A DNA stretch of 64,000 bases from Sphingosinicella sp. YJ22. Lineage in GTDB: Bacteria; Pseudomonadota; Alphaproteobacteria; Sphingomonadales; Sphingomonadaceae. A program made the position numbers and the translations under genes. The notes below the pieces were generated by a model. That model did no database searches and was not told the origin of the DNA. It saw only the letters and a list, made by a program, of their open reading frames with translations. Position 1 is the first letter of the stretch. Each line of letters begins with the position of its first letter. Of this stretch, positions 1 to 64,000 are shown in pieces. Where the stretch lies: positions 1-64,000 of the forward strand of contig NZ_JAANPA010000010.1 in NCBI RefSeq assembly GCF_011320075.1, given 5' to 3'.

Positions 1-1
1 T

Positions 2-460
2 GACTGCAGTACGGACGTGTGCTCTCCCGCTCTCTTCGCCCGCCTCGACGCCAATCGCGACGGCCGCGTCACCGCCGACGAGGCGCGCCAGGTTCGCCAG
101 GCGCGGCGCGCCGAGCGCCAGGGTCAGCGTTTCGACCGCCTCGATACCAATCGCGACGGCCAGCTCTCGCGCGAGGAGTTCGGTCAGCGCCAGGCGATGC
201 GCGGCGAGCGGCGCGAAGGCCGCGCCATGCGCGGCGGCCGTCGCGGCATGCACCGCATGGGCGGCATGCAGGCGCGCGCCGGCCGCATGTTCGGCGCTGA
301 CGGCGTCGTCACCCGCGAGGAGTTCCGAGCCCAGGCGCTGCAGCGCTTCGAGCGGCTCGACGCCAACCGTGACGGCACGATCACCGCGGCCGAGCGCCAG
401 GAAGCGCGCCAGCGCCTCCGCGCCGAGCGTCAGAGCCCCCGCGCGGCGCCGCGCAACTAG
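2..460 (+). CDS. EF-hand domain protein, 5' end cut by the window
   Basis: The reading frame is open to the left edge, so the N-terminus and any signal peptide are missing; a GTG at 17 is the first start codon inside but is probably internal. Three calcium-binding EF-hand loops are visible (DANRDGRVTADE, DTNRDGQLSREE, DANRDGTITAAE). A Met/Arg/Gly-rich linker separates the second and third. This is the pattern of the small periplasmic EF-hand proteins common in sphingomonads; calcium binding is inferred from the loops. A strong hairpin terminator follows. A second EF-hand protein lies at 46,911-47,360. The cellular role is unknown. Confidence 0.8.
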   Translation, partial: DCSTDVCSPALFARLDANRDGRVTADEARQVRQARRAERQGQRFDRLDTNRDGQLSREEFGQRQAMRGERREGRAMRGGRRGMHRMGGMQARAGRMFGADGVVTREEFRAQALQRFERLDANRDGTITAAERQEARQRLRAERQSPRAAPRN

Positions 461-482
461 GCACTTTCCTGAGCGGGAATGG

Positions 483-514
483 AGGGCGGGGCCAGCAATG
501 GCGCCGCCCTTTTT
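483..514 (+). terminator. Rho-independent terminator after the EF-hand gene
   Basis: A 7-bp GC-rich stem (483-489 with 504-510) is followed by a run of T residues at 510-514. It lies 23 bases after the EF-hand stop codon. Confidence 0.75.
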
Positions 515-616
515 CCATTTGAGATCAGGCGCATGGTACCGCGCGAGCGTTGATGCAGTTTAAGGCTTTGTGTGTGTCGCCATGCCATCGTCCGCGCCGG
601 CATCGCAGGGGGATTC

Positions 617-808
617 GTGGCTTATTACCGGCTCTATGTGCTGAGCGCCCCGGAAGGGCGGTTCGTCGGCTTCGAGGAGATCGACGCGGCCGACGATGGC
701 GAGGCCGTGCTCCGCGCCGAGGACTTCATTGGCGGCCGCCCGCTCGAATTGTGGTCCGGCACCCGCAAGGTCCGCGCCTTCCCCGCCGTCGGCGAGCGCC
801 GCGGCTAG
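617..808 (+). CDS. Small hypothetical protein, 63 aa
   Basis: A GTG at 617 is chosen over the upstream GTG at 572 because AGGGGG at 607-612 gives a well-placed ribosome-binding site. The predicted protein begins MAYYRLYVLSAPEG. It is short and acidic, with no signal peptide or membrane segment, and reads like a compact alpha/beta domain. I do not recognise a named family. It is convergent with the histidine kinase gene: the two stop codons interlock in CTAG at 805-808, leaving no intergenic space. Confidence 0.6.
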   Translation: MAYYRLYVLSAPEGRFVGFEEIDAADDGEAVLRAEDFIGGRPLELWSGTRKVRAFPAVGERRG

Positions 809-2175
809 CCCCGCGACAGCACGATTCGGGCGCTGAGGCCGCCGTCGGCGCAGTTGCTCAGCTCCAGCTCGCCGCCATGGACCAAAGCTGCCGCGCGGGC
901 GAGGGTGAGGCCGAGCCCTGAGCCGCCGGTCTCCCGGCTGCGCGACTGCTCGAGCCGCACGAACGGTTCCCGAACGCTCGTCAGCTGATCCTCGGGAATG
1001 CCTGCGCCGCGGTCGCGGATCTCGATCACGACCTGGTCGTCGCGCGCGCCGACCGAGACCTCGGCCGAGCCGGCATATTTGACGGCATTGTCGGCGAGGT
1101 TGCGCACCGCCCGGCGGATGAGGTTGGGCCGCAGCGACGCGACGACTCGCGTGCCATTACTGAACGTCACCGGCTGGCCGAGCTCGCGCAGCTCCTCGAC
1201 CACCGCGTCGACCAGCGCCGACACGTCGATCGCCCGCGCCGGCTCCTTCGACTGGCCGGAACGGGCGAGATCGAGCGTGTCATCGAGCAGCAGAGTCATC
1301 TCCTCGATCGTCGCGATCATCCGCTCGCGCTCGTCGACCGGGTCCATGCTCTCGGCGCGAATCCGCATCGACGCGAGCGGAGTGCGCAGGTCGTGGCCGA
1401 TCGCACCGAGCATGCGGTCCTTCTCGACGATCAGGCTGCCGACCCTCGCTCCCATCGCATTGAACGCCTCGATCGCCCGGCGGATGTCGGATGGACCGCG
1501 CACCTCGACCTGGGGCGGGGTACCGTGGCCCTTGTAGAGCTGCGCCGCGCGGGTGAGGTCGCGGAGCGGCCGGATCAGCCGGGTCAGCACCAGGATCAGG
1601 GCGGCGAGCAGCACGAGATAGAGAAGCAGGGTGCCCCCGGCGAGGCGGATCAGCGGCCAGGGATTGGGCCGAAGGATCTGCATCTGGCCGTTGACCCAGC
1701 GGCCGTCGGGCAGCTGGACCGACAGTAGCAGCGATCGGAAGCGCTCGGCGCGCTCGCGCTCCGATCTCGCCGTGCGCGGCGTGCCATCGGAGCGAAACGG
1801 CGGCGCCGGCGGCAGCGTGTCCGAGATGGCGGCGCGCGAGTCGCGAACCTGCAGGCCGTTGGCGGCTGCAGTCTCGCGCAGCCGGTTGGCGAGCTCAGGA
1901 TCGCTCGCTTCGGCCGCGACCTGGCTCTCGTCGGCGATGGCGATCCGGCCGCGGCGGTTGATCCCGGTGCGATTCCAGTTGCGTTCCGACATCCGCGTGA
2001 CGCCGGCGACGAAGCGGGTGATCACCGGCCCCTCGAGCTGGGCCTGGTTGAACCGCGCACGCTCGTTGTTGACGTTGGCGAAGTTGAGCGCCTGGAGCAG
2101 CAGCAGCACCAGCGCCATGACCAGCGCGATCTGCCCGATCAGGCTGCGCGGCATCAGCCGCGAAAGCCGGCTCAC
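805..2175 (-). CDS. Sensor histidine kinase (HAMP, HisKA, HATPase)
   Basis: Inner-membrane sensor kinase of about 456 residues. It has a first membrane helix at about 10-32, a periplasmic segment of about 140 residues, a second helix at about 176-198 and a HAMP linker. The HisKA box is GHDLRTPLASMR with the phosphorylatable His at about 261. The ATP-binding boxes are NLADNAVKYAG (N box), DRGAGIP (G1) and GGSGLGLTLA (G2). The start is a GTG at 2175 that overlaps the stop of the upstream response regulator gene as GTGA, so translation is coupled. The architecture is EnvZ-like. The signal sensed cannot be told from sequence. Confidence 0.93.
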   Translation of the reverse strand: MSRLSRLMPRSLIGQIALVMALVLLLLQALNFANVNNERARFNQAQLEGPVITRFVAGVTRMSERNWNRTGINRRGRIAIADESQVAAEASDPELANRLRETAAANGLQVRDSRAAISDTLPPAPPFRSDGTPRTARSERERAERFRSLLLSVQLPDGRWVNGQMQILRPNPWPLIRLAGGTLLLYLVLLAALILVLTRLIRPLRDLTRAAQLYKGHGTPPQVEVRGPSDIRRAIEAFNAMGARVGSLIVEKDRMLGAIGHDLRTPLASMRIRAESMDPVDERERMIATIEEMTLLLDDTLDLARSGQSKEPARAIDVSALVDAVVEELRELGQPVTFSNGTRVVASLRPNLIRRAVRNLADNAVKYAGSAEVSVGARDDQVVIEIRDRGAGIPEDQLTSVREPFVRLEQSRSRETGGSGLGLTLARAAALVHGGELELSNCADGGLSARIVLSRG

Positions 2176-2891
2176 AGTCGAGTCACCTCGGCCGCCAGCA
2201 TGTAGCCGCCACCCCACACCGTCTTGATCAGCTTGGGATCGGAGGCGTTCTCCTCGATCTTTTTCCTGAGCCGCGAGATGTGGTTGTCGATGCTTCGCTC
2301 GAACGCGGCGAGCTCGCGGCCCTGGCTGAAGTCGAGCAACTGCTCGCGGCTCAGCACCCGGCGCGGATGGGTGACGAAGGCATGGAGCAAATTGTACTCG
2401 CCGGTCGACAGGGGAATGGCGACGCCCTCGCCGTCGACCAGCTCGCGCTCGCCGGTCTTCAGCACCCAGGGTCCGAAGGCGTAGCTGTCGACCTCGGGCG
2501 CGCGCACCTTGGTCGGGCCCTCGCCGGCGCGGCGCATCACCGCCTTGATTCGGGCAAGCAGCTCGCGCGGGCTGAATGGCTTGGTGACATAGTCGTCGGC
2601 GCCGATCTCGAGGCCGACGATTCGGTCGGTCTCCTCCGCCTTGGCGGTCAGCAGGATGATCGGCACGTTGACCGTCGCGCGAATGAAGCCGGTCAGCGAC
2701 AGGCCATCCTCGCCGGGCATCATGATGTCGAGGAGGACGAGATCGACGTCCTTGGCGTTGAGCAGGGTGCGCGCCGCCGCGGCATTCTCCGCCTTGCTGA
2801 CCCGGTAGCCGTTGCGGGCGAGATAGGCGGCGAGCGGCTCGCGGATGTCGCGTTCGTCGTCGACCAGCAGGATATGGGCTTCGTCGGCCAT
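2172..2891 (-). CDS. OmpR-family response regulator
   Basis: A 239-aa DNA-binding response regulator. The receiver domain (about 1-120) has the acidic pair DD at 11-12, phosphoacceptor Asp at about 55 (LVLLDIMMPGEDG), the conserved Thr in LLTAKAE and Lys in YVTKPFSP. The C-terminal winged helix (about 140-235) shows LSTGEYNLL, RRVLSREQLL and VDNHISRLRKK-type features ending in TVWGGGYML. It is first in an operon with the histidine kinase, whose GTG start overlaps its TGA. Partner and operon are clear; the regulon is not. Confidence 0.94.
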   Translation of the reverse strand: MADEAHILLVDDERDIREPLAAYLARNGYRVSKAENAAAARTLLNAKDVDLVLLDIMMPGEDGLSLTGFIRATVNVPIILLTAKAEETDRIVGLEIGADDYVTKPFSPRELLARIKAVMRRAGEGPTKVRAPEVDSYAFGPWVLKTGERELVDGEGVAIPLSTGEYNLLHAFVTHPRRVLSREQLLDFSQGRELAAFERSIDNHISRLRKKIEENASDPKLIKTVWGGGYMLAAEVTRL

Positions 2892-3156
2892 GGCAGCTTC
2901 CCTAGCGTGACACCTGTGTCGGTCAAATCACGCGAACGTCGCAGTTTGTCGCAAGGACCGGCCTGCTCGTATTTTTTTCAACTCCTGCAAGCTTGTAGTA
3001 AGGTAAACGCGGGATAAGGGGCTCGGGGAAGGGGATCGTCGCATGCGGCGGTCCGAGCGTGGGGGTCGGGGCAATCCAGTCGCGGCGCCACAACCTGGCC
3101 TGATCGGACCGTTCGCGGGGAACGGCCCGTCCAACGAGACGCCGAAGGTGAGCGAC
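2892..3156. other. Divergent intergenic region, no gene supported
   Basis: About 265 bases separate the response regulator (leftward) from a small membrane protein (rightward). It contains a T-rich stretch near 2970-2978 and a 6-bp hairpin (CCGTTC/GAACGG) near 3107-3123. An in-frame ATG at 3043 could extend the downstream protein, but the extra 38 residues look like low-complexity intergenic translation. No recognised binding site was found. Confidence 0.4.
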
Positions 3157-3363
3157 GTGTCCGACTATCTGCCTTTTCTGGTCTTCCTCTACGGGACCTT
3201 TGCCGGCTTCCTGATCTTCCGGCTCGGCAAGAACAACGAGCTTCGCGCCGGCGAGGAGCGGGTTCTCGTCGCCGCCGGCTGGACGATGACCGCCCTGTCG
3301 CTGACCCTGGCCGCCGCCCTCATCCTGTTCGCGATCTCGCAGAGCGTCTTCCCCGTCGCCTGA
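3157..3363 (+). CDS. Small two-helix membrane protein, 68 aa
   Basis: The predicted peptide begins MSDYLPFLVFLYGTFAGFLIF. It has two hydrophobic helices (about 5-22 and 42-62) joined by a charged loop (RLGKNNELRAGEER). The GTG at 3157 is preferred because AAGGTGAG sits just upstream; GTG 3148 and ATG 3043 are alternatives. I recognise no family. The clean two-helix pattern and the charged loop support it being real. It is probably an inner-membrane protein of unknown role. Confidence 0.55.
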   Translation: MSDYLPFLVFLYGTFAGFLIFRLGKNNELRAGEERVLVAAGWTMTALSLTLAAALILFAISQSVFPVA

Positions 3364-3381
3364 GGCGCGGGTGTATGGCCC

Positions 3382-3450
3382 GCCTTCGCCAAGGCTATCG
3401 CGGGCAGCCTCGCCAAATTCCGGCTTGTCAGCCGGAGCCTTGGCGAAGGC
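3382..3450. repeat. REP-like inverted repeat (GCCTTCGCCAAGGCT family)
   Basis: A 15-bp arm at 3382-3396 is the exact reverse complement of 3436-3450. A second hairpin, CCGGCT/AGCCGG, sits inside at 3420-3435. The right arm ends exactly where the copied tRNA-Lys 3' end begins (3451). It reads as a dispersed palindromic repeat rather than a terminator, since it has no T tract. Confidence 0.7.
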
Positions 3451-3476
3451 TGGTGAGCCCTGCTGGATTCGAACCA
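3451..3476 (-). repeat. Duplicated 3' end of tRNA-Lys (26-bp direct repeat)
   Basis: These 26 bases are identical to 3539-3564, the CCA end, acceptor 3' strand and 3' half of the T-arm of the adjacent tRNA-Lys gene. The match stops abruptly on both sides. A partial tRNA 3' end repeated in direct orientation is what a tRNA-targeting integrase leaves as its att core; no integrase or cargo remains in the 62 bases between the copies. Confidence 0.85.
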
Positions 3477-3538
3477 CGCCAAATCGACTTGGCGATTTGG
3501 CCGCCAAGGACTCGCTGGTTCGCTTCGCGAAGGTGAAA

Positions 3539-3614
3539 TGGTGAGCCCTGCTGGATTCGAACCAGCGACCTACTGATTAAAAGTCAGTTGCTCTACCGAC
3601 TGAGCTAAGGGCCC
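3539..3614 (-). tRNA. tRNA-Lys (anticodon TTT), CCA encoded
   Basis: Reading the minus strand from 3614 gives a full cloverleaf. There is a 7-bp acceptor (GGGCCCT with AGGGCTC, one G-U), D-arm GCTC...GAGC, anticodon arm ACTGA-CTTTTAA-TCAGT with anticodon TTT, T-arm GCTGG-TTCGAAT-CCAGC, discriminator A and an encoded CCA at 3541-3539. It is a standard elongator tRNA-Lys. Its 3' 26 bases are repeated 88 bp away at 3451-3476. Confidence 0.97.
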
Positions 3615-3653
3615 CTTGGCGGGGTTCGGCCCTACGTGCGGGCGCTTGTCCGG

Positions 3654-4136
3654 TCAACTGCGGTTGCGCGTGCGCAAGGCGGCGAGCTGGCGAACGCTGC
3701 GGCCGCTCAAGGGATCGCGCCATTCGGCGGCGATCTCGGCGAGCGGGCGAAGCACGAAGTCGCGCCGGGCCATTTCCGGATGGGGAATGGCGAGCCGCGG
3801 GGCGCGGAAGGCGCCTTGCGACCACAGGATGATGTCGAGGTCGAGCACGCGCGGGCCCCAGCGGCGGCCAGGGCGGCGGCCGAAGCGGCGCTCGATGCGC
3901 TTGATCGCCGCGAGCAGCTCGAGCGGCGGAAGCTCGCTGGCGAGCAGCAGCGCTGCATTGGCGAAGCTGCGGCCGGCGGGGCCGAGCGCCGGAGTGCGGT
4001 GGATGGCGGAGACGCCCTCCACCTCGCCCAGTTCGCCGAGCGCCGCGACCGCCGCGCGCACCACGCCCTCGGGTCCGCCATGGCGGACGTGCCGGCGGTT
4101 CGATCCCAAAGCGATGGCGTAGCTTGTCGTGGCCAT
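3654..4136 (-). CDS. folK: 2-amino-4-hydroxy-6-hydroxymethyldihydropteridine pyrophosphokinase
   Basis: FolK (HPPK) transfers pyrophosphate from ATP to 6-hydroxymethyl-7,8-dihydropterin in folate synthesis, in the cytosol. The 160-aa protein is of normal single-domain length. It shows the N-terminal YAIALGSN motif, the GRSFANAALLL substrate segment and the signature RRWGPRVLDLDIILW with the metal-binding DLD, then IPHPEMARRDFVLRPLAEI. It stands alone here, divergent from the uracil-DNA glycosylase gene, with the tRNA-Lys gene downstream. Confidence 0.95.
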   Translation of the reverse strand: MATTSYAIALGSNRRHVRHGGPEGVVRAAVAALGELGEVEGVSAIHRTPALGPAGRSFANAALLLASELPPLELLAAIKRIERRFGRRPGRRWGPRVLDLDIILWSQGAFRAPRLAIPHPEMARRDFVLRPLAEIAAEWRDPLSGRSVRQLAALRTRNRS

Positions 4137-4159
4137 GATCCGCCGCCTAGACGCTCGCC

Positions 4160-4852
4160 ATGCTTGCTGTCACGCCGCCTGCCAGCCCGCTCCCGCATGT
4201 CGAGCCGCCGCGCGACTGCCCGCTGTGCCCGCGGCTGGCGGCGTTCCGCGAGGCGCTGAGGCTGGAACATCCCGATTGGTGGAACGCGCCGGTGCCGCAT
4301 TTCGGCGATCCGCAAGCGTGGGTCGCCATCGCCGGGCTTGCGCCGGGCATGTGGGGCGCCAACCGAACCGGCCGACCGTTCACCGGCGACCATGCCGGCC
4401 ACCTGCTGTTCGAGACGCTGGGAAAATTCGGATTCGCGGAGGGGCGATACACGGAGCGTGCCGACGACGGCCTGAGGCTCAACGGCCTGATCATCCTCAA
4501 CACGGTCAAATGCCTGCCCCCGCAGAACAAGCCGACGCCTCAGGAGATCGCCACCTGCCGGCCCTTCTACGAAGCGGCGCTGGCGCAGCTCCCGACGGTT
4601 CGGGTGGTGGTCGCGCTCGGCCAGATCGCTCACGGCTCGGCGGTGCGTACCTCGGGCGGCAAGCTGTCGGCCCATCCGTTCGGGCATCTCGCCGAACACC
4701 GCCTGCCCGACGGCCGCATCCTGATCGATAGCTACCACTGTTCGCGCTACAATCAGAACACCGGGCGGCTCACCCGGGAGATGTTCGAGGCGGTGTTCGC
4801 GCGCGCGCTCGATCTGCGCGATGCCCATTCGTCGCCCGATCCGCTGTGTTAG
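4160..4852 (+). CDS. Uracil-DNA glycosylase, family 5 (UDGb)
   Basis: A 230-aa DNA-repair glycosylase that removes uracil and related deaminated bases from DNA. Motif A reads GLAPGMWGANRTGRPFTGD, close to the GLAPAxxGxNRTGRxFTGD of family 5 (UDGb). The C-terminal motif is SYHCSRYNQNTGRLT. An N-terminal CPLCPRL and an internal NTVKCLPPQNKPTPQEI with CRPF supply cysteines that fit the iron-sulfur cluster of families 4 and 5. Assignment to family 5 rather than 4 rests on motif A. Confidence 0.88.
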   Translation: MLAVTPPASPLPHVEPPRDCPLCPRLAAFREALRLEHPDWWNAPVPHFGDPQAWVAIAGLAPGMWGANRTGRPFTGDHAGHLLFETLGKFGFAEGRYTERADDGLRLNGLIILNTVKCLPPQNKPTPQEIATCRPFYEAALAQLPTVRVVVALGQIAHGSAVRTSGGKLSAHPFGHLAEHRLPDGRILIDSYHCSRYNQNTGRLTREMFEAVFARALDLRDAHSSPDPLC

Positions 4853-4898
4853 CAGCATAACACTCGCAGCTTCGTCGCACCCGGCCTAGGCCGGTCCC

Positions 4899-5030
4899 AT
4901 GAACAGACGCACCCAGCCCGTCGCCCCGCGCGATCCGCAGCCGGTCTCCCCGGCCCGCGGCGTCCTGTTCATGCTCGGCACCCTGGGCTTCTTCCACGGA
5001 CTCATCACGGTCGTGGATCCGATGCTCTGA
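4899..5030 (+). CDS. Possible 43-aa single-helix small protein
   Basis: ATG at 4899, TGA at 5028-5030. The predicted peptide has a basic, proline-rich N-terminus (MNRRTQPVAPRDPQPVSP) and then one hydrophobic helix (GVLFMLGTLGFFHGLITVV). The composition suits a small inner-membrane protein, but there is no good ribosome-binding site (only CTAGG nearby) and no family I recognise. It fills the gap between the glycosylase gene and the convergent aguB gene, whose stop lies two bases further on. Confidence 0.4.
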   Translation: MNRRTQPVAPRDPQPVSPARGVLFMLGTLGFFHGLITVVDPML

Positions 5031-5031
5031 C

Positions 5032-5880
5032 CTAGAGGTCCTGAGCGAGGCGGCCGTAAAGCTCTGGCCGCCGGTCACGGAAGAAACCGAAAGCAGCGCG
5101 GTGGCGCTTGGCGGCCGCGAGGTCGAGTGTCGCGGTGATCACGCCGGTCTCCGTCGCGCCGAACTCCGCCAGAATGTCGCCGCGCTCGTCGCAGATGAAG
5201 CTATGGCCATAGAAGCGCTGCCCGTGCTCGGTGCCGATGCGGTTGGCGGCGACCACCGGCACGACGTTGGACACGGCATGGCCGATCATCGCCCGCCGCC
5301 ACAGCCGGCTGGTGTCGAGGTCGGGGTCGTGGGGCTCGGTGCCGATCGCAGTCGGGAACAGCAGGATCTCGGCGCCATCGAGCATCAGCGCGCGCGCCGT
5401 CTCGGGATACCATTGGTCCCAGCAGACCGCCGGGCCGACGCGACCATAGGCGGTCTTGAAGGTCTTGAAGCCGGTGTTGCCGGGCCGGAAGTAGAATTTC
5501 TCAGAATAGCCGGGACCGTCGGGGATGTGGCTCTTGCGATAGACGCCCATCACCGCGCCGCGATCGTCGATCATCGCCAGGCTGTTGTAATGGTGATGGC
5601 CCTCGGCTTCGAAGAAGCTGGTCGGGATATAGACGTTCAGCTCCTCGGCGAGCTTCTGCATGGCGAGGACGGCGGGGTGCTCCCCGACCGGCAGGGCGCG
5701 AGCAAAATGGCCCTCGTCCTGGGTGCGGCAGAAATAATGGCCCTCGAACAGCTCGGGCGGCAGGATCAGCTTGGCGCCCTTGCCCGCGGCCTCGCGCACC
5801 AGCTCGGAGACGGCGCGGATATTCTCCTCGACGTCGTCGGTGAAGGCGAGCTGAAGCGCGGCAACGTTGATCTCGGACAC
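5032..5880 (-). CDS. aguB: N-carbamoylputrescine amidase
   Basis: A carbon-nitrogen hydrolase (nitrilase superfamily) that converts N-carbamoylputrescine to putrescine, ammonia and CO2. The Glu-Lys-Cys triad is visible: E43 in LILPPELFEGHYF, K116 in YRKSHIPDGPGYSEKFYF and C153 in VGPAVCWDQWYPE. The 282-aa length and GYSEKFYFRPG segment are typical of AguB rather than other nitrilases. It lies 12 bases downstream of aguA in the same direction, completing the agmatine-to-putrescine pathway. Confidence 0.95.
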   Translation of the reverse strand: MSEINVAALQLAFTDDVEENIRAVSELVREAAGKGAKLILPPELFEGHYFCRTQDEGHFARALPVGEHPAVLAMQKLAEELNVYIPTSFFEAEGHHHYNSLAMIDDRGAVMGVYRKSHIPDGPGYSEKFYFRPGNTGFKTFKTAYGRVGPAVCWDQWYPETARALMLDGAEILLFPTAIGTEPHDPDLDTSRLWRRAMIGHAVSNVVPVVAANRIGTEHGQRFYGHSFICDERGDILAEFGATETGVITATLDLAAAKRHRAAFGFFRDRRPELYGRLAQDL

Positions 5881-5892
5881 GTCGAAAAACTC

Positions 5893-8525
<2,633 letters not shown>

Positions 8526-8669
8526 CTCGAGGAACCTTCGCGAGGGGAGGAGACGCCGCGGCTCATGCCAGCCCCGGACCGGCACCGCAAGATTGCCGCC
8601 GCTTTTGCCTTAAGGCGGAGTCTCGGCCACCTTGAGCCTATAACATAAGTAAAAGTGCAGGGGGGAACG

Positions 8670-10683
8670 ATGAAGTTGATGCTGCACGCAGCAGCCGCTG
8701 CGATTGCCATTGCTATACCGCAAGTATCGGGGGGCACGGCGGGACAGGCGCAAGCGCAATCCCCGGCTCCTGCACCGAATTTTGACCCGGCCGCCGCGTT
8801 CGGAGCGCGCGAGAGCGTGCAGTCGATCGCCTTGTCGCCGGATGGCCGGCGCATCGCGTTCGTCGAGCCGAGCGTCGGCCAGGGCGCGATCCTCTATACG
8901 GTTGATCTCGCCGCCGGAACGGAGCCGAGGCGGGTCACCGCCGCTGACGGCAGCGATCAGCGCCTGGGGGGCTGCGAGTTCGTGTCCAACCAACGGCTGG
9001 TCTGCACAGTCTGGGGGGTGGGGAGCTACAACGGTCTGCTGGTCCCGGTGTCGCGGCTCGTCGCGCTGGACGCAGACGGCTCGAACCTCGTGGTCCTGGG
9101 GGAATCGGATTCCTTCTACCAGCGCTACGTCCGAACCTTCACCGGGAACGTGATCGACTGGCTTCCGGGGACCGACGGCGCGATGTTGATGTCCCATTCG
9201 TTCATTCCGGAACAGCGCCAGGCAACCCGGCTGGAACGGCGCCAGGAAGGCTTCGGCGTCGTCAGGATGGACACCCGAACCAACCGCTTCACGATCGCCG
9301 AGGCGCCGCGGCGCGATGCGGTTCGCTATATCGCGGACGGTCGCGGGACGGTTCGCATCATCGCGACGCGCGGCACGCGCGGCTCGACCGGCCAGGACTC
9401 GCCCGTCGTCAATTATCAATATCGTCCCGCCGATTCCCGCGAATGGCATGATTTCGGCGCATATGACGAGCGTGAGGAGAGCGGGTTTCTCCCAGTCGCG
9501 GTCGATCCCGGGCTCAATGCTGCCTACGCCTTTCGGACCCCACAATGGCCGCACCGCCCTGTTCCGAGTAAAGCTCGACGGCTCGATGCAGCGCGAGGTG
9601 GCCAGCCACGACCATGTCGACGTCGATGGGTTGATTCGGATTGGCCGGCGCAACCGCGTGGTCGGCGCAAGCTTTGCAACCGAACGGCGCCAGGTCATCT
9701 ATTTCGATCCGGAGCTGCGGGCCCTCGCCGACCGGTTCCACCGGGCCCTTCCGAACCTGCCGCTCATCCAGTTCGTCGACGCGTCGGAGGACGAGCAGCG
9801 ACTGCTCATCTGGGCGGGAAGCGACATCGATCCTGGCCGCTACTACATCTATGACAAGGGCACACGACAGCTCAACGAGATCATGCTGGCGCGGCCGGAG
9901 CTCGAGAACGTCACCCTCGCCGAGGTGCGGCCGATCACCTATCGCGCCGCCGACGGAACGCAAATCCCCGCCTACCTGACTTTGCCGCCGGGCAGTAGCG
10001 GGCGCGGCCTGCCCGCGATCGTCATGCCCCATGGCGGCCCGTCGTCGCGCGACGAATGGGGTTTCGACTGGCTCGCGCAATATTTCGCCAACCGCGGCTA
10101 TGCCGTGCTTCAGCCCAATTTCCGCGGCTCGGCCGGCTATGGCGAGGCCTGGTTCCAGCGCAACGGCTTCGTATCGTGGCGCACCGCGATCGGCGACATC
10201 AACGATGCCGGCCGCTGGCTCGCGTCCGAAGGAATCGCCGATCCGGCCAAGCTCGCCATCGTCGGCTGGTCCTATGGCGGCTATGCCGCGCTCCAGTCCA
10301 ACGTCGTCGATCCAAGCCTGTTCAAGGCGGTCGTCGCGATCGCGCCGGTCACCGATCTCGACATGGCGCGCAACGAATGGCGCGGCTTCAGCAATGCCGC
10401 CAACGTCCGCGACTTCTTCGGCAGCGGCCCGCACATCCGCGAGGGCTCGCCGCTTCAGAACGCCGCCGCCATCCGGTCGCCGGTGCTGATGTTCCATGGC
10501 GATCTCGACCGCAATGTCGGCATCGCCCAGGCGCGGGAAATGGACCAGCGCCTGCGCGCCGCCGGCCGGCGGTCGGAGCTCATCGCCTATCCCGGCCTCG
10601 ATCACCAGATCGACGACAGCTCGGCGCGTTCCGACATGCTGCGCCGCGCCGACGCCTTTCTCAGGCAGTCGCTCGGCCTGTAA
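8670..10683 (+). pseudogene. S9-family prolyl oligopeptidase-like peptidase, frameshifted
   Basis: A secreted serine peptidase of about 670 residues split by a one-base frameshift. The first frame starts at ATG 8670 (GGGGGAAC just upstream) with a signal peptide ending near QAQAQ and continues as a beta-propeller to ...LNAAYAF at about 9533. Homology then continues in the next frame as GPHNGRTALFRVKLDG. Dropping one T of the TTT at 9531-9533 restores a single frame. The hydrolase domain is intact: HGGPSSRDEWGFDW, nucleophile Ser in GWSYGGYAAL, Asp in HGDLDRNV and His in GLDHQIDD. It may be a genuine inactivation or a one-base sequence error; I see no programmed-shift signal. Confidence 0.85.
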
Positions 10684-10685
10684 TG

Positions 10686-10722
10686 AAAAAGGCCCCGGCG
10701 GAGCGAACCGCCGGGGCCTTTT
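10686..10722. terminator. Bidirectional terminator between the S9 gene and rpsD
   Basis: A perfect 11-bp GC-rich stem (10691-10701 with 10708-10718), 6-base loop, preceded by AAAAA and followed by TTTT. It can end both the rightward peptidase gene and the leftward rpsD transcript. Confidence 0.9.
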
Positions 10723-10746
10723 CGAAGGTCCGGATGTGGAACCCGT

Positions 10747-11361
10747 TTAGCGCGAGTAGAACTCGACGACGAGGTTCGGCTCCATGCGGACCGGATAGGG
10801 CACTTCGTCGAGGGTCGGCACGCGGGTGAAGGTGACCTTCGACGTGCCGTCCTGCGACAGGTAGTCGGGAATGTCGCGCTCGGCGAGGCTCTGCGCCTCG
10901 AGCACCAGCGCCATCTCCTGCGCCTTCGGGCCGAGCTCGATCACGTCGCCGACATTGACCTTGGCCGAGGCGATGTTGAGCTTCTTGCCGTTGACCCGGA
11001 TGTGGCCGTGGTTGACGATCTGGCGCGCGGCCCAGATGGTCGGGGCGAACTTGGCGCGGTAGACGACGGCGTCGAGGCGGCGCTCCATCAGGCCGATCAG
11101 GTTCTGGCCGGTGTCGCCCTTCATCTTGGAAGCGTCGGAGTAAGCGCGCTTGAACTGCTTCTCGGTGACGTCGCCGTAATAGCCCTTCAGCTTCTGCTTG
11201 GCGCGCAGCTGCAGGCCGAAGTCGGAGACCTTGCCCTTGCGGCGCTGGCCGTGCTGGCCGGGACCATATTCGCGCTTGTTGACCGGGCTCTTCGGGCGAC
11301 CGAAGACGTTTTCGCCCATGCGGCGGTCGAGCTTGTACTTGGCGCTAGAGCGCTTCGACAT
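10747..11361 (-). CDS. rpsD: 30S ribosomal protein S4
   Basis: Primary 16S-binding protein of the small subunit, 204 aa, the usual length. It starts [21 protein letters not shown]. The S4 RNA-binding domain is at about 95-160 ([39 protein letters not shown]), with the C-terminal [11 protein letters not shown] typical of alphaproteobacteria. The gene is monocistronic, ends at a bidirectional terminator, and its 5' region folds into stems that could form a pseudoknot (see 11,382-11,466). S4 is an autoregulator of its own synthesis in other bacteria. Confidence 0.98.
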
Positions 11362-11381
11362 TTTCTGATCCAATCTGCTGT

Positions 11382-11466
11382 GGCCCCGAGGGGCGAAAGT
11401 CCCTGGATTCGCACCGCCGGACCGTACAGTCCAGCGCGGCCACCGCTTCACCAGGGGTGCGGGGCC
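11382..11466 (-). promoter_or_regulatory. Candidate structured leader of rpsD (pseudoknot-capable)
   Basis: In the transcript leading into rpsD, GGCCCC at 11466-11461 can pair with GGGGCC at 11387-11382. Inside, GCACC (11460-11456) pairs with GGTGC (11415-11411), while CCTGG (11455-11451) pairs with CCAGG (11406-11402). These two 5-bp helices interleave as an H-type pseudoknot. Small hairpins lie at 11436-11446 and 11419-11432. The position just before rpsD suggests S4 autoregulation; this is inferred from pairing and position only. Confidence 0.5.
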
Positions 11467-11506
11467 AATTGCGAAGGCGGGCACATGGCCGCCGCCGCCG
11501 TCAAAG

Positions 11507-12259
11507 TCAAGGTTCGCGTGACCGGCGCCCGCGCTCGCGCGGATGGACCAGGGTCCGGATCATTCCGCGCAGCGCCTGGATCTCGCGTGTCGACCAGCCG
11601 GGCTTGGTGAGGATCGTCCGGATCGTGTTCTTCGTCGCCGGAGTCCGGTCGGGCGGCCAGAAATAGCCGGAGGCATCGAGATCCTCCTCGATCTGCCCGA
11701 TCAGCCCTTCGAGATGCTCGTGCGGCGCCCGCGGCTCGAACTCCTCGCTCTCGGTCGGGATGGCGAGGTCGACATGCTTGGACCATTCGTAAGCGACGAG
11801 GATCACCGCCTGGGCGAGATTGAGCGAACGGAAGTCCGGATTGACCGGCACGGTGATGATCGTTCCCGCGATCGCGACCTCCTCGGTCTCGAGGCCCGAT
11901 CGTTCGGCCCCGAACAGGATCGCCGAGCGCTCGCCGGTCGCGCGAATCTGCCGCGCCGCTTCCTCCGGCGTCGCCACCGGGATGACCAGCCCGCGCTTGC
12001 GCACCGTCGTCGCGAACACGTTGGGGCAATCGGCGACCGCCTCGGCGACCGTGTCGAACACCTTCGCCTTCGCGAGCACGACGTCAGCGCCGGACGCGGC
12101 CGGTCCCGCCGCCGGGTTGGGCCAGCCATCGCGCGGATTGACCAAGCGCAGGTCGCTCACCCCGAAATTGAGCATCGCCCGCGCCGCCTTGCCGATATTC
12201 TCGCCGAGCTGCGGCCGGACGAGAACGATGGCGGGCATTGGAGAGGAGGTGGCGCTCAC
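11507..12259 (-). CDS. trmJ: TrmJ-like tRNA/rRNA 2'-O-methyltransferase (SpoU family)
   Basis: A 250-aa SPOUT methyltransferase. The SpoU motifs are [23 protein letters not shown] (motif 1, catalytic Arg/Asn region), [15 protein letters not shown] (motif 2) and [20 protein letters not shown] (motif 3, knot). The C-terminal extension after residue 170 matches the TrmJ type that methylates position 32 of tRNAs, though other SpoU substrates cannot be excluded. The GTG start at 12259 overlaps the nrdR stop as GTGA; an internal ATG at 12238 ([10 protein letters not shown]) is an alternative. Confidence 0.85.
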
Positions 12260-12717
12260 TCCCGCCCCAACTCGCCGACGGAGCCGGCAAATGCCTCGAA
12301 ATCGCGGGCTTCGCGGAAGTCCTTATAGACCGAGGCGAAGCGGATATAGGCGACTGGATCCAGCGCCTTGAGGCCGTCCATCACCAGTTCGCCGATCATC
12401 TCGGACGTGATCTCGCTGTCGCCGGTCGTCTCCAGCTGGCGCTGGATCGAGCTGACCAGCCGTTCGATCCGCTCGGGCGGGACCGGCCGCTTGCGGCAGG
12501 CGATGGCGAGCGAGCGCTCGAGCTTGGCGCGGTCGAACGGCTCGCGGCGGTTGCCTGACTTGGCCACGGTCAGCTCGCGAAGCTGCGCCCGCTCGAAGGT
12601 GGTGAAGCGGGCCCCGCAATCCTCACACTGGCGCCGGCGGCGGATAGCCGAGCCGTCCTCGGTCGGCCGGCTGTCCTTAACCTGGCTGTCTTCGTGGCTG
12701 CAGAACGGACAGCGCAA
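12256..12717 (-). CDS. nrdR: Transcriptional repressor NrdR
   Basis: NrdR represses ribonucleotide reductase genes in response to ATP/dATP. The 153-aa protein has an N-terminal zinc ribbon with C3, C6, C31 and C34 (RCPFCSHED ... CEDCGARF) and an ATP-cone from about 49 ([24 protein letters not shown]). Its start must be TTG at 12717: the conserved xRCPFC N-terminus follows directly and the base before it is the end of the glyA stop TAA. The order glyA-nrdR is common in alphaproteobacteria. Confidence 0.95.
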
Positions 12718-14052
12718 TTACTTCTCCGCGTAGATCGGGAAGCGGGCGCACAGGGCCCGGACGCGCTGGTTGACCTCGCGCTCGACCGCCGAATTGCCCT
12801 CCTCGCCATTCGCCTTGAGGCCGTCGAGCACGTCGGCGATCATGTCGGCGATGTCGCGGAATTCCTGCACGCCGAAGCCGCGGGTCGTGCCGGCCGGGGA
12901 GCCGACGCGGATTCCGCTGGTCTTGACCGGCGGCAGCGGGTCGAACGGGACGCCGTTCTTGTTGCAGGTGATTCCGGCGCGCTCGAGCGCCTCGTCGGCG
13001 TCCTTGCCGGTGATCCCGAGCGGGCGAAGGTCGACCAGCGCGAGGTGCGTGTCGGTGCCGCCCGCGACGAGATCGGCGCCGCGCTCCTTGAGGCGGCCGG
13101 CGAGCGCCTTGGCATTCTCGATCACCGCCTTGGCGTAGGTCTTGAACTCCGGCTGCAGCGCCTCGCCGAAGGCGACCGCCTTGGCTGCGATGACGTGCAT
13201 CAGCGGGCCGCCCTGAAGGCCTGGGAACACCGCGGAGTTGATCTTCTTGGCGATCGCCTCGTCATCGGTCAGCACCATGCCGCCGCGCGGGCCGCGCAGG
13301 GTCTTGTGCGTGGTTGTGGTGACGACATGGGCGTGGCCGAACGGGGAGGGGTGCTCGCCCGCGGCGACGAGGCCGGCGAAATGCGCCATGTCGCACATGA
13401 AGATCGCTCCGACCTCGTCGGCGATGGCGCGGAAGCGGGCGAAATCGATGTGGCGCGGATAGGCCGATCCGCCGGCGATGATCAGGGTCGGCTTGTGCTC
13501 GCGGGCGAGCGCTTCGACCTGGTCGAAATCGATGAGATGGTCGTCCGGCCGAACACCGTACTGGATTGCGTTGAACCATTTGCCGCTCATCGCTGGCTTG
13601 GCGCCGTGGGTGAGGTGGCCGCCGGCGTCGAGGCTCATTCCGAGGATGGTGTCGCCAGGCTTGGTCAGCGCCAGCATCACCGCGCCGTTGGCCTGGGCGC
13701 CCGAATGCGGCTGCACGTTGGCGAAGCCGCAGCCGAACAGCTGCTTGGCCCGCTCGATCGCCAGGGTCTCGACCGCGTCGGACGGCGCGCAGCCCTGATA
13801 ATAGCGGCGGCCCGGATAGCCCTCGGCATATTTGTTGGTGAGGACCGAGCCCTGCGCCTCGAGCACCGCTTTTGAAACGATGTTCTCCGACGCGATCAGC
13901 TCGATCTGGTTCTGCTGGCGGTCGAGCTCGGACCCCACCGCGTCGGCCACCGCCTTGTCGACGGCGCGCAAATCGTCGCTGAAGAAGCCTTCGCTGCGGA
14001 TGCTCTCGCTCGTCTCCGCCGGTCGGGTCAGGGTGCTGGTCTCAGTGCTCAT
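12718..14052 (-). CDS. glyA: Serine hydroxymethyltransferase
   Basis: PLP enzyme interconverting serine and glycine while charging tetrahydrofolate with one carbon. The 444-aa protein has the usual N-terminal [24 protein letters not shown] and [14 protein letters not shown]. The PLP-lysine segment is [16 protein letters not shown] and the C-terminal part has [18 protein letters not shown]. Its ATG at 14052 overlaps the rpiB stop as ATGA, and nrdR follows with no gap. The cluster is rpiB-glyA-nrdR-trmJ. Confidence 0.98.
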
Positions 14053-14504
14053 GCAGGTTCCTTGGCGGAAACGGGGTTGGACAGCTGGTCGACTCGCCGC
14101 TGATGGCGGTCGCCGAGGAAGGGGGTGTCGAGGAAAGCGTCGAGGCAGGCCTTGGCCATCTCCGCTCCGATCAGGCGCCCGCCCATCGCGAGGACGTTGG
14201 CGTCGTTATGCTGGCGCGCGAGGCTGGCCGACAGCGGCTCGCTGACCAATGCGCAGCGGCAGGCCGGGTTGCGGTTGATCGCGATCGAGATGCCGATGCC
14301 CGACCCGCACAAAGCCACGCCCTTGTCCGCGGCGCCCGAGGCGATCGCTTCGGCGAGCTTGTATCCGTAAAGCGGATAATCGACGGAATCGGTCGAAGGC
14401 GGACCGAGGTCGATAACCTCATGCCCCTGGCCGCGCAGATGGTCGGCAAGCGTCGATTTCAGCTCGAAAGCGGCGTGATCGGAAGCGATGGCGATGCGGG
14501 ACAC
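14049..14504 (-). CDS. rpiB: Ribose-5-phosphate isomerase B
   Basis: RpiB/LacAB-type isomerase interconverting ribulose 5-phosphate and ribose 5-phosphate. The 151-aa protein starting at GTG 14504 shows [24 protein letters not shown], the active-site Cys at about 66 in [15 protein letters not shown] and [14 protein letters not shown]. An upstream in-frame ATG at 14537 would add 11 residues that do not look conserved. First gene of the rpiB-glyA-nrdR-trmJ run. Confidence 0.93.
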
Positions 14505-14581
14505 GACGCGACTCTCTGGCGATTGGGATTGCCCCACATCTAGGGCCCGGCGCCGCCTCGCGCCACCGCAGATTGCGTGAT

Positions 14582-15796
14582 TTAGGCCGCCTGGCGCATC
14601 TCCAGCCGGTCCCAGATCTCGACGAGCGCGGTGGTGAGCTCGCGCATCATCGCTTCGTCATGGGCGGGACCGGGGGTGAAGCGCAGCCGCTCGGTGCCGC
14701 GTGGAACGGTCGGATAATTGATCGGCTGCACATAGACGCCGTATTCGGCGAGCAGGATGTCGCTGATCCGCTTCGCCTTCACCGGATCGCCGACCATCAG
14801 CGGCACGATGTGGGTCTCCGACGGCATGACCGGGAGGCCCGCCTCGGCGAACAGCCGCTTGAGCAACGCCGCGGACGCCTGCTGCCCCTCGCGCTCGCTG
14901 CTCGACTCCTTGAGATGCCTGACGCTGGCGAGCGCGCCCGCCACCAGCACCGGCGACAAGGACGTCGTGAAGATGAAGCCCGGCGCGTAGCTGCGGATCA
15001 CGTCGATGACGTTCTTGCCGGCCGCGATATAGCCACCCATCACTCCGATCGCCTTGGCCAGCGTGCCCTCGATGATGTCGACTCGGTGCGCGACCTGGTC
15101 GCGCTCGGAAATGCCGCCGCCGTGCGCGCCGTACATGCCGACCGCGTGGACCTCGTCGAGATAGGTGAGCGCGCGATACTTGTCGGCAAGATCGCAGATC
15201 GCGGCGATCGGAGCGACGTCGCCGTCCATCGAATAGACGCTCTCGAACGCGATCAGCTTTGGCGAGTCCTCCGGCGCCGCCGCCAGCAGCTCCTCGAGAT
15301 GCTCGAGATCGTTGTGGCGGAAGACCTGCTTCTCGCAGCCCGAATTCTTGATGCCGGCGATCATCGACGCGTGGTTGAGCGAGTCGGAGAAGACGATGCA
15401 GCCGGGGAGCAGCTTGGCGAGCGTCGACAGGGTCGCCTCGTTCGAGACGTAGCCCGACGTGAACAGAAGCGCCGCTTCCTTGCCGTGGAGGTCGGCCAGC
15501 TCGGCTTCCAGCTGGATATGATAATGGCTGTTGCCGGAGATGTTGCGGGTGCCGCCGGAGCCGGCGCCGACGTCGTGAAGCGCCTCTTCCATCGCGGCGA
15601 TCACCTTGGGGTGCTGGCCCATGGCGAGATAGTCGTTCGAGCACCACACGGTGATCGGCTTCGGGCCGTTATGGCCGGCGAAGCAGCGCGCGTTGGGGAA
15701 GGCGCCCTTGTTCCTGAGGATGTCGATGAAGACGCGGTAGCGACCCTCCTCGTGCAGGCGGTCGATCGCGTCCGCAAAGATGCGTTGATAGTCCAA
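14582..15796 (-). CDS. hemA: 5-aminolevulinate synthase (C4 pathway)
   Basis: ALAS condenses glycine and succinyl-CoA to 5-aminolevulinate, the first step of heme synthesis in alphaproteobacteria. The 404-aa alpha-oxoamine synthase shows [54 protein letters not shown] and the PLP-lysine region [14 protein letters not shown]. The start appears to be TTG at 15796 ([14 protein letters not shown]); no ATG or GTG in frame fits better. A 15-bp Fur-like palindrome lies 62 bases upstream, so iron control is likely. Confidence 0.97.
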
Positions 15797-15857
15797 GGCT
15801 GAGCTGTTCCCTGCGCTTCGCGAGCATGTTTAGCGGAAAATGGCCCCCTAAGGCGAG

Positions 15858-15872
15858 TGAGAACGATTCTCA
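15858..15872. promoter_or_regulatory. Putative Fur box upstream of hemA
   Basis: TGAGAACGATTCTCA is a perfect 6-3-6 inverted repeat, close to the 7-1-7 form of the Fur consensus TGATAATNATTATCA. It lies 62 bases before the hemA start codon and just after the murI stop codon, where a repressor would control hemA without touching murI. Iron-dependent control of heme synthesis is common; binding by Fur rather than Irr is inference. Confidence 0.6.
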
Positions 15873-15879
15873 ACTCTGC

Positions 15880-16671
15880 TCAGAGTGTCGCGATCCGGGT
15901 GAACCCGAAGCGGGCGAGGGCAGGGGCGAGCGGGGCGGGGTCGAAGTCGCGGCCGGTGAAGACGGCAAGATCGTCGCCAGGCGCGTCCGGCCAGTCGATG
16001 TCGCGGGTCCACCAGGCGACGCGGCGGGCGATGCCTTCCTTGCCGTCGACGAAATTGAGGGGACGCGGCGCGGCGGCGGCGAGCTGCGCCTCGACCAGCG
16101 GAAAATGGGTGCAGGCGAGCACCACCGTGTCCATCTCCGCACCGCCCGGCTGGGTCAGCAGGCCGCCGAGGATGGCGCGATATTCGTCGAGAGGATTCTC
16201 CTCTCCGCGAAGCTGCGCCTCGGCGAGCTCGACCAGGCGATGGGAGCCGTGGCGCAGGATCGTGCAGTCGGCGGCGAAGTCGGCGGCGAGCCGGTCGACA
16301 TAGGGCTGCACGACCGTCGCGGCGGTGCCCAGCACGCCGATCACCCGGCTTTTCGAGATCGCGGCCGCCGGCTTGATCGCCGGGACCGTGCCGACGATGG
16401 TGAGGTCAAGCGCGGCGCGCACCGTGTCGAGCGCGATCGTCGAGGCGGTGTTGCAGGCGATGACGATCAGCTCGGGATCGTAGCGCTCGGCGAGCCGGCC
16501 GAGCAGGGCCGGCACGCGCGCGTCGATCTCGTGCGGGTCCTTGGTGCCATAGGGGTAGAAGGCGCTGTCGGCGGCATAGACGATCGGCGCGGTCGGCAGC
16601 AGCTTGCGCACCGCGCCGACGACCGACAGGCCGCCCACGCCGGAATCGAAGATGAGGAGGGGGCGTTTCAC
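15880..16671 (-). CDS. murI: Glutamate racemase
   Basis: MurI makes D-glutamate for peptidoglycan. The two catalytic cysteines are in VIACNTAST and VLACTHFPL, with the N-terminal LLIFDSGVGGLSVV and YAADSAFYPYGTK. A GTG at 16671 is chosen (VKRPLLIFDSG), giving 263 aa. An ATG at 16707 would add 12 residues encoded inside a copied repeat fragment (16701-16715) and is less likely. It lies upstream of hemA on the same strand. Confidence 0.93.
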   Translation of the reverse strand: MKRPLLIFDSGVGGLSVVGAVRKLLPTAPIVYAADSAFYPYGTKDPHEIDARVPALLGRLAERYDPELIVIACNTASTIALDTVRAALDLTIVGTVPAIKPAAAISKSRVIGVLGTAATVVQPYVDRLAADFAADCTILRHGSHRLVELAEAQLRGEENPLDEYRAILGGLLTQPGGAEMDTVVLACTHFPLVEAQLAAAAPRPLNFVDGKEGIARRVAWWTRDIDWPDAPGDDLAVFTGRDFDPAPLAPALARFGFTRIATL

Positions 16672-16700
16672 GCGGGTCGGGTAGCCGCACGAACCCCTTA

Positions 16701-16803
16701 TTGTCATCCCCGCGTTATTGTCATCCCCGCGAAAGCGGGGAACCAGCTTCTTTACGCTGACACCCCTGAAGGCAGCTGGATTCCGGCTTTCGCGGGAATG
16801 ACA
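16701..16803. repeat. Palindromic repeat (TGTCATyCCCGCGAAAGCGGG family) plus an extra half-copy
   Basis: The main element, 16719-16803, has ends TGTCATCCCCGCGAAAGC and the complementary GCTTTCGCGGGAATGACA. A truncated copy of the left end is repeated at 16701-16715 in direct orientation. It lies between murI and plsY. The same family recurs at 61,651-61,737 (inside hemW) and begins again at 63,982. Confidence 0.85.
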
Positions 16804-16837
16804 GGTTGGTTAGTCAGGGCGCCGTGGGGGCAATCCT

Positions 16838-17446
16838 TTGACTTCCGACTTGATCCTTCCCGCGCTCGTCGTCGTGCTGAGCTATCTGCTCGGCTCGATC
16901 CCGTTCGGCCTGCTGCTGACCCGCGCCGCGGGCCTCGGCGACGTTCGGTCGATCGGCTCGGGCAATATCGGCGCGACCAACGTGCTTCGCACCGGCCACA
17001 AGGGCATCGCCGCGGCGACCCTGCTGCTCGACGCCGGCAAGGGCGTCGCCGCGGTGCTCATCGTGCGCTGCTGCGTCCCCGTCGACAAGGAGCTGCTCGA
17101 GCCGCTCGCCGCCGGCGCCGCGCTGATCGGCCACATCTATCCGGTTTGGCTCGGCTTCAAGGGCGGCAAGGGCGTCGCGACCTTCCTCGGAATCGCCTTC
17201 GCGCTCGCCTGGCCGATCGGCGCCGTCGCCGCGGCGGTCTGGCTGCTGGGGCTGGCGCTGGTCCGCATCTCGTCGGTCGGCGGCCTCGCCGCGGCGCTGA
17301 GCGCCCCGATCACCGCCTGGTGGCTCGGCGCGCCGCGCCTGACCTTGCTGTTCGCCGCGGTCGCCTTGCTCGTCGTCTGGAAGCACCGCGAGAATATCCG
17401 CCGATTGATCGCCGGCACCGAACCCAAGGTGGGCCGCAAGGAGTGA
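16838..17446 (+). CDS. plsY: Glycerol-3-phosphate acyltransferase PlsY
   Basis: Inner-membrane enzyme that acylates glycerol 3-phosphate from acyl-phosphate in phospholipid synthesis. The 202-aa protein has about five hydrophobic helices and the PlsY motifs IGSGNIGATNVLRTGHK (about 46-62) and GFKGGKGVATFLG (about 107-119), plus KHRENIRRLIAGTEPK near the C-terminus. The start is TTG at 16838 with GTGGGGG upstream. dprA starts just after its stop. Confidence 0.95.
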   Translation: MTSDLILPALVVVLSYLLGSIPFGLLLTRAAGLGDVRSIGSGNIGATNVLRTGHKGIAAATLLLDAGKGVAAVLIVRCCVPVDKELLEPLAAGAALIGHIYPVWLGFKGGKGVATFLGIAFALAWPIGAVAAAVWLLGLALVRISSVGGLAAALSAPITAWWLGAPRLTLLFAAVALLVVWKHRENIRRLIAGTEPKVGRKE

Positions 17447-17451
17447 GCGGC

Positions 17452-18531
17452 GTGGCGGACCAGATCGCCCGCCTGCGGCTGATCCGCTCCGACAATATCG
17501 GCCCGGTCACCTATTTCCAGCTGCTCGCCCGCTTCGGCTCGGCCGACGCCGCGCTCGCCGCCATCCCCGATCTCGCGGCCCGCGGCGGCGGCCGAGCGCC
17601 GCGCCTCGCGTCCAAGGCGCAGGTCGAGCGCGAGATGGAGGAAGTCGCCCGCCTCGGCGCCGACTACATCTTCCTCGGGACGCCCGGCTATCCGGCTTTG
17701 CTCGCCGAGCTCGAGACCGCGCCGCCGGCCCTGATCGTCAGGGGCCACCGCCATTTGTTCGAACGCCAGGCCGCCGCCATGGTCGGCGCCCGCAACGCGT
17801 CCGCCGCGGCGTGCCGCTTCGCCCGGATGCTCGCCCAGGCGCTGGGCGAGGCCGGCGTCGTGGTCATCTCGGGCCTCGCCCGCGGCATCGACAGCGCCGC
17901 CCATGACGGCGCCCTCGCCACCGGCACGGTCGGGGTCATCGCCGGCGGAATCGACGTCGTCTATCCGCCCGAGAACGAGGCCCGCCAGGCCGCGGTCGCC
18001 GAGCAGGGCCTGCTGGTCGCCGAGCAGCCGCCCGGCACCGAGCCGCGCGCCCGCCACTTCCCCTATCGCAACCGAATCATCGCCGGCCTCGCCCACGGCA
18101 CCATCGTCGTCGAGGCGGCGCCCAAGTCCGGCTCATTGATCACCGCCCGCTGCGCCACCGAGTTCGGCCGCGAGGTGATGGCCGTCCCCGGCTCGCCGCT
18201 CGACCCGCGCGCTCAAGGCTGCAACCTGCTCATCCGCGAGGGCGCCACCCTGGTGCAGAGCGCCGACGACGTGCTCGAGGCGTTGCGACCCTTGCATCTC
18301 GGTCCGATCGCCCAGCCCGGCCGCGACTTCGGGGTTCAACCGGCGCCGGCCGACGCCGAGGAAGCCGAGCGCCGTGGGGTCACCGACCTGCTCGGCCCGG
18401 TGCCCGTTCCGGTCGACGAACTGGTCCGCCAGAGCGGCCTTGCGCCCGCGACGGTCCAGACCGTGCTGCTCGAGCTGGAGCTCGCCGGCCGTCTCGAGCG
18501 CCACGCCGGCGGCCGGGTGAGCCTCGCGTGA
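17452..18531 (+). CDS. dprA: DNA-processing protein DprA
   Basis: DprA/Smf protects incoming single-stranded DNA and loads RecA during transformation. The 359-aa protein has an N-terminal helical part (RLIRSDNIGPVTYFQLL), the Rossmann-like DprA domain (VGARNAS, SGLARGIDSAAH, GGIDVVYPPEN, HFPYRNRIIAGL, KSGSLITAR) and a C-terminal winged helix from about 300 (LLGPVPVPVDELVRQSGLAP). GTG 17452 is preferred for its GGAG at 17440-17443; GTG 17443, overlapping the plsY stop, is the alternative. Confidence 0.95.
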   Translation: MADQIARLRLIRSDNIGPVTYFQLLARFGSADAALAAIPDLAARGGGRAPRLASKAQVEREMEEVARLGADYIFLGTPGYPALLAELETAPPALIVRGHRHLFERQAAAMVGARNASAAACRFARMLAQALGEAGVVVISGLARGIDSAAHDGALATGTVGVIAGGIDVVYPPENEARQAAVAEQGLLVAEQPPGTEPRARHFPYRNRIIAGLAHGTIVVEAAPKSGSLITARCATEFGREVMAVPGSPLDPRAQGCNLLIREGATLVQSADDVLEALRPLHLGPIAQPGRDFGVQPAPADAEEAERRGVTDLLGPVPVPVDELVRQSGLAPATVQTVLLELELAGRLERHAGGRVSLA

Positions 18532-19184
18532 TGGGGAAAGTTCTTACCGCCTCGATCATCTTCGCTAGAACTGCCGAGCTGATGCGGGATGGTGTCGTTC
18601 CCATCCTTGCTTTCTGCTTGCCGCTCGTCGCGTTGGGAACGGTTGCGGACGCTTTGCTTGGCGGCGCCGACGCCGCGGGCATGGCGATCGTCGCGGAGTC
18701 TATCATCGCGATCGCCGCCCAATATTGGCTTACCCGCCACGCATTGAAGGCGGCGGGCCGCCCACCCGCACCCGGAAGCCTGTTCGGCCGCTTCTTCATT
18801 CTCAGCCTGATCGTCTCGATCGGCGTCTCGATCGGTCTTCTCCTGTTGGTGATCCCGGGGGTCATTCTGAGCATTCGGCTCGCCGCGAGCGTGCCGGCGC
18901 TGGTCGAGGAAGATCTCACGGTCCGCGACGCGATGGATTTCAGCTGGCAGCGGACGGAGGACCATTTCTGGCCGCTGCTCCCGGTATTCGGACTTCTTTT
19001 CCTCCCGTCCATTATACTCCTGTGGTCAGTTTTTTTCGTCGGCGACGAGCCATTCGGTGTCGTCCCGGCGCTGCTGATCAACATCGTCGTCAACGCGGCG
19101 ACGATTGCCGTCTGGTACGCGGCGACCGCAGTGCATTTGCTGACCAGCCGCCCGGGCGGGCGCTTGGCGGAGGTGTTCGCCTGA
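18531..19184 (+). CDS. Integral membrane protein of unknown function
   Basis: A 217-aa protein with about six hydrophobic helices (roughly 20-45, 50-68, 85-118, 145-168, 175-200). It has a short acidic loop VEEDLTVRDAMDFSWQRTEDHFWPL, reminiscent of YciC-like or glycerophosphodiesterase-membrane-domain proteins, but I cannot assign a family firmly. Its ATG at 18531 shares a base with the dprA stop (TGATG); a GTG at 18528 is possible. Co-transcription with plsY and dprA is likely. Confidence 0.8.
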   Translation: MGKVLTASIIFARTAELMRDGVVPILAFCLPLVALGTVADALLGGADAAGMAIVAESIIAIAAQYWLTRHALKAAGRPPAPGSLFGRFFILSLIVSIGVSIGLLLLVIPGVILSIRLAASVPALVEEDLTVRDAMDFSWQRTEDHFWPLLPVFGLLFLPSIILLWSVFFVGDEPFGVVPALLINIVVNAATIAVWYAATAVHLLTSRPGGRLAEVFA

Positions 19185-19288
19185 CCGGCTTAGACCCGGC
19201 GGTCGACGCGTCTCGTCGTAAATCCTCGGCGCACCCATTGTTACGGCGCTGGCAGGACCCTAACTGATCCCTTGTCAGGAGCGAGAGC

Positions 19289-19642
19289 GTGTCTGAGCGA
19301 GTTGAGACGAAGGGGAAGCAGGGACCGGTGACGGTCCTCACGCTCCTGTTCGGCCTTCTGCTCGGGCTTTCCGGCCCGGGCGCACAGCTCCAGCCCGATC
19401 CCGCTTCGGCCCGGCTCGGCAATGGCGAGGTCATCCGGGCGGCCGCGGGCCTTCGCGCCCCCAGCCGGGCAAGCGACGAAAATCCCGACGATGCCAAGCT
19501 CGCGCTTGTTCCACCCGCTCCCCAGGTGGTTACCGAGCTCGCGTCGGTTCGCCCCGCGGCGGCGACCGTGCCGGCGGCTGCAAACGCCGCAGCGCTCGCT
19601 CCGCACGTTCTCTACCGGGCCCGGGCGCCTCCAGCCGCCTGA
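19289..19642 (+). CDS. Hypothetical secreted protein, 117 aa
   Basis: GTG start at 19289 with AGGAGCGAG well placed upstream. A hydrophobic stretch (VTVLTLLFGLLLGLSGPGAQ) after a charged N-terminus suggests a signal peptide or anchor. The rest is rich in Ala, Pro and Val with no motif I recognise. It is not closely linked to its neighbours. Coding is supported mainly by the ribosome-binding site and the signal-like segment. Confidence 0.55.
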   Translation: MSERVETKGKQGPVTVLTLLFGLLLGLSGPGAQLQPDPASARLGNGEVIRAAAGLRAPSRASDENPDDAKLALVPPAPQVVTELASVRPAAATVPAAANAAALAPHVLYRARAPPAA

Positions 19643-19733
19643 GTTCGGCCGCTTCGGCGGCATCATCGCACGATCGAACGATGGTCACCGCCGAGCCTCG
19701 CGCTTCGGCGAACCCATGATGCTGGAGTTTTCC

Positions 19734-19907
19734 ATGTCTGCATCCACCTATCGCCTGACCCGCATTCACAGCAGCCTCGACGAGGCGATCCGCAAGGAGG
19801 CGCGGCGCCGCCTGCCCGACTCGCTTCGGCTGTTGCGGCTCAAGAAGATGAAGCTGGCCGTGAAGGACCGGCTCACCGCGCTGATGCGTAGGGAAGTGAC
19901 CGCCTGA
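19734..19907 (+). CDS. DUF465 (YdcH-like) small protein, 57 aa
   Basis: The predicted protein MSASTYRLTRIHSSLDEAIRK... is a short basic helix-turn-helix of the DUF465 type (LDEAIRKEARRR, LLRLKKMKLAVKDRL), ending in REVTA. The ATG at 19734 has GGAG at 19723-19726. An upstream ATG at 19716 is less well placed. DUF465 proteins form small coiled coils of unknown role. A strong terminator follows. Confidence 0.8.
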   Translation: MSASTYRLTRIHSSLDEAIRKEARRRLPDSLRLLRLKKMKLAVKDRLTALMRREVTA

Positions 19908-19919
19908 TCTGGCGGTCAT

Positions 19920-19952
19920 GGCCGGCGCCCGTCCTCTCCGGGCGCCGGCCTT
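19920..19952 (+). terminator. Rho-independent terminator after the DUF465 gene
   Basis: A 12-bp perfect GC-rich stem (19920-19931 with 19939-19950), 7-base loop, then TTT. Confidence 0.8.
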
Positions 19953-20062
19953 TCATCAACGAAGTGACGTCGAACGCTTGACCGCCGCGACAATCGCGCC
20001 TTGACGCGCCTCGCAGGGCCTCACCACCCTATGCGCGTACACGTGAGGGATTGCCGCTCCAT

Positions 20063-22591
20063 ATGAAGCTTGTCGTCGTTGAATCGCCCGCCAAAGCGAA
20101 GACCATCGAGAAATATCTCGGCCCCGGCTACCGGGTGCTCGCCTCCTACGGCCACGTCCGCGACCTGCCGCCCAAGGACGGCTCGGTCGATCCGGACTCC
20201 GGCTTCGCCATGCAGTGGGAGACCTATGCGGACAAGACCAAGCAGGTCCGCGCCATCTCCGACGAGGCCAAGAAGGCCGACACCCTGATCCTCGCGACCG
20301 ACCCCGACCGCGAAGGCGAGGCGATCAGCTGGCACGTGCAGGAGATCCTGAGGAACCGCCGCATATTGCCCAAGCAGGTCGAGCGGGTGACGTTCAACGC
20401 CATCACCAAGTCGGCGGTCACCCAGGCGATGGAGAAGCCGCGCCAGCTCGACGAGGATCTGATCGACGCCTACCGCGCCCGCCGGGCGCTCGACTATCTC
20501 GTCGGCTTCACGCTCTCGCCGGTGCTGTGGCGCAAGCTTCCTGGCGCCAAGTCGGCCGGCCGGGTCCAGTCGGTGACCTTGCGCCTGATCGTCGACCGCG
20601 AGCGCGAGATCGAAATCTTCAAGCCGCAGGAATATTGGAGCGTCACCGCGACTCTGGCACAGGAGGGGACCGAGTTCCTCGCCCGCCTCGTCCGCTTCGA
20701 CGGCGACAAGATCGATCGCCTGACGATCGGCGACGAAGGCACGGCGATGCGCGCCAAGGCCGCGGTCGAGGCGGGGCGCTTCACCGTCGCCTCGGTCGAG
20801 ACCAAGCCGTTCACCCGCAATCCGCCCGCGCCGTTCACCACCTCGACGTTGCAGCAGGAAGCGGCGCGCAAGCTCGGCTTCTCGGCCAGCCACACGATGC
20901 GGGTGGCGCAGGATCTCTATGAGAGCGGCGCGATCACCTACATGCGAACCGATGGCGTGCAGATGGCGCCGGAGGCGATCCGCGACGCCCGCGCCGCGAT
21001 CGAGCGCCGCTTCGGCCCGCACAATGTGCCGAGCAAGCCGAGGGTATACGAGACCAAGGCCAAGAACGCGCAGGAAGCGCACGAGGCGATCCGGCCGACC
21101 GATTTCGAGCGCGACCATGTTGGCTCCGGCGATCAGGGCCGGCTGTACGAGCTCGTGTGGAAACGCGCGCTGGCGAGCCAGATGGAGTCGGCGCGGCTCG
21201 AGCGCACCACCGTCGAGCTGACCGACGAGAGCGGCAAGCATGCGCTTCGCGCCACCGGCCAGGTCGTGCTCTTCCCCGGCTTCCTCGGCCTCTACGAGGA
21301 AGGCCGCGACGACGAGGCGGCCGAGGACGAGCGCCGGCTGCCCAAGCTTCAGCAGGGCGACACGCCAGACAAACGCCGGGTCCATGCCGAGCAGCATTTC
21401 ACCCAGCCGCCGCCGCGCTACTCGGAAGCGAGCCTGGTCAAGAAGATGGAAGAGCTCGGCATCGGCAGGCCGTCCACCTACGCCGCGACCCTGCAGACTC
21501 TGAAGGACCGTTCCTACGTCCGCGCCGAGAAGAACCGCCTTCACCCGGAAGAGAGCGGCCGGCTTCTCACCGCCTTCCTCGAACGCTTCTTCGAGCGCTA
21601 TGTGAGCTACGATTTCACCGCCCATCTCGAGGACGAGCTCGACGACATTTCCGGCGGCCGGATGAACTGGCAGGCGGTGCTCGAGGAATTCTGGCGCGAC
21701 TTCAAGCCGAAGACCGCCGAGGTGATGGAGCAGAAGCCCTCCGACATCACCGCGGCGCTCGACGAGTTCCTCGCGCCCTTCCTGTTCCCGGACAAGGCCG
21801 ACGGTACTGATCCGCGCCTGTGCCCGGCCTGCGGCGAGGGCCGGCTCGGGCTGCGCGGCGGGCGCTTCGGCGCCTTCGTCGCCTGCTCCAACTATCCCGA
21901 GTGCCAGTTCACCCGCCGCTTCGCCCAGGGCGGTGAGGGCGCCGCGGAGGATACCGGCCCGCAGCTGCTCGGGCAGGACGACAGCGGCGTCGACGTGTCG
22001 CTGCGCACGGGTCGCTTCGGTCCTTACGTCCAGCTCGGCGACGCCAAGGACGCCAAGCGCTCGTCGGTGCCGAAGGACGTGCCGCTCGCCGACGTTGACC
22101 TCGGCTGGGCGCTGAAGTTGCTGTCGCTGCCGCGTGAGGTCGGCGCCCACCCAGAGAGTGGCAAGCCGATCACCGCGAGCATCGGCCGCTACGGGCCCTA
22201 TCTCGCCCATGACGGCGAATACGCCAAGCTCGGCTCGACCGCTGAGGTGTTCGAGACCGGCATGAACGCCGCCGTCGCCAAGCTCGCCGACGCTGCGGCC
22301 GGCGGTGGCCGGGGCCGCGGCTCGCGCGAGGCGCTGAAGGTTCTCGGCCCGCACCCGCGCACCGAGGCGGAGCTCAAGGTGATGGAGGGCCGCTTCGGCC
22401 CCTACGTCACTGACGGCACGACCAACGCGACCCTGCCCAAGACGGTGAAGCCGGAGGAGCTGACTCTGGAGGAAGCCGCCCAGCTGATCGACGAGCGCGC
22501 CGCCAAGGGGCCGGCCAAAGGCAAGGGCCGCAAGGCGCCCGCCAAGAAGGCCGCGCCGAAGAAAGCCGCCGCGAAGGGAAAGAAGAAGTGA
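20063..22591 (+). CDS. topA: DNA topoisomerase I
   Basis: Type IA topoisomerase that relaxes negative supercoils. It has a TOPRIM domain near the N-terminus (VVESPAKAKTIEKYL; ATDPDREGEAISWH), the active-site Tyr in AITYMRTDGVQM, and GRPSTYAATLQTL. One C4 zinc ribbon is present (CPACGEGRLGLRGGRFGAFVACSNYPEC). Three C-terminal repeats follow (GRFGPYVQLGD, GRYGPYLAHDG, GRFGPYVTDG), then a Lys/Ala-rich tail. ATG 20063 gives MKLVVVESPAKAK; a TTG at 20051 would add four residues. About 842 aa. Confidence 0.98.
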   Translation: MKLVVVESPAKAKTIEKYLGPGYRVLASYGHVRDLPPKDGSVDPDSGFAMQWETYADKTKQVRAISDEAKKADTLILATDPDREGEAISWHVQEILRNRRILPKQVERVTFNAITKSAVTQAMEKPRQLDEDLIDAYRARRALDYLVGFTLSPVLWRKLPGAKSAGRVQSVTLRLIVDREREIEIFKPQEYWSVTATLAQEGTEFLARLVRFDGDKIDRLTIGDEGTAMRAKAAVEAGRFTVASVETKPFTRNPPAPFTTSTLQQEAARKLGFSASHTMRVAQDLYESGAITYMRTDGVQMAPEAIRDARAAIERRFGPHNVPSKPRVYETKAKNAQEAHEAIRPTDFERDHVGSGDQGRLYELVWKRALASQMESARLERTTVELTDESGKHALRATGQVVLFPGFLGLYEEGRDDEAAEDERRLPKLQQGDTPDKRRVHAEQHFTQPPPRYSEASLVKKMEELGIGRPSTYAATLQTLKDRSYVRAEKNRLHPEESGRLLTAFLERFFERYVSYDFTAHLEDELDDISGGRMNWQAVLEEFWRDFKPKTAEVMEQKPSDITAALDEFLAPFLFPDKADGTDPRLCPACGEGRLGLRGGRFGAFVACSNYPECQFTRRFAQGGEGAAEDTGPQLLGQDDSGVDVSLRTGRFGPYVQLGDAKDAKRSSVPKDVPLADVDLGWALKLLSLPREVGAHPESGKPITASIGRYGPYLAHDGEYAKLGSTAEVFETGMNAAVAKLADAAAGGGRGRGSREALKVLGPHPRTEAELKVMEGRFGPYVTDGTTNATLPKTVKPEELTLEEAAQLIDERAAKGPAKGKGRKAPAKKAAPKKAAAKGKKK

Positions 22592-22596
22592 TCCAC

Positions 22597-23058
22597 ATGC
22601 GCTTGCTTTTGCTCACGCTCCTCGCGGCGACCGCCGCTTGCGGGCAGCAGAACGAGGCCCCCCCGGCGTCGACCGCAAACAGCTTGGGTTCTACCCAGCA
22701 ATCCAACGCGACCGAGTGGCAGACCACGCCGAGCGGAATCCGCTATCGCCGAATCAGCGGCGCCGGCACCGGCCCGAAGCCCAGCCAGACCGACACGGTG
22801 ACGATCCACTATGTCGGCAAGCTGATGGACGGCACCGAGTTCGACAGCTCGTTCCGCGCCGGCGAGCCGGTGACGATGGCGCTGCCGTCGCTCATCCCGG
22901 GCTGGCGCGAAGGCGTGCCGCTGATGAGCGTCGGCGACATCTACGAGTTCGTGATCCCGCCCGAGCTTGGCTACGGAGCCTCCGAGGCGGGTCCGATCCC
23001 GGCGAATTCGACGCTCCACTTCACCATCGGCCTGATCGGAATCGGCGGCCAGGGCTGA
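22597..23058 (+). CDS. FKBP-type peptidyl-prolyl isomerase, lipoprotein
   Basis: A 153-aa envelope prolyl isomerase. The signal MRLLLLTLLAATAACGQ has a lipobox with Cys about 15. The FKBP domain (about 45-150) has VTIHYVGKLMDGTEFDSSFRAGEPVTMAL, LIPGWREGVPLMSVGDIYEFVIPPELGYG and the C-terminal STLHFTIGLIGI. It starts six bases after the topA stop; a GTG at 22588, overlapping that stop, is possible. Role inferred: folding of exported proteins. Confidence 0.93.
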   Translation: MRLLLLTLLAATAACGQQNEAPPASTANSLGSTQQSNATEWQTTPSGIRYRRISGAGTGPKPSQTDTVTIHYVGKLMDGTEFDSSFRAGEPVTMALPSLIPGWREGVPLMSVGDIYEFVIPPELGYGASEAGPIPANSTLHFTIGLIGIGGQG

Positions 23059-23059
23059 C

Positions 23060-24289
23060 ATGCCCGGCCATGTCGACATCCTGATCGTCGGCGGTGGAGC
23101 GGCCGGAATCGCCGCGGCCCGCCGCCTCGCCGGCGGCCGCCACTCGGTCCTCCTGCTCGAAGCCGGCGACCGCCTCGGCGGCCGCGCGTTCACCACGAGC
23201 CTCGCGGGCATGAAGCTCGACCTCGGCTGCGGCTGGCTGCACTCCGCCGACCGCAATCCCTGGGCCAGGCTCGCCGAAGCCGAGGGATGGCCGATCGACA
23301 GGACCCCGCCCGCCTGGCGTGAGCAGTGGCAGGAGATCGGCTTCTCCGGGACCGAGCAACGCGACGCGCTCGCCGCCTTCGAGGCCTTCGATAAACGCCT
23401 TCGCGAAGAGGCCCCGCCCAGCGACCGCGCCGCCGATGCCCTCGAGCCGGGCTGTCGCTGGAACGCGTGGCTGGAGGCGCTGAGCGGCTACATCAACGGG
23501 GCCGAGCTCGGCTGCCTCTCGATCGCCGACTACCTTGCCTATGAGGACGCCGACAGCGACGTGAACTGGCGCCTGCCCGACGGCTACGGCGCGCTGGTCG
23601 CCGCCGCCGGCACTGACCTGCCGGTCCGGCTCGCCGCACCCGTCACCACCATCGACCGGCGAACGACGCCGCTGCGCGCGACCGGACCTTGGGGTTCAGT
23701 CACCGCCGACCGAGTCATCGTCGCGGTGCCGACCAATGTGCTGGCTGAGGAGAGGCTGCGGTTCGACCCGCCGCTTCCCGACAAGGTCGAGGCTGCCGCC
23801 GACCTGCCGCTCGGCCTCGCCAACAAGGCCTTCCTGCTTCTCGACCGCCCGGAGCCCTTCGAGCGGGACACCCAGTTGCTCGGAGACCCGCATGACCCGG
23901 CGACTGGCAGCTATTACCTCCGCCCGTTCGGCCGTCCGCTGATCGAATGCTTCTTCGGGGGCGCCGGCGCGCGAAGTCTGGAGACTGAGGGCGAGGGTGC
24001 CGCTGCCGACTTTGCCATTCAGCAACTGGTCGGACTGCTCGGCAGCGACACGCGCCGACGCCTCACCCCGCTCGCCGAAACGCGCTGGGGCGCCGATCCG
24101 CTGTTAGGCGGCTCCTACAGCCACGCCCTGCCGGGCAAGGCCGATGCCCGCGCCCGACTCGCCGCCTCGGTCGAAAACCGCATCTTCTTTGCTGGCGAAG
24201 CCTGCTCGGCGAGCGACTTCTCGACCGCCCATGGCGCCTACGCGACCGGGGTCGAAGCCGCCGAGGCGGCGATCGCCTCGCTCAGCTGA
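23060..24289 (+). CDS. FAD-dependent amine oxidase family protein
   Basis: A 409-aa flavoprotein with an N-terminal dinucleotide-binding motif (VDILIVGGGAAGIAAARRLAGG), LEAGDRLGGRAFT and the C-terminal FAD motif RIFFAGEACSASDFSTAHGAYATGVEAAE. This is the monoamine-oxidase/protoporphyrinogen-oxidase fold; the substrate cannot be told. It begins one base after the FKBP stop (TGACATG), and its 3' end overlaps the convergent moeB-like gene by 8 bases. Confidence 0.88.
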   Translation: MPGHVDILIVGGGAAGIAAARRLAGGRHSVLLLEAGDRLGGRAFTTSLAGMKLDLGCGWLHSADRNPWARLAEAEGWPIDRTPPAWREQWQEIGFSGTEQRDALAAFEAFDKRLREEAPPSDRAADALEPGCRWNAWLEALSGYINGAELGCLSIADYLAYEDADSDVNWRLPDGYGALVAAAGTDLPVRLAAPVTTIDRRTTPLRATGPWGSVTADRVIVAVPTNVLAEERLRFDPPLPDKVEAAADLPLGLANKAFLLLDRPEPFERDTQLLGDPHDPATGSYYLRPFGRPLIECFFGGAGARSLETEGEGAAADFAIQQLVGLLGSDTRRRLTPLAETRWGADPLLGGSYSHALPGKADARARLAASVENRIFFAGEACSASDFSTAHGAYATGVEAAEAAIASLS

Positions 24290-25046
24290 TTCCGCCGCAG
24301 CCTTTGCAGGCGGGATCCTTGACGATGCGCAAGGTCCGCATCGCCGGCTTGAGAGCGTCGAACATGTGGAGCTTGCCCCCCGGATACTCGCCGAAGCCGG
24401 TGATCGCTCGCACCGCTTCCAGCGCCGCGAAGATGCCGCCCATGCCCGCGACCGGCCCGAGCACGCCGAGCTCCGAGCAGCTGTCGCAATCGTCGGCGTC
24501 GAACGCGTCGCCAACATAGCAGCGGTAGCAGGGCCGATCCGGCTCCCAGCCGCGGAACGTGCCGATCTGGATCTGGAACTGGCCGATCGCCGCCGAAACC
24601 AGGGGAATGCGCGCCGCGGTGCAATGGTCCGACACCACCAGCCGAGTCGCGAAGTTGTCGGAGCCGTCGATCACCACGCCGGCGCCGGCGAGCAGCGCCG
24701 CGACATTGGCCTTCGTCAGCCGCTCGCGCCGAGCCTCGAACGCGACGTCCGGGTTGAGCCGCGCCGCCGCCTCGCCCGCCGCCTCGGCTTTCGCCCGGCC
24801 GATATCGGGGGTGCCGAACAGTATCTGGCGATGGAGATTGTCGAGGCTGACCTGGTCGTCGTCGATCACCGCCAGGCGGCCGACCCCGGCGGCGGCGAGA
24901 TATTGGATGGCCGGAGACCCGATCCCGCCGGCGCCGATCAGGGTGACCGACGCCGCGAGAAGCTTCTGCTGCCCGTGGCCGCCAATCTCCTTGAGGACGA
25001 TGTGCCGCGCGTAGCGGTCGAGCTGCGCGTCGCTGAGCTCGATCAC
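24282..25046 (-). CDS. moeB: MoeB/ThiF/HesA-family adenylyltransferase
   Basis: An E1-like enzyme that adenylates the C-terminal glycine of a sulfur-carrier protein such as MoaD or ThiS. The 254-aa protein shows [23 protein letters not shown] (ATP loop), [14 protein letters not shown] and [17 protein letters not shown]. Zinc-ribbon cysteines occur in PCYRCYVG and ACKGCGG. No rhodanese domain is fused. The GTG start at 25046 overlaps the dut stop as GTGA. MoeB versus ThiF cannot be separated with certainty. Confidence 0.88.
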
Positions 25047-25480
25047 CGTCCGGTCGAGCCGAAGCCGCCGGTCCCGCGGGACGTCGTTTCGAGCTCATCC
25101 ATCTCGGTGAAGCGCGCCTGAAGCACCGGCGCGGGCACGAGCTGGGCGATGCGCTCGCCGCGGCGGACCTCGAACGGCTCGCTGCCGAGGTTGGCGAGGA
25201 TGACCTTCACTTCGCCGCGATAGTCGCTGTCGATCGTGCCGGGGGTGTTGAGGCAGGTGACGCCGTGCTTGAGCGCCAGGCCGGAGCGCGGCCGGACCTG
25301 GACCTCGTAGCCATGCGGGATGGCGATGGCGAAGCCGGTGGCGACGGCATGGCGCGCACCGGGCGCCAGCGTCACGCCCTCGGCGGCGACGACGTCCAGG
25401 CCCGCGGCATGCTCGGTCGCATAAGCGGGAAGGGGCAGGCCCTCGCCATGGACCAGCCGCTTCAGTTGGATGTCGATCAT
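25043..25480 (-). CDS. dut: Deoxyuridine 5'-triphosphate nucleotidohydrolase
   Basis: dUTPase hydrolyses dUTP to dUMP, keeping uracil out of DNA and supplying thymidylate synthesis. The five motifs are in order: AGLDVVAA (1), [11 protein letters not shown] (2), [14 protein letters not shown] (3), [10 protein letters not shown] (4) and [10 protein letters not shown] (5, near the C-terminus). At 145 aa it is a standard trimeric dUTPase. It is followed by the coupled moeB gene. Confidence 0.97.
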
Positions 25481-25552
25481 CGCCGCTCCCTGACTTCTAA
25501 CATGGGATCGACGGCGTAGCGGCCCGGTCCCGGCGCCGCAAACGGGATTCCG

Positions 25553-26737
25553 TCAGTCGCGCAGCGCCTCGGCGATGCGGGCGGCGAGCTGGCGCGCGAC
25601 CGCGGCCTTGGACATATGGTCCCAGCTTTCCGTGCCGTTGCGCGTGACGAGATGGACGCAATTGTCGTCGCCGCCCATCACGTCGCCCGACACGTCGTTG
25701 GCGACGATCCAGTCGGCGCCCTTGCGGTCGAGCTTGGCACGGGCATGATCCACCACCGCCTCCGTCTCGGCGGCGAAGCCGATGAGCAGGCGCGGGCGTT
25801 CGGGCGAGGCGCCGAGCTCCGCGAGCAGGTCCGGATTCTCGACGAAGCGCAGGCCGGAAAGCCCGCCGTCCTGCTTCTTGAGCTTGTGCGGCGACGCCTC
25901 GACCCGCCAATCGGCGACCGCGGCGACCATCACCGCGGCATCGGCCGGGAGGCTCGTTTGCAGCGCGTCCTGCATCTGCGCCGCGGTCTCGACGTCGACG
26001 CGGTCCACGCCGGCGGGCGTTGCGAGCGCGACCGGGCCGGCGATCAGGGTGACTCGGGCGCCGATGCCGGCGAGCGCCTCGGCGATGGCGAAGCCCTGCT
26101 TGCCGGACGACCGGTTGGCGAGGACCCGCACCGGGTCGATCGGCTCGTGGGTCGGACCGGCGGTGACGACGACATGCCTGCCCGACAGCGCGCCCGATCC
26201 ACCGAGCGCCGCTGAGATGGCCTCAAGGATGCGCTCCGGCTCGGGCAGCCGTCCCGGCCCATATTCACCGCAGGCCATGTCGCCCTCGTCGGGCTCCAGC
26301 ACCGTGACTCCGTCTCCGCGCAGCCGCTCGATGTTGCGCTGCGTCGCGGCATGAAGCCACATCCGGACGTTCATCGCCGGGCAGGCGAGCACTTTCTTGT
26401 CGGTCGCCAACAGCAGGGTAGAGGCGAGATCATCGGCCGCGCCCGTGGCCATTTTCGAAAGGAGATCCGCCGTCGCCGGGCAGACCACGACCAGGTCGGC
26501 CTCGCGGCTGAGCTGGATATGGCCCATCTCCGCCTCGTCCTTGAGGTCCCACAGCGAGGTGTGGACCGGCTGCTCGGACAAGGCCGCGAGGGTCATCGGC
26601 GTCACGAACTGCGCCCCGCCCTCGGTCAGCACGCAGCGCACCGAAGCGCCCGCCTTGCGGATCAGCCGGACGAGCTCGCACGCCTTGTAGGCCGCGATTC
26701 CGCCGCCGACGATCAGGAGGATGCGCTTGCCCTGCAT
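25553..26737 (-). CDS. coaBC: Bifunctional phosphopantothenoylcysteine decarboxylase / phosphopantothenate-cysteine ligase
   Basis: CoaBC catalyses two steps of coenzyme A synthesis. The N-terminal FMN-dependent CoaC domain (about 1-175) has GGGIAAYKACELVR, the active-site His in IQLSREADLVVV (HIQLS), PAMNVRMW and the lid Cys in DMACGEYGPGRLPE. The C-terminal CoaB domain (about 185-390) has VTAGPTHEPIDPVR, NRSSGKQGFAIAEAL, LKKQDG and VANDVSG. The 394-aa length is normal. Confidence 0.96.
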   Translation of the reverse strand: MQGKRILLIVGGGIAAYKACELVRLIRKAGASVRCVLTEGGAQFVTPMTLAALSEQPVHTSLWDLKDEAEMGHIQLSREADLVVVCPATADLLSKMATGAADDLASTLLLATDKKVLACPAMNVRMWLHAATQRNIERLRGDGVTVLEPDEGDMACGEYGPGRLPEPERILEAISAALGGSGALSGRHVVVTAGPTHEPIDPVRVLANRSSGKQGFAIAEALAGIGARVTLIAGPVALATPAGVDRVDVETAAQMQDALQTSLPADAAVMVAAVADWRVEASPHKLKKQDGGLSGLRFVENPDLLAELGASPERPRLLIGFAAETEAVVDHARAKLDRKGADWIVANDVSGDVMGGDDNCVHLVTRNGTESWDHMSKAAVARQLAARIAEALRD

Positions 26738-26741
26738 GAGC

Positions 26742-28274
26742 TCAAGTTAGGATTAACAGTCCCGCCACGCCAGCCGCGGCGCCGAGCAGCGCGGTGACGG
26801 CGTAGCGCAGCCAGCCGAACGGGCGGATCACCATGACTTCGGGGAGCGGGACCGGCGGCGGCGCGGCGCCGGGCGGCGGATAATAATAGTCGATTCGGCG
26901 GATGAGCTCGGGGATCTTGGCGAAGGTCTTCACATGCTCGATGATCGCGTCCGCGGCGCGCGTCTCGGGGCCGAGTTCGCTGCGCACCCATTCCTCGATG
27001 AACGGGGCGGCGGTCTCCCACATGTTGATGTCGGGATTGAGGTTGGTCGCGACGCCTTCCTCCATCACCATCGTCTTCTGCAGGAGCAGCAGGTGCGGCT
27101 GGACCGGCATGTCGAAGTCGCGGGTGATCTTGAACAGGCCCTCGAGCATGTGGCCGATCGAGATGTCCTTGACCGGAAGGCCGCGGATCGGCTCGCCGAC
27201 GGCGCGCAGAGCGGTCACGAACTCGTCGATATTGTGGTGGCCGGGGACGTACTGCGCCTCGAAATGGATCTCGGCGACCCGGCGGTAATTGCCGGTGATC
27301 AGGCCGTAGAGGATCTCGGCGAGCCACAGCCGTGCCTGGCGGTCGATCCGGCCCATGATTCCGAAGTCGACGGCGGCGAGGCGGCCGTCGGCGAGCGCGA
27401 ACAGATTGCCCTGGTGAAGGTCGGCATGGAAGAATCCGTCGACCACCGCCTGGCGAAGGAAGGCGCGGACCAGGATCCGGGCGAGCTGCGGCAGATCATG
27501 GCCGGCGGCGATCAGAGCGTCGCGCTCGGTCAATTTGATGCCGTCGATCCATTCGAGCGTCAGGACGCGCTGGGCGGTTCGGCTCCAGTCGATGTCGGGA
27601 ACGTGAAACGCGCTCTCGGGCAGCATGTTCTCGCGCAGCTCGGAGGCCGAGGCGGCCTCCCGCCTGAGGTCCAGCTCGCGCGCCGTCCACTGCTTGAACA
27701 TCGCGATCGTGGCGCGGGGGCGCAGCCGAGCGACCTCGCCGCCCATCGCCTCGACCTGGGCGGCGGCCCATTCATAGGTCTCGATCGCCTTCTCGAACTC
27801 TTCCTCGATGCCCGGGCGCAATACCTTGACCGCAACCTGACGACCGTCAGTGGTGATGGCGCGGTGGACCTGGGCAATCGAGGCGGCGCCGACCGGCACC
27901 TCGTCGAATTCGAGGAACAGCTCCTCGATCGGTTTGCCGAGCGCCTGCTCGACGGCAGCTCGGATGAGCGGGAAGGGCGCCGGCGGAAGCCGGTCCTGAA
28001 GCAACTGGAGCTCGAGCGCGGCCTGCTCGCCGACCAGGTCGGCGCGGGTCGCCAGCGCCTGGCCGAACTTGATTGCCGCCGGGCCGACCGCGACGAACGC
28101 GTCGGCATAAGCCGGTTTGGCCGGGACGCGGGTGCCGAAGCGGGCGAGACGGGCGATGCGACGAACGACTCGCGGGGTGCTTGGATCGCGCTCAACCGGA
28201 GCCAGAACCCCGTGCCGCGCCAGCACCCGGCCCCATTTGAGGAGCCGCAACAGATGGACGGTCGGCTGGGTCAT
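26742..28274 (-). CDS. ubiB: UbiB ubiquinone biosynthesis atypical kinase-like protein
   Basis: Membrane-bound ADCK/UbiB ATPase needed for ubiquinone synthesis. The 510-aa protein has the family KxGQ motif (AAIKFGQALATRADL), VPVGAASIAQVHRA (A-rich loop), VAVKVLRPGIEEEF, GFFHADLHQGNLF and AVDFGIMGRID (DFG). Hydrophobic C-terminal helices end in LLGAAAGVAGLLIL. It directly follows ubiE, so the two quinone genes form one transcript. Confidence 0.95.
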   Translation of the reverse strand: MTQPTVHLLRLLKWGRVLARHGVLAPVERDPSTPRVVRRIARLARFGTRVPAKPAYADAFVAVGPAAIKFGQALATRADLVGEQAALELQLLQDRLPPAPFPLIRAAVEQALGKPIEELFLEFDEVPVGAASIAQVHRAITTDGRQVAVKVLRPGIEEEFEKAIETYEWAAAQVEAMGGEVARLRPRATIAMFKQWTARELDLRREAASASELRENMLPESAFHVPDIDWSRTAQRVLTLEWIDGIKLTERDALIAAGHDLPQLARILVRAFLRQAVVDGFFHADLHQGNLFALADGRLAAVDFGIMGRIDRQARLWLAEILYGLITGNYRRVAEIHFEAQYVPGHHNIDEFVTALRAVGEPIRGLPVKDISIGHMLEGLFKITRDFDMPVQPHLLLLQKTMVMEEGVATNLNPDINMWETAAPFIEEWVRSELGPETRAADAIIEHVKTFAKIPELIRRIDYYYPPPGAAPPPVPLPEVMVIRPFGWLRYAVTALLGAAAGVAGLLILT

Positions 28275-28287
28275 GCGCCGGGGCGGC

Positions 28288-29016
28288 TCACAGCTTCCAG
28301 CCGCTGTGGATGGCGACGAGGCCGCCGAGGATCGACTCGGCCTTGACGTTGGCGAAGCCGGCGGCGCCGATCATCCGCGCGAATTCGGGCATGGCCGGGA
28401 AGCGCTCGATCGACTCGATCAGGTAGCGATAGCTGTCGGAATCCTTGGCGACGATCCGGCCGATCCGCGGCACCAGGTTGCGCGAATAGCTGCGGTAGAT
28501 TTCGGAGAAGCCCGGCCAGGTCGTGGTCGAGAATTCGAGGCAGAAGAAGCGGCCGCCGCGCTTCATCACGCGATGCGCTTCCTTCAACGCCTGGTCGATA
28601 TGGGTGACGTTCCGGATCCCGAAGGCGATCGTGTAGGCGTCGAAGCTCCTGTCGGCGAAGCTCAATTTCTCGGCATTCTGCTCTGCCCAGGCCAGTCCCT
28701 CGATGCGGCGCCGCTTGGCGCGTTCCATGCCGACGGCGAGCATCTCGGGGTTGATGTCGGCGACGGTGACCGCGGCGCCGCGGCTGGCCATTCGAAAGGC
28801 GATGTCGCCAGTGCCGCCGGCCATGTCGAGGATCGCTTCGCCGGCGCGCGGCCGAACGCGGCGGACGAAATCGTCCTTCCAAAGCCGGTGAAGGCCGCCC
28901 GACATGAGGTCGTTCATCAGGTCGTAGCTGCCCGCGACGCTTGAGAAGACGCCGCGCACGCGGGCCGTCTTTTCCTCGGGCGCCACCTGCTCGTGGCCGA
29001 AAGACACCTTGTCCAT
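28288..29016 (-). CDS. ubiE: Ubiquinone/menaquinone C-methyltransferase UbiE
   Basis: SAM-dependent C-methyltransferase of ubiquinone synthesis. The 242-aa protein shows VFSSVAGSYDLMNDLMSGGLHRLWKD at the N-terminus, the SAM-binding LDMAGGTGDIAFR, ADINPEML and the UbiE signature FGIRNVTHIDQALKEAHRVMKRGG. It is divergent from mutM, 59 bases away, and followed by ubiB after 13 bases. Confidence 0.96.
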   Translation of the reverse strand: MDKVSFGHEQVAPEEKTARVRGVFSSVAGSYDLMNDLMSGGLHRLWKDDFVRRVRPRAGEAILDMAGGTGDIAFRMASRGAAVTVADINPEMLAVGMERAKRRRIEGLAWAEQNAEKLSFADRSFDAYTIAFGIRNVTHIDQALKEAHRVMKRGGRFFCLEFSTTTWPGFSEIYRSYSRNLVPRIGRIVAKDSDSYRYLIESIERFPAMPEFARMIGAAGFANVKAESILGGLVAIHSGWKL

Positions 29017-29075
29017 GGGCGCGCGCTCTAGCAGGGGAGGGCGTTGATGTGCACTCCCCGTTTGAAGGCATAATC

Positions 29076-29888
29076 TTGCCTGAGCTTCCCGAAGTCGAAA
29101 CCACGGTCCGCGGTCTGCGGCCGGTGCTCGAGGGCCAGCGACTCGTCTCCGTCGAGACTCGGCGCCCGGACATGCGCGCGCCGTTCCCCCCCGACCTGCG
29201 CCAGCGGCTCACCGGCGCGCGGGTCACCGGCCTTGGCCGGCGCGCAAAATATGGCCTGATCGACACCGACCGCGGCGACACCTGCATCTTCCATCTCGGC
29301 ATGTCGGGGCGCTGGCGGATCGATCCGGCCGAGATCGGCCGCCACGACCATTTCGTCATCGACACCGCGGAGGGGAGGCGGCTGGCGCTCAACGATCCGC
29401 GCCGGTTCGGCTTCGTGGACCTGGCGCCGACCGGCGATCTCGCAGCCTATCCCCCTTTCGCCGCGATGGGACCGGAGCCGTTGTCGGACGGCTTCGACGG
29501 CGCCTATCTCGCGCGCGCCTTCGACGGCCGGATCGCACCGGTGAAAGCGCTTCTGCTCGATCAGCGAGTCGTCGCCGGCCTCGGCAACATCTATGTCTGC
29601 GAAGCGCTCCACATGGCCGGGATCGCGCCGAGCCGGGAGGCGGGACGGATCGCCCGCGTTCGACTCGACCGGCTCGCCCAAGCGGTGAAGGAGGTACTGG
29701 TCGCCGCGATCGAGGCGGGCGGATCGAGCCTGCGCGACTATGCCCGTCCGGACGGCAATCTCGGCTATTTCTCCAAGCAATTCCTGGTCTATGGCCGGGA
29801 AGGACAGGCCTGCGCCTGCGGGTCGCCGGTGCGCCGCCGGACCGACAGCGGCCGCTCCACTTTCTATTGTCCGCGCTGTCAGCGATGA
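29076..29888 (+). CDS. mutM: Formamidopyrimidine-DNA glycosylase
   Basis: MutM/Fpg removes 8-oxoguanine and formamidopyrimidines and nicks DNA. Catalysis needs Pro right after the initiator, so TTG 29076 (encoding M-PELPEVETT) is the start, with GAAGG at 29063-29067 as ribosome-binding site. P2 and E3 are present, with RRAKYGLI, NDPRRFGF, the helix-two-turn-helix VVAGLGNIYVCEALHMAGI and a zinc finger CACGSPVRR...FYCPRCQ at the C-terminus. About 270 aa. Confidence 0.96.
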   Translation: MPELPEVETTVRGLRPVLEGQRLVSVETRRPDMRAPFPPDLRQRLTGARVTGLGRRAKYGLIDTDRGDTCIFHLGMSGRWRIDPAEIGRHDHFVIDTAEGRRLALNDPRRFGFVDLAPTGDLAAYPPFAAMGPEPLSDGFDGAYLARAFDGRIAPVKALLLDQRVVAGLGNIYVCEALHMAGIAPSREAGRIARVRLDRLAQAVKEVLVAAIEAGGSSLRDYARPDGNLGYFSKQFLVYGREGQACACGSPVRRRTDSGRSTFYCPRCQR

Positions 29889-29994
29889 CGGTCGCGGCCA
29901 CCCTTGACCTTGGCGGCGCCCTCCCTTAGATGCGCCCGCTCGTTCGGGTGCGCTGCGCCCCGCGATTTTCAGATTTCGAAGAGGCACTTGAAGC

Positions 29995-30258
29995 ATGGCG
30001 AACACGCCGCAGGCACGTAAACGCATCCGTCGCAACGCCAACCGGGCGATCGTCAATGGCGCGCGGGTGAGCCGCATCCGTACCTTCATCAAGCAGCTCG
30101 AGTCGGCGCTCGCGGCTGGCGACAAGGATACGGCGCGCACGGCGCTGCAGCGGGTCCAGCCGGAGCTGGCGCGCGGCGTCGCCAAGGGCGTTGTTCACAA
30201 GAACACCGCGGCCCGCAAGCTGTCGCGCCTGACCAAGCGGGTCGTCGCGCTCGGCTGA
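29995..30258 (+). CDS. rpsT: 30S ribosomal protein S20
   Basis: The 87-aa S20 starts [19 protein letters not shown] and has the typical three-helix basic sequence ending [15 protein letters not shown]. It binds 16S rRNA. A strong terminator follows and dnaA is next, a gene order often seen in alphaproteobacteria. Confidence 0.97.
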
Positions 30259-30282
30259 CCCCTTCATTTCCGTCCCGTTCCG

Positions 30283-30317
30283 AAACCCGTCGGCGCCAGC
30301 AGCGCCGGCGGGTTTTT
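30283..30317 (+). terminator. Rho-independent terminator after rpsT
   Basis: A 13-bp stem with one G-T pair (30284-30296 with 30302-30314), 5-base loop, then TTTTT at 30313-30317. Confidence 0.9.
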
Positions 30318-30664
30318 CATTATGACGCATGTTACACTTTTGCGACTCGCGCATTTCTGCGGGTTCACGCCGATGTCGCGGTTTGGCAACACGGTAAGTC
30401 ACTGATTTACAACGTAAATCCCATACCCCCTGCGGAGAGCCGCACGAATCCTATGTCAATCCCCGTTATTTGAACCGGGGACAGTTTTCGGGCTTGCAGG
30501 GAATCAATCGGGGTTCCTACAACGGCTCCCCGGGCCGGAGATTCCCGGTCGGGCTAAAACGAAAATGACATGACGGGAGCGGCTGCGCGAGAGCGTTTCG
30601 CCGCAAGGGGAAGACTTTGCCCGAGAGCCGGCGCGCTTGCGCCGCCCGCGAGGAGGGGGAATAG
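30318..30664 (+). other. dnaA upstream region, no gene seen
   Basis: About 350 bases between the rpsT terminator and dnaA. It holds the perfect palindrome ATTTAC-AAC-GTAAAT at 30405-30419, a partly matching GTAA...TTAC just before it, and a weak CCCCG/CGGGG hairpin near 30461-30480. I find no cluster of DnaA boxes and no AT-rich unwinding tract, so it is not called an origin. The longest ORF (27 codons from 30323) has no ribosome-binding site. It presumably carries the dnaA promoter and long leader. Confidence 0.5.
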
Positions 30665-32080
30665 GTGGCGAATAGTGCGACCAGTGGTGCTGTGTTGGAC
30701 ACGGACATGAGCGTGACGGACAAGATGCAGAAGGCTTGGGAGGTGATTCGCGCCAACCTCCGCCGTGATTGCGGCGCCCGGATGTTCGACGCCTGGCTGC
30801 GGCCGATCGCGCTCAACGGCTTCGATTCGGCCACCGGCACCCTGCTCTTGAATCTGCCGTCCAAGTTCATGGCCGACTGGGTCCAGAATCATCATGCCGA
30901 CCGGCTCGCCCTTGCCTGGCGCGCGCATGCGCCCGAGGTGAAGGAAATCCGAATCGGAGTCGGCCCGGCCGCGCCGCTGACCGCCGCGATCGTTCAGATC
31001 CCGGCGCCGGAAGCGCATCAGGAGCGCGATCAGCGCGGCCCGGCCAAGTGCGCTTATTCGGTCGCGCTCGAGCCGCGCTACCGGTTCGAGAATTTCGTCG
31101 TCGGCAAGGCCAACGAAGTCGCGTTCAACGCCGCCAAGACGCTGGCCGCCGCCGACAATGTCGCCTTCAACCCGCTGTTCCTCCACGGCGGCACCGGTCG
31201 CGGCAAGACTCACCTGCTTCACGCGATCGGCCACGAATTCCACCGCCTGCGGCCGCGGGCGAAGATCATCTACATGTCGGCCGAGAAGTTCATGGTCGAG
31301 TTCGTCGCGGCCCTGCGCTCGAACGAGACCCTGCAGTTCAAGCAGCAGCTGCGGTCCGCCGACCTGCTGATGATCGACGACGTCCAGTTCATCGCGGGCA
31401 AGGAATCGACTCAGGAAGAGTTTTTCCACACGATGAACGAGATCATCTCGGCCGGCCGCCGGCTGGTGATCTCGTCGGACCGCGCCCCGCAGGACCTCGA
31501 CGGCATCGAGCCGCGCATCCTCTCGCGCCTGTCCTGGGGTCTGGTCGCCGACATCAACGCCGCCGATCTCGAGCTCCGGCTCTCAATCATCCACAAGAAG
31601 CTGGAAGCGCTTCCGGACGTGAAGGTGCCGGACGACGTGATCGGCTTCCTCGCGCGGCGGATCAGCTCCAACGTCCGCGAGCTGGAAGGCGCGCTCAACC
31701 GCATCGCCGCTTATTCGGTGATGCAGAATCGGCCGATCAACATCGACTTCGTCGCCGAGGTGCTCGCCAACATCCTGCGCGCCAACCAGCGCCGAGTCTC
31801 GATCGACGAGATCCAGACCAAGGTCTCTGAGCATTACCGAATCCGCAAGGCGGAGATGACCAGCGCCCGCCGCGCCCGCGAGGTCGCGCGCCCGCGCCAG
31901 GTCGCCATGTACCTGTCCAAGCAGCTCACCCCGCGCTCGCTGCCCGAGATCGGCCGCCGCTTCGGCGGGCGCGATCACACCACGGTGATCCACGCGGTGC
32001 GCCAAATCGAGAAGCTGCGGGCCCAGGACAGCGAGCTGGACAACGACATCCGCCTGCTGACCCGCCAGCTCGAGGGCTAA
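30665..32080 (+). CDS. dnaA: Chromosomal replication initiator protein DnaA
   Basis: AAA+ initiator that binds oriC and opens DNA. The 471-aa protein has domain I ([26 protein letters not shown]), a short linker, the ATPase domain with Walker [16 protein letters not shown] and Walker [14 protein letters not shown], sensor [12 protein letters not shown], and domain IV with [14 protein letters not shown] and [20 protein letters not shown] 30665 is chosen because GAGGAGGGGGAATAG precedes it; ATG 30707 is an alternative. Confidence 0.97.
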
Positions 32081-32143
32081 GCGGTTGCGAGGTGGGTGGC
32101 ATCGCCCGCCGGCCCGGCGACCGCGACAACCAGGACTTTGACG

Positions 32144-32174
32144 AAAAAGGGAGAGCGGCCTGGCCACTCTCCCT
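32144..32174 (-). terminator. Terminator for the leftward 59-aa ORF
   Basis: On the minus strand an 8-bp stem AGGGAGAG/CTCTCCCT (32174-32167 with 32155-32148) ends in TTTTT. It begins right after the stop codon of the ORF at 32178-32357. Confidence 0.8.
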
Positions 32175-32177
32175 CCT

Positions 32178-32357
32178 TCAGGTATCCCGACGGTCCATCG
32201 TTCGGCACTGATCCAGTCGTGCGATCAATCGCTCGAACATCGTCACCGGTTTGCTCAGCTCAGGCTCACCATACGCCCTGCGAAGTGCATCTCCGATCCC
32301 CGCATTGGCATGGGGCGCCACTGCGATGATGTAACGCCGGGGAGTCGTCATCACCAT
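32178..32357 (-). CDS. Unrecognised small protein, 59 aa
   Basis: ATG at 32357 with a strong Shine-Dalgarno, GAGGAGG, about 5 bases upstream; TGA at 32180-32178; then a hairpin-plus-T terminator. The peptide begins MVMTTPRRYIIAVAPHANAG and continues with an amphipathic part (IGDALRRAYGEPEL ... MFERLIARLDQCR). No signal peptide or membrane helix, and no family I know. A strong ribosome-binding site, good length and dedicated terminator together make this a probable real gene, antisense-facing dnaA. Confidence 0.7.
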   Translation of the reverse strand: MVMTTPRRYIIAVAPHANAGIGDALRRAYGEPELSKPVTMFERLIARLDQCRTMDRRDT

Positions 32358-32511
32358 GACCGCCTCCTCAGCTGATTTGCATCAATAACGCGCATGTCCC
32401 TTCAGGGTTGCGCGAGAATCCCGTGTGAAATCAGAGGCCTGAGCACCGTACTATCCGCAGGTTCAGGAGCGGACTAGATTCCGGACGGGGGAGTCGGGAG
32501 GAGCAGGGTAG

Positions 32512-32913
32512 GTGGCAGAGAAGCAATCGCCGGTCGGCGGCGTCACTCCGCATCTCAGCGTCGAAGGCGCGGACGCCGCGATCGATTTCTACAAGAAGGC
32601 GTTCGCGGCCGAGGAGCTCGCCAAACATTATCATGACGACGGCAAGCGGCTGATGCACGCCCACCTCGCCATCAACGGCGGCACGCTGATGCTCAACGAC
32701 ATCTTCGACGAGTTCGGCATGAGCCGCACGCCGTCGCCCAATTACGTGATGCACCTTCAGGTCGACGATGCCGACACCTGGTGGAACCGCGCCGTCGGTG
32801 CCGGCTGCGCGGTGGTCATGCCGATCGGCGATCAGTTCTGGGGCGACCGCTACGGCCAGCTCGAGGATCCGTTCGGCGTGCGCTGGTCCATCGGCGCGCC
32901 GAGCAAGCGCTGA
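32512..32913 (+). CDS. VOC-family (PhnB/glyoxalase-like) protein
   Basis: A 133-aa protein of the vicinal-oxygen-chelate superfamily, PhnB-like branch. It shows VTPHLSVEGADAAIDFYKKAFAAEE, MHAHLAINGGTLMLNDIF and the C-terminal GDQFWGDRYGQLEDPFGVRWSIG. The WGDRYG..DPFG pattern is characteristic of this branch. The GTG at 32512 follows a purine-rich stretch (GGAGCAGGGTAG). Substrate unknown. It ends at a bidirectional terminator. Confidence 0.88.
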   Translation: MAEKQSPVGGVTPHLSVEGADAAIDFYKKAFAAEELAKHYHDDGKRLMHAHLAINGGTLMLNDIFDEFGMSRTPSPNYVMHLQVDDADTWWNRAVGAGCAVVMPIGDQFWGDRYGQLEDPFGVRWSIGAPSKR

Positions 32914-32919
32914 CACGAA

Positions 32920-32948
32920 AGAGGCGACGCCCCGGGGACGCCGCCTCT
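32920..32948. terminator. Bidirectional hairpin terminator after the VOC gene
   Basis: A near-perfect palindrome (AGAGGCG ... CGCCTCT with CCCCGGGG in the centre) between convergent genes. It lacks a long T tract. Confidence 0.6.
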
Positions 32949-32991
32949 CTCCATGCCGCTTACCGCCCGGCGGAAGCCGGGACGAGCCAAT

Positions 32992-33654
32992 TTAGTACCG
33001 CGGTGCGCGCGGACCGTCCGGAACGGTGATCCGCACCCGCTCGCCATTGTTGCCCGGGAAACCCGTGAACATGGCCTCGATCAGGTTCGGAACGAGCACC
33101 GGCAGGTCGTCGGTGCGCGATTGCGCCTGGGCCAGCCCTTCGAACACCGCCTGGCCGTCGCCGGCGCGGCGAATGTCCATGTCGAGGAAGCTGGTGTAGA
33201 CCGTATAGCTGCGCACGTCATGGCCGAACGGGTCGCCCCAGAACGGGTCGTGCCAGCCCCAGTAGAAGGGGTGGCGGCGCCCGCCGAAATAGCCGAACCG
33301 CGAGAAGCGCGGCCGGTAAAAGCCCGAATAGCCGAAGCCCGGGCTGGACACGATGCGCTCGCGGCCGTTGTCGACGCCATAGTCGAGCGTGACGATCAGC
33401 GACGCGCCCTGACCCGGGCCGGCCTCGGTGAAGCCCTGCTGGATGAGGTGCTGGCGCACCAGGCCGGCATAGCGGCCGAATTCGAGGCCGCCGCGATTCT
33501 CCGCGTCCGCGGCCTGGATGATGAAAGTCTGTCCCTGCGGGGCGGGGAGCGCCTGGAACCGTTGCACCTGTGCCGGAAAGCCGGTCGCGCAGCCCGCCAG
33601 CCCGAGCAGCGCAACTGGCGCCGCCAGGCCCAGGGCCATCTTCTTGAGCAGCAT
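32992..33654 (-). CDS. DUF4136 lipoprotein
   Basis: A 220-aa outer-membrane-type lipoprotein. ATG 33654 (GGAAGGG upstream) gives the signal MLLKKMALGLAAPVALLGLAGC with the lipobox Cys at about 22. The mature part has a DUF4136-like pattern: ...TFIIQAADAENRGGLEFGRYAGLVRQHLIQQGF, a dense Gly/Phe/Tyr/Trp loop (GYSGFYRPRFSRFGYFGG, HPFYWGWHDPFWG) and VFEGLAQAQSRTDDLPVLVPNLIEAMF. The function of DUF4136 is not established. Confidence 0.85.
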   Translation of the reverse strand: MLLKKMALGLAAPVALLGLAGCATGFPAQVQRFQALPAPQGQTFIIQAADAENRGGLEFGRYAGLVRQHLIQQGFTEAGPGQGASLIVTLDYGVDNGRERIVSSPGFGYSGFYRPRFSRFGYFGGRRHPFYWGWHDPFWGDPFGHDVRSYTVYTSFLDMDIRRAGDGQAVFEGLAQAQSRTDDLPVLVPNLIEAMFTGFPGNNGERVRITVPDGPRAPRY

Positions 33655-33741
33655 GGATTTACCCTTCCACGATTCGCCTTTGAGTTTGAACAGCTTACCT
33701 CTCACAAGCAGGCTGAACAACGGCTGTACGTGAACCGGGTG

Positions 33742-34740
33742 TTAATGCCGGGCGAAGAGGCCCATCGCCTTGTAAGCAGCCGATAATGTCGGCGCCGCGA
33801 CGGCCGCCGCGCGCTCGGCGCCGCGCTCGAGCACCGAGTCGACGGCGTCGGGATGGGCGCGATAGTCGTTGAGCCGCGCGGCGATCGGCCGAAGAGTCTC
33901 GACGAGCAGCTCGGCGAGCTTCGGCTTGAACGCGCCGAAGCCCTGGCCGGAATGCTCCTCGACCACCGATTGCGGCGTTCGGTCGCTCAGCGCCGCGTAG
34001 ATGGTGACGAGGTTCCGCGCTTCAGGACGGCCGTCGAGCGCGTCGAAGCTGTCGGGCAGCGGTTCGGCGTCGGTCTTGGCCTTGCGGATCTTCTGGGCGA
34101 CGGTGTCGCTGTCGTCGATCAGGTTGATCCGGCTCATGTCGGACGGGTCCGACTTGCTCATCTTGGCGGTGCCGTCGCGAAGGCTCATGATCCGCGCTCC
34201 GGTCTCGCCGATGTGGGCGTCGGGCAGGGTGAAGACCTCCTGGCCATAATCGTTGTGGAACTTGGTCGCGATGTCGCGGATCAGCTCGACATGCTGCTTC
34301 TGGTCCTCGCCGACCGGGACGTGGGTCGCCTGGTAGAGCAGCACGTCGGCGGCCTGGAGGATCGGGTAGCTGTACAGGCCGACGCTGACCCCCTCGCGGT
34401 TCTTGCCCGATTTCTCCTTGAACTGGGTCATCCGGTTGAGCCAGCCGATTCGGGCGACACAGGACAGCAGCCAGGCCATTTCGGCATGGGCGGCCACCCG
34501 CGCGTGATTGAATAGCACCGAGCGCTCGGGATCGATGCCGCAGGCGAGCAGGGCGCCGGCCATCTCGCGCACGTTGGAGCGCAGCTCGTCCGGGCTCACA
34601 TAGACGGTGATCGCGTGGAGATCGGCGAGGAAGTAGAAGCACTCCGCCTCGTCCTGCATCGCCGCCCAGCGCCGGATCGCGCCGATATAATTGCCGAGGT
34701 GGAGATTGCCGGTCGGTTGGATGCCGGACACGATGCGCAT
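33742..34740 (-). CDS. trpS: Tryptophanyl-tRNA synthetase
   Basis: Class I aminoacyl-tRNA synthetase for Trp. ATG 34740 gives MRIVSGIQPTGNLHLGNYIGAIRRW, containing the HIGH-type motif (HLGN). KMSKS is in GTAKMSKSDPSDMSRI. WLLSCVARIGWLNRMTQFKEKSG and QAADVLLYQATHVPVGEDQKQH are typical of bacterial TrpRS. 332 aa. It starts one base after the murJ stop, so murJ and trpS are co-transcribed. Confidence 0.97.
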   Translation of the reverse strand: MRIVSGIQPTGNLHLGNYIGAIRRWAAMQDEAECFYFLADLHAITVYVSPDELRSNVREMAGALLACGIDPERSVLFNHARVAAHAEMAWLLSCVARIGWLNRMTQFKEKSGKNREGVSVGLYSYPILQAADVLLYQATHVPVGEDQKQHVELIRDIATKFHNDYGQEVFTLPDAHIGETGARIMSLRDGTAKMSKSDPSDMSRINLIDDSDTVAQKIRKAKTDAEPLPDSFDALDGRPEARNLVTIYAALSDRTPQSVVEEHSGQGFGAFKPKLAELLVETLRPIAARLNDYRAHPDAVDSVLERGAERAAAVAAPTLSAAYKAMGLFARH

Positions 34741-34741
34741 G

Positions 34742-36358
34742 TCAGTTGCCTTCCGAAAGCGGCGCTTCTTCCGGCTTCGCGCGCCGGAACAGGGTCTTGA
34801 TGTCGCCGCGGTCGATTCCGCCGATGAACCAGGCGATCCCGAAATAGAGTACGCCGCCGATGCCGACGAGGATTCCGACACCGATGAACCGGCCAAAGGA
34901 CTTGCCCGCGTCGCCCCAGCCCCCGCTTCCGAGCAGGAGGTCGCCGAGGTAGCGCTGCAGGAAGAACAACGCCGCGCCCATCGCCGCCGTGGCGATCAGC
35001 TGCTTGGCGACCCGCGCCACCAGCCAGCCCGGCATCGTGAAATGGCCGCGCGCGGCGAGGATCGCGAACAGCAGCAGGAAATTGAGCCAGGCGCCCGCCG
35101 AGGTGACGGTGGCGAGGCTGTAAATGCCCATCACCGGAATGAGCAGGAAGTTGGCGACGACGCTGGCGCCGAGGATCGACATGGCGATCCACACCGGGGT
35201 CTTGACGTCCTTGCGGGCGTAGAAGCCGGGGGTGAGCACCTTGACCAGCACATAGGCGGGCAGGCCGAGCACCAGGATCGACAGGATGTTGCCGGTGATG
35301 ACCGCGTTGTCGACCGTGTAGTTGCCGCCCTGGAACAGCGCCGCGATGATCGGAAAGGCGGTGACCGACAGCGCCAGCGTCGCCGGCAGGGTCAGCAGCA
35401 TGGCGAGGTCGAAGGCGCGGGCCTGGGTATCGGCGGCGCCGGCCTCGTCTTTGCGCTCGATCGAGCGGCTGATCGTCGGCAGGATGGCGGTGCCGAGCGC
35501 CGTTCCGATGATCGACAGAGGCAGCTGGTTGAGGCGGTCGGCATAGCCGAGATTGGTCAGCGCCCCCTCGCCGAGCCGCGAGGCGAAGAAGGTGTAGAAG
35601 AGCTGGCTGATCTGGTAGACGCCCGCCGCCACCGTCGCGGGCAGGATCAGGACGATCAGCTCCTTCACCGCCGGGGTCAGGCGCGGCCGGCCGAAATGCA
35701 GGTGGATGCCGGCCTTGCGCACGGCATACCAGCACAGGCCGAACTGGGCGATGCCACCGAGCAGCACCGCGATCGCCATCAGCCGAACCGTCGTCGCCTG
35801 TTCCGCGGGGCTGTCGCCGCCAGGCGCGAGGAGCAGGGCGATGATCAGCGCGATGTTGAGCAGGGCAGGGGCGAAGGCTGCGACCGCGAAGCGGGTCAGC
35901 GAATTGAGCACGCCCGACAGCAGGGCGACCAGGCTGATGAACAGGAGGTAGGGGAAGGTCCAGCGGGTGAGCTCGACCGCCAGCTCGAACTTGCCCGGCG
36001 TGTCGCCATAATCGGACACGATCAGCCACAGGAAACCCGGCATGACGATCTCGAAGATCGCGGTGACGACCAGCAAGGTCGGCATGAACACCGCGAGGAT
36101 CTCGTTCGAGAATTGCTGGGCGTCGGTATGGCCGCCGGACGCGAGGCGGCGGCTGAACAGCGGCACGAAGCCCGACGCGAAGGCGCCCTCGCCGAACAGG
36201 CGACGGAAGATGTTGGGCAGCGTGAAGGCGACGTTGAACGCGTCGTTGGCGTGGCTGGCGCCGAGGATTCGGCTGCCGATCATGTCGCGCGCGAAGCCGA
36301 GCACGCGGCTGACCATGGTCAGCCCGCCGATCGTCCCGATCGCCTTGACGAGATTCAT
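34742..36358 (-). CDS. murJ: Lipid II flippase MurJ
   Basis: A 538-aa polytopic inner-membrane protein of the MOP superfamily that moves lipid II across the membrane for peptidoglycan synthesis. The N-terminus NLVKAIGTIGGLTMVSRVLGFARDM and SHANDAFNVAFTLPNIFRRLFGEGAFASGFVPLF are the MurJ signature. About 14 hydrophobic helices follow. It is followed by trpS one base after its stop. Confidence 0.96.
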   Translation of the reverse strand: MNLVKAIGTIGGLTMVSRVLGFARDMIGSRILGASHANDAFNVAFTLPNIFRRLFGEGAFASGFVPLFSRRLASGGHTDAQQFSNEILAVFMPTLLVVTAIFEIVMPGFLWLIVSDYGDTPGKFELAVELTRWTFPYLLFISLVALLSGVLNSLTRFAVAAFAPALLNIALIIALLLAPGGDSPAEQATTVRLMAIAVLLGGIAQFGLCWYAVRKAGIHLHFGRPRLTPAVKELIVLILPATVAAGVYQISQLFYTFFASRLGEGALTNLGYADRLNQLPLSIIGTALGTAILPTISRSIERKDEAGAADTQARAFDLAMLLTLPATLALSVTAFPIIAALFQGGNYTVDNAVITGNILSILVLGLPAYVLVKVLTPGFYARKDVKTPVWIAMSILGASVVANFLLIPVMGIYSLATVTSAGAWLNFLLLFAILAARGHFTMPGWLVARVAKQLIATAAMGAALFFLQRYLGDLLLGSGGWGDAGKSFGRFIGVGILVGIGGVLYFGIAWFIGGIDRGDIKTLFRRAKPEEAPLSEGN

Positions 36359-36389
36359 GTGGAGCCGCTCCCCGGGACCGGCCGGCCGA

Positions 36390-36911
36390 TCAGGCCTGCC
36401 CGGTCACCTCGCCGGCCTGGCCGCCGGTTGCCTCGGCCTGGGCCTGGGCGGCGCGCTGCATGTAGAGCGCGCCGAAGTCGATCGGGTCGAGCAGCAGCGG
36501 CGGGAAGCCGCCATTGGTCACCACGTCGGCGATGATCTGGCGCGCGAACGGGAAGAGCAGGCGCGGGCCTTCGGCGAGCAGGAACGGCTGGATCTGCTCG
36601 GCCGGCACGTTGCGAAGCGCGAACAGACCGGCATAGAGCAGCTCTGCGCGGAAGGCGGTGCCCTGCTCGGTGTTGGCGGCCACGTCGATCTTGAGCTGAA
36701 CTTCGTGGACGTCGTTGCCGACGGCCTGCGCGCCGATATTGACCTGGACGTCCATCTGCGGCTGGCCCTGCCACTGGAACACGGCCGGGGCGCTCGGATT
36801 CTCGAACGACAGGTCCTTCACATATTGGGCAAGGATGCCGACCTGCGGCGCGTTTCCGTTGACGTCGCCTGCCTGTCCGTCGGTCTGCGGAGCGCCCTGA
36901 TCTTCGGCCAT
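36390..36911 (-). CDS. secB: Protein-export chaperone SecB
   Basis: Cytosolic tetrameric chaperone that holds preproteins unfolded for SecA. ATG 36911 (GGAAGG upstream) gives 173 aa with QYVKDLSFENPSAP, VHEVQLKIDVAANTEQGTAFRAELLYAGLFAL and LLFPFARQIIADVVTNGGFPPLLLDPIDFGALY. The Gln/Ala/Glu-rich C-terminal tail is usual. It is divergent from the Tim44-like/mltA/smr genes, a conserved alphaproteobacterial neighbourhood. Confidence 0.97.
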   Translation of the reverse strand: MAEDQGAPQTDGQAGDVNGNAPQVGILAQYVKDLSFENPSAPAVFQWQGQPQMDVQVNIGAQAVGNDVHEVQLKIDVAANTEQGTAFRAELLYAGLFALRNVPAEQIQPFLLAEGPRLLFPFARQIIADVVTNGGFPPLLLDPIDFGALYMQRAAQAQAEATGGQAGEVTGQA

Positions 36912-37105
36912 CGATTTCAAACCTTCCAGTCACTTGTCTGAGAGAAAAGGCCGCGGCGTCCGGCCGTGGCGAGGATTGTGCGGGCGACTAGCAGCCCGCA
37001 AAGGGCGACGCAACGCCGCCGCCGGCCTTGCGCCCGACATCCTGATTTGAAAGAGGGACCCAACGGGCTTATGTAGGTGTTTCGCCCGCGAAGGAGTATT
37101 TGGTT

Positions 37106-37756
37106 TTGACCGTCGAGATCGTGTTGCTCGCCATGGTGGCCCTTTTCGTGGGCCTGCGGCTCTATGCCGTGCTTGGCCAGCGCACCGGTCACGAACAGCA
37201 GCCGGTGGCCCCGCCGCAGCCGGCGGCCAAGCCGGAAGCCGCGGTGCCGACCGCGGAGCCCCAGCCGGTGACGGAGCCGAGCGGAATCACGCTCGATAAG
37301 AGCACCGCCGCCGCCTTGCGCTCGCTGATCGCCGCCGATCCGAGCTTCGACACCGCCCGATTCCTCGACGGCGCCCAGGCCGCCTACCGGATGATCCTCG
37401 AGGCGTTCTGGAAGGGCGACCGCGAAACGCTGGCCGAGCTGGTCGGCGACGAGGTCCGCGCCGCCTTCGAGGAGGCGATCACGGAGCGCGACGCCGCCGG
37501 CCACCGCCTCGACAACCGCCTGATCGCGGTCGAGCGGACGGCGATCGAGAATGCCAGCGTCGAGAGCCGCGTCGCCACCATCGAGGTGCGTTTCGACGCC
37601 TATGTCGCCGCGGTCACCCGCGATGCGGAAGGCGAAGTGGTCGCCGGGTCGCTGACCGATGCGGTGTCGACCCACGACATCTGGACCTTCCGCCGCGACC
37701 TCAAGAGCGACGATCCCAACTGGCTGCTTGTCGAGACCGACGAAGCCGGCGAGTAA
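37106..37756 (+). CDS. Tim44-like (TimA) domain protein
   Basis: A 216-aa membrane-anchored protein. It has one N-terminal helix (TVEIVLLAMVALFVGLRLYAVLG), a Pro/Ala linker to about residue 55 and a Tim44-like domain (FDTARFLDGAQAAYRMILEAFWKGDRETLAELVGDEVRAAFEEAI ... HDIWTFRRDLKSDDPNWLLVETD). TTG 37106 is 9 bases after AAGGAG; TTG 37100 is too close to it. The domain is related to mitochondrial Tim44, which tethers the import motor; the bacterial role is not settled. It sits opposite secB and ahead of mltA. Confidence 0.9.
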   Translation: MTVEIVLLAMVALFVGLRLYAVLGQRTGHEQQPVAPPQPAAKPEAAVPTAEPQPVTEPSGITLDKSTAAALRSLIAADPSFDTARFLDGAQAAYRMILEAFWKGDRETLAELVGDEVRAAFEEAITERDAAGHRLDNRLIAVERTAIENASVESRVATIEVRFDAYVAAVTRDAEGEVVAGSLTDAVSTHDIWTFRRDLKSDDPNWLLVETDEAGE

Positions 37757-37829
37757 TTCTCCGCGCGACCCGCAAGAAGCGGGGAGTTTTGAGCTTCCGA
37801 CCGCCTGCTTAGGCCGCTAACCCGGTCGG

Positions 37830-39086
37830 ATGCTGCGTTCCCTCATCCTCGCCGCCGTTGTCCTCGGCTTGTCCGCCTGCGCCACGCGAGCCGTTCCGCC
37901 GCCGCGCCAGCCGGCTCCCCAGCCGGCCAGGCCGGCGCCGGTGACTCCGCAGCCCACGACTCCGCCGACGCTCCAGCGCGCGCCCTTGCCCTCGGTGCCT
38001 GCCATCGAAGGGCGATCGCCCCAGATGGCCGTCGAGGCAGGGCTCCGGCCGGGTCCGACCGTCGCCAGCCTCAACCTGGCTCCGACGCAGGCCGCGCGCG
38101 GCCTCGCCACCTTCAGGGTCAGTTGCTCGACCGTCACCCGCCGCGAGGACCGGACCGGCCTGACCCGGCCCAGCGACTGGACCAGTGCCTGCGCCGCCGC
38201 GCGGAACTGGGCGGACAGCGACTCGGTGACTTTCTTCAATTCCTGGTTCGAAACGGTCGAGGTCGGCGACGGCAACGCCTTCGCGACCGGCTATTACGAG
38301 CCCGAGATCCGCGGCTGTCGCACGCGCCAGCCGGGCTGCGAAACGCCGATCTACGGGGTCCCCGCCGATCTTCTCCTCGCCGATCCGCGCACGGGCGAGC
38401 GCGGCCGCGGCCGGGTCATGCCGGACGGCAGCTACGGTCCCTATTTCAGCCGCACCGAGATCGAGGAAGGCGCGCTCGCGGGGCGCGGGCTGGAGATCGC
38501 CTGGGCGGCCGATCCGGTCGACCTGTTCTTTCTCCAGATCCAGGGCTCGGGCCGGCTGCGCACGCCCGACGGCGAGGTGATCCGGCTCGGCTATGCCCAG
38601 CAGAACGGCCATGCCTATGTCGCGCTCGGCCGGCTGATGCGCGAGCGCAACCTGCTGCCGCCAGTCCAGATCAGCCTTCAGACCATCCAGGCCTGGCTTC
38701 GCGCCAATCCCGGCGAGGGCCAGCTGCTGATGCGCGAGAATCCGAGCTACGTCTTCTTCCGCGTGCTGACCGGCCCCGGCCCGCTCGGATCGCTCGGCCT
38801 TCCGGTTACGCCGCGCGGCACCGTGGCCGTCGACCCGGTTTACGTCACCTACGGTGCGCCGGTGCTCCTGATGCGGATGAGCGAGCCGCGCGCCGACGGC
38901 CTGTGGGTGGCCCAGGATACCGGCGGGGCGATCCGCGGCGCCAACCGCTTCGACACCTTCTGGGGCGCAGGGCCCGAGGCGGAAGCGATCGCTGGGCCGA
39001 TGCAGGCACGCGGGCGGTCGTTGCTGCTGCTGCCGCGCGGCACCCTCGAGCGGCTGAGCAGGCGGGATGCGGCGACTCAACCCTGA
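37830..39086 (+). CDS. mltA: Membrane-bound lytic murein transglycosylase A
   Basis: Outer-membrane lipoprotein that cleaves peptidoglycan glycan strands to 1,6-anhydro-MurNAc. MLRSLILAAVVLGLSAC is a lipoprotein signal; a Pro-rich linker follows. The MltA barrel has FATGYYEPEIRGCRTRQ, DLFFLQIQGSGRLRTPDG and NGHAYVALGRLM. The 3D domain has WVAQDTGGAIRGANRFDTFWGAGPEAE, with the catalytic Asp in RFD. 418 aa. It overlaps the Smr gene by 20 bases. Confidence 0.96.
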   Translation: MLRSLILAAVVLGLSACATRAVPPPRQPAPQPARPAPVTPQPTTPPTLQRAPLPSVPAIEGRSPQMAVEAGLRPGPTVASLNLAPTQAARGLATFRVSCSTVTRREDRTGLTRPSDWTSACAAARNWADSDSVTFFNSWFETVEVGDGNAFATGYYEPEIRGCRTRQPGCETPIYGVPADLLLADPRTGERGRGRVMPDGSYGPYFSRTEIEEGALAGRGLEIAWAADPVDLFFLQIQGSGRLRTPDGEVIRLGYAQQNGHAYVALGRLMRERNLLPPVQISLQTIQAWLRANPGEGQLLMRENPSYVFFRVLTGPGPLGSLGLPVTPRGTVAVDPVYVTYGAPVLLMRMSEPRADGLWVAQDTGGAIRGANRFDTFWGAGPEAEAIAGPMQARGRSLLLLPRGTLERLSRRDAATQP

Positions 39087-39603
39087 GGAGCGCGCGCTTT
39101 GGGAAAAGGTGGTCGCTTCGGTGAAGCCGCTGCACCGGAGAGCGGCGGCCGCGCCTGAAGCCGCTCCTGCGCTGCCAGCCGTTCCCGCACGCCGAGCGGT
39201 TCCGCGCCCATCAGCCGCTCCGGCGAAGGAGCCAAAATCGGCGCCTCGTCCGGTCCCCGGGGTCACGCTCGATGGCGGCTGGGACAAGCGGCTGTCGCGC
39301 GGCTTGGTTCAGCCCGACGCGACGGTCGACCTCCACGGCCACAATCTCGCGACCGCCTACGACCTGCTGGACCGGCAACTCGAGCGCGCGATTGGCCACG
39401 GCGCACGAGTCCTTCTACTGGTGACCGGCAAGCCGCCGACCGACGATCGCCGGCCGGTGGGGCGGGGCGCCATTCGCGCCGCGGTCGGGGACTGGCTCGC
39501 CGCCTCGCGCCACGCCGGCGACATCGCCGCGGTGAGGGGCGCCCACCCGCGCCATGGCGGCTCGGGCGCGCTGTACATCGTGCTCAGAAGGAAGCGGCCT
39601 TAG
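39067..39603 (+). CDS. Smr-domain protein
   Basis: A 178-aa protein with a low-complexity Ala/Pro linker (about 28-65) and a C-terminal Smr (MutS2-related) domain: TVDLHGHNLATAYDLLDRQLERAIGHGARVLLLVTGK, ending GAHPRHGGSGALYIVLRRK. Smr domains can act as nucleases on DNA or RNA; activity here is inferred only. Its start lies inside the mltA 3' end, and its stop interlocks with that of the convergent DUF4170 gene. Confidence 0.92.
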   Translation: MRRLNPEERALWEKVVASVKPLHRRAAAAPEAAPALPAVPARRAVPRPSAAPAKEPKSAPRPVPGVTLDGGWDKRLSRGLVQPDATVDLHGHNLATAYDLLDRQLERAIGHGARVLLLVTGKPPTDDRRPVGRGAIRAAVGDWLAASRHAGDIAAVRGAHPRHGGSGALYIVLRRKRP

Positions 39604-39824
39604 GCCTTCTCGCCCAGCTCGGGCTCGAGCAGTCGGTGGAGGTGGACGACGACATATTTCATCTCGGCGTCGTCGACGGTGCGCTGCGCGTTGGCGCGCC
39701 ACGCGTCCACGGCCTCGGCATAGTTCGGATAGACTCCGACGAGATGGATCTGGTTGAGGTCGACGAAGTCGAGCCCCTGCGGGTCGCGGACGCGCCCGCC
39801 GAAGACGAGGTGAAGCTTGCTCAT
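39600..39824 (-). CDS. DUF4170 small protein, 74 aa
   Basis: The predicted protein MSKLHLVFGGRVRDPQGLDF... has the DUF4170 pattern of LVFGGRV, LVGVYPNYAEAVDAWRANAQRTVDDAEMKY and VVVHLHRLLEP, typical of alphaproteobacteria. Cytosolic, unknown function. Its stop codon TAA shares the TTAG at 39600-39603 with the stop of the convergent Smr gene. Confidence 0.85.
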   Translation of the reverse strand: MSKLHLVFGGRVRDPQGLDFVDLNQIHLVGVYPNYAEAVDAWRANAQRTVDDAEMKYVVVHLHRLLEPELGEKA

Positions 39825-39902
39825 GGTTCCGAGAGGTCCTTGCGGAATGGCGTTGCGCGCCGGTTAGGCGAGGTCCGCGCCACTCCGCAAGGTTGAGCTC
39901 CC

Positions 39903-40265
39903 TTAATCCTTGGCCGCGACCGCGTCGACGACGGCGCTGCCGACCTTGTTCACGACCTGGCCGGTCAGCTGGTCCATCTTGTCGCGGCTTGCCCCGGCCG
40001 CCTTGCGGGCGGCGTCGCGGGCCTGCCCGCTGAGCTTGTGGCCGAGCGGCTGAAGCGCGTCGCGCTCCTTGCGGGTCGCCGGCACCAGCGCTCCGACGAG
40101 CGCTCCGACCAGGAAGCCGCCGGCCACTGCGGCCGCCGGGTTGCCGGTGATCGACTGGCCGGCCCGCCGCGCCGCGTCGCGCGTGGATTCATAGGCTGCG
40201 GTGGTGCGCTCGCGCGCCCCGGCTCGGGCATCCGTGTTGGCGGAATTGTTGGTTGTCGTCGCCAT
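39903..40265 (-). CDS. DUF883/ElaB-like membrane-stress protein
   Basis: A 120-aa protein: an Ala/Thr/Arg-rich helical N-terminus (GARERTTAAYESTRDAARRAGQ), a glycine-rich hydrophobic segment PAAAVAGGFLVGALVGALVP, then an amphipathic helix (LGHKLSGQARDAARKAAGASRDKMDQL). This resembles ElaB/YqjD/DUF883 inner-membrane proteins. It is the last gene of a four-gene operon whose promoter looks sigma-EcfG-dependent, so stationary-phase or stress expression is expected. Confidence 0.75.
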   Translation of the reverse strand: MATTTNNSANTDARAGARERTTAAYESTRDAARRAGQSITGNPAAAVAGGFLVGALVGALVPATRKERDALQPLGHKLSGQARDAARKAAGASRDKMDQLTGQVVNKVGSAVVDAVAAKD

Positions 40266-40268
40266 GGC

Positions 40269-40691
40269 TTACTCCTGCTTGGCTTTGGTGGCGGCGCGGG
40301 GGATCGCCGCATGGGGGATGAGGTCGTCGGGGGGCGGCGAGACGCTGTCGGGGGCGGCGCCATTCTCCTTGCGGCGCGGTTCGGCCCTGTCGTCGTCGGT
40401 GTCGTCGCCCTTGCGCAGCCGGCGGCCGACGAGCCGGTACAGGCCCTTGAGCGGCTTGCGCAGGACGAGGAGTGCGACGGCGCCGCCGGCGACGGCGGTG
40501 ATCGCCGGGCGTTTTCGCGCCGCGCCGACCGCCTGGTCCTTCTTGTCGCGGACCGAGTCGATCGCGGTGTCGGCGATGGTGCGCGGATGGAGCCGGTGCT
40601 GGAGCGCGGCCACGTCGGTGTCGACTCGCGCCCGCGCCCGCGCCGCGTTGCGCTTGGCCTGGACGATGGTTTCGGGGGCCTCGGCGGTCAT
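40269..40691 (-). CDS. DUF3618-like protein of the stress operon
   Basis: A 140-aa protein starting MTAEAPETIVQAKRNAARARARVDTDVAALQHRLHP, a DUF3618-like start. One hydrophobic helix (PAITAVAGGAVALLVLRKPLKG) and a charged Pro-rich tail follow. ATG 40691 overlaps the stop of the upstream holin-X-like gene as ATGA. The role is unknown; the DUF3618/DUF1469/DUF883 combination recurs as envelope-stress operons. Confidence 0.8.
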   Translation of the reverse strand: MTAEAPETIVQAKRNAARARARVDTDVAALQHRLHPRTIADTAIDSVRDKKDQAVGAARKRPAITAVAGGAVALLVLRKPLKGLYRLVGRRLRKGDDTDDDRAEPRRKENGAAPDSVSPPPDDLIPHAAIPRAATKAKQE

Positions 40692-41089
40692 GGCAATTGC
40701 TCCGCCTTGGCGAGCGCAGCTTTCTCCTCCTCGTCGCCGCCGAGCGCCGCGAGGCCCTTGGCGCCGGCCCGCGCGAGCAGGCCGCCGGCGGCAGCGAGGA
40801 CGAGGAACACCGCCATGCCGGCGCCGAACGGCCCGATCAGGGTGGCGAGGCCGAGCACCAGCGCGAGGACCAGCGCAGTCAGCGAGCACAGCAGCAAGGT
40901 GATTCCTACGCCGAGCAGGATCGCGCCCGTCTTGGCCTTGGCCGCGCGATGCCGAGCGATCTGCCGGACGAGGTCGAGCTCGGCCCGGGCATAAGCGCGG
41001 CCGTCCTCGACGAGCCGGCTGAACAGCTCGCCGATCGACTCGTCGCCCGGCGCGATGTCCGGCGGGGTCGCGTCGACGCGTTTAAGCAC
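40688..41089 (-). CDS. DUF1469 (holin-X-like) membrane protein
   Basis: A 133-aa protein: a soluble N-terminus (ESIGELFSRLVEDGRAYARAELDLVRQIARHRAAKAK) typical of DUF1469/holin-superfamily III proteins, then two membrane helices (TGAILLGVGITLLLCSLTA and GPFGAGMAVFLVLAAAGG). Despite the holin name, the neighbours are not phage genes. Middle gene of the stress operon; overlaps both neighbours by a few bases. Confidence 0.82.
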   Translation of the reverse strand: MLKRVDATPPDIAPGDESIGELFSRLVEDGRAYARAELDLVRQIARHRAAKAKTGAILLGVGITLLLCSLTALVLALVLGLATLIGPFGAGMAVFLVLAAAGGLLARAGAKGLAALGGDEEEKAALAKAEQLP

Positions 41090-41732
41090 CGCCGGTCCCG
41101 TTGCTGCCGGTGCCGCCCGCGTCGGTCGTTCCGCCGCGCGCGTCGTCGATGCCGGCGCGGATGACTCGGGCGACGGCGAAGCCGACCACTGCGGCGATTC
41201 CGATCGCGACGGCAGGGCTGCGCTGGACGAAGTCGCGGGCGTCTTCGATCAGGTCGTCGACGCTGCGCTCGTTCAATTTGCGCGCCAGCGAATTGACGCC
41301 GTCGGCGGCGCGGCTTCCATAGCCGGAATATTGGCTGCCGAGTTTCTTCTCGACCGAGCCGGCGGCGTCCTGGATGATCTCGGCGACGGTCTGGAGGAAA
41401 TCGCTCGCCTGGCGTTTGCCGTCGTCGGCCATGGTGCGGGCGCGGTCGGTCGCGGTGCCGCGCACCGAGCTGACCTGCTCCTTGAGCTGGTTGACGATGG
41501 TGTCGGCGGTCTTGCTGACCGCGCCGCGGCCGTCGCCGTCGCCGCTCTTCTCGAAGGTGAAGGCCGATCCGCCGCTGCCGCCGCCTTTCGTATCGGCCGT
41601 CTTGCCGGACGTCGTCCCGCCGCCGGCCGGCTTCCCGGAGCCGCCGCCGGTGGCGCCGCTGCCGGTGCCGATGGCATTGGTGTCGATGATCTTGTCGGTG
41701 CCTTCCGGCAGGCTCGGATCCCGAGGCGGCAT
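41082..41732 (-). CDS. First gene of the stress operon: Gly/Ser-rich membrane-associated protein
   Basis: A 216-aa protein from ATG 41732 (GGGAG upstream). The first 65 residues are a Gly/Ser/Thr-rich disordered stretch. A long amphipathic helix follows (SKTADTIVNQLKEQVSSVRGTATDRARTMADDGKRQASDFLQTV broken here at several points), then RSVDDLIEDARDFVQRS and a single hydrophobic helix PAVAIGIAAVVGFAVARVI, which is ElaB/DUF883-like. A sigma-EcfG-type promoter lies 57 bases before the start. Unknown biochemical role; probably an inner-membrane or ribosome-associated stress protein. Confidence 0.75.
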   Translation of the reverse strand: MPPRDPSLPEGTDKIIDTNAIGTGSGATGGGSGKPAGGGTTSGKTADTKGGGSGGSAFTFEKSGDGDGRGAVSKTADTIVNQLKEQVSSVRGTATDRARTMADDGKRQASDFLQTVAEIIQDAAGSVEKKLGSQYSGYGSRAADGVNSLARKLNERSVDDLIEDARDFVQRSPAVAIGIAAVVGFAVARVIRAGIDDARGGTTDAGGTGSNGTGGA

Positions 41733-41755
41733 GTTGATCTCCCTCACGAAATTGA

Positions 41756-43186
<1,431 letters not shown>

Positions 43187-43290
43187 GACGGACCGTTCGA
43201 CTCGCCGGCGGGCCGCTTCGTCCCGCTGTTTGAGAAAAATTCGCGCGGACCAGTTGATTCGCGCGACTTTTCCTGATTCTAGAGTGGTTA

Positions 43291-43602
43291 ATGCCTGCCG
43301 CCCAGAAACCTGTCGCCTTGATGCGCCGCGCCGCGGGTCCCGCGTTCGCGTTGATCATCATCGCCTATTTCCTCGGCGCGGCGGTGATCGGCGACAATGG
43401 CGTCATGTCGTGGGGCGAATATCGCGCCGCCAAGACCGAGCGCCAGACCGAGCTGGCGCGGTTGCAGCAGGAGCATGCCCGGCTCGCTCACCGCGCCCAG
43501 CTGCTCGACCCTAGCCGCACCGATCCCGACCTCGCCGAGGAGATGACCCGGCGCGAGCTCGGCGTGGTGCGCTCCGACGAGGTCGTGGTTCCCCTCGACT
43601 GA
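43291..43602 (+). CDS. ftsB: FtsB/DivIC-type septum formation initiator
   Basis: A 103-aa bitopic membrane protein: short cytoplasmic N-terminus, one helix (PAFALIIIAYFLGAAVIG) and a periplasmic coiled coil (KTERQTELARLQQEHARLAHRAQLL), then DLAEEMTRRELGVVRSDEVVVPL. This is the FtsB/DivIC layout of the FtsQLB division complex. The position between eno and pdhA is the usual alphaproteobacterial site. Confidence 0.9.
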   Translation: MPAAQKPVALMRRAAGPAFALIIIAYFLGAAVIGDNGVMSWGEYRAAKTERQTELARLQQEHARLAHRAQLLDPSRTDPDLAEEMTRRELGVVRSDEVVVPLD

Positions 43603-43707
43603 TCGGCCCCGCGGGGAGGGTGGATCGCCGCCCGTTGCACCCCCCTGCGTTTGCGGCCATAGAGCCGCCAAACTTGCCGCAGCATAGAGAGAGGAGGCCA
43701 CTCCCGC

Positions 43708-44760
43708 ATGGCCAAAGCAGCAACCAAGCGCGCGTCCGCCGCCGCTCCCCCCACTCCCAACCGCGAGCGTCCGCCCGAGCCCAAGCGCTACGAGGCGACC
43801 AAGGAGGAGCTTCTCGAATTCTACCGCCAGATGCTGCTCATCCGCCGCTTCGAAGAGCGCGCGGGCCAGCTCTACGGCCTCGGCCTGATCGGCGGCTTCT
43901 GCCACCTCTATATCGGCCAGGAAGCGGTCGCGGTCGGCCTCCAGTCGGCGATGAAGCCCGGCCATGACAGCGTCATCACCGGCTATCGCGACCATGGCCA
44001 CATGCTCGCCTACGGCATCGATCCCAAGGTCATCATGGCCGAGCTCACCGGCCGCGAGGCGGGCATCTCGCGCGGCAAGGGCGGGTCGATGCACATGTTC
44101 TCGACCGAGCATAAATTCTATGGCGGCCACGGCATCGTCGGCGCCCAGGTCAGCCTCGGCACCGGCCTCGCCTTCGGCCACAAATATTCTGGCGACGGCG
44201 GCATCTGCCTCGCTTATTTCGGCGACGGCGCCGCCAATCAGGGCCAGGTCTATGAGAGCTTCAACATGGCCCAGCTCTGGAACCTGCCGATCATCTTCGT
44301 GATCGAGAACAACCAATATGCCATGGGCACGAGCGTTAACCGCGCGTCGGCCGAGGACCAGCTCTACAAGCGCGGCGAGAGCTTCCGAATCCCCGGCATT
44401 CAGGTCGACGGCATGGACGTGCTCGCGGTGCGCGGCGCAGCCGAGACGGTCGTCGACTGGGTGCGCAGCGGCAAGGGCCCGGTACTGATGGAATTGAAGA
44501 CCTATCGTTATCGCGGCCATTCCATGTCCGATCCGGCCAAATACCGGTCGCGCGAGGAAGTGCAGGCGGTGCGCGAGAAGTCGGACCCGATCGAGGCGGC
44601 CAAGCGCGACCTCGAGAAGCTCGGGGTCAGCGAGGACGAGCTCAAGCAGCTCGACAAGGAGATCCGCGCGATCGTCGCGGAGTCCGCCGATTTCGCCGAG
44701 CAGTCGCCCGAGCCTGAGCCGAGCGAGCTTTACACCGACGTCCTGGTCGAGACTTACTGA
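43708..44760 (+). CDS. pdhA: Pyruvate dehydrogenase E1 alpha subunit
   Basis: Thiamine-diphosphate-dependent subunit of the pyruvate dehydrogenase complex. The 350-aa protein has an Ala/Pro-rich N-terminus, then [53 protein letters not shown] and the ThDP motif [17 protein letters not shown] ... [11 protein letters not shown]. The phosphorylation-loop region [15 protein letters not shown] is conserved. Its TGA overlaps the pdhB ATG. Confidence 0.97.
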
Positions 44761-46175
44761 TGCCGATCGAACTGAAGATGCCCGCGCTCTCCCCGACGAT
44801 GGAGGAGGGCACCCTCGCCAAGTGGCTGGTCAAGGAAGGCGACGAGGTCACCTCCGGGACCATCCTCGCCGAGATCGAGACCGACAAGGCGACGATGGAG
44901 TTCGAAGCGGTCGACGAAGGCAAGGTCGCCAAGATCCTCGTTCCCGAAGGCACCGACGAGGTGAAGGTCGGCACCGTCATCGCGATCCTCGCCGCCGACG
45001 GCGAGGACGTCTCCGCCGAGTCCGCTGCGCCTGCGCCGGCGGCCAAGGCCAAGCCGATCGAGCTGCCAGCGGACCAAAAGACCGAGCCCGTTCCCGGCAA
45101 CGAGGCGCAGACGCCGAAGGACTCGGGCGCCTACCAGCTGGTCGCCGCCGCCGAGCGCGCGCCGGAACCGCCGGAAGTTCCGGAGGGGACCGAAACCGTC
45201 CGCCAGACCCTTCGCGAGGCGCTCCGCGACGCCATGGCCGAGGAGATGCGCAAGGACGAGCGCGTCTTCGTGATGGGCGAGGAGGTCGCCGAATATCAGG
45301 GCGCCTACAAGGTCACCCAGGGCCTTCTCGACGAGTTCGGCGACAAGCGAGTCATCGACACGCCGATCACCGAATATGGCTTTGCCGGCGTCGGCACCGG
45401 CGCGGCGATGGGCGGCCTGCGGCCGATCATCGAGTTCATGACGTTCAACTTCGCCATGCAGGCGATCGACCACATCATCAACTCGGCGGCTAAGACCAAC
45501 TATATGTCCGGCGGCCAGATGCGCTGCCCGATCGTGTTCCGCGGCCCCAACGGCGCCGCGAGCCGCGTCGGCGCCCAGCACAGCCAGAATTACGGTCCCT
45601 GGTACGCCAACGTGCCCGGCCTCATCGTCATTGCGCCCTACGGCGCGGCCGACGCCAAGGGCCTTCTGAAGGCGGCGATCCGAAGCCAGGACCCGGTCGT
45701 GTTCCTCGAGAACGAGCTGCTTTACGGGCAGAGCTTCGACGTCCCCAAGCTCGACGACTATGTCCTTCCGATCGGCAAGGCGCGGGTCGCGCGCGAGGGC
45801 AAGGACGTGACTCTGGTCAGCTACTCGATCGGGGTCGGAGTCGCCCTGGACGCGGCCAACCAGCTCGCCGAGCAGGGCATCGACGCGGAAGTCGTCGACC
45901 TGCGCACGCTTCGCCCGCTCGACAAGGCGACGGTGCTCAAGAGCCTCGCCAAGACCAACCGAATGGTCGTGGTCGAGGAAGGCTGGCCGGTTTGCTCGAT
46001 CTCCTCGGAGATCATGGCGATCGCGATGGAGGAAGGCTTCGACGACCTCGACGCGCCGGTGCTTCGCGTGACCAACGAGGACGTGCCGCTGCCTTATGCC
46101 GCGAACCTCGAGAAGCTGGCGCTGATCAAGGCGGCGGATGTGGTCGAGGCGGCCAAAAAGGTCACGTACCGCTGA
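44760..46175 (+). CDS. pdhB: Pyruvate dehydrogenase E1 beta subunit with fused lipoyl domain
   Basis: A 471-aa protein. The N-terminal lipoyl domain (about 1-80) has the lipoylated Lys in [16 protein letters not shown]; a Pro/Ala linker follows; the E1-beta part (from about 145) has [54 protein letters not shown] and [14 protein letters not shown] lipoyl domain on E1 beta rather than only on E2 is known in several alphaproteobacteria. TGATG overlap with pdhA means coupled translation. Confidence 0.97.
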
Positions 46176-46181
46176 TCCACG

Positions 46182-46826
46182 ATGAACGCTGACGTCGCTT
46201 TGGCTCTGGCAAGCGTGCCGGAGCCTGCGCGGGCGGCCGTGCATGCCTTGTGGGCGCTGGACGAGGCGCTGGGACGCGTGCTCGCCACCGGACGCGAGCC
46301 GATGATCAGCCGCATCCGCCTCGCCTGGTGGCGCGAGGCGCTGGAACGGCTCGACCGGGAGCCGCCGCCGAAGGAACCGGTGCTCGAGGGTTTGGCGCGC
46401 AACGTGCTGCCCCGCGGCATTCGCGGCGCCGAGCTCGCCGAGATGGAGCCCGGCTGGGCCTTGCTGCCCGGCGATGAGCCGATCACCCGCGAGGACCTCG
46501 ACGCCTATGCCGCGGCGCGCGGCGCCTTGCTGTTTCGCTTCACCGCCCGACTGCTCGGCGGCGGCGTGGATGTCGGGCTGGCAGGCGAGGCCTGGGCGCT
46601 CGTCGACCTTGCCCGGCACAGCACCGAGGCGACCGATGCCGAGGCGGCACTGGCGGCGGCACGGGAGCGACCGCTTCCTCGGCGCTGGCCGAAGGCGCTT
46701 CGCCCGCTCGGCATGCTCGCGGCGCTGACTAAACGCGATCTCGAGCGCGGCCCCGCGCGATGGGAAGAACCTGGCAGCCCGCCGCGCGCGGCCCGAATGA
46801 TGCGGCACCGCCTGACCGGAATCTGA
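46182..46826 (+). CDS. Squalene/phytoene synthase-like protein
   Basis: A 214-aa protein of the squalene/phytoene synthase fold, shorter than true synthases. It keeps AAVHALWALDEALGRVL and RIRLAWWREALERLDREPPPKEPVLEGLA, but the two Asp-rich metal motifs DxxxD are not clearly present, as in NDUFAF6-like relatives. It starts six bases after pdhB. Enzymatic activity is doubtful; an assembly role by analogy is speculation. Confidence 0.8.
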   Translation: MNADVALALASVPEPARAAVHALWALDEALGRVLATGREPMISRIRLAWWREALERLDREPPPKEPVLEGLARNVLPRGIRGAELAEMEPGWALLPGDEPITREDLDAYAAARGALLFRFTARLLGGGVDVGLAGEAWALVDLARHSTEATDAEAALAAARERPLPRRWPKALRPLGMLAALTKRDLERGPARWEEPGSPPRAARMMRHRLTGI

Positions 46827-46910
46827 TCGGGAAGAAGGTCCTTTTCGGCACCGGCTTGGACTTGACCGATACTTGCGTTAACCTTGTCGTCCGAAAAGGG
46901 GGACAAGCTT

Positions 46911-47360
46911 ATGCTTCGTTTCGCTGCGGGCGCCGGGGCCGCCTTGCTGCTGATCCTTGCGGGCTTCTTCTATTGGCAGAGCCTGGCGCAGCGCGAGGAG
47001 AGCGTGCCGCCGCCACCGCCGCAAACCGCCCAGGCCGAGAGCGACGAGGATGAAGACGGCCCCGCGCCGCCGCCCTCCGCCGATTCCCGCTCCAAGGAGC
47101 AGCGCCGCTTCGATCGCGCCGACAAGGACAAGAACGGCCGCATCACGCTCGGCGAACTTCACCAGCCGCGCCGCCGCGCCTTCGCCCGGCTCGACACAAA
47201 TGGCGATGGTCGCCTGTCATTCGAGGAATGGGCGATCCGCACCACCACCCGCTTCAACGAGGCCGACCGCAACCGCGACCAGCAGTTGACGCGCGAGGAA
47301 TATGCGACCACCGCTCCAAGGCGGCGGGCCCCCGCGCGGCGGCCGGCCTGCGACTGCTGA
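46911..47360 (+). CDS. Membrane-anchored EF-hand protein
   Basis: A 149-aa protein from ATG 46911 (AAAGGGGG upstream). An N-terminal helix (LRFAAGAGAALLLILAGFFYW) is a signal or anchor, followed by a Pro/Glu/Asp-rich linker. EF-hand loops follow: DKDKNGRITLGE, DTNGDGRLSFEE and DRNRDQQLTREE. The Arg/Pro-rich tail ends CDC. It probably binds calcium in the periplasm; it is similar in plan to the EF-hand protein at the left edge. Confidence 0.85.
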   Translation: MLRFAAGAGAALLLILAGFFYWQSLAQREESVPPPPPQTAQAESDEDEDGPAPPPSADSRSKEQRRFDRADKDKNGRITLGELHQPRRRAFARLDTNGDGRLSFEEWAIRTTTRFNEADRNRDQQLTREEYATTAPRRRAPARRPACDC

Positions 47361-47383
47361 GAAACTGACGCAGATCGGCGGGG

Positions 47384-48730
47384 TTAGGCTGAGCTCACCG
47401 CAAGCGCGTCCTCGCGCAGCCAGTCGGACAGGGCTTCGCGAGCGCGGTCGGTGTAGCGTTTCTTGCGCTCGGCCTTCTTCACCTTGCCCTCGACCGGCGG
47501 GAACAGGCCGAAATTGACGTTCATCGGCTGATAGCTCGCGGCATCAGCGCCGCCGGTGATGTGGCCGAGCAGCGCGCCCAAAGCGGTCGTCACCGGCGGC
47601 GGCGCCAAGTCGTGCCCGGCCCGCTCTGCGGCGGCGAAACGCCCCGCCAGCAGGCCGATCGCGGCGCTCTCGACATAGCCTTCGCAGCCGGTGATCTGGC
47701 CGGCGAAGCGGATGTGCGGCGCCGCCTTCAGCCGCAGCGATCCGTCGAGCAGCTGCGGCGAATTGAGGAAAGTGTTGCGGTGGAGGCCGCCCAGTCGCGC
47801 GAACTCGGCATTCTCGAGGCCCGGGATGGTGCGGAACAGCCGCACCTGCTCGGCATGCTTCAGCTTGGTCTGGAAGCCGACCATATTCCACAAGGTGCCG
47901 AGCGCATTGTCCTGGCGCAGCTGGACGACCGCATAGGGCCAACGGCCGGTTTTCGGATCGTCGAGGCCGACCGGCTTCATCGGGCCGTAGCGCAACGTGT
48001 CCTCGCCGCGCTCCGCCATCACCTCGATCGGCATGCAGCCCTCGAAATAGGGCGTGTCCTTCTCCCATTCGCGGAACTCGGTCTTGTCGCCGGCGAGCAG
48101 GCCTTCGCGGAAGGCGACATACTGCTCCTTGGTCATCGGGCAATTGATGTAGTCGCCGTCCGACCCTTCCGCATTCTTGTCCCAGCGCGACGCCATCCAA
48201 GCGACGTCCATGTCGATCGAGTCCTTGTAGACGATCGGCGCGATGGCATCGAAGAAGGCGAGGGAGTCGCGCCCCGTCGCGGCCGCGATCGACTCGGCGA
48301 GCGGAGCGGCGGTGAGCGGGCCGGTGGCGATGATCGCGGGATGATCGGGCAGGCCGTCGACCCGCTCGCGCACCACCTCGATCAGTGGATGCTCCTGCAA
48401 GGCGCGGGTGACGGCTTCCGAGAAGCCATCGCGGTCGACCGCGAGCGCGGAGCCCGCCGGCACCCGGTGCGCGTCGCCGCAGCGCATGATCAGCGAATCG
48501 AGCGCGCGCATCTCGGCGTGCAGGAGCCCCACCGCATTGTTCTCGGCATCGTCCGAGCGGAAGCTGTTGGAGCAGACCAGCTCGGCCAGCCCATCCGTGT
48601 GATGGGCGGGCGTCATGTCGCCGCCGCCGCGCATTTCCGACAGGCGCACGGGCACGCCCGCCTGCGCCAGCTGCCATGCCGCCTCCGAGCCCGCGAGGCC
48701 CCCGCCGATGATGTGAACCCGATCCGTCAT
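47384..48730 (-). CDS. trmFO: Methylenetetrahydrofolate-tRNA-(uracil-5-)-methyltransferase
   Basis: TrmFO makes 5-methyluridine-54 in the T-loop of tRNAs using methylenetetrahydrofolate and FAD. The 448-aa protein has the FAD motif [70 protein letters not shown] and [16 protein letters not shown]. Note that the nearby tRNA-like element at 49,254 lacks the U54 that TrmFO acts on. Confidence 0.96.
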
Positions 48731-48815
48731 GCGCGTCTCGATAGGGATTGCAGCGCCGCTGCGGAAGGGCGGATCCCCGCTTCATTTCATGCCCGCGGCG
48801 AAGTAGCCTGGGGGC

Positions 48816-49253
48816 ATGGCCCGGCGCGTCTTCACCATCGGCTACGAGCAGACCACCGTCGCCGAACTGATCGCGGCGCTTCAGGCTGCGGGCGTCGAGC
48901 GGGTCGTCGACGTGCGCGCGGTCGCCGCGTCGCGGCGGCCCGGCTTCTCCAAGACGGCGCTCGGCGGCGCCCTCCAGGAAGCGGGCATCGCCTACGAGCA
49001 TCTGCGCGCGCTCGGCACGCCGAAGGAAGGCCGCGAGGCCGCCAAGCGCGGCGACCAGGCGACGCTTGAGCGTGTCTATGCCGGCCAGCTCGAGCTGCCC
49101 GAGGCGCAGGCGGCCGCAGCCATCCTCCTCTACCGCATCGACGCCCAGCCGACCGCGCTGCTGTGCTACGAGCGGGAGCCGGCGGACTGCCACCGAAGCA
49201 TGCTGGTCGCTGCCATCGCCGGGAACTCGGAGGTGATCGACCTGTTCGCCTGA
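48816..49253 (+). CDS. DUF488 protein
   Basis: A 145-aa DUF488 protein: RRVFTIGYEQTTVAELIAALQAAGVERVVDVRAVAASRRPGFSKTAL (read in parts), YEHLRALGTPKEGREAAK and the C-terminal ALLCYEREPADCHRSMLVAAI. The conserved CYE..P..CHR element suggests a metal or nucleic-acid site; the function is not established. Its stop codon directly abuts the CCA end of the convergent tRNA-like element. Confidence 0.9.
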   Translation: MARRVFTIGYEQTTVAELIAALQAAGVERVVDVRAVAASRRPGFSKTALGGALQEAGIAYEHLRALGTPKEGREAAKRGDQATLERVYAGQLELPEAQAAAAILLYRIDAQPTALLCYEREPADCHRSMLVAAIAGNSEVIDLFA

Positions 49254-49325
49254 TGGTGGGCAGAGCAGGCGTCGAGCCTGCATCGAGCCGTGATCTGCGG
49301 CCCGCTCTCGTTGAGCTATCTGCCC
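49254..49325 (-). ncRNA. Non-canonical tRNA-like cloverleaf with encoded CCA
   Basis: Read leftward from 49325: acceptor GGGCAGA/TCTGCCC (7 perfect pairs), D-arm GCTC-AACGA-GAGC (5-base loop, no GG), anticodon arm GGGCCG-CAGATCA-CGGCTC (6 pairs, one G-T), 3-base variable loop, T-arm GCAGG-CTCGACG-CCTGC, discriminator A and CCA at 49256-49254. All stems hold, but U33, U54 and G18G19 are absent, so it is unlikely to decode normally. It could be a degenerate tRNA or a repurposed tRNA-like RNA. Confidence 0.65.
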
Positions 49326-49527
49326 GGCAAGAGACTGCGCCCGTTCGCAAATTTCGGCAACCGCGTGGGCCCCATCGCGTGTCCCGGCGCGGCACGCCTG
49401 CGCCCTCAGCCCTGGTGCCGCGCGGCGAGCCGGTCGCGGATCACATGGGCGGGGCCCAACCCGCTCGACAAGCGGGGACGCCGCTTTATGACCGACGGCT
49501 CGCGTTCATCCCTTCCGAAGGCTTCCA
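49326..49527. other. Strongly structured non-coding region
   Basis: An 8-bp perfect stem (49366-49373 with 49451-49458) encloses a 9-bp perfect stem (49387-49395 with 49415-49423). A further 6-bp hairpin (CCCGCT/AGCGGG) lies at 49461-49477. No ORF with a ribosome-binding site is seen. In the leftward direction it is the 5' flank of the tRNA-like element; in the rightward direction it leads into the 90-aa gene at 49528. Confidence 0.45.
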
Positions 49528-49800
49528 ATGACCGAATATCGCGACCGCACCTTCAATCCCGGCGAGACCGTCGACGGCGACAACACCAACTTCTTCAACT
49601 GCACCTTCAACTCGGCGACCGTGCGCTACTCGGGCGGCGATTTTCCCTATTTCGAGGGGTGCCACTTCGAAAATCTCACCTGGTATTTCGACGGGCCGGC
49701 GCTGCGCACCATCCAGCTGCTCCAGACCATCGCCGACAAGGACGACAGCGGCCGCTTCATCGGCGACATGTTCGCGAAAGGCATGCTCTACGGCCAGTGA
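49528..49800 (+). CDS. Hypothetical protein, 90 aa
   Basis: ATG 49528 with GAAGG about 7 bases upstream. The N-terminal half has short strands with alternating Asn/Phe (NTNFFNCTFNSATVRYSG, CHFENLTWYF) reminiscent of a pentapeptide or right-handed beta-helix start, but too short to assign. No signal peptide. It is convergent with priA, with 10 bases between stops. Confidence 0.65.
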   Translation: MTEYRDRTFNPGETVDGDNTNFFNCTFNSATVRYSGGDFPYFEGCHFENLTWYFDGPALRTIQLLQTIADKDDSGRFIGDMFAKGMLYGQ

Positions 49801-49810
49801 GCGCCGAGCC

Positions 49811-51976
49811 TCACAGAAACGAATAGGGATCGACGTCGACGGCGACCCGGACGCCGCGCGGCCATTCCAGTGCGCCGAGCCACTCGCGCACGATGTCCTG
49901 AAGCGGAATGCTCCGGCTGGCGTGGACGAGCAGGCGCAGCCGGTGGCGGCCGCGCAGCATCGCCAGCGGCGCCGGGGCGGGGCCGAGCACGATCATGTTG
50001 TCCACGCTCGGCGCGGCACGGCCGATGCGGGCTGCGGCCTCCTTGGCGTCGGCTTCTTTCTCGGATGACACGATGATCGCGGCGAGGCGGCCGAACGGCG
50101 GCATCGCGGCCTCGCGGCGGGCGTCCGTCTCGGCCGCGTAGAAACCGTCGACGTCGCCGCGGACCAGCGCGTCGATCACCGGCGCATCGGGGTCGTGGCT
50201 CTGGATGAACACGCGCCCCGGCTTCTCGCCGCGGCCGGCGCGGCCCGAGACCTGGCGGATCTGCTGGAAGGTGCGCTCGGCCGCGCGCAAGTCGCCGCCC
50301 GACAGGCCGAGATCGGCGTCGACCACGCCGACCAGGGTGAGGTTGGGGAAGTGATAGCCCTTGGTCACCAGCTGGGTGCCGATGACGATGTCGACCGCGC
50401 CGCTTTCCATCTGAGCGACGAAATCGGCGGCCTTGGCCGGCGACCAGATCGTGTCGGAGGTCACCACCGCGGTGCGCGCGTCCGGGAACAAAGCCGCGAC
50501 CTCGTCGGCGATTCGCTCGACGCCGGGCCCGCAGGCGACCAGGCTCTCCTCCTCATGGCATTCCGGACACATGCGCGGCACCGGCATGACATGGCCGCAA
50601 TGGTGGCAGGCGAGACGCGCGGTGAAGCGGTGCTCGACCATCCACGAGGTGCAGTTGGGGCATTGGAAGCGATGCCCGCAATGACGGCACAGGGTCAGCG
50701 GCGCATAGCCGCGGCGGTTGAGGAACAGCAGCGACTGCTCGCCCGCCGCGAGGTTCTTCTCGAGCTCCTCGACCAGGCGCGGGGCGAGCCAGCGCCCGCG
50801 CGGCGGCGGATCGGCGACGAGGTTCAATGCCTCGACCGCCGGCATCTCGGCACCGCCGAACCGCTCGGGCAGCTTCAGCTCCTTGTACACGCCTTGGGCC
50901 ACCTGGTGGCGGCTCTCGATGGCCGGCGTGGCGGAGGCGAGGATGACCGGCACCTCCTCCAGCTTGGCGCGCATCACCGCCACGTCGCGGGCGTGATAGT
51001 GGACTCCGTCCTCCTGCTTGAAGCTGGTCTCGTGCGCCTCGTCGACCGCGATCAGGCCGAGATCGGGATAGGGCAGGAACAGGGCCGACCGCGCGCCCAC
51101 GACCACCTTGGCCTCGCCCTGAGCGATCGCCCGCCAGGCCCGTCGCCGCTGCGACTGCCTCAGCCCCGAATGCCAGGCGACCGGCTCGCAGCCGAAGCGG
51201 GCTGTGAAGCGCTGGAGGAACGGCTCGGTCAGAGCAATCTCTGGGAGGAGAACGAGCGTCTGCCGCCCCTGCCGAAGCGCCTCGGCGATCGCCTCGAAAT
51301 AGACCTCGGTCTTGCCCGATCCGGTGACTCCGTCGAGCAGGAACGGCTGGAACGCCCGGTCGCGGACCGAAGCACGCAGTGCCTCCGCGGCCTCGGCCTG
51401 AGCAGGCTCCAGCGCCGGCACATGGAAATCCGGGTCGGGGAGTGGGTACGGGTGGTCGGTCGAGACCTCGACCGCCTCGATCGCTCCCGCCTTCACCAGC
51501 CCGCGGATCACCGCGTCGGACACGCCCGCCGCCGCGGCGAGCTCCCCGATCAGGCCCTGGCGTCCGACGATCCGCTCCAGCGCCTGCTCGCGCTGCGGAG
51601 TCATGCGGTCCGGGAAGACGCCGGTCGGCCGATATTCCGTGACGATCCGCGCCCCGCCGAGCGCGCTGGTCGACGGCAGCGCCATGCGCAGCACCGCGCC
51701 CAGCGGCGCGAGATAATAGTCCGACGTCCATTCGATTAGCCGCCGAAGTGGCGCGGGGAGGGGCGGCGAGTCCATCACCTGGAGCAAGGGCCGCAGCCGC
51801 GCCTCGTCGATCTCATTCGCCGGCAGCCGCTCCGGCTCCCACGCGACGCCAAGCTCCTGGCGCGGCCCCAGCGGCACGACCACCGCCGAACCCGCGGGCA
51901 CGTCGACTCCGGCCGGCGCCCGATAATCGAGCGGCCCCAGGGCGGCGTTCAGGAGAAGGACGCGGACGCGCGACAT
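49811..51976 (-). CDS. priA: Primosomal protein N' (replication restart helicase PriA)
   Basis: SF2 helicase that reloads the replisome at stalled forks. The 721-aa protein from ATG 51976 has the N-terminal DNA-binding domain (LDYRAPAGVDVPAGSAVVVPLGPR), Walker A LLDGVTGSGKTEVY, DEAH in LIAVDEAHETSF, and zinc-binding cysteines in CRHCGHRFQCPNC and CHHCGHVMPVPRMCPEC. The helicase C-terminal motif QVSGRAGRGEKPG follows. Standard length. Confidence 0.97.
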   Translation of the reverse strand: MSRVRVLLLNAALGPLDYRAPAGVDVPAGSAVVVPLGPRQELGVAWEPERLPANEIDEARLRPLLQVMDSPPLPAPLRRLIEWTSDYYLAPLGAVLRMALPSTSALGGARIVTEYRPTGVFPDRMTPQREQALERIVGRQGLIGELAAAAGVSDAVIRGLVKAGAIEAVEVSTDHPYPLPDPDFHVPALEPAQAEAAEALRASVRDRAFQPFLLDGVTGSGKTEVYFEAIAEALRQGRQTLVLLPEIALTEPFLQRFTARFGCEPVAWHSGLRQSQRRRAWRAIAQGEAKVVVGARSALFLPYPDLGLIAVDEAHETSFKQEDGVHYHARDVAVMRAKLEEVPVILASATPAIESRHQVAQGVYKELKLPERFGGAEMPAVEALNLVADPPPRGRWLAPRLVEELEKNLAAGEQSLLFLNRRGYAPLTLCRHCGHRFQCPNCTSWMVEHRFTARLACHHCGHVMPVPRMCPECHEEESLVACGPGVERIADEVAALFPDARTAVVTSDTIWSPAKAADFVAQMESGAVDIVIGTQLVTKGYHFPNLTLVGVVDADLGLSGGDLRAAERTFQQIRQVSGRAGRGEKPGRVFIQSHDPDAPVIDALVRGDVDGFYAAETDARREAAMPPFGRLAAIIVSSEKEADAKEAAARIGRAAPSVDNMIVLGPAPAPLAMLRGRHRLRLLVHASRSIPLQDIVREWLGALEWPRGVRVAVDVDPYSFL

Positions 51977-52075
51977 GCGCCGCCTCAATCGGGAGCGCGC
52001 CGCGAAAAGGCAAGGCGGCGAAACCACTCGCCGCCCGGCAACGTTCTGTGCGCGTCACGATCGAGGACCCGTCCA

Positions 52076-52759
52076 ATGGACCCGTTGCTTACCCGCCGCC
52101 GCCTGATGTTCGCCGTCGCCGCGCTCCCGCTGGCGACGCTCCCCGCCTGCACTACGCTCGGCGACCTCGGGGGCTTCGGCTTCGAGAATGCCCTTCGCCG
52201 CCTGCTCACCGTCTCGTCGCAGCGGGCCTTCGCGAACCTGCTCACCGACAACGGCTTCTTCTCCGACGAGCTCGCTCGCGTGCCGCTGCCGCCGCAGCTT
52301 GCCGGCGCCGGCGGCATCGCCTCTGCCCTGCTGCGCTCGCCGGCGGTGCAGAATCAGCTGCTCGGCGTGATGAACCGCGCGGCAGCGAACGCAGCCGAAG
52401 CGGCGGCGCCGGTCGTCTATGATTCGATCCGCAACATGACGATCGGCGACGCGATGGCGCTGGTGCGAGGCGGCCCGACCGCGGCGACCGACTTCCTCCA
52501 GCGCGCCATGGGCACCGCGATCGTCGACGCGATGTTCCCGGGCGTGGGCAACGCGCTTCGCCTGTTCGACAACGGCATCGTCAACCAGGTCGTCCAGGCG
52601 GCGACCGGGATCAGCTTCGCCGGCCTCCAGCGCCACGTCTCCGAAGCCGCCGCCAACGGCATCTACCGCGCCATCGGCCGCGAGGAAGCCGCCATCCGCG
52701 CCAATCCGCAAAGCGCCAACGATCCGCTCATCACAAGCATGTTCGGGCTGCTGCGCTAA
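52076..52759 (+). CDS. DUF4197 lipoprotein-like protein
   Basis: A 227-aa exported protein. The Arg-rich start RRRLMFAVAALPLATLPACTTLG is a lipoprotein signal with Cys at about 25. The mature part has DUF4197 features: ALRRLLTVSSQRAFANLL, PPQLAGAGGIASALL, TIGDAMALVRGGPTAATDFLQRAMG and GIYRAIGREEAAIRANPQS. Function unknown. ATG 52076 is divergent from priA. Confidence 0.85.
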   Translation: MDPLLTRRRLMFAVAALPLATLPACTTLGDLGGFGFENALRRLLTVSSQRAFANLLTDNGFFSDELARVPLPPQLAGAGGIASALLRSPAVQNQLLGVMNRAAANAAEAAAPVVYDSIRNMTIGDAMALVRGGPTAATDFLQRAMGTAIVDAMFPGVGNALRLFDNGIVNQVVQAATGISFAGLQRHVSEAAANGIYRAIGREEAAIRANPQSANDPLITSMFGLLR

Positions 52760-52775
52760 TCCCACCACTCGACTT

Positions 52776-52846
52776 CCCTGAGCTCGTCGAAGAGCCCTTC
52801 TTTTCTTTCCGCGCCAGAAAGAAGGAGAGGCCTTCGACAGGCTCAG
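52776..52846. repeat. Palindromic repeat (CCTGAGC...TCGAAGG family)
   Basis: CCCTGAGCTCGTCGAAG on the left is matched by CCTTCGACAGGCTCAGG on the right. It lies between the convergent DUF4197 and MATE genes, where it could act as a bidirectional terminator. The same family occurs at 58,037-58,121. Confidence 0.75.
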
Positions 52847-52862
52847 GTAGCCGGCGATAAGG

Positions 52863-54200
52863 CTAGGCGAAGCTCGCCCGGCTCAGCCGCGGCATCAGCA
52901 GGGCCTGTCCCGCGGCGCGGGCGACCAGGAAGGCGCAGAAGGCGAGCCACAGGCCGTGATTGCCGAGCGGGCCGGTGACGAACAGGAGCAGGCCGTAGAC
53001 CGCGAAGGCGGCTGCCATCGTCACCAGCATCGCTCGGGTCCAGGTCGCGCCGATATAGATTCCGTCGAAGACGTAGGAGGTGACGCCGAGCAGCGGCATC
53101 AGCATCGCCCAGGGCAAATAGGCGAGGGTGGTCGCGATCACCGCTTCGTTGGTGCTGAACGTCGCCGCGAGAGAAGCTCCGAAGGCGACATAGAGCAGGC
53201 TGATCACCGCGCCGAGGCCGAGGCCCCACATAATGCAGGCACCGGCGATGCGTTCGAAGCGGCGGCGGTCGCGGGCGCCGGCGGCCTCGCCGCACAGCAC
53301 CTGCGCCGCGCTCTCGAACCCGTCGAGGATCAGCGCCGACAGGATGAAGAATTGATAGATGATGCCATTGGCGGCGAGCACCAGCGGCCCTTCGCGCGAG
53401 CCGTCGCGGGTGATGAGCAGGATCGCCGCGGTCAGAAGCAGGGTGCGCAGGAACAGGTCGCGGTTGAGCCGCAAGAGCTGGCCGAGCGCGGTCCGGCTCC
53501 AGGTCTCGGCCTGGCCTGCGAGCGTGAAGACGCCGGCGAAGGGCGGCTCGCGCCCCGCGACGACGAGAGCGGCCGCGAGCTTGCCGAATTCCGAAAGCAA
53601 GGTGGCGGCTGCGACTCCCGCGACGCCCCAGCCGAAGCCGAGCACGAACAGCAGGTCGAGGCCGATATGGATGACGTTCGCAGCGACCTCGATCGCGAGC
53701 ACCGCGCGCACCCGCTTGCGCCCGATCAACCAGCCGACCACGGCCGCATTGGCCAGCCAGAGAACGCCGCCCCAGTAGCGGATGCCGACATAGGTCGAGG
53801 CCTCGGCTGCCACGCCGCCGCCGGCGCTGAGCAGGTCGATTCCGAACGGGATGGCGACCGGCATGAGCAGGAGCAACACGATCCCGATCAGCAGCGACAG
53901 GCCGATCGCGCGCACGAGCGTCTCGGCCTGAGCGGCCTCGTCGCCGCGCCCGGCCGCTTGTGCGGTCAGCGCGATCGTTCCGGTGCGCAGGAAGTTGAAC
54001 ACGACGAGCAGGCCCATCATGAACTTGGCGCCGACCTCGACTCCGGCCTGCGCATCGACCTCGCCGAGCCGCCCGATCACCCACAGGTCGGCGATTCCGA
54101 ACAAGGCGGTCGCGAGGTTGGTCAGCATCGCCGGCAGCGCGATTGCCCAGATCGCCCGGTGCAGGCCAGCGTCGCCAACAAATCCCTTCGCGTGTTGCAT
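52863..54200 (-). CDS. MATE-family efflux transporter
   Basis: A 445-aa multidrug/toxin extrusion transporter with 12 hydrophobic helices in two halves. The N-terminus AIWAIALPAMLTNLATALFGIADLWVIGRLG and the repeat-half RDLFLRTLLLTAAILLITRDGS are typical of the DinF-like branch. Substrates unknown; cation-coupled export is inferred from the family. Confidence 0.93.
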   Translation of the reverse strand: MQHAKGFVGDAGLHRAIWAIALPAMLTNLATALFGIADLWVIGRLGEVDAQAGVEVGAKFMMGLLVVFNFLRTGTIALTAQAAGRGDEAAQAETLVRAIGLSLLIGIVLLLLMPVAIPFGIDLLSAGGGVAAEASTYVGIRYWGGVLWLANAAVVGWLIGRKRVRAVLAIEVAANVIHIGLDLLFVLGFGWGVAGVAAATLLSEFGKLAAALVVAGREPPFAGVFTLAGQAETWSRTALGQLLRLNRDLFLRTLLLTAAILLITRDGSREGPLVLAANGIIYQFFILSALILDGFESAAQVLCGEAAGARDRRRFERIAGACIMWGLGLGAVISLLYVAFGASLAATFSTNEAVIATTLAYLPWAMLMPLLGVTSYVFDGIYIGATWTRAMLVTMAAAFAVYGLLLFVTGPLGNHGLWLAFCAFLVARAAGQALLMPRLSRASFA

Positions 54201-54282
54201 TGCCTGCCGGTCACCCCTCGCGCCCGATGCGGCACGTGATTAGAAGGGCGCCAATCCCTTTCCAAGCGAGGCCCGTCCCCAC

Positions 54283-54936
54283 ATGAAATTCTTCGTCGAC
54301 ACCGCCGACACCGCCGAGATCCGCGACCTGGCCGAAACCGGCCTGCTCGACGGCGTGACCACCAACCCCTCGCTGATCCACAAGGCGGGCCGCGACTTCC
54401 TCGAGGTGGTGAAAGAAATCTGCGCGATCGTCCCCGGCCCGGTTTCGGCCGAGGTCGTCGCTCTCGATCACGACGGGATGATGCGCGAGGCGGAGATCGT
54501 CCGGAAGATCGCCGACAATATCGCCGTCAAGGTCCCGCTCACCATCGACGGCCTCAAGACCTGCCGCAAGCTCACCGCCGACGGCACGATGGTCAACGTC
54601 ACGCTCTGCTTCACCGCCAACCAGGCGCTGCTCGCGGCCAAGGCCGGTGCGACCTTCATCTCGCCCTTCGTCGGACGCCATGACGATGTCGGCTTCTCCG
54701 GCATGGATCTCATCGCCGACATCCGCACCATCTACGACAATTACGGTTTCGACACGCAGATCCTCGTCGCGTCCGTGCGCAACCCGATCCACGTGGTCGA
54801 GGCCGCCAAGATCGGCGCCGACGTCATGACGGCGCCTCCGTCCGTGATCCGCCAGCTGTTCAAGCATCCGCTCACCGACAACGGCATCAAGGCCTTCCTC
54901 GACGATTGGGCCAAGACCGGCCAAGCGATCGGCTGA
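54283..54936 (+). CDS. tal: Transaldolase (short, TalC/Fsa-like)
   Basis: A 217-aa transaldolase of the short type. It starts [32 protein letters not shown]; the Schiff-base Lys is in [17 protein letters not shown]; other conserved parts are [27 protein letters not shown] and [26 protein letters not shown]. Role in the pentose-phosphate pathway, or fructose-6-phosphate aldolase activity, cannot be separated by sequence alone. A terminator follows. Confidence 0.94.
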
Positions 54937-54943
54937 CCCCCGG

Positions 54944-54970
54944 ATCCTCCCATCCCGGGGAGGATTTCTT
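54944..54970 (+). terminator. Rho-independent terminator after tal
   Basis: A 7-bp stem ATCCTCC/GGAGGAT (54944-54950 with 54959-54965), 8-base loop, then TTTCTT. Confidence 0.8.
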
Positions 54971-55000
54971 CTTAACCATGATCGGCGTAAGCTCGGCGCC

Positions 55001-55561
55001 ATGGGAAGGGTGTTGAGCTTCGAGGACCACGCGCTTGCGTCTCTGCGCGCGCGCATCGCGGCGGCCGAGGAAGCGAATCAGGACCTGATCGCCTTCGCGC
55101 GCGGTCATTCCGGCGCGGTCGCCTCGATCCATGAGGCCGTGCTCGCGGTGATCGAGGCCGAAGGGCTCGACCACTTGATCCATATCGTCACCCAGGAATG
55201 GCCGCAGATGCTCGGCCTCGACGCGGTGGCGATGGCCTTGTTCGCCGGCGATACCGGCCTTCGCGCCGACGCGTCCGGCCTGCAATTCGTCGAGCCGCGG
55301 GTGATTGCCCGCTCGATCGAGGGGATCGACGGCGTCGTGCTGCGCGCGACCGAGCGCGGCCATCCCCTGTTCGGGCCTGCCTGCGAGCTGATCCGCGCCG
55401 AGGCGCTGGTCACTCTGAAGGCCAAGCCGCCACTTCCCAACGGTCTGCTCGCGCTCGGCCAGCGCGGCGGCCAGGGCTTCGAGACCCGCCACGGCTCGGA
55501 GCTGCTCCTCTTCCTCGGTTCCGTCCTGACCCGTTGCCTGGACCGGTGGCTGATCCCCTGA
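55001..55561 (+). CDS. DUF484 (GAF-like) protein
   Basis: A 186-aa DUF484 protein: an N-terminal coiled coil (HALASLRARIAAAEEANQDLIAFARG) and a GAF-like domain (LDHLIHIVTQEWPQMLGLDAVAMALF ... ALGQRGGQGFETRHGSELLLFLGSVLTRCLDRWL). It directly precedes and overlaps xerC, a pairing seen widely in proteobacteria. Function not established. Confidence 0.9.
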   Translation: MGRVLSFEDHALASLRARIAAAEEANQDLIAFARGHSGAVASIHEAVLAVIEAEGLDHLIHIVTQEWPQMLGLDAVAMALFAGDTGLRADASGLQFVEPRVIARSIEGIDGVVLRATERGHPLFGPACELIRAEALVTLKAKPPLPNGLLALGQRGGQGFETRHGSELLLFLGSVLTRCLDRWLIP

Positions 55562-56469
55562 GCGCCTCGCCGGCGCGGGCGCTGGCGGCACGCTGGCACG
55601 ACCATCTCCTCAAGGAGCGCCGCCGCTCGGTTCACACCGTGCGCGCCTATGTCGCGACCGCGCACCGCCTGATCGACTTTCTCGAAGGCCATCTCGGTGG
55701 CGCGGTCGCCTCCGCAGCCCTGCGTGAACTGACCCCGGCCGACCTTCGCGCCTTTCTCGCCGTGCGCCGGTCCCAGGGCCTCGCCAACAGCTCGGCCGCG
55801 CGCGAGCTGTCCGCCGCGCGCGCCTTCCTCGCCTTCGCGGCGGCGGAAGCGGGCGAGCAGGCCAATGTGCCGCGGCTCAAGGGACCCAAGCAGGCGCGGA
55901 CGGTGCCGCGGCCGATCGCGCCGGACGATGCTGTGCGGCTCGCCGAGGAGGCGGCCGACGGCGCGTCCGAGCCGTGGATCGCGGCGCGCGACTGGGCGAT
56001 CCTGCTGCTCCTCTACGGCGGCGGCCTGCGGGTCGCCGAGGCGCTCGGCCTCACCGGCGCGGCGCTGCCCTTGGGCGACGTTCTCACCGTCACCGGCAAG
56101 CGCGCGAAGACCCGGCGCGTGCCGCTCCTCCCGCAGGTCCGCGAGGCGATCGAGCGCTACGTCCAGCTCTGCCCCTACGGCACCAGCCGCGACGAGCTGC
56201 TGTTTCGCGGCGCCCGGGGCGGTCCGCTCAACGGAGAGATGGTTCGCCGCGCCGTTCGCAACGCGCGTCGCAACCTGGGGCTAGGGGAAAGGACGACGCC
56301 GCACGCCTTGCGCCACAGCTTTGCCACCCACCTGCTCGGCCGCGGCGCCGACCTGCGCGCGCTCCAGGAGCTGCTCGGCCATGCCAGCCTCAGCTCGACC
56401 CAGATCTACACCGCGGTCGATACCGCCCATCTGATGGACGTCTACCGCAACGCCCATCCGCGGGCTTAG
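55546..56469 (+). CDS. xerC: Tyrosine recombinase XerC
   Basis: Site-specific recombinase that resolves chromosome dimers at dif. About 307 aa. The N-terminal SAM-like domain (RSVHTVRAYVATAHRLIDFLEGHLG, LRAFLAVRRSQGLANSSAAREL) is followed by the catalytic domain with Arg in YGGGLRVAEALGL, Lys in GKRAKTRRVPLLP, HxxR in HALRHSFATHLLGRGA, His in LLGHASLSSTQIY and nucleophile Tyr in that QIYTAV. The GTG at 55546 overlaps DUF484 by 16 bases and is the best available start. Confidence 0.93.
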   Translation: MADPLSASPARALAARWHDHLLKERRRSVHTVRAYVATAHRLIDFLEGHLGGAVASAALRELTPADLRAFLAVRRSQGLANSSAARELSAARAFLAFAAAEAGEQANVPRLKGPKQARTVPRPIAPDDAVRLAEEAADGASEPWIAARDWAILLLLYGGGLRVAEALGLTGAALPLGDVLTVTGKRAKTRRVPLLPQVREAIERYVQLCPYGTSRDELLFRGARGGPLNGEMVRRAVRNARRNLGLGERTTPHALRHSFATHLLGRGADLRALQELLGHASLSSTQIYTAVDTAHLMDVYRNAHPRA

Positions 56470-57077
56470 CCCCGCTTCTTCTGCCTGCGGGTCCAGGTCG
56501 CTTGGCGGTACACGTAGAGCAGCAGGATCAGGATGAAGATTCCCGACGAGATCGGTCCCATCACCTTGTCGACATTCTCGAACGACGAGCCGAGCAGGAA
56601 GCCCGCGGCCGCCAGAGCGGCGCTGAAGATCGCCGTGCCCATGCCCGACCAGATCAGGAATTTGAGCAGGTCCATGCCGGCGAGGCCGGCGGGAAAGGAG
56701 ATCACCGAGCGGATCGTCGGCACCAGCCTTCCCGTGAACACCAGGATTCCGCCCCACCGCCCGAACGCCTTCTGGACTCGCTTGATGTCGTACCAGTCGA
56801 GAGTCAGCCAACGGCCGTAGCGCTGGACCCAGAGCCGGAACTTCGCCTCGCCGAGCGATGCGGCGACGACGAACCAGAACAGGTTGCCGACCATCGCCCC
56901 CGCGGTGCCGGCAATCGCGACTCCGGCCAGGGTCATGTCGCCGGTCGCGGCACGGGCGCCGGCGACGGGCATGATCACCTCCGACGGGATCGGCGGGAAC
57001 ACCGTCTCGAGCAGCATCAGGACGAAGATCCCCGGATAGCCCGCCCAGTCGATGAAATCGATGACCCAGCGGTCCAT
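56466..57077 (-). CDS. DedA-family membrane protein
   Basis: A 203-aa inner-membrane protein with about five hydrophobic segments. The DedA signature is present: LMLLETVFPPIPSEVIMPVAG, GNLFWFVVAASLGEAKF, FGRWGGILVFTGRLVPTIRSVISFPAGLAGMDLLKFLIWSGMG (in parts). DedA proteins act in membrane homeostasis, some as undecaprenyl-phosphate flippases. It directly follows gshB (TGAATG). Confidence 0.93.
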   Translation of the reverse strand: MDRWVIDFIDWAGYPGIFVLMLLETVFPPIPSEVIMPVAGARAATGDMTLAGVAIAGTAGAMVGNLFWFVVAASLGEAKFRLWVQRYGRWLTLDWYDIKRVQKAFGRWGGILVFTGRLVPTIRSVISFPAGLAGMDLLKFLIWSGMGTAIFSAALAAAGFLLGSSFENVDKVMGPISSGIFILILLLYVYRQATWTRRQKKRG

Positions 57078-58025
57078 TCAGCGGACCTTGGCTTCGATCG
57101 CGTCCCAGATTCGGCCGGCGGTGTCGGTGCCGTTGAACTGGTCGATCGCGACGATCCCGGTCGGCGAGGTGACGTTGATCTCGGTCAGCCACTTGCCGCC
57201 GATCACGTCGATTCCGACGAAGATCAGCCCGCGCGCCTTCAATTCCGGCCCCAGCGCTGCGCAGATCTCGCGCTCGCGCTCGGTGAGCTCGGTCTTCGCC
57301 GCCTTGCCGCCGACCGCGAGGTTGGATCGGATCTCGCCCGCCCCGGGCAGCCGGTTGATTGCCCCCGCGACCTCGCCGTCGACCAGCACGATGCGCTTGT
57401 CGCCCTCGGCGATCTCGGGGAGGAACGCCTGGACCATGTGCGGCTCGCGATAGGCGGTGTTGAACAGCTCGATCAGCGACGACAGGTTGGCGCCGTCGCG
57501 GCCGACCTTGAAGATCGCCTTGCCGCCATTGCCATGGAGCGGCTTCACGACGATTTCGCCATGCTCCTCAAGGAATTGCCGGGCGACGCTAAGGGAGCGC
57601 GTGATCACGGTCGGCGGCATGAAGCGGGCGAAATCGAGCACCCATACCTTCTCCGGTGCGTTGCGCACCGCGGCGGGGTCGTTGACCACCAGGGTCTGGC
57701 CCTGGATCCGCTCCAGCAGGTGGGTGGCGGTGATGTAGCCGAGGTCGAAGGGCGGGTCCTGGCGCATCAGCACGACGTCGGTGTCGCGGCCGAGGTCGAG
57801 GATCGCAGGGTCGCCGAAGCTGAAATGATTGCCATGCTCGCGCCGCACCGTGACCGGGTGAGCCTGCGTCCAAACCCTACCGTCGCGGTAGCTCAGATGG
57901 TCGGCCTGGTAGTGGAACAGCCGGTGCCCGCGCGCCTGCGCGCTCAGCATCAGCGCGAAGGTCGAATCCCCCGCGATGTTGATCGATTCGAGCGGGTCCA
58001 TCTGGACCGCGACGGTGAGGGACAC
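57078..58025 (-). CDS. gshB: Glutathione synthetase
   Basis: ATP-grasp ligase joining gamma-glutamylcysteine and glycine. The 315-aa protein has VAVQMDPLESINIAGDSTFALML, VLMRQDPPFDLGYITATHLLE, VVKPLHGNGGKAIFKV, MVQAFLPEIAEGDKRIVLVDGEVAGAI and INVTSPTGIVAIDQF. GTG 58025 is favoured, with GGGAG 8 bases upstream; TTG 58031 is an alternative. Likely transcript: rsmI-yraN-gshB-dedA, with a palindromic repeat just before gshB. Confidence 0.96.
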   Translation of the reverse strand: MSLTVAVQMDPLESINIAGDSTFALMLSAQARGHRLFHYQADHLSYRDGRVWTQAHPVTVRREHGNHFSFGDPAILDLGRDTDVVLMRQDPPFDLGYITATHLLERIQGQTLVVNDPAAVRNAPEKVWVLDFARFMPPTVITRSLSVARQFLEEHGEIVVKPLHGNGGKAIFKVGRDGANLSSLIELFNTAYREPHMVQAFLPEIAEGDKRIVLVDGEVAGAINRLPGAGEIRSNLAVGGKAAKTELTEREREICAALGPELKARGLIFVGIDVIGGKWLTEINVTSPTGIVAIDQFNGTDTAGRIWDAIEAKVR

Positions 58026-58036
58026 TCGCAATCTCC

Positions 58037-58121
58037 CGTTCGCCCTGAGCTTGTCGAAGGGCTGTCCTTGTCTTGGCGCCGTAAAGGGAAGGGCAGGGCT
58101 TCGACAAGCTCAGCCCGAACG
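58037..58121. repeat. Palindromic repeat (CGTTCGCCCTGAGCTTGTCG family) between yraN and gshB
   Basis: The left arm CGTTCGCCCTGAGCTTGTCG at 58037-58056 is matched by the right arm ending CGACAAGCTCAGCCCGAACG at 58121, with a few mismatches. It sits inside the presumed rsmI-yraN-gshB transcript, 12 bases before the gshB start, and could form a hairpin in the mRNA. Confidence 0.8.
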
Positions 58122-58131
58122 CTTTGTGGGT

Positions 58132-58485
58132 TTAGCCGATCCAGGCATTCTCGATGTGGCGGGGCCAGGCGCGCGGCGCGATCAGCACGACGTCGATGCG
58201 CACGTCGTCGCCCGGCCCGGCATAGCGCGGCATCAGCATCTCCGCCGCCGCGGCGACCCGCGAGAGGCGGTGCTCGTCGATCGCGAAGTCGAGCTCGTCG
58301 GTGGTCCTCCGGGTCTTCACCTCGACGAAGGCGACGAGATTGCCGCGCTTGGCGACGAGGTCGATCTCGCCGAGCGGCGTGCGCACGCGCTTGTCGAGGA
58401 TTCGCCAGCCCTTGGCGCGCAGGAACAAAGCCGCCCGAGTCTCGCCGTCGCGCCCGCTCTTCTCGGCCGCGCGGCGGTCCCTCAC
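58132..58485 (-). CDS. yraN: YraN-family (UPF0102) endonuclease-like protein
   Basis: A 117-aa UPF0102 protein with the restriction-endonuclease-like core: GRDGETRAALFLRAKGWRILDK, GEIDLVAKRGNLVAFVEVKTRR (D..ExK motif) and RIDVVLIAP. The nuclease-like fold is recognised, but the cellular role is uncertain. Its start overlaps the rsmI stop by 4 bases; the rsmI-yraN pair is conserved. Confidence 0.93.
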   Translation of the reverse strand: MRDRRAAEKSGRDGETRAALFLRAKGWRILDKRVRTPLGEIDLVAKRGNLVAFVEVKTRRTTDELDFAIDEHRLSRVAAAAEMLMPRYAGPGDDVRIDVVLIAPRAWPRHIENAWIG

Positions 58486-59327
58486 TTGGCCTCGTCCTTG
58501 ATCTGCATCGCCCTGGCATAAAGCGCCTTCCGGTCCGCGCCGAAGCGCTTGGCGACCTCCCCGGCGGCTTTCGCGGCGGGGAGCCGGGCGAGGGCGTCGC
58601 GCAATGCCGCCTCGACTTCCTCCTCCGCGGCTGGCGGCGCCTCGCCCGGAGGGCCGACGACGATAACGATCTCGCCCTTCGGCTCGAGCTCCGCATAGCG
58701 CACGGCGAGTTCGGCCAGCGTCCCGGTCACCGTCTCCTCGAACCTCTTGCTGATCTCGCGGGCCACGGCGGCGTCACGCTCGCCGAGCCCGTCGGCAAGC
58801 GCAGCAAGCGTGGCCCCCAGGCGCGGCCCGCTCTCGTAGAAGACCAGGGTGCCACGGAAGGCGCCGGCTTCGGCGATGGCCGCAGCGCGGGCGCCCGGCT
58901 TGGCGGGCAGGAAACCATGGAAGGCGAAACGGTCGGTGGGCAGCCCGGCCAGAGTCAGCGCCGCGATCGCCGCGCTCGGGCCGGGAATCGTGGTTACCGT
59001 CACTCCCGCCGCTCGGGCGTCGCGGACCAGCTTGTAGCCGGGGTCGGAGATCAGCGGCGTGCCCGCGTCCGACACCAGCGCCACCGCTTCCGTCGCCATC
59101 CGCGCGACTAGGCCCGGCCGCACCCGCTCGGCATTGTGATCGTGATAGGGCGTCATCGGCCGGCGGCTGCCGACATGCTGGAGCAGGCGCGCTGTCACGC
59201 GCGTGTCCTCGACCGCGATGACGTCCGCCGCGCCCAGCACCATCGCGGCGCGCGGCGACAGGTCGGACAGATTGCCGATCGGGGTCGCAACGATATAGAG
59301 GCCGGGCTCGAGTTTCTGGTCATTCAT
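58482..59327 (-). CDS. rsmI: 16S rRNA (cytidine(1402)-2'-O)-methyltransferase
   Basis: SAM-dependent methyltransferase of 16S rRNA C1402. The 281-aa protein from ATG 59327 has the tetrapyrrole-methylase fold: LYIVATPIGNLSDLSPRA, VIAVEDTRVTARLL, VALVSDAGTPLISDPGYKLV, TIPGPSAAIAALTLAGL and FHGFLPAKPGAR. C-terminal extension as usual. It is divergent from the LpoA-like lipoprotein gene 12 bases away. Confidence 0.95.
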   Translation of the reverse strand: MNDQKLEPGLYIVATPIGNLSDLSPRAAMVLGAADVIAVEDTRVTARLLQHVGSRRPMTPYHDHNAERVRPGLVARMATEAVALVSDAGTPLISDPGYKLVRDARAAGVTVTTIPGPSAAIAALTLAGLPTDRFAFHGFLPAKPGARAAAIAEAGAFRGTLVFYESGPRLGATLAALADGLGERDAAVAREISKRFEETVTGTLAELAVRYAELEPKGEIVIVVGPPGEAPPAAEEEVEAALRDALARLPAAKAAGEVAKRFGADRKALYARAMQIKDEAK

Positions 59328-59339
59328 GAGGTGTCCGTC

Positions 59340-60512
59340 ATGGCATTGCCGTCGTCCCGCCCGCAAGCGCGCCGCTCGGCGCTCCGGTTGATTGGCCTGG
59401 CGTTTCTGTCGGTCGCGATCGCCGGCTGCACCCCGCGCGCCCAGCGGCCGATCGAGCCGGTGCGCCAGCCGGAACCCGTCCAGCCGATCTCGCGCCTGCC
59501 TCCGGGCGAGACTCTGAACCGGGTCGCGGTGCTTGTGCCGCTCACCGGCTCTGCGTCGCAGCTCGGCCAGTCGCTCCTAAACGCGGCCAATCTCGCGCTC
59601 GCCGACACCGGCGGGCAGCGCATCCGGATCCTCGCCTACGACACCGGTCCCGGCGCCGCGCAGGCAGCGACGACGGCGATCGCGGAAGGGGCGGGCCTGA
59701 TCCTGGGGCCGCTGCTCGCCGAGGACGTGCGCGTGGTCGCGCCGATCGCTGCGGCGGCCGACGTGCCAGTGGTCAGCTTCTCCAACGACGTCGCCGTCGC
59801 CGGCGAAGGCGTCTACCTGATGGGCCTCAATCCCGGCCAGTCGGTCGACCGCGTCGTGAATTATGCCCGCGGCCAGGGCGTGAACCGCTTCGCCGCCCTG
59901 GTCCCCTCGGGAGTCTACGGCGCTCGCGTCAGCGACTCGATGCGAGTCTCGGTGCGCGAGGCGCGCGGCGAGTTCGTCGGCACCCAGAGCTACGAGCGCG
60001 GCGCGGCGCCGCTTCGCGAAGGCGCCGCGACCCTCCGCCGCCTTGGGCCCTATGACGCCGTTCTGCTCGCCGACGGCACCCGCACGGCGGTGCAGGCGGT
60101 GCCGCTGGTGCGCGGCGACAACCGCGACCTGCGCATCCTCGGCACCGAATTGTGGGCGGCCGAGGCCAATGGCGGCGGCAACGCCCAGCTCCGCGGCGCC
60201 TGGTATGCCGCCGCTTCGGACACGTTGTTCAACCAGCTTCGCACCCGCTACCGCGCCCGCTACAACCGCGATCCCTATCGTCTCGCCAGCCTCGGCTATG
60301 ACGCGACCCTGCTCGCGATCCGGATCGCTGCGAACTGGCCGCTCGGCCGTCCCTTCCCGGAAGGCGAGCTTCGCGACCGCCAGGGCTTCGTCGGGGTCGA
60401 CGGCGCGTTCCGCTTCGGCCGCGACGGAGTCGCCGACCGGGCGCTCGAGGTGCGCCAGCTCACCGCGACCGGCTTCACCGTCGTCTCGCCGGCGCCGACC
60501 AGCTTCGACTAG
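59340..60512 (+). CDS. LpoA-like penicillin-binding-protein activator lipoprotein
   Basis: A 390-aa lipoprotein with signal SALRLIGLAFLSVAIAGC and a type-I periplasmic-binding fold: VAVLVPLTGSASQLGQSLLNAANLALAD, GAGLILGPLLAEDVRVVAPIAA, DVPVVSFSNDVAVAGEGVYLMG and YDATLLAIRIAANWP. This is the LpoA C-terminal/ABC-substrate-binding-like family, found next to rsmI-yraN in proteobacteria. The N-terminal TPR region of enterobacterial LpoA is absent. Role in peptidoglycan synthesis is inferred. Its stop interlocks with that of hemW. Confidence 0.85.
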   Translation: MALPSSRPQARRSALRLIGLAFLSVAIAGCTPRAQRPIEPVRQPEPVQPISRLPPGETLNRVAVLVPLTGSASQLGQSLLNAANLALADTGGQRIRILAYDTGPGAAQAATTAIAEGAGLILGPLLAEDVRVVAPIAAAADVPVVSFSNDVAVAGEGVYLMGLNPGQSVDRVVNYARGQGVNRFAALVPSGVYGARVSDSMRVSVREARGEFVGTQSYERGAAPLREGAATLRRLGPYDAVLLADGTRTAVQAVPLVRGDNRDLRILGTELWAAEANGGGNAQLRGAWYAAASDTLFNQLRTRYRARYNRDPYRLASLGYDATLLAIRIAANWPLGRPFPEGELRDRQGFVGVDGAFRFGRDGVADRALEVRQLTATGFTVVSPAPTSFD

Positions 60513-61753
60513 GCGCGGACGATCTCGGCCAGGATCGAGTCGAGCAGCAGCAGGCCTTCGGGCGTGACCGCAAGCCGCGCCTGATCGCGGCGCAGCAGGC
60601 CCCGGTCGGCGAGCCGGTCCACCGCCGGCTCGTCGAGGAAGGCGGGGATGGGCAGGGCGGTGCGCCCGGATATGTCGGCGAGGTCGACGCCTTCGCGCAG
60701 GCGAAGGCCCATCAGCAGCGCCTCGACCGCGCGCTCCTGAGCGGTCAGCGCGCGTTCCTCGACGATGCCGTGGCCATTGCGGGCGAGGGCGCCCATCCAG
60801 TTCTCGGGCTTGCGGTGGCGCTGGGTCGCGGAGCCGCAGCGGCGGCCGTGAGCGCCGGGGCCGACGCCGGCATAATCGCACATCCGCCAGTAGGTGAGGT
60901 TGTGGCGGCTCTCCTGGCTCGGCCGCGCATGGTTGGACACCTCGTAGCGCGGCAGGCCGGCGTCGGCGGTGATCGCGGCCGTCAACTCGAACAGCTCGGC
61001 GGCGAAATCGGGATCGGTCTCCGGCAGCTCGCCCTTGGCGGCGAGCGCGGCGAAGCGCGTGCCCGGCTCGATGGTGAGCTGATAGAGCGACAGGTGGTCC
61101 GTGCCGAAGCTCAGTGCCCGGCGCAGCTCTTCTTCCCATGCGGCGGCGGACTGGCCGGGGAGGGCGTAGATGAGGTCGAAGCTGACCCGGCCGAACACGC
61201 GCTGGGCGGTCGCCAGAGCGGCGAGCCCCTCGTCCACGTCATGGGCGCGGCCGAGGAAGGCGAGCGCCTGGTCGTCGAGCGATTGTAGGCCCAGCGACAC
61301 CCGGTTCACGCCCGCCGCCGCCAAATCGGCGAAGCGCGCCGCCTCGACCGATGAGGGATTCGCCTCCAGCGTGACCTCGACGTCCCCGGCTACCTGCCAA
61401 TGCCCCGCCGCGGCGTCGATCAGGGCGGCTGCGGTGGCCGGCTCCATCAGGCTCGGCGTGCCGCCGCCGAAGAAGATCGAGGTCAGCCGCCGCCCGGGCA
61501 GCAGCGCCGCCTCATGCGCCAGGTCCTGGAGCAGCGCCTCGCGCCACGCCGCCTGGTCGATGCTCTCGCGGACATGGCTGTTGAAGTCGCAATAGGGACA
61601 TTTCGAGACGCAGAACGGCCAGTGGACGTAGAGCGCCAGATCCTCCGACCTGTCATTCCCGCGAAAGCGGGAATCCAGCTGCCTTGTGTCGTGCTCGCCG
61701 GAGAAGAAACTGGATCCCCGCTTTCGCGGGGATGACAAGGAAGTAACGTTCAT
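60509..61753 (-). CDS. hemW: Radical SAM heme chaperone HemW with repeat-encoded N-terminal insert
   Basis: HemW is a radical-SAM protein that binds and delivers heme. The CxxxCxxC cluster motif is in YVHWPFCVSKCPYCDFNSHV, with FFGGGTPSLM, NPSSV and RVSLGLQSLDD. The start is ATG 61753: M-N-V-T then 29 codons supplied by a palindromic repeat (SSPRKRGSSFF ... LDSRFRGND), then the native LALYVHWPF. No in-frame ATG, GTG or TTG exists between the repeat and the cluster motif. 414 aa; normal HemW lacks the insert. It follows rdgB. Confidence 0.93.
   Translation of the reverse strand: MNVTSLSSPRKRGSSFFSGEHDTRQLDSRFRGNDRSEDLALYVHWPFCVSKCPYCDFNSHVRESIDQAAWREALLQDLAHEAALLPGRRLTSIFFGGGTPSLMEPATAAALIDAAAGHWQVAGDVEVTLEANPSSVEAARFADLAAAGVNRVSLGLQSLDDQALAFLGRAHDVDEGLAALATAQRVFGRVSFDLIYALPGQSAAAWEEELRRALSFGTDHLSLYQLTIEPGTRFAALAAKGELPETDPDFAAELFELTAAITADAGLPRYEVSNHARPSQESRHNLTYWRMCDYAGVGPGAHGRRCGSATQRHRKPENWMGALARNGHGIVEERALTAQERAVEALLMGLRLREGVDLADISGRTALPIPAFLDEPAVDRLADRGLLRRDQARLAVTPEGLLLLDSILAEIVRA
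61651..61737. repeat. 87-bp palindromic repeat inside hemW
   Basis: Ends TGTCATTCCCGCGAAAGCGG and its near-complement CCGCTTTCGCGGGGATGACA. Length 87 bp, a multiple of three, so the hemW frame is kept. Same family as 16,719-16,803 and the partial copy at 63,982. Confidence 0.9.
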
Positions 61754-61766
61754 TCTTGCCGTTCGA

Positions 61767-62432
61767 TCAGAACAAGGCCTCCACGAGCTTCCTGAACGCA
61801 TCCGCGCGGTGGCTGATGCGGTGCTTGGCGTCCGGGTCCATCTCGCCGAACGTCTGGTCGTGGCCTGCCGGAACGAACATCGGGTCGTAGCCGAAGCCGT
61901 TGGTGCCGCGCGGCGGCCATACCAGGGTGCCGTCGACCCGGCCCTCGAACCATTCGCTGTGGCCGTCCGGCCAGACCACCGCGAGCGCGCAGACGAAATG
62001 CGCGTTGAGGTTCTCGGCCGCCTCCGGCCCCAGCGCCTGGATCTCGTCATGGACGCGCTGCATCGCCCGCATGAAGTCGCGGTCGCCCTCGACATGGCCG
62101 GGTTCGTCCTCCGGCGGCACGTGCGAGTTGCCGTTGAGCGCCCAGCGCGCCGAGAAGATGCCCGGCCGGTTGCCGAGCGCCTCGACGCACAGACCGCTGT
62201 CGTCGGCGAGCGCGACCATGCCCGACAGGTCGCACGCCGCGCGCGCCTTCAGATCGGCATTGTCGATGAAGCTGGTGCCGGTCTCTTCCGGCTCGGGCAG
62301 GTCGAGGTCGGCCGCCGACACCGGCTCGATCCCATGGGGGCCGAGCAGAGCCGCGATCTCGCGGATCTTGCCCTTGTTGTGGCTGGCGATGACGAGCCGG
62401 CCCGGCTCCAGCTTGCGCGAAACCTCGGTCAT
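61767..62432 (-). CDS. rdgB: Non-canonical purine NTP pyrophosphatase (RdgB/HAM1)
   Basis: Hydrolyses dITP/ITP and XTP to keep deaminated purines out of nucleic acids. The 221-aa protein has [61 protein letters not shown] and the C-terminal [25 protein letters not shown] 62432 overlaps the rph stop as ATGA; hemW follows. The rph-rdgB-hemW order is conserved in alphaproteobacteria. Confidence 0.97.
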
Positions 62433-63148
62433 CGTCCGCTCACCGCTTTCTCCTGAGCCGCGAAAATCTCCGCACAGCCGATCCGCGCGAGCCGGAGGAG
62501 GCGCAGCAGGCCCTCCTCGTCATAGCATTCGCCTTCCGCGGTCACCTGCGCCTCGACGATGTTGCCGTCGTCGGTCAGCACGAAATTGCCGTCGCAGCCG
62601 GCCGCGCTGTCCTCGACATAATCGAGATCGAGCACCGCATTGCCGTCATGGATTCCGCAGCTCACTGCCGCGACCTTGCGAAGGATCGGGTCGCGCGGCA
62701 GCGATTGTTCGACCATCAGCTTGTTCACTGCGAGCCGAAGCGCCACCCAGGCGCCGGAGATCGCCGCCGTACGGGTGCCGCCGTCGGCCTGGATCACGTC
62801 GCAGTCGACGGTGATCTGGCGCTCGCCGAGCGCCGGAAGATCGACGACGGCGCGAAGCGAGCGGCCGATCAGCCGCTGGATCTCCTGGGTTCGGCCCGAC
62901 TGCTTGCCCGCCGCCGCCTCGCGCCGGCCGCGCGTGTGGGTGGCGCGGGGCAGCATGCCATATTCGGCCGTGACCCAGCCCTGGCCCTTGCCGCGCAGCC
63001 AGCCGGGGATTCCGCCTTCGAGCGACGCCGTGCACAGGACTCGGGTGTCGCCGAAGCTCACCAGGCAGCTGCCCTCGGCGTGGCGGGTGAATCCCGGCTC
63101 CATGACGATGGTGCGCATCTGGTCTGGCGCACGGCCTGAGGGACGCAT
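62429..63148 (-). CDS. rph: Ribonuclease PH
   Basis: Phosphorolytic 3'-5' exoribonuclease that trims tRNA 3' ends. The 239-aa protein has [85 protein letters not shown] and [18 protein letters not shown]. Standard length. First of rph-rdgB-hemW. Confidence 0.98.
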
Positions 63149-63228
63149 AAACTGGCTCCGGTTGCTGCTGGCCCGGGGCCTTTAACCCCTCGGCCGGCTC
63201 GGCACCAGCCATGGTGGGAGGCAGCGTT

Positions 63229-63426
63229 ATGAAAGGCTTGGTCACGTTCGTCGGGGTGCTGCTTCTTGCCGCGGGTCTGCTGTTCGCAGGGCAGGGCGCG
63301 GGGATTATCGACTGGCCGTCGGGCAGCTTCATGCTCGGCGCCGACCGGTGGGTGACCTACGGTCTCGTCCTCGCCGGAATCGGCCTCTTGCTGATCATCG
63401 TGGGCTGGCGCCGTCGCAGCCTCTGA
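63229..63426 (+). CDS. Small two-helix membrane protein, 65 aa
   Basis: ATG 63229 with GGGAGG about 7 bases upstream. The peptide begins MKGLVTFVGVLLLAAGLLFAGQ. Two hydrophobic helices (about 3-22 and 44-60) are joined by GIIDWPSGSFMLGADRWVTYG, and the C-terminus is basic (WRRRSL). Proteins of this plan are common unnamed inner-membrane proteins in proteobacteria. Divergent from rph. Confidence 0.75.
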   Translation: MKGLVTFVGVLLLAAGLLFAGQGAGIIDWPSGSFMLGADRWVTYGLVLAGIGLLLIIVGWRRRSL

Positions 63427-63499
63427 CCCGCCGGACATCCACCGTTCAGCAGGGCGCCTTCATTGCGCCTCCGAAATCATGGCGAGAGGAGCGAAGCGC

Positions 63500-63979
63500 G
63501 TGTTGAAGCGAGTGGCGAGCGCGGTGTTGCTGATGACCGGTGCGGCCGGCTGTACGACGATGGCGGACCGGCCGATCCCGATCGAGTCGGAATCGATCAG
63601 CTACGAGACCGGCCCCTGCTTCGGCGCGTGCCCGGTCTACCGCGTGACCGTCAGCCCTGACGGCGCCGGCACGTTCGAGGGGCGGCGCTTCACCGCGGTG
63701 ACCGGCGAGCGCAGCTTCCGCATCACGCCCGAGCAATATCGCGCCTTCGCCGCCCAGCTCGCGCCGCTCCGCCCGGCGGAAGGCTCGGTGCGGATATCGG
63801 GCGAGGCGTGCCGCCAGATGGCGACCGACCTGCCGTCCGCCGAGGTCACCTGGTTCAGCCCGATCGGCAACTCGCAGAGCTATTATTTCTATTATGGCTG
63901 CGACATGGAGCGGAACCGCGCCATCGCCGACCGCCTCACCGAAGCGCCGCGCCTGCTGCCGATCCTCGGCCGCAACTAG
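63500..63979 (+). CDS. DUF6438-like lipoprotein
   Basis: A 159-aa lipoprotein. GTG 63500 has GAGAGGAG upstream and gives the signal VLKRVASAVLLMTGAAGCTTM with a lipobox Cys; ATG 63479 is an alternative. The mature part has SISYETGPCFGACPVYRVTVSPDGAGTFEG (in parts), the GPCFGxCPxY element typical of DUF6438, and a second Cys pair later (EACRQM, YYGCDMERN). Unknown function. Confidence 0.82.
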   Translation: MLKRVASAVLLMTGAAGCTTMADRPIPIESESISYETGPCFGACPVYRVTVSPDGAGTFEGRRFTAVTGERSFRITPEQYRAFAAQLAPLRPAEGSVRISGEACRQMATDLPSAEVTWFSPIGNSQSYYFYYGCDMERNRAIADRLTEAPRLLPILGRN

Positions 63980-63981
63980 TT

Positions 63982-64000
63982 TGTCATCCCCGCGAAAGGG
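63982..64000. repeat. Partial palindromic repeat at the right edge
   Basis: TGTCATCCCCGCGAAAGGG matches the left end of the elements at 16,719 and 61,651. It starts three bases after the lipoprotein stop and is cut by the window end. Confidence 0.7.

Follow-up and report, generated by a model that had tools for sequence, protein, structure and literature searches.

The window, that is, the whole 64,000-nucleotide stretch of Sphingosinicella sp. YJ22 that was analyzed, carries a gene for a tRNA-like RNA next to a DUF488 gene (Table 1). Two covariance models were utilized throughout, R1 made from the window element alone and R2 made from all seven members of the family described below.

Table 1. 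Features at the locus, with positions in the window
Feature	Position	Strand	Evidence and remarks
tRNA-like RNA gene, 72 nt, encoded CCA	49254..49325	(-)	ARAGORN, fold, model R2 (89 bits; one of the seven sequences from which R2 was built)
Acceptor stem, 5' strand GGGCAGA	49319..49325	(-)	Paired with 49258-49264; pairs 5, 6 and 7 double-changed among members
Acceptor stem, 3' strand TCTGCCC	49258..49264	(-)	Pairing in alignment
A73 + encoded CCA	49254..49257	(-)	Identical in 7/7 members
D-arm, 4 bp, 5-nt loop AACGA without GG	49304..49316	(-)	Fold, alignment
Anticodon arm, 5 bp conserved + one extra pair in the window copy	49286..49302	(-)	Fold, alignment, pairs
Anticodon loop CAGATCA: A33, G34 A35 U36, C37, A38	49291..49297	(-)	C-R-GAT-Y-A in 7/7 members; 8% mean divergence
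T-arm, 5 bp, loop CTCGACG	49265..49281	(-)	Covarying stem; 55% divergent loop
DUF488 gene (PF04343)	48816..49253	(+)	Stop codon abuts CCA end; outside the element
trmFO, tRNA m5U54 methyltransferase	47384..48730	(-)	Neighbor, outside the element

The window copy folded at -38.5 kcal/mol against a shuffle mean of -24.6 kcal/mol (z -4.04), with 0 of 200 dinucleotide shuffles as good, and was called by ARAGORN as tRNA-Ile with anticodon gat (GAT). The coordinates, strand, cloverleaf and encoded CCA of the initial annotation were thereby confirmed, and its description of the loops (a 5-base D-loop that lacks GG, and the absence of U33 and U54) was right for the window copy. The 6-bp anticodon stem and 3-base variable loop that it gave were found in this copy, but the family plan is a 5-bp stem with a 4-base variable loop; the sixth pair (columns 26/44) is G26-C44 in the window copy, G-U in one member and unpaired in five. 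Two bases separate the acceptor stem and the D-stem. U33, the D-loop GG and the T-loop TTC are each absent from all seven members, the window copy retaining T55-C56 within a U55-C56-G57-A58 run that the six relatives lack. The 5-nt D-loop without GG is present in 4/7 members.

With the Rfam tRNA model RF00005 the part of the window around the element stayed empty even at E 10, and the loci of the six relatives at E 5. Over the whole genome it gave 44 matches, 42 of them over the cut-off, and the element was absent among them. ARAGORN calls two of the seven members and misses five. A 122-aa open reading frame on the + strand overlaps the element and is presumably spurious, as is common on the strand opposite a tRNA gene. 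Neither a sigma-70-like promoter nor a terminator was found beside the window copy.

The trmFO gene (U54 methylation) adjoins DUF488 and lies near an RNA without U54; other members have no such neighbor, and its closeness to the element is probably due to chance. Gene order common to the window and genome G025 breaks just past DUF488, at the element (window:49254). Homologs had been expected downstream of DUF488, but this linkage is not conserved and R2 placed the other members elsewhere. A normal tRNA at this locus in related genomes, named in the initial annotation as the mark of a simple pseudogene, was not seen: ARAGORN, which itself misses 5/7 members, found no tRNA around DUF488 (up to 1.5 kb each side) in the 24 other genomes of the genus in which DUF488 was found.

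Relatives and base pairing

Searches with R1 over 26 genomes of the genus located three further genes with the anticodon loop CAGATTA (G018, G003 and G021), and over 397 genomes of the family three more, in G331, G296 and G204, which all belong to a second genus. With R2 over 36 genomes of the two genera, the seven members scored 85.7-96.1 bits against at most 73.2 bits for any other match, the best being an ordinary tRNA, so that the lowest member lies 12.5 bits above the best ordinary tRNA; the R2 scores of the members are favored, as the seven built the model. The carriers are 7/36 genomes, or 4/26 and 3/10 by genus, some of the 36 being incomplete. When R2 was run at E 1e-17 with stricter filters over the 397 family genomes, five genomes passed, all of them known carriers.

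The model searches covered the family. A pattern search found the RNA in 2/396 genomes of the order, one of which was the window genome. A pattern scan of genome contigs, which missed G018, G204 and G296 and is thus not a full census, returned six loci, namely three members (G021, G331 and G003) and three tRNA-Ile(GAT) genes. In the 26 genus genomes a plain DNA search yielded nothing beyond short matches and failed to recover the three relatives located there by R1. Among the weak R1 matches, 12 of 28 unfetched places were inspected for distant members, none of which was called by ARAGORN; seven 87-nt R1 matches of 30-33.5 bits lie outside these 12.

The members fall into two types, one made up of the window copy and the second-genus members (76-82% identity between them; support for the group 80) and one of the three remaining members (84-87% identity, support 79). 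In an IleRS tree calculated from the first half of the protein in 28 genomes the carriers are scattered, so that losses, transfer or both are needed. Two of the carriers, G204 and G296, are single-contig genomes.

In the second genus the tRNA-like gene adjoins a phytase-like gene (PF13449) in 3/3 members, and a gene which we take to be rpmB is adjacent in two of them and separated by one more gene in G296. Six other genomes of this genus showed no such RNA beside the phytase-like gene when read by eye, some of the stretches differing in their neighbors, and none was found by R2. The regions around the members gave no protein match across the two genera, nor among the members of the first genus, where G021 provided 3.8 kb only and G003 ends close by. 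In G018 (L210:9690-13010) the element adjoins a gene for an exosortase A-associated O-glycosylation ligase (TIGR03097), and a gene that weakly matches asparagine synthase is nearby. A TGTCCC...GGGACA-like palindrome, possibly an operator or hairpin, lies ∼60-80 bases upstream in 3/3 second-genus genomes (L207, L208 and L209). No toxin family was detected among the scanned neighbors (10 + 9 proteins, part of the neighbors), which gave one weak sub-cut-off match to a DISARM phospholipase-like family.

Mobile origins were also considered and rejected. Searches with blastn gave no plasmid match at E 1e-5, and at E 1 only short partial matches, to two records each in phages and plasmids. A pattern scan of viral contigs returned 11 loci, all 11 of which were called tRNA-Ile(GAT) by ARAGORN. 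These predicted viral genes (L195-L205) carry C33; their loops are mostly usual, two of them being without the T-loop TTC.

In the alignment of the seven members 144/147 stem cells are paired (98%), the exceptions being three single cells in G018, G021 and G204, and 7/21 pairs are changed on both sides. None of 500 shuffles reached the paired percentage, the number of double-change cells or the covariation score, one reached the number of double-change pairs and three the number of pair types, with the caveat for the covariation tool that related sequences can exceed shuffles. RNAalifold unaided predicted the same cloverleaf for the seven; the consensus fold and the pairs agree on a cloverleaf with CCA, which is encoded in 7/7 members. 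Folded singly, 6/7 sequences were cloverleaf-like, while the minimum-energy fold of G003 alone was not. In simulations of unconstrained drift 0/4000 runs at each of three settings kept 144 pairs, with a stem divergence of 0.17 against 0.195 observed and under a simple descent model.

Mean pairwise divergence was 8% for the anticodon loop, 20% for the stems, 23% for the D-loop, 32% for the variable loop and 55% for the T-loop. The rebuilt anticodon loop C-R-GAU-Y-A is common to 7/7 members and is the most conserved loop. Compensatory stem changes in homologs, which the initial annotation had proposed as a check, were found among the members (the 7/21 double-changed pairs). Its statement that only the loops had drifted is not entirely accurate; the stems have changed too, mostly in step, and the anticodon loop has changed least among the loops. 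Identity among the three second-genus genomes is 85-90% over the 72 nt and drops to 48-56% over the 50 bases after the gene. Upstream identity is 61-75% in the 40 bases before the gene and 55-61% further up; the 100 bases beyond these stretches, mostly neighbor gene, are 72-78% identical. Computation on these sequences thus supports the view that the element is real, conserved, accessory and under selection for base pairing.

Relation to tRNA-Ile2 and isoleucine identity

A DNA search of 98 genomes returned the element itself and CAT tRNA genes in six others, from other families of the order, at 73-79% identity over 55-75 bases. These genes we take to be tRNA-Ile2, with lysidine at C34. The window genome has its own Ile2 gene at contig C6:2151, and an ordinary Ile2, called CAT by ARAGORN, is present in each of the seven carrier genomes. 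The anticodon stem (GGCCG/CGGCT), D-stem and acceptor end are common to Ile2 and the element, whose anticodon stem disagrees with that of tRNA-Ile(GAU) from a genus relative. Compared with Ile2, all seven members differ in having R33, G34 and Y37, in lacking the D-loop GG and in a variable loop that is shorter by one base; the TTC of the T-loop is lost as well. A tree from the short alignment placed Ile2 and tRNA-Ile(GAU) on one side of a split from the members (support 68).

In G025 an Ile2 gene lies ∼9 kb from DUF488, and the protein adjacent to it matches one beside Ile2 on contig C6 of the window genome (56% over 607 aa). As Ile2 still stands beside its old neighbor gene, as in G025, the element is an additional gene rather than the original Ile2 in decay. 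A common descent of all seven members from tRNA-Ile2(CAU) is supported by these computations. The Ile2 of the window genome (C6:2151-2224, L104) is without an encoded CCA and ends GGGCCCAC-GCC; CCA is encoded in the Ile2 of most fetched genus relatives and in the tRNA-like element.

Bacterial isoleucine identity positions, as listed in an excerpt of PMC9976931, include A73, C4-G69, U12-A23, C29-G41, G34, A35, U36 and A38, each of which is present in 7/7 members. The retained set is weak evidence alone, since all of it except G34 was inherited from Ile2. The same excerpt lists A37 (as t6A37) as a bacterial determinant with a role elsewhere called variable (PMC9976931). Position 37 is T or C in 7/7 members, so A37 is absent, and the isoleucine determinants of the D-loop cannot be placed in the altered D-loop of the element; charging may therefore be poor. 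In 6/7 members the T-stem contains A51-U63, a pair that a passage of PMC4052509 connects with weak binding of EF-Tu in staphylococci; it also occurs in the Ile2 of 2/7 carriers.

A second, eukaryal-type IleRS that does not need t6A37 was sought and none was seen in 28 of the 36 genomes searched with R2: 25/28 have one IleRS over the cut-off and three (G000, G021 and G387) gave fragments only. The weaker IleRS matches in the 28 genomes are presumably ValRS and the like. Unusual bases at position 33 were also found in predicted cellular tRNA-Ile(GAT) genes, with G33 in L190 and L194, both otherwise ordinary, and C33 in L193. Because G33 occurs in these two otherwise ordinary genes, a purine at 33 is not proof of an exit from decoding. 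The genes for tRNA-Ile(GAU) and tRNA-Ala(TGC) were not found in the sequence of the window genome, probably because the rRNA spacer is missing from it; a genus relative (L161) has a normal tRNA-Ile(GAU) adjoining tRNA-Ala(TGC). One place in G204 inspected for a normal tRNA-Ile(GAU) was a tRNA-Arg.

Possible roles of the RNA

As U33, A37 and a contact between the D-loop and T-loop are all lacking, the element is not expected to serve ordinary decoding, and the tRNA-like RNA has probably left it. On the simplest reading the RNA would still meet IleRS or another tRNA-Ile reader, and not the ribosome. The explanation that we prefer, at a probability of roughly 0.58, is a conserved accessory RNA that arose from a duplicated Ile2, is bound by IleRS or an Ile reader and acts outside the ribosome as an isoleucyl donor, decoy or sensor. 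The proposal in the initial annotation of a CCA-ended RNA kept for a job outside decoding is to this extent partly supported, by the relatives and by the compensatory changes.

In this explanation Ile2 (CAU), the minor isoleucine tRNA, was duplicated and one copy became an accessory structured RNA beside an intact Ile2. That copy has kept its acceptor stem and A73-CCA as well as the D-stem and the anticodon arm, whereas its anticodon loop was rebuilt to R33-GAU-Y37, the D-loop GG was lost and the T-loop is under little constraint. Replacement of C34 by G34 would turn CAU into GAU, which IleRS could read without lysidine, and the retention of G34-A35-U36, A38, A73, C4-G69, U12-A23 and C29-G41 suggests binding by IleRS or another tRNA-Ile-reading protein. 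Off the ribosome the RNA would most likely be an isoleucyl donor that avoids both EF-Tu and the ribosome, or else serve some protein that binds Ile-tRNA as its decoy or sensor. A narrower version is possible but doubtful, namely a dedicated isoleucyl-RNA of sphingomonads that came off the ribosome when U33, A37 and the elbow were lost, that IleRS reads without lysidine after the change of CAU to GAU, and that serves as donor for non-ribosomal aminoacyl transfer. Points against the preferred explanation are the loss of A37, the two otherwise ordinary tRNA-Ile(GAT) genes with G33, the translation by tRNA-Pyl and some mitochondrial tRNAs without GG and T-Psi-C (PMC7609411), the non-cloverleaf fold of G003 alone, the lack of a recognizable promoter or terminator beside the window copy, the patchy presence, and the failure to find a partner or a neighbor shared between the genera.

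Decay of a tRNA-Ile2 copy into a simple pseudogene could account for loops without canonical bases, for the failure of the Rfam tRNA model, for the patchy presence, for the three unpaired cells among the members and for the aberrant fold of G003 alone. It is nevertheless highly improbable, since the same rebuilt anticodon loop and double-changed stems recur in seven genomes with far-apart IleRS (first-half tree), unconstrained simulation never retained as many pairs, and each carrier has a normal Ile2. An unusual tRNA-Ile that still translates, reading AUU/AUC despite its odd loops, would suit GAU, which is the normal isoleucine anticodon. Position 33 is irregular in predicted tRNA-Ile(GAT) genes too (C33 in 11/11 viral and 1/3 cellular, G33 in 2/3 cellular), tRNA-Pyl is active in translation although it lacks GG and T-Psi-C, according to a passage of PMC7609411, and no normal tRNA-Ile(GAU) was found in the window genome's sequence, which probably lacks the rRNA spacer. 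We regard this reading as quite unlikely, as purine 33, pyrimidine 37 and the loss of GG occur together in 7/7 members, the genus relative L161 has the normal tRNA-Ile(GAU) beside tRNA-Ala(TGC), and 29/36 related genomes (some incomplete) are without the gene by R2, which makes it dispensable for decoding in the group.

A decoy or sponge, directed at a protein that attacks or modifies Ile-tRNA (a toxin, anticodon nuclease or acetyltransferase) or at a tRNA-modifying enzyme, would suit the accessory distribution, the different neighbors within the genus, and a conserved anticodon arm and acceptor end with a free T-loop. The toxin-free set of scanned neighbors (10 + 9 proteins, part of the neighbors) and positions 33 and 37, which are unlike those of the tRNA to be mimicked, speak against it, and it appears unlikely. 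The conserved upstream blocks in the three second-genus genomes, namely the palindrome mentioned above and, close to the 5' end, a stretch reading CTATSGG, could instead belong to a longer regulatory RNA with a tRNA-like domain, as proposed for the tRNA-Other of B. cereus; this is very unlikely given the sharp drop in identity past the 3' end (48-56%) and the CCA end in 7/7 members, which suits a free 3' end.

Of known kinds, tRNA-Other of B. cereus and the staphylococcal non-proteinogenic tRNA-Gly are the nearest. The former is described in an excerpt of PMC3399842 as a pseudo-tRNA with a Trp anticodon that flanks a genomic island and is reported within larger RNAs. Like the element, it is a tRNA-like gene extra to the normal set and present in some strains only, and is reported there to be non-functional in translation; it differs in its host (Bacillus) and Trp anticodon from an RNA of Ile2 origin with GAU in sphingomonads. 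The staphylococcal tRNA-Gly shares the loss of GG 18-19 and A51-U63, which are thought to weaken EF-Tu binding in the relevant passage of PMC4052509. Its use is in the cell-wall bridge, whereas the element has also lost U33 and its candidate amino acid is isoleucine.

The likeness to tRNA-Pyl drawn in the initial annotation was not borne out. GG and T-Psi-C are dispensable for translation in tRNA-Pyl and in certain mitochondrial tRNAs (PMC7609411, in part), and the 5-nt D-loop without GG in 4/7 members and a T-loop without the T-Psi-C bases in most recall tRNA-Pyl. The tRNA-Pyl plan has one base or none between acceptor stem and D-stem, a long anticodon stem, CUA, U33 and A37, whereas the element family has two bases, a 5-bp anticodon stem (the sixth pair being unconserved), GAU, R33 and Y37.

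No report of such an RNA in sphingomonads was found in the part of the open-access literature that was surveyed. Similar genes may have been overlooked elsewhere, as none of the seven members is recognized by the Rfam tRNA model and five escape ARAGORN. Known bacterial RNAs that have left translation and yet retain the tRNA fold are few, and the family shows which parts of a tRNA are still selected after a likely exit: the acceptor end, the D-stem and the anticodon arm, but not the T-loop.
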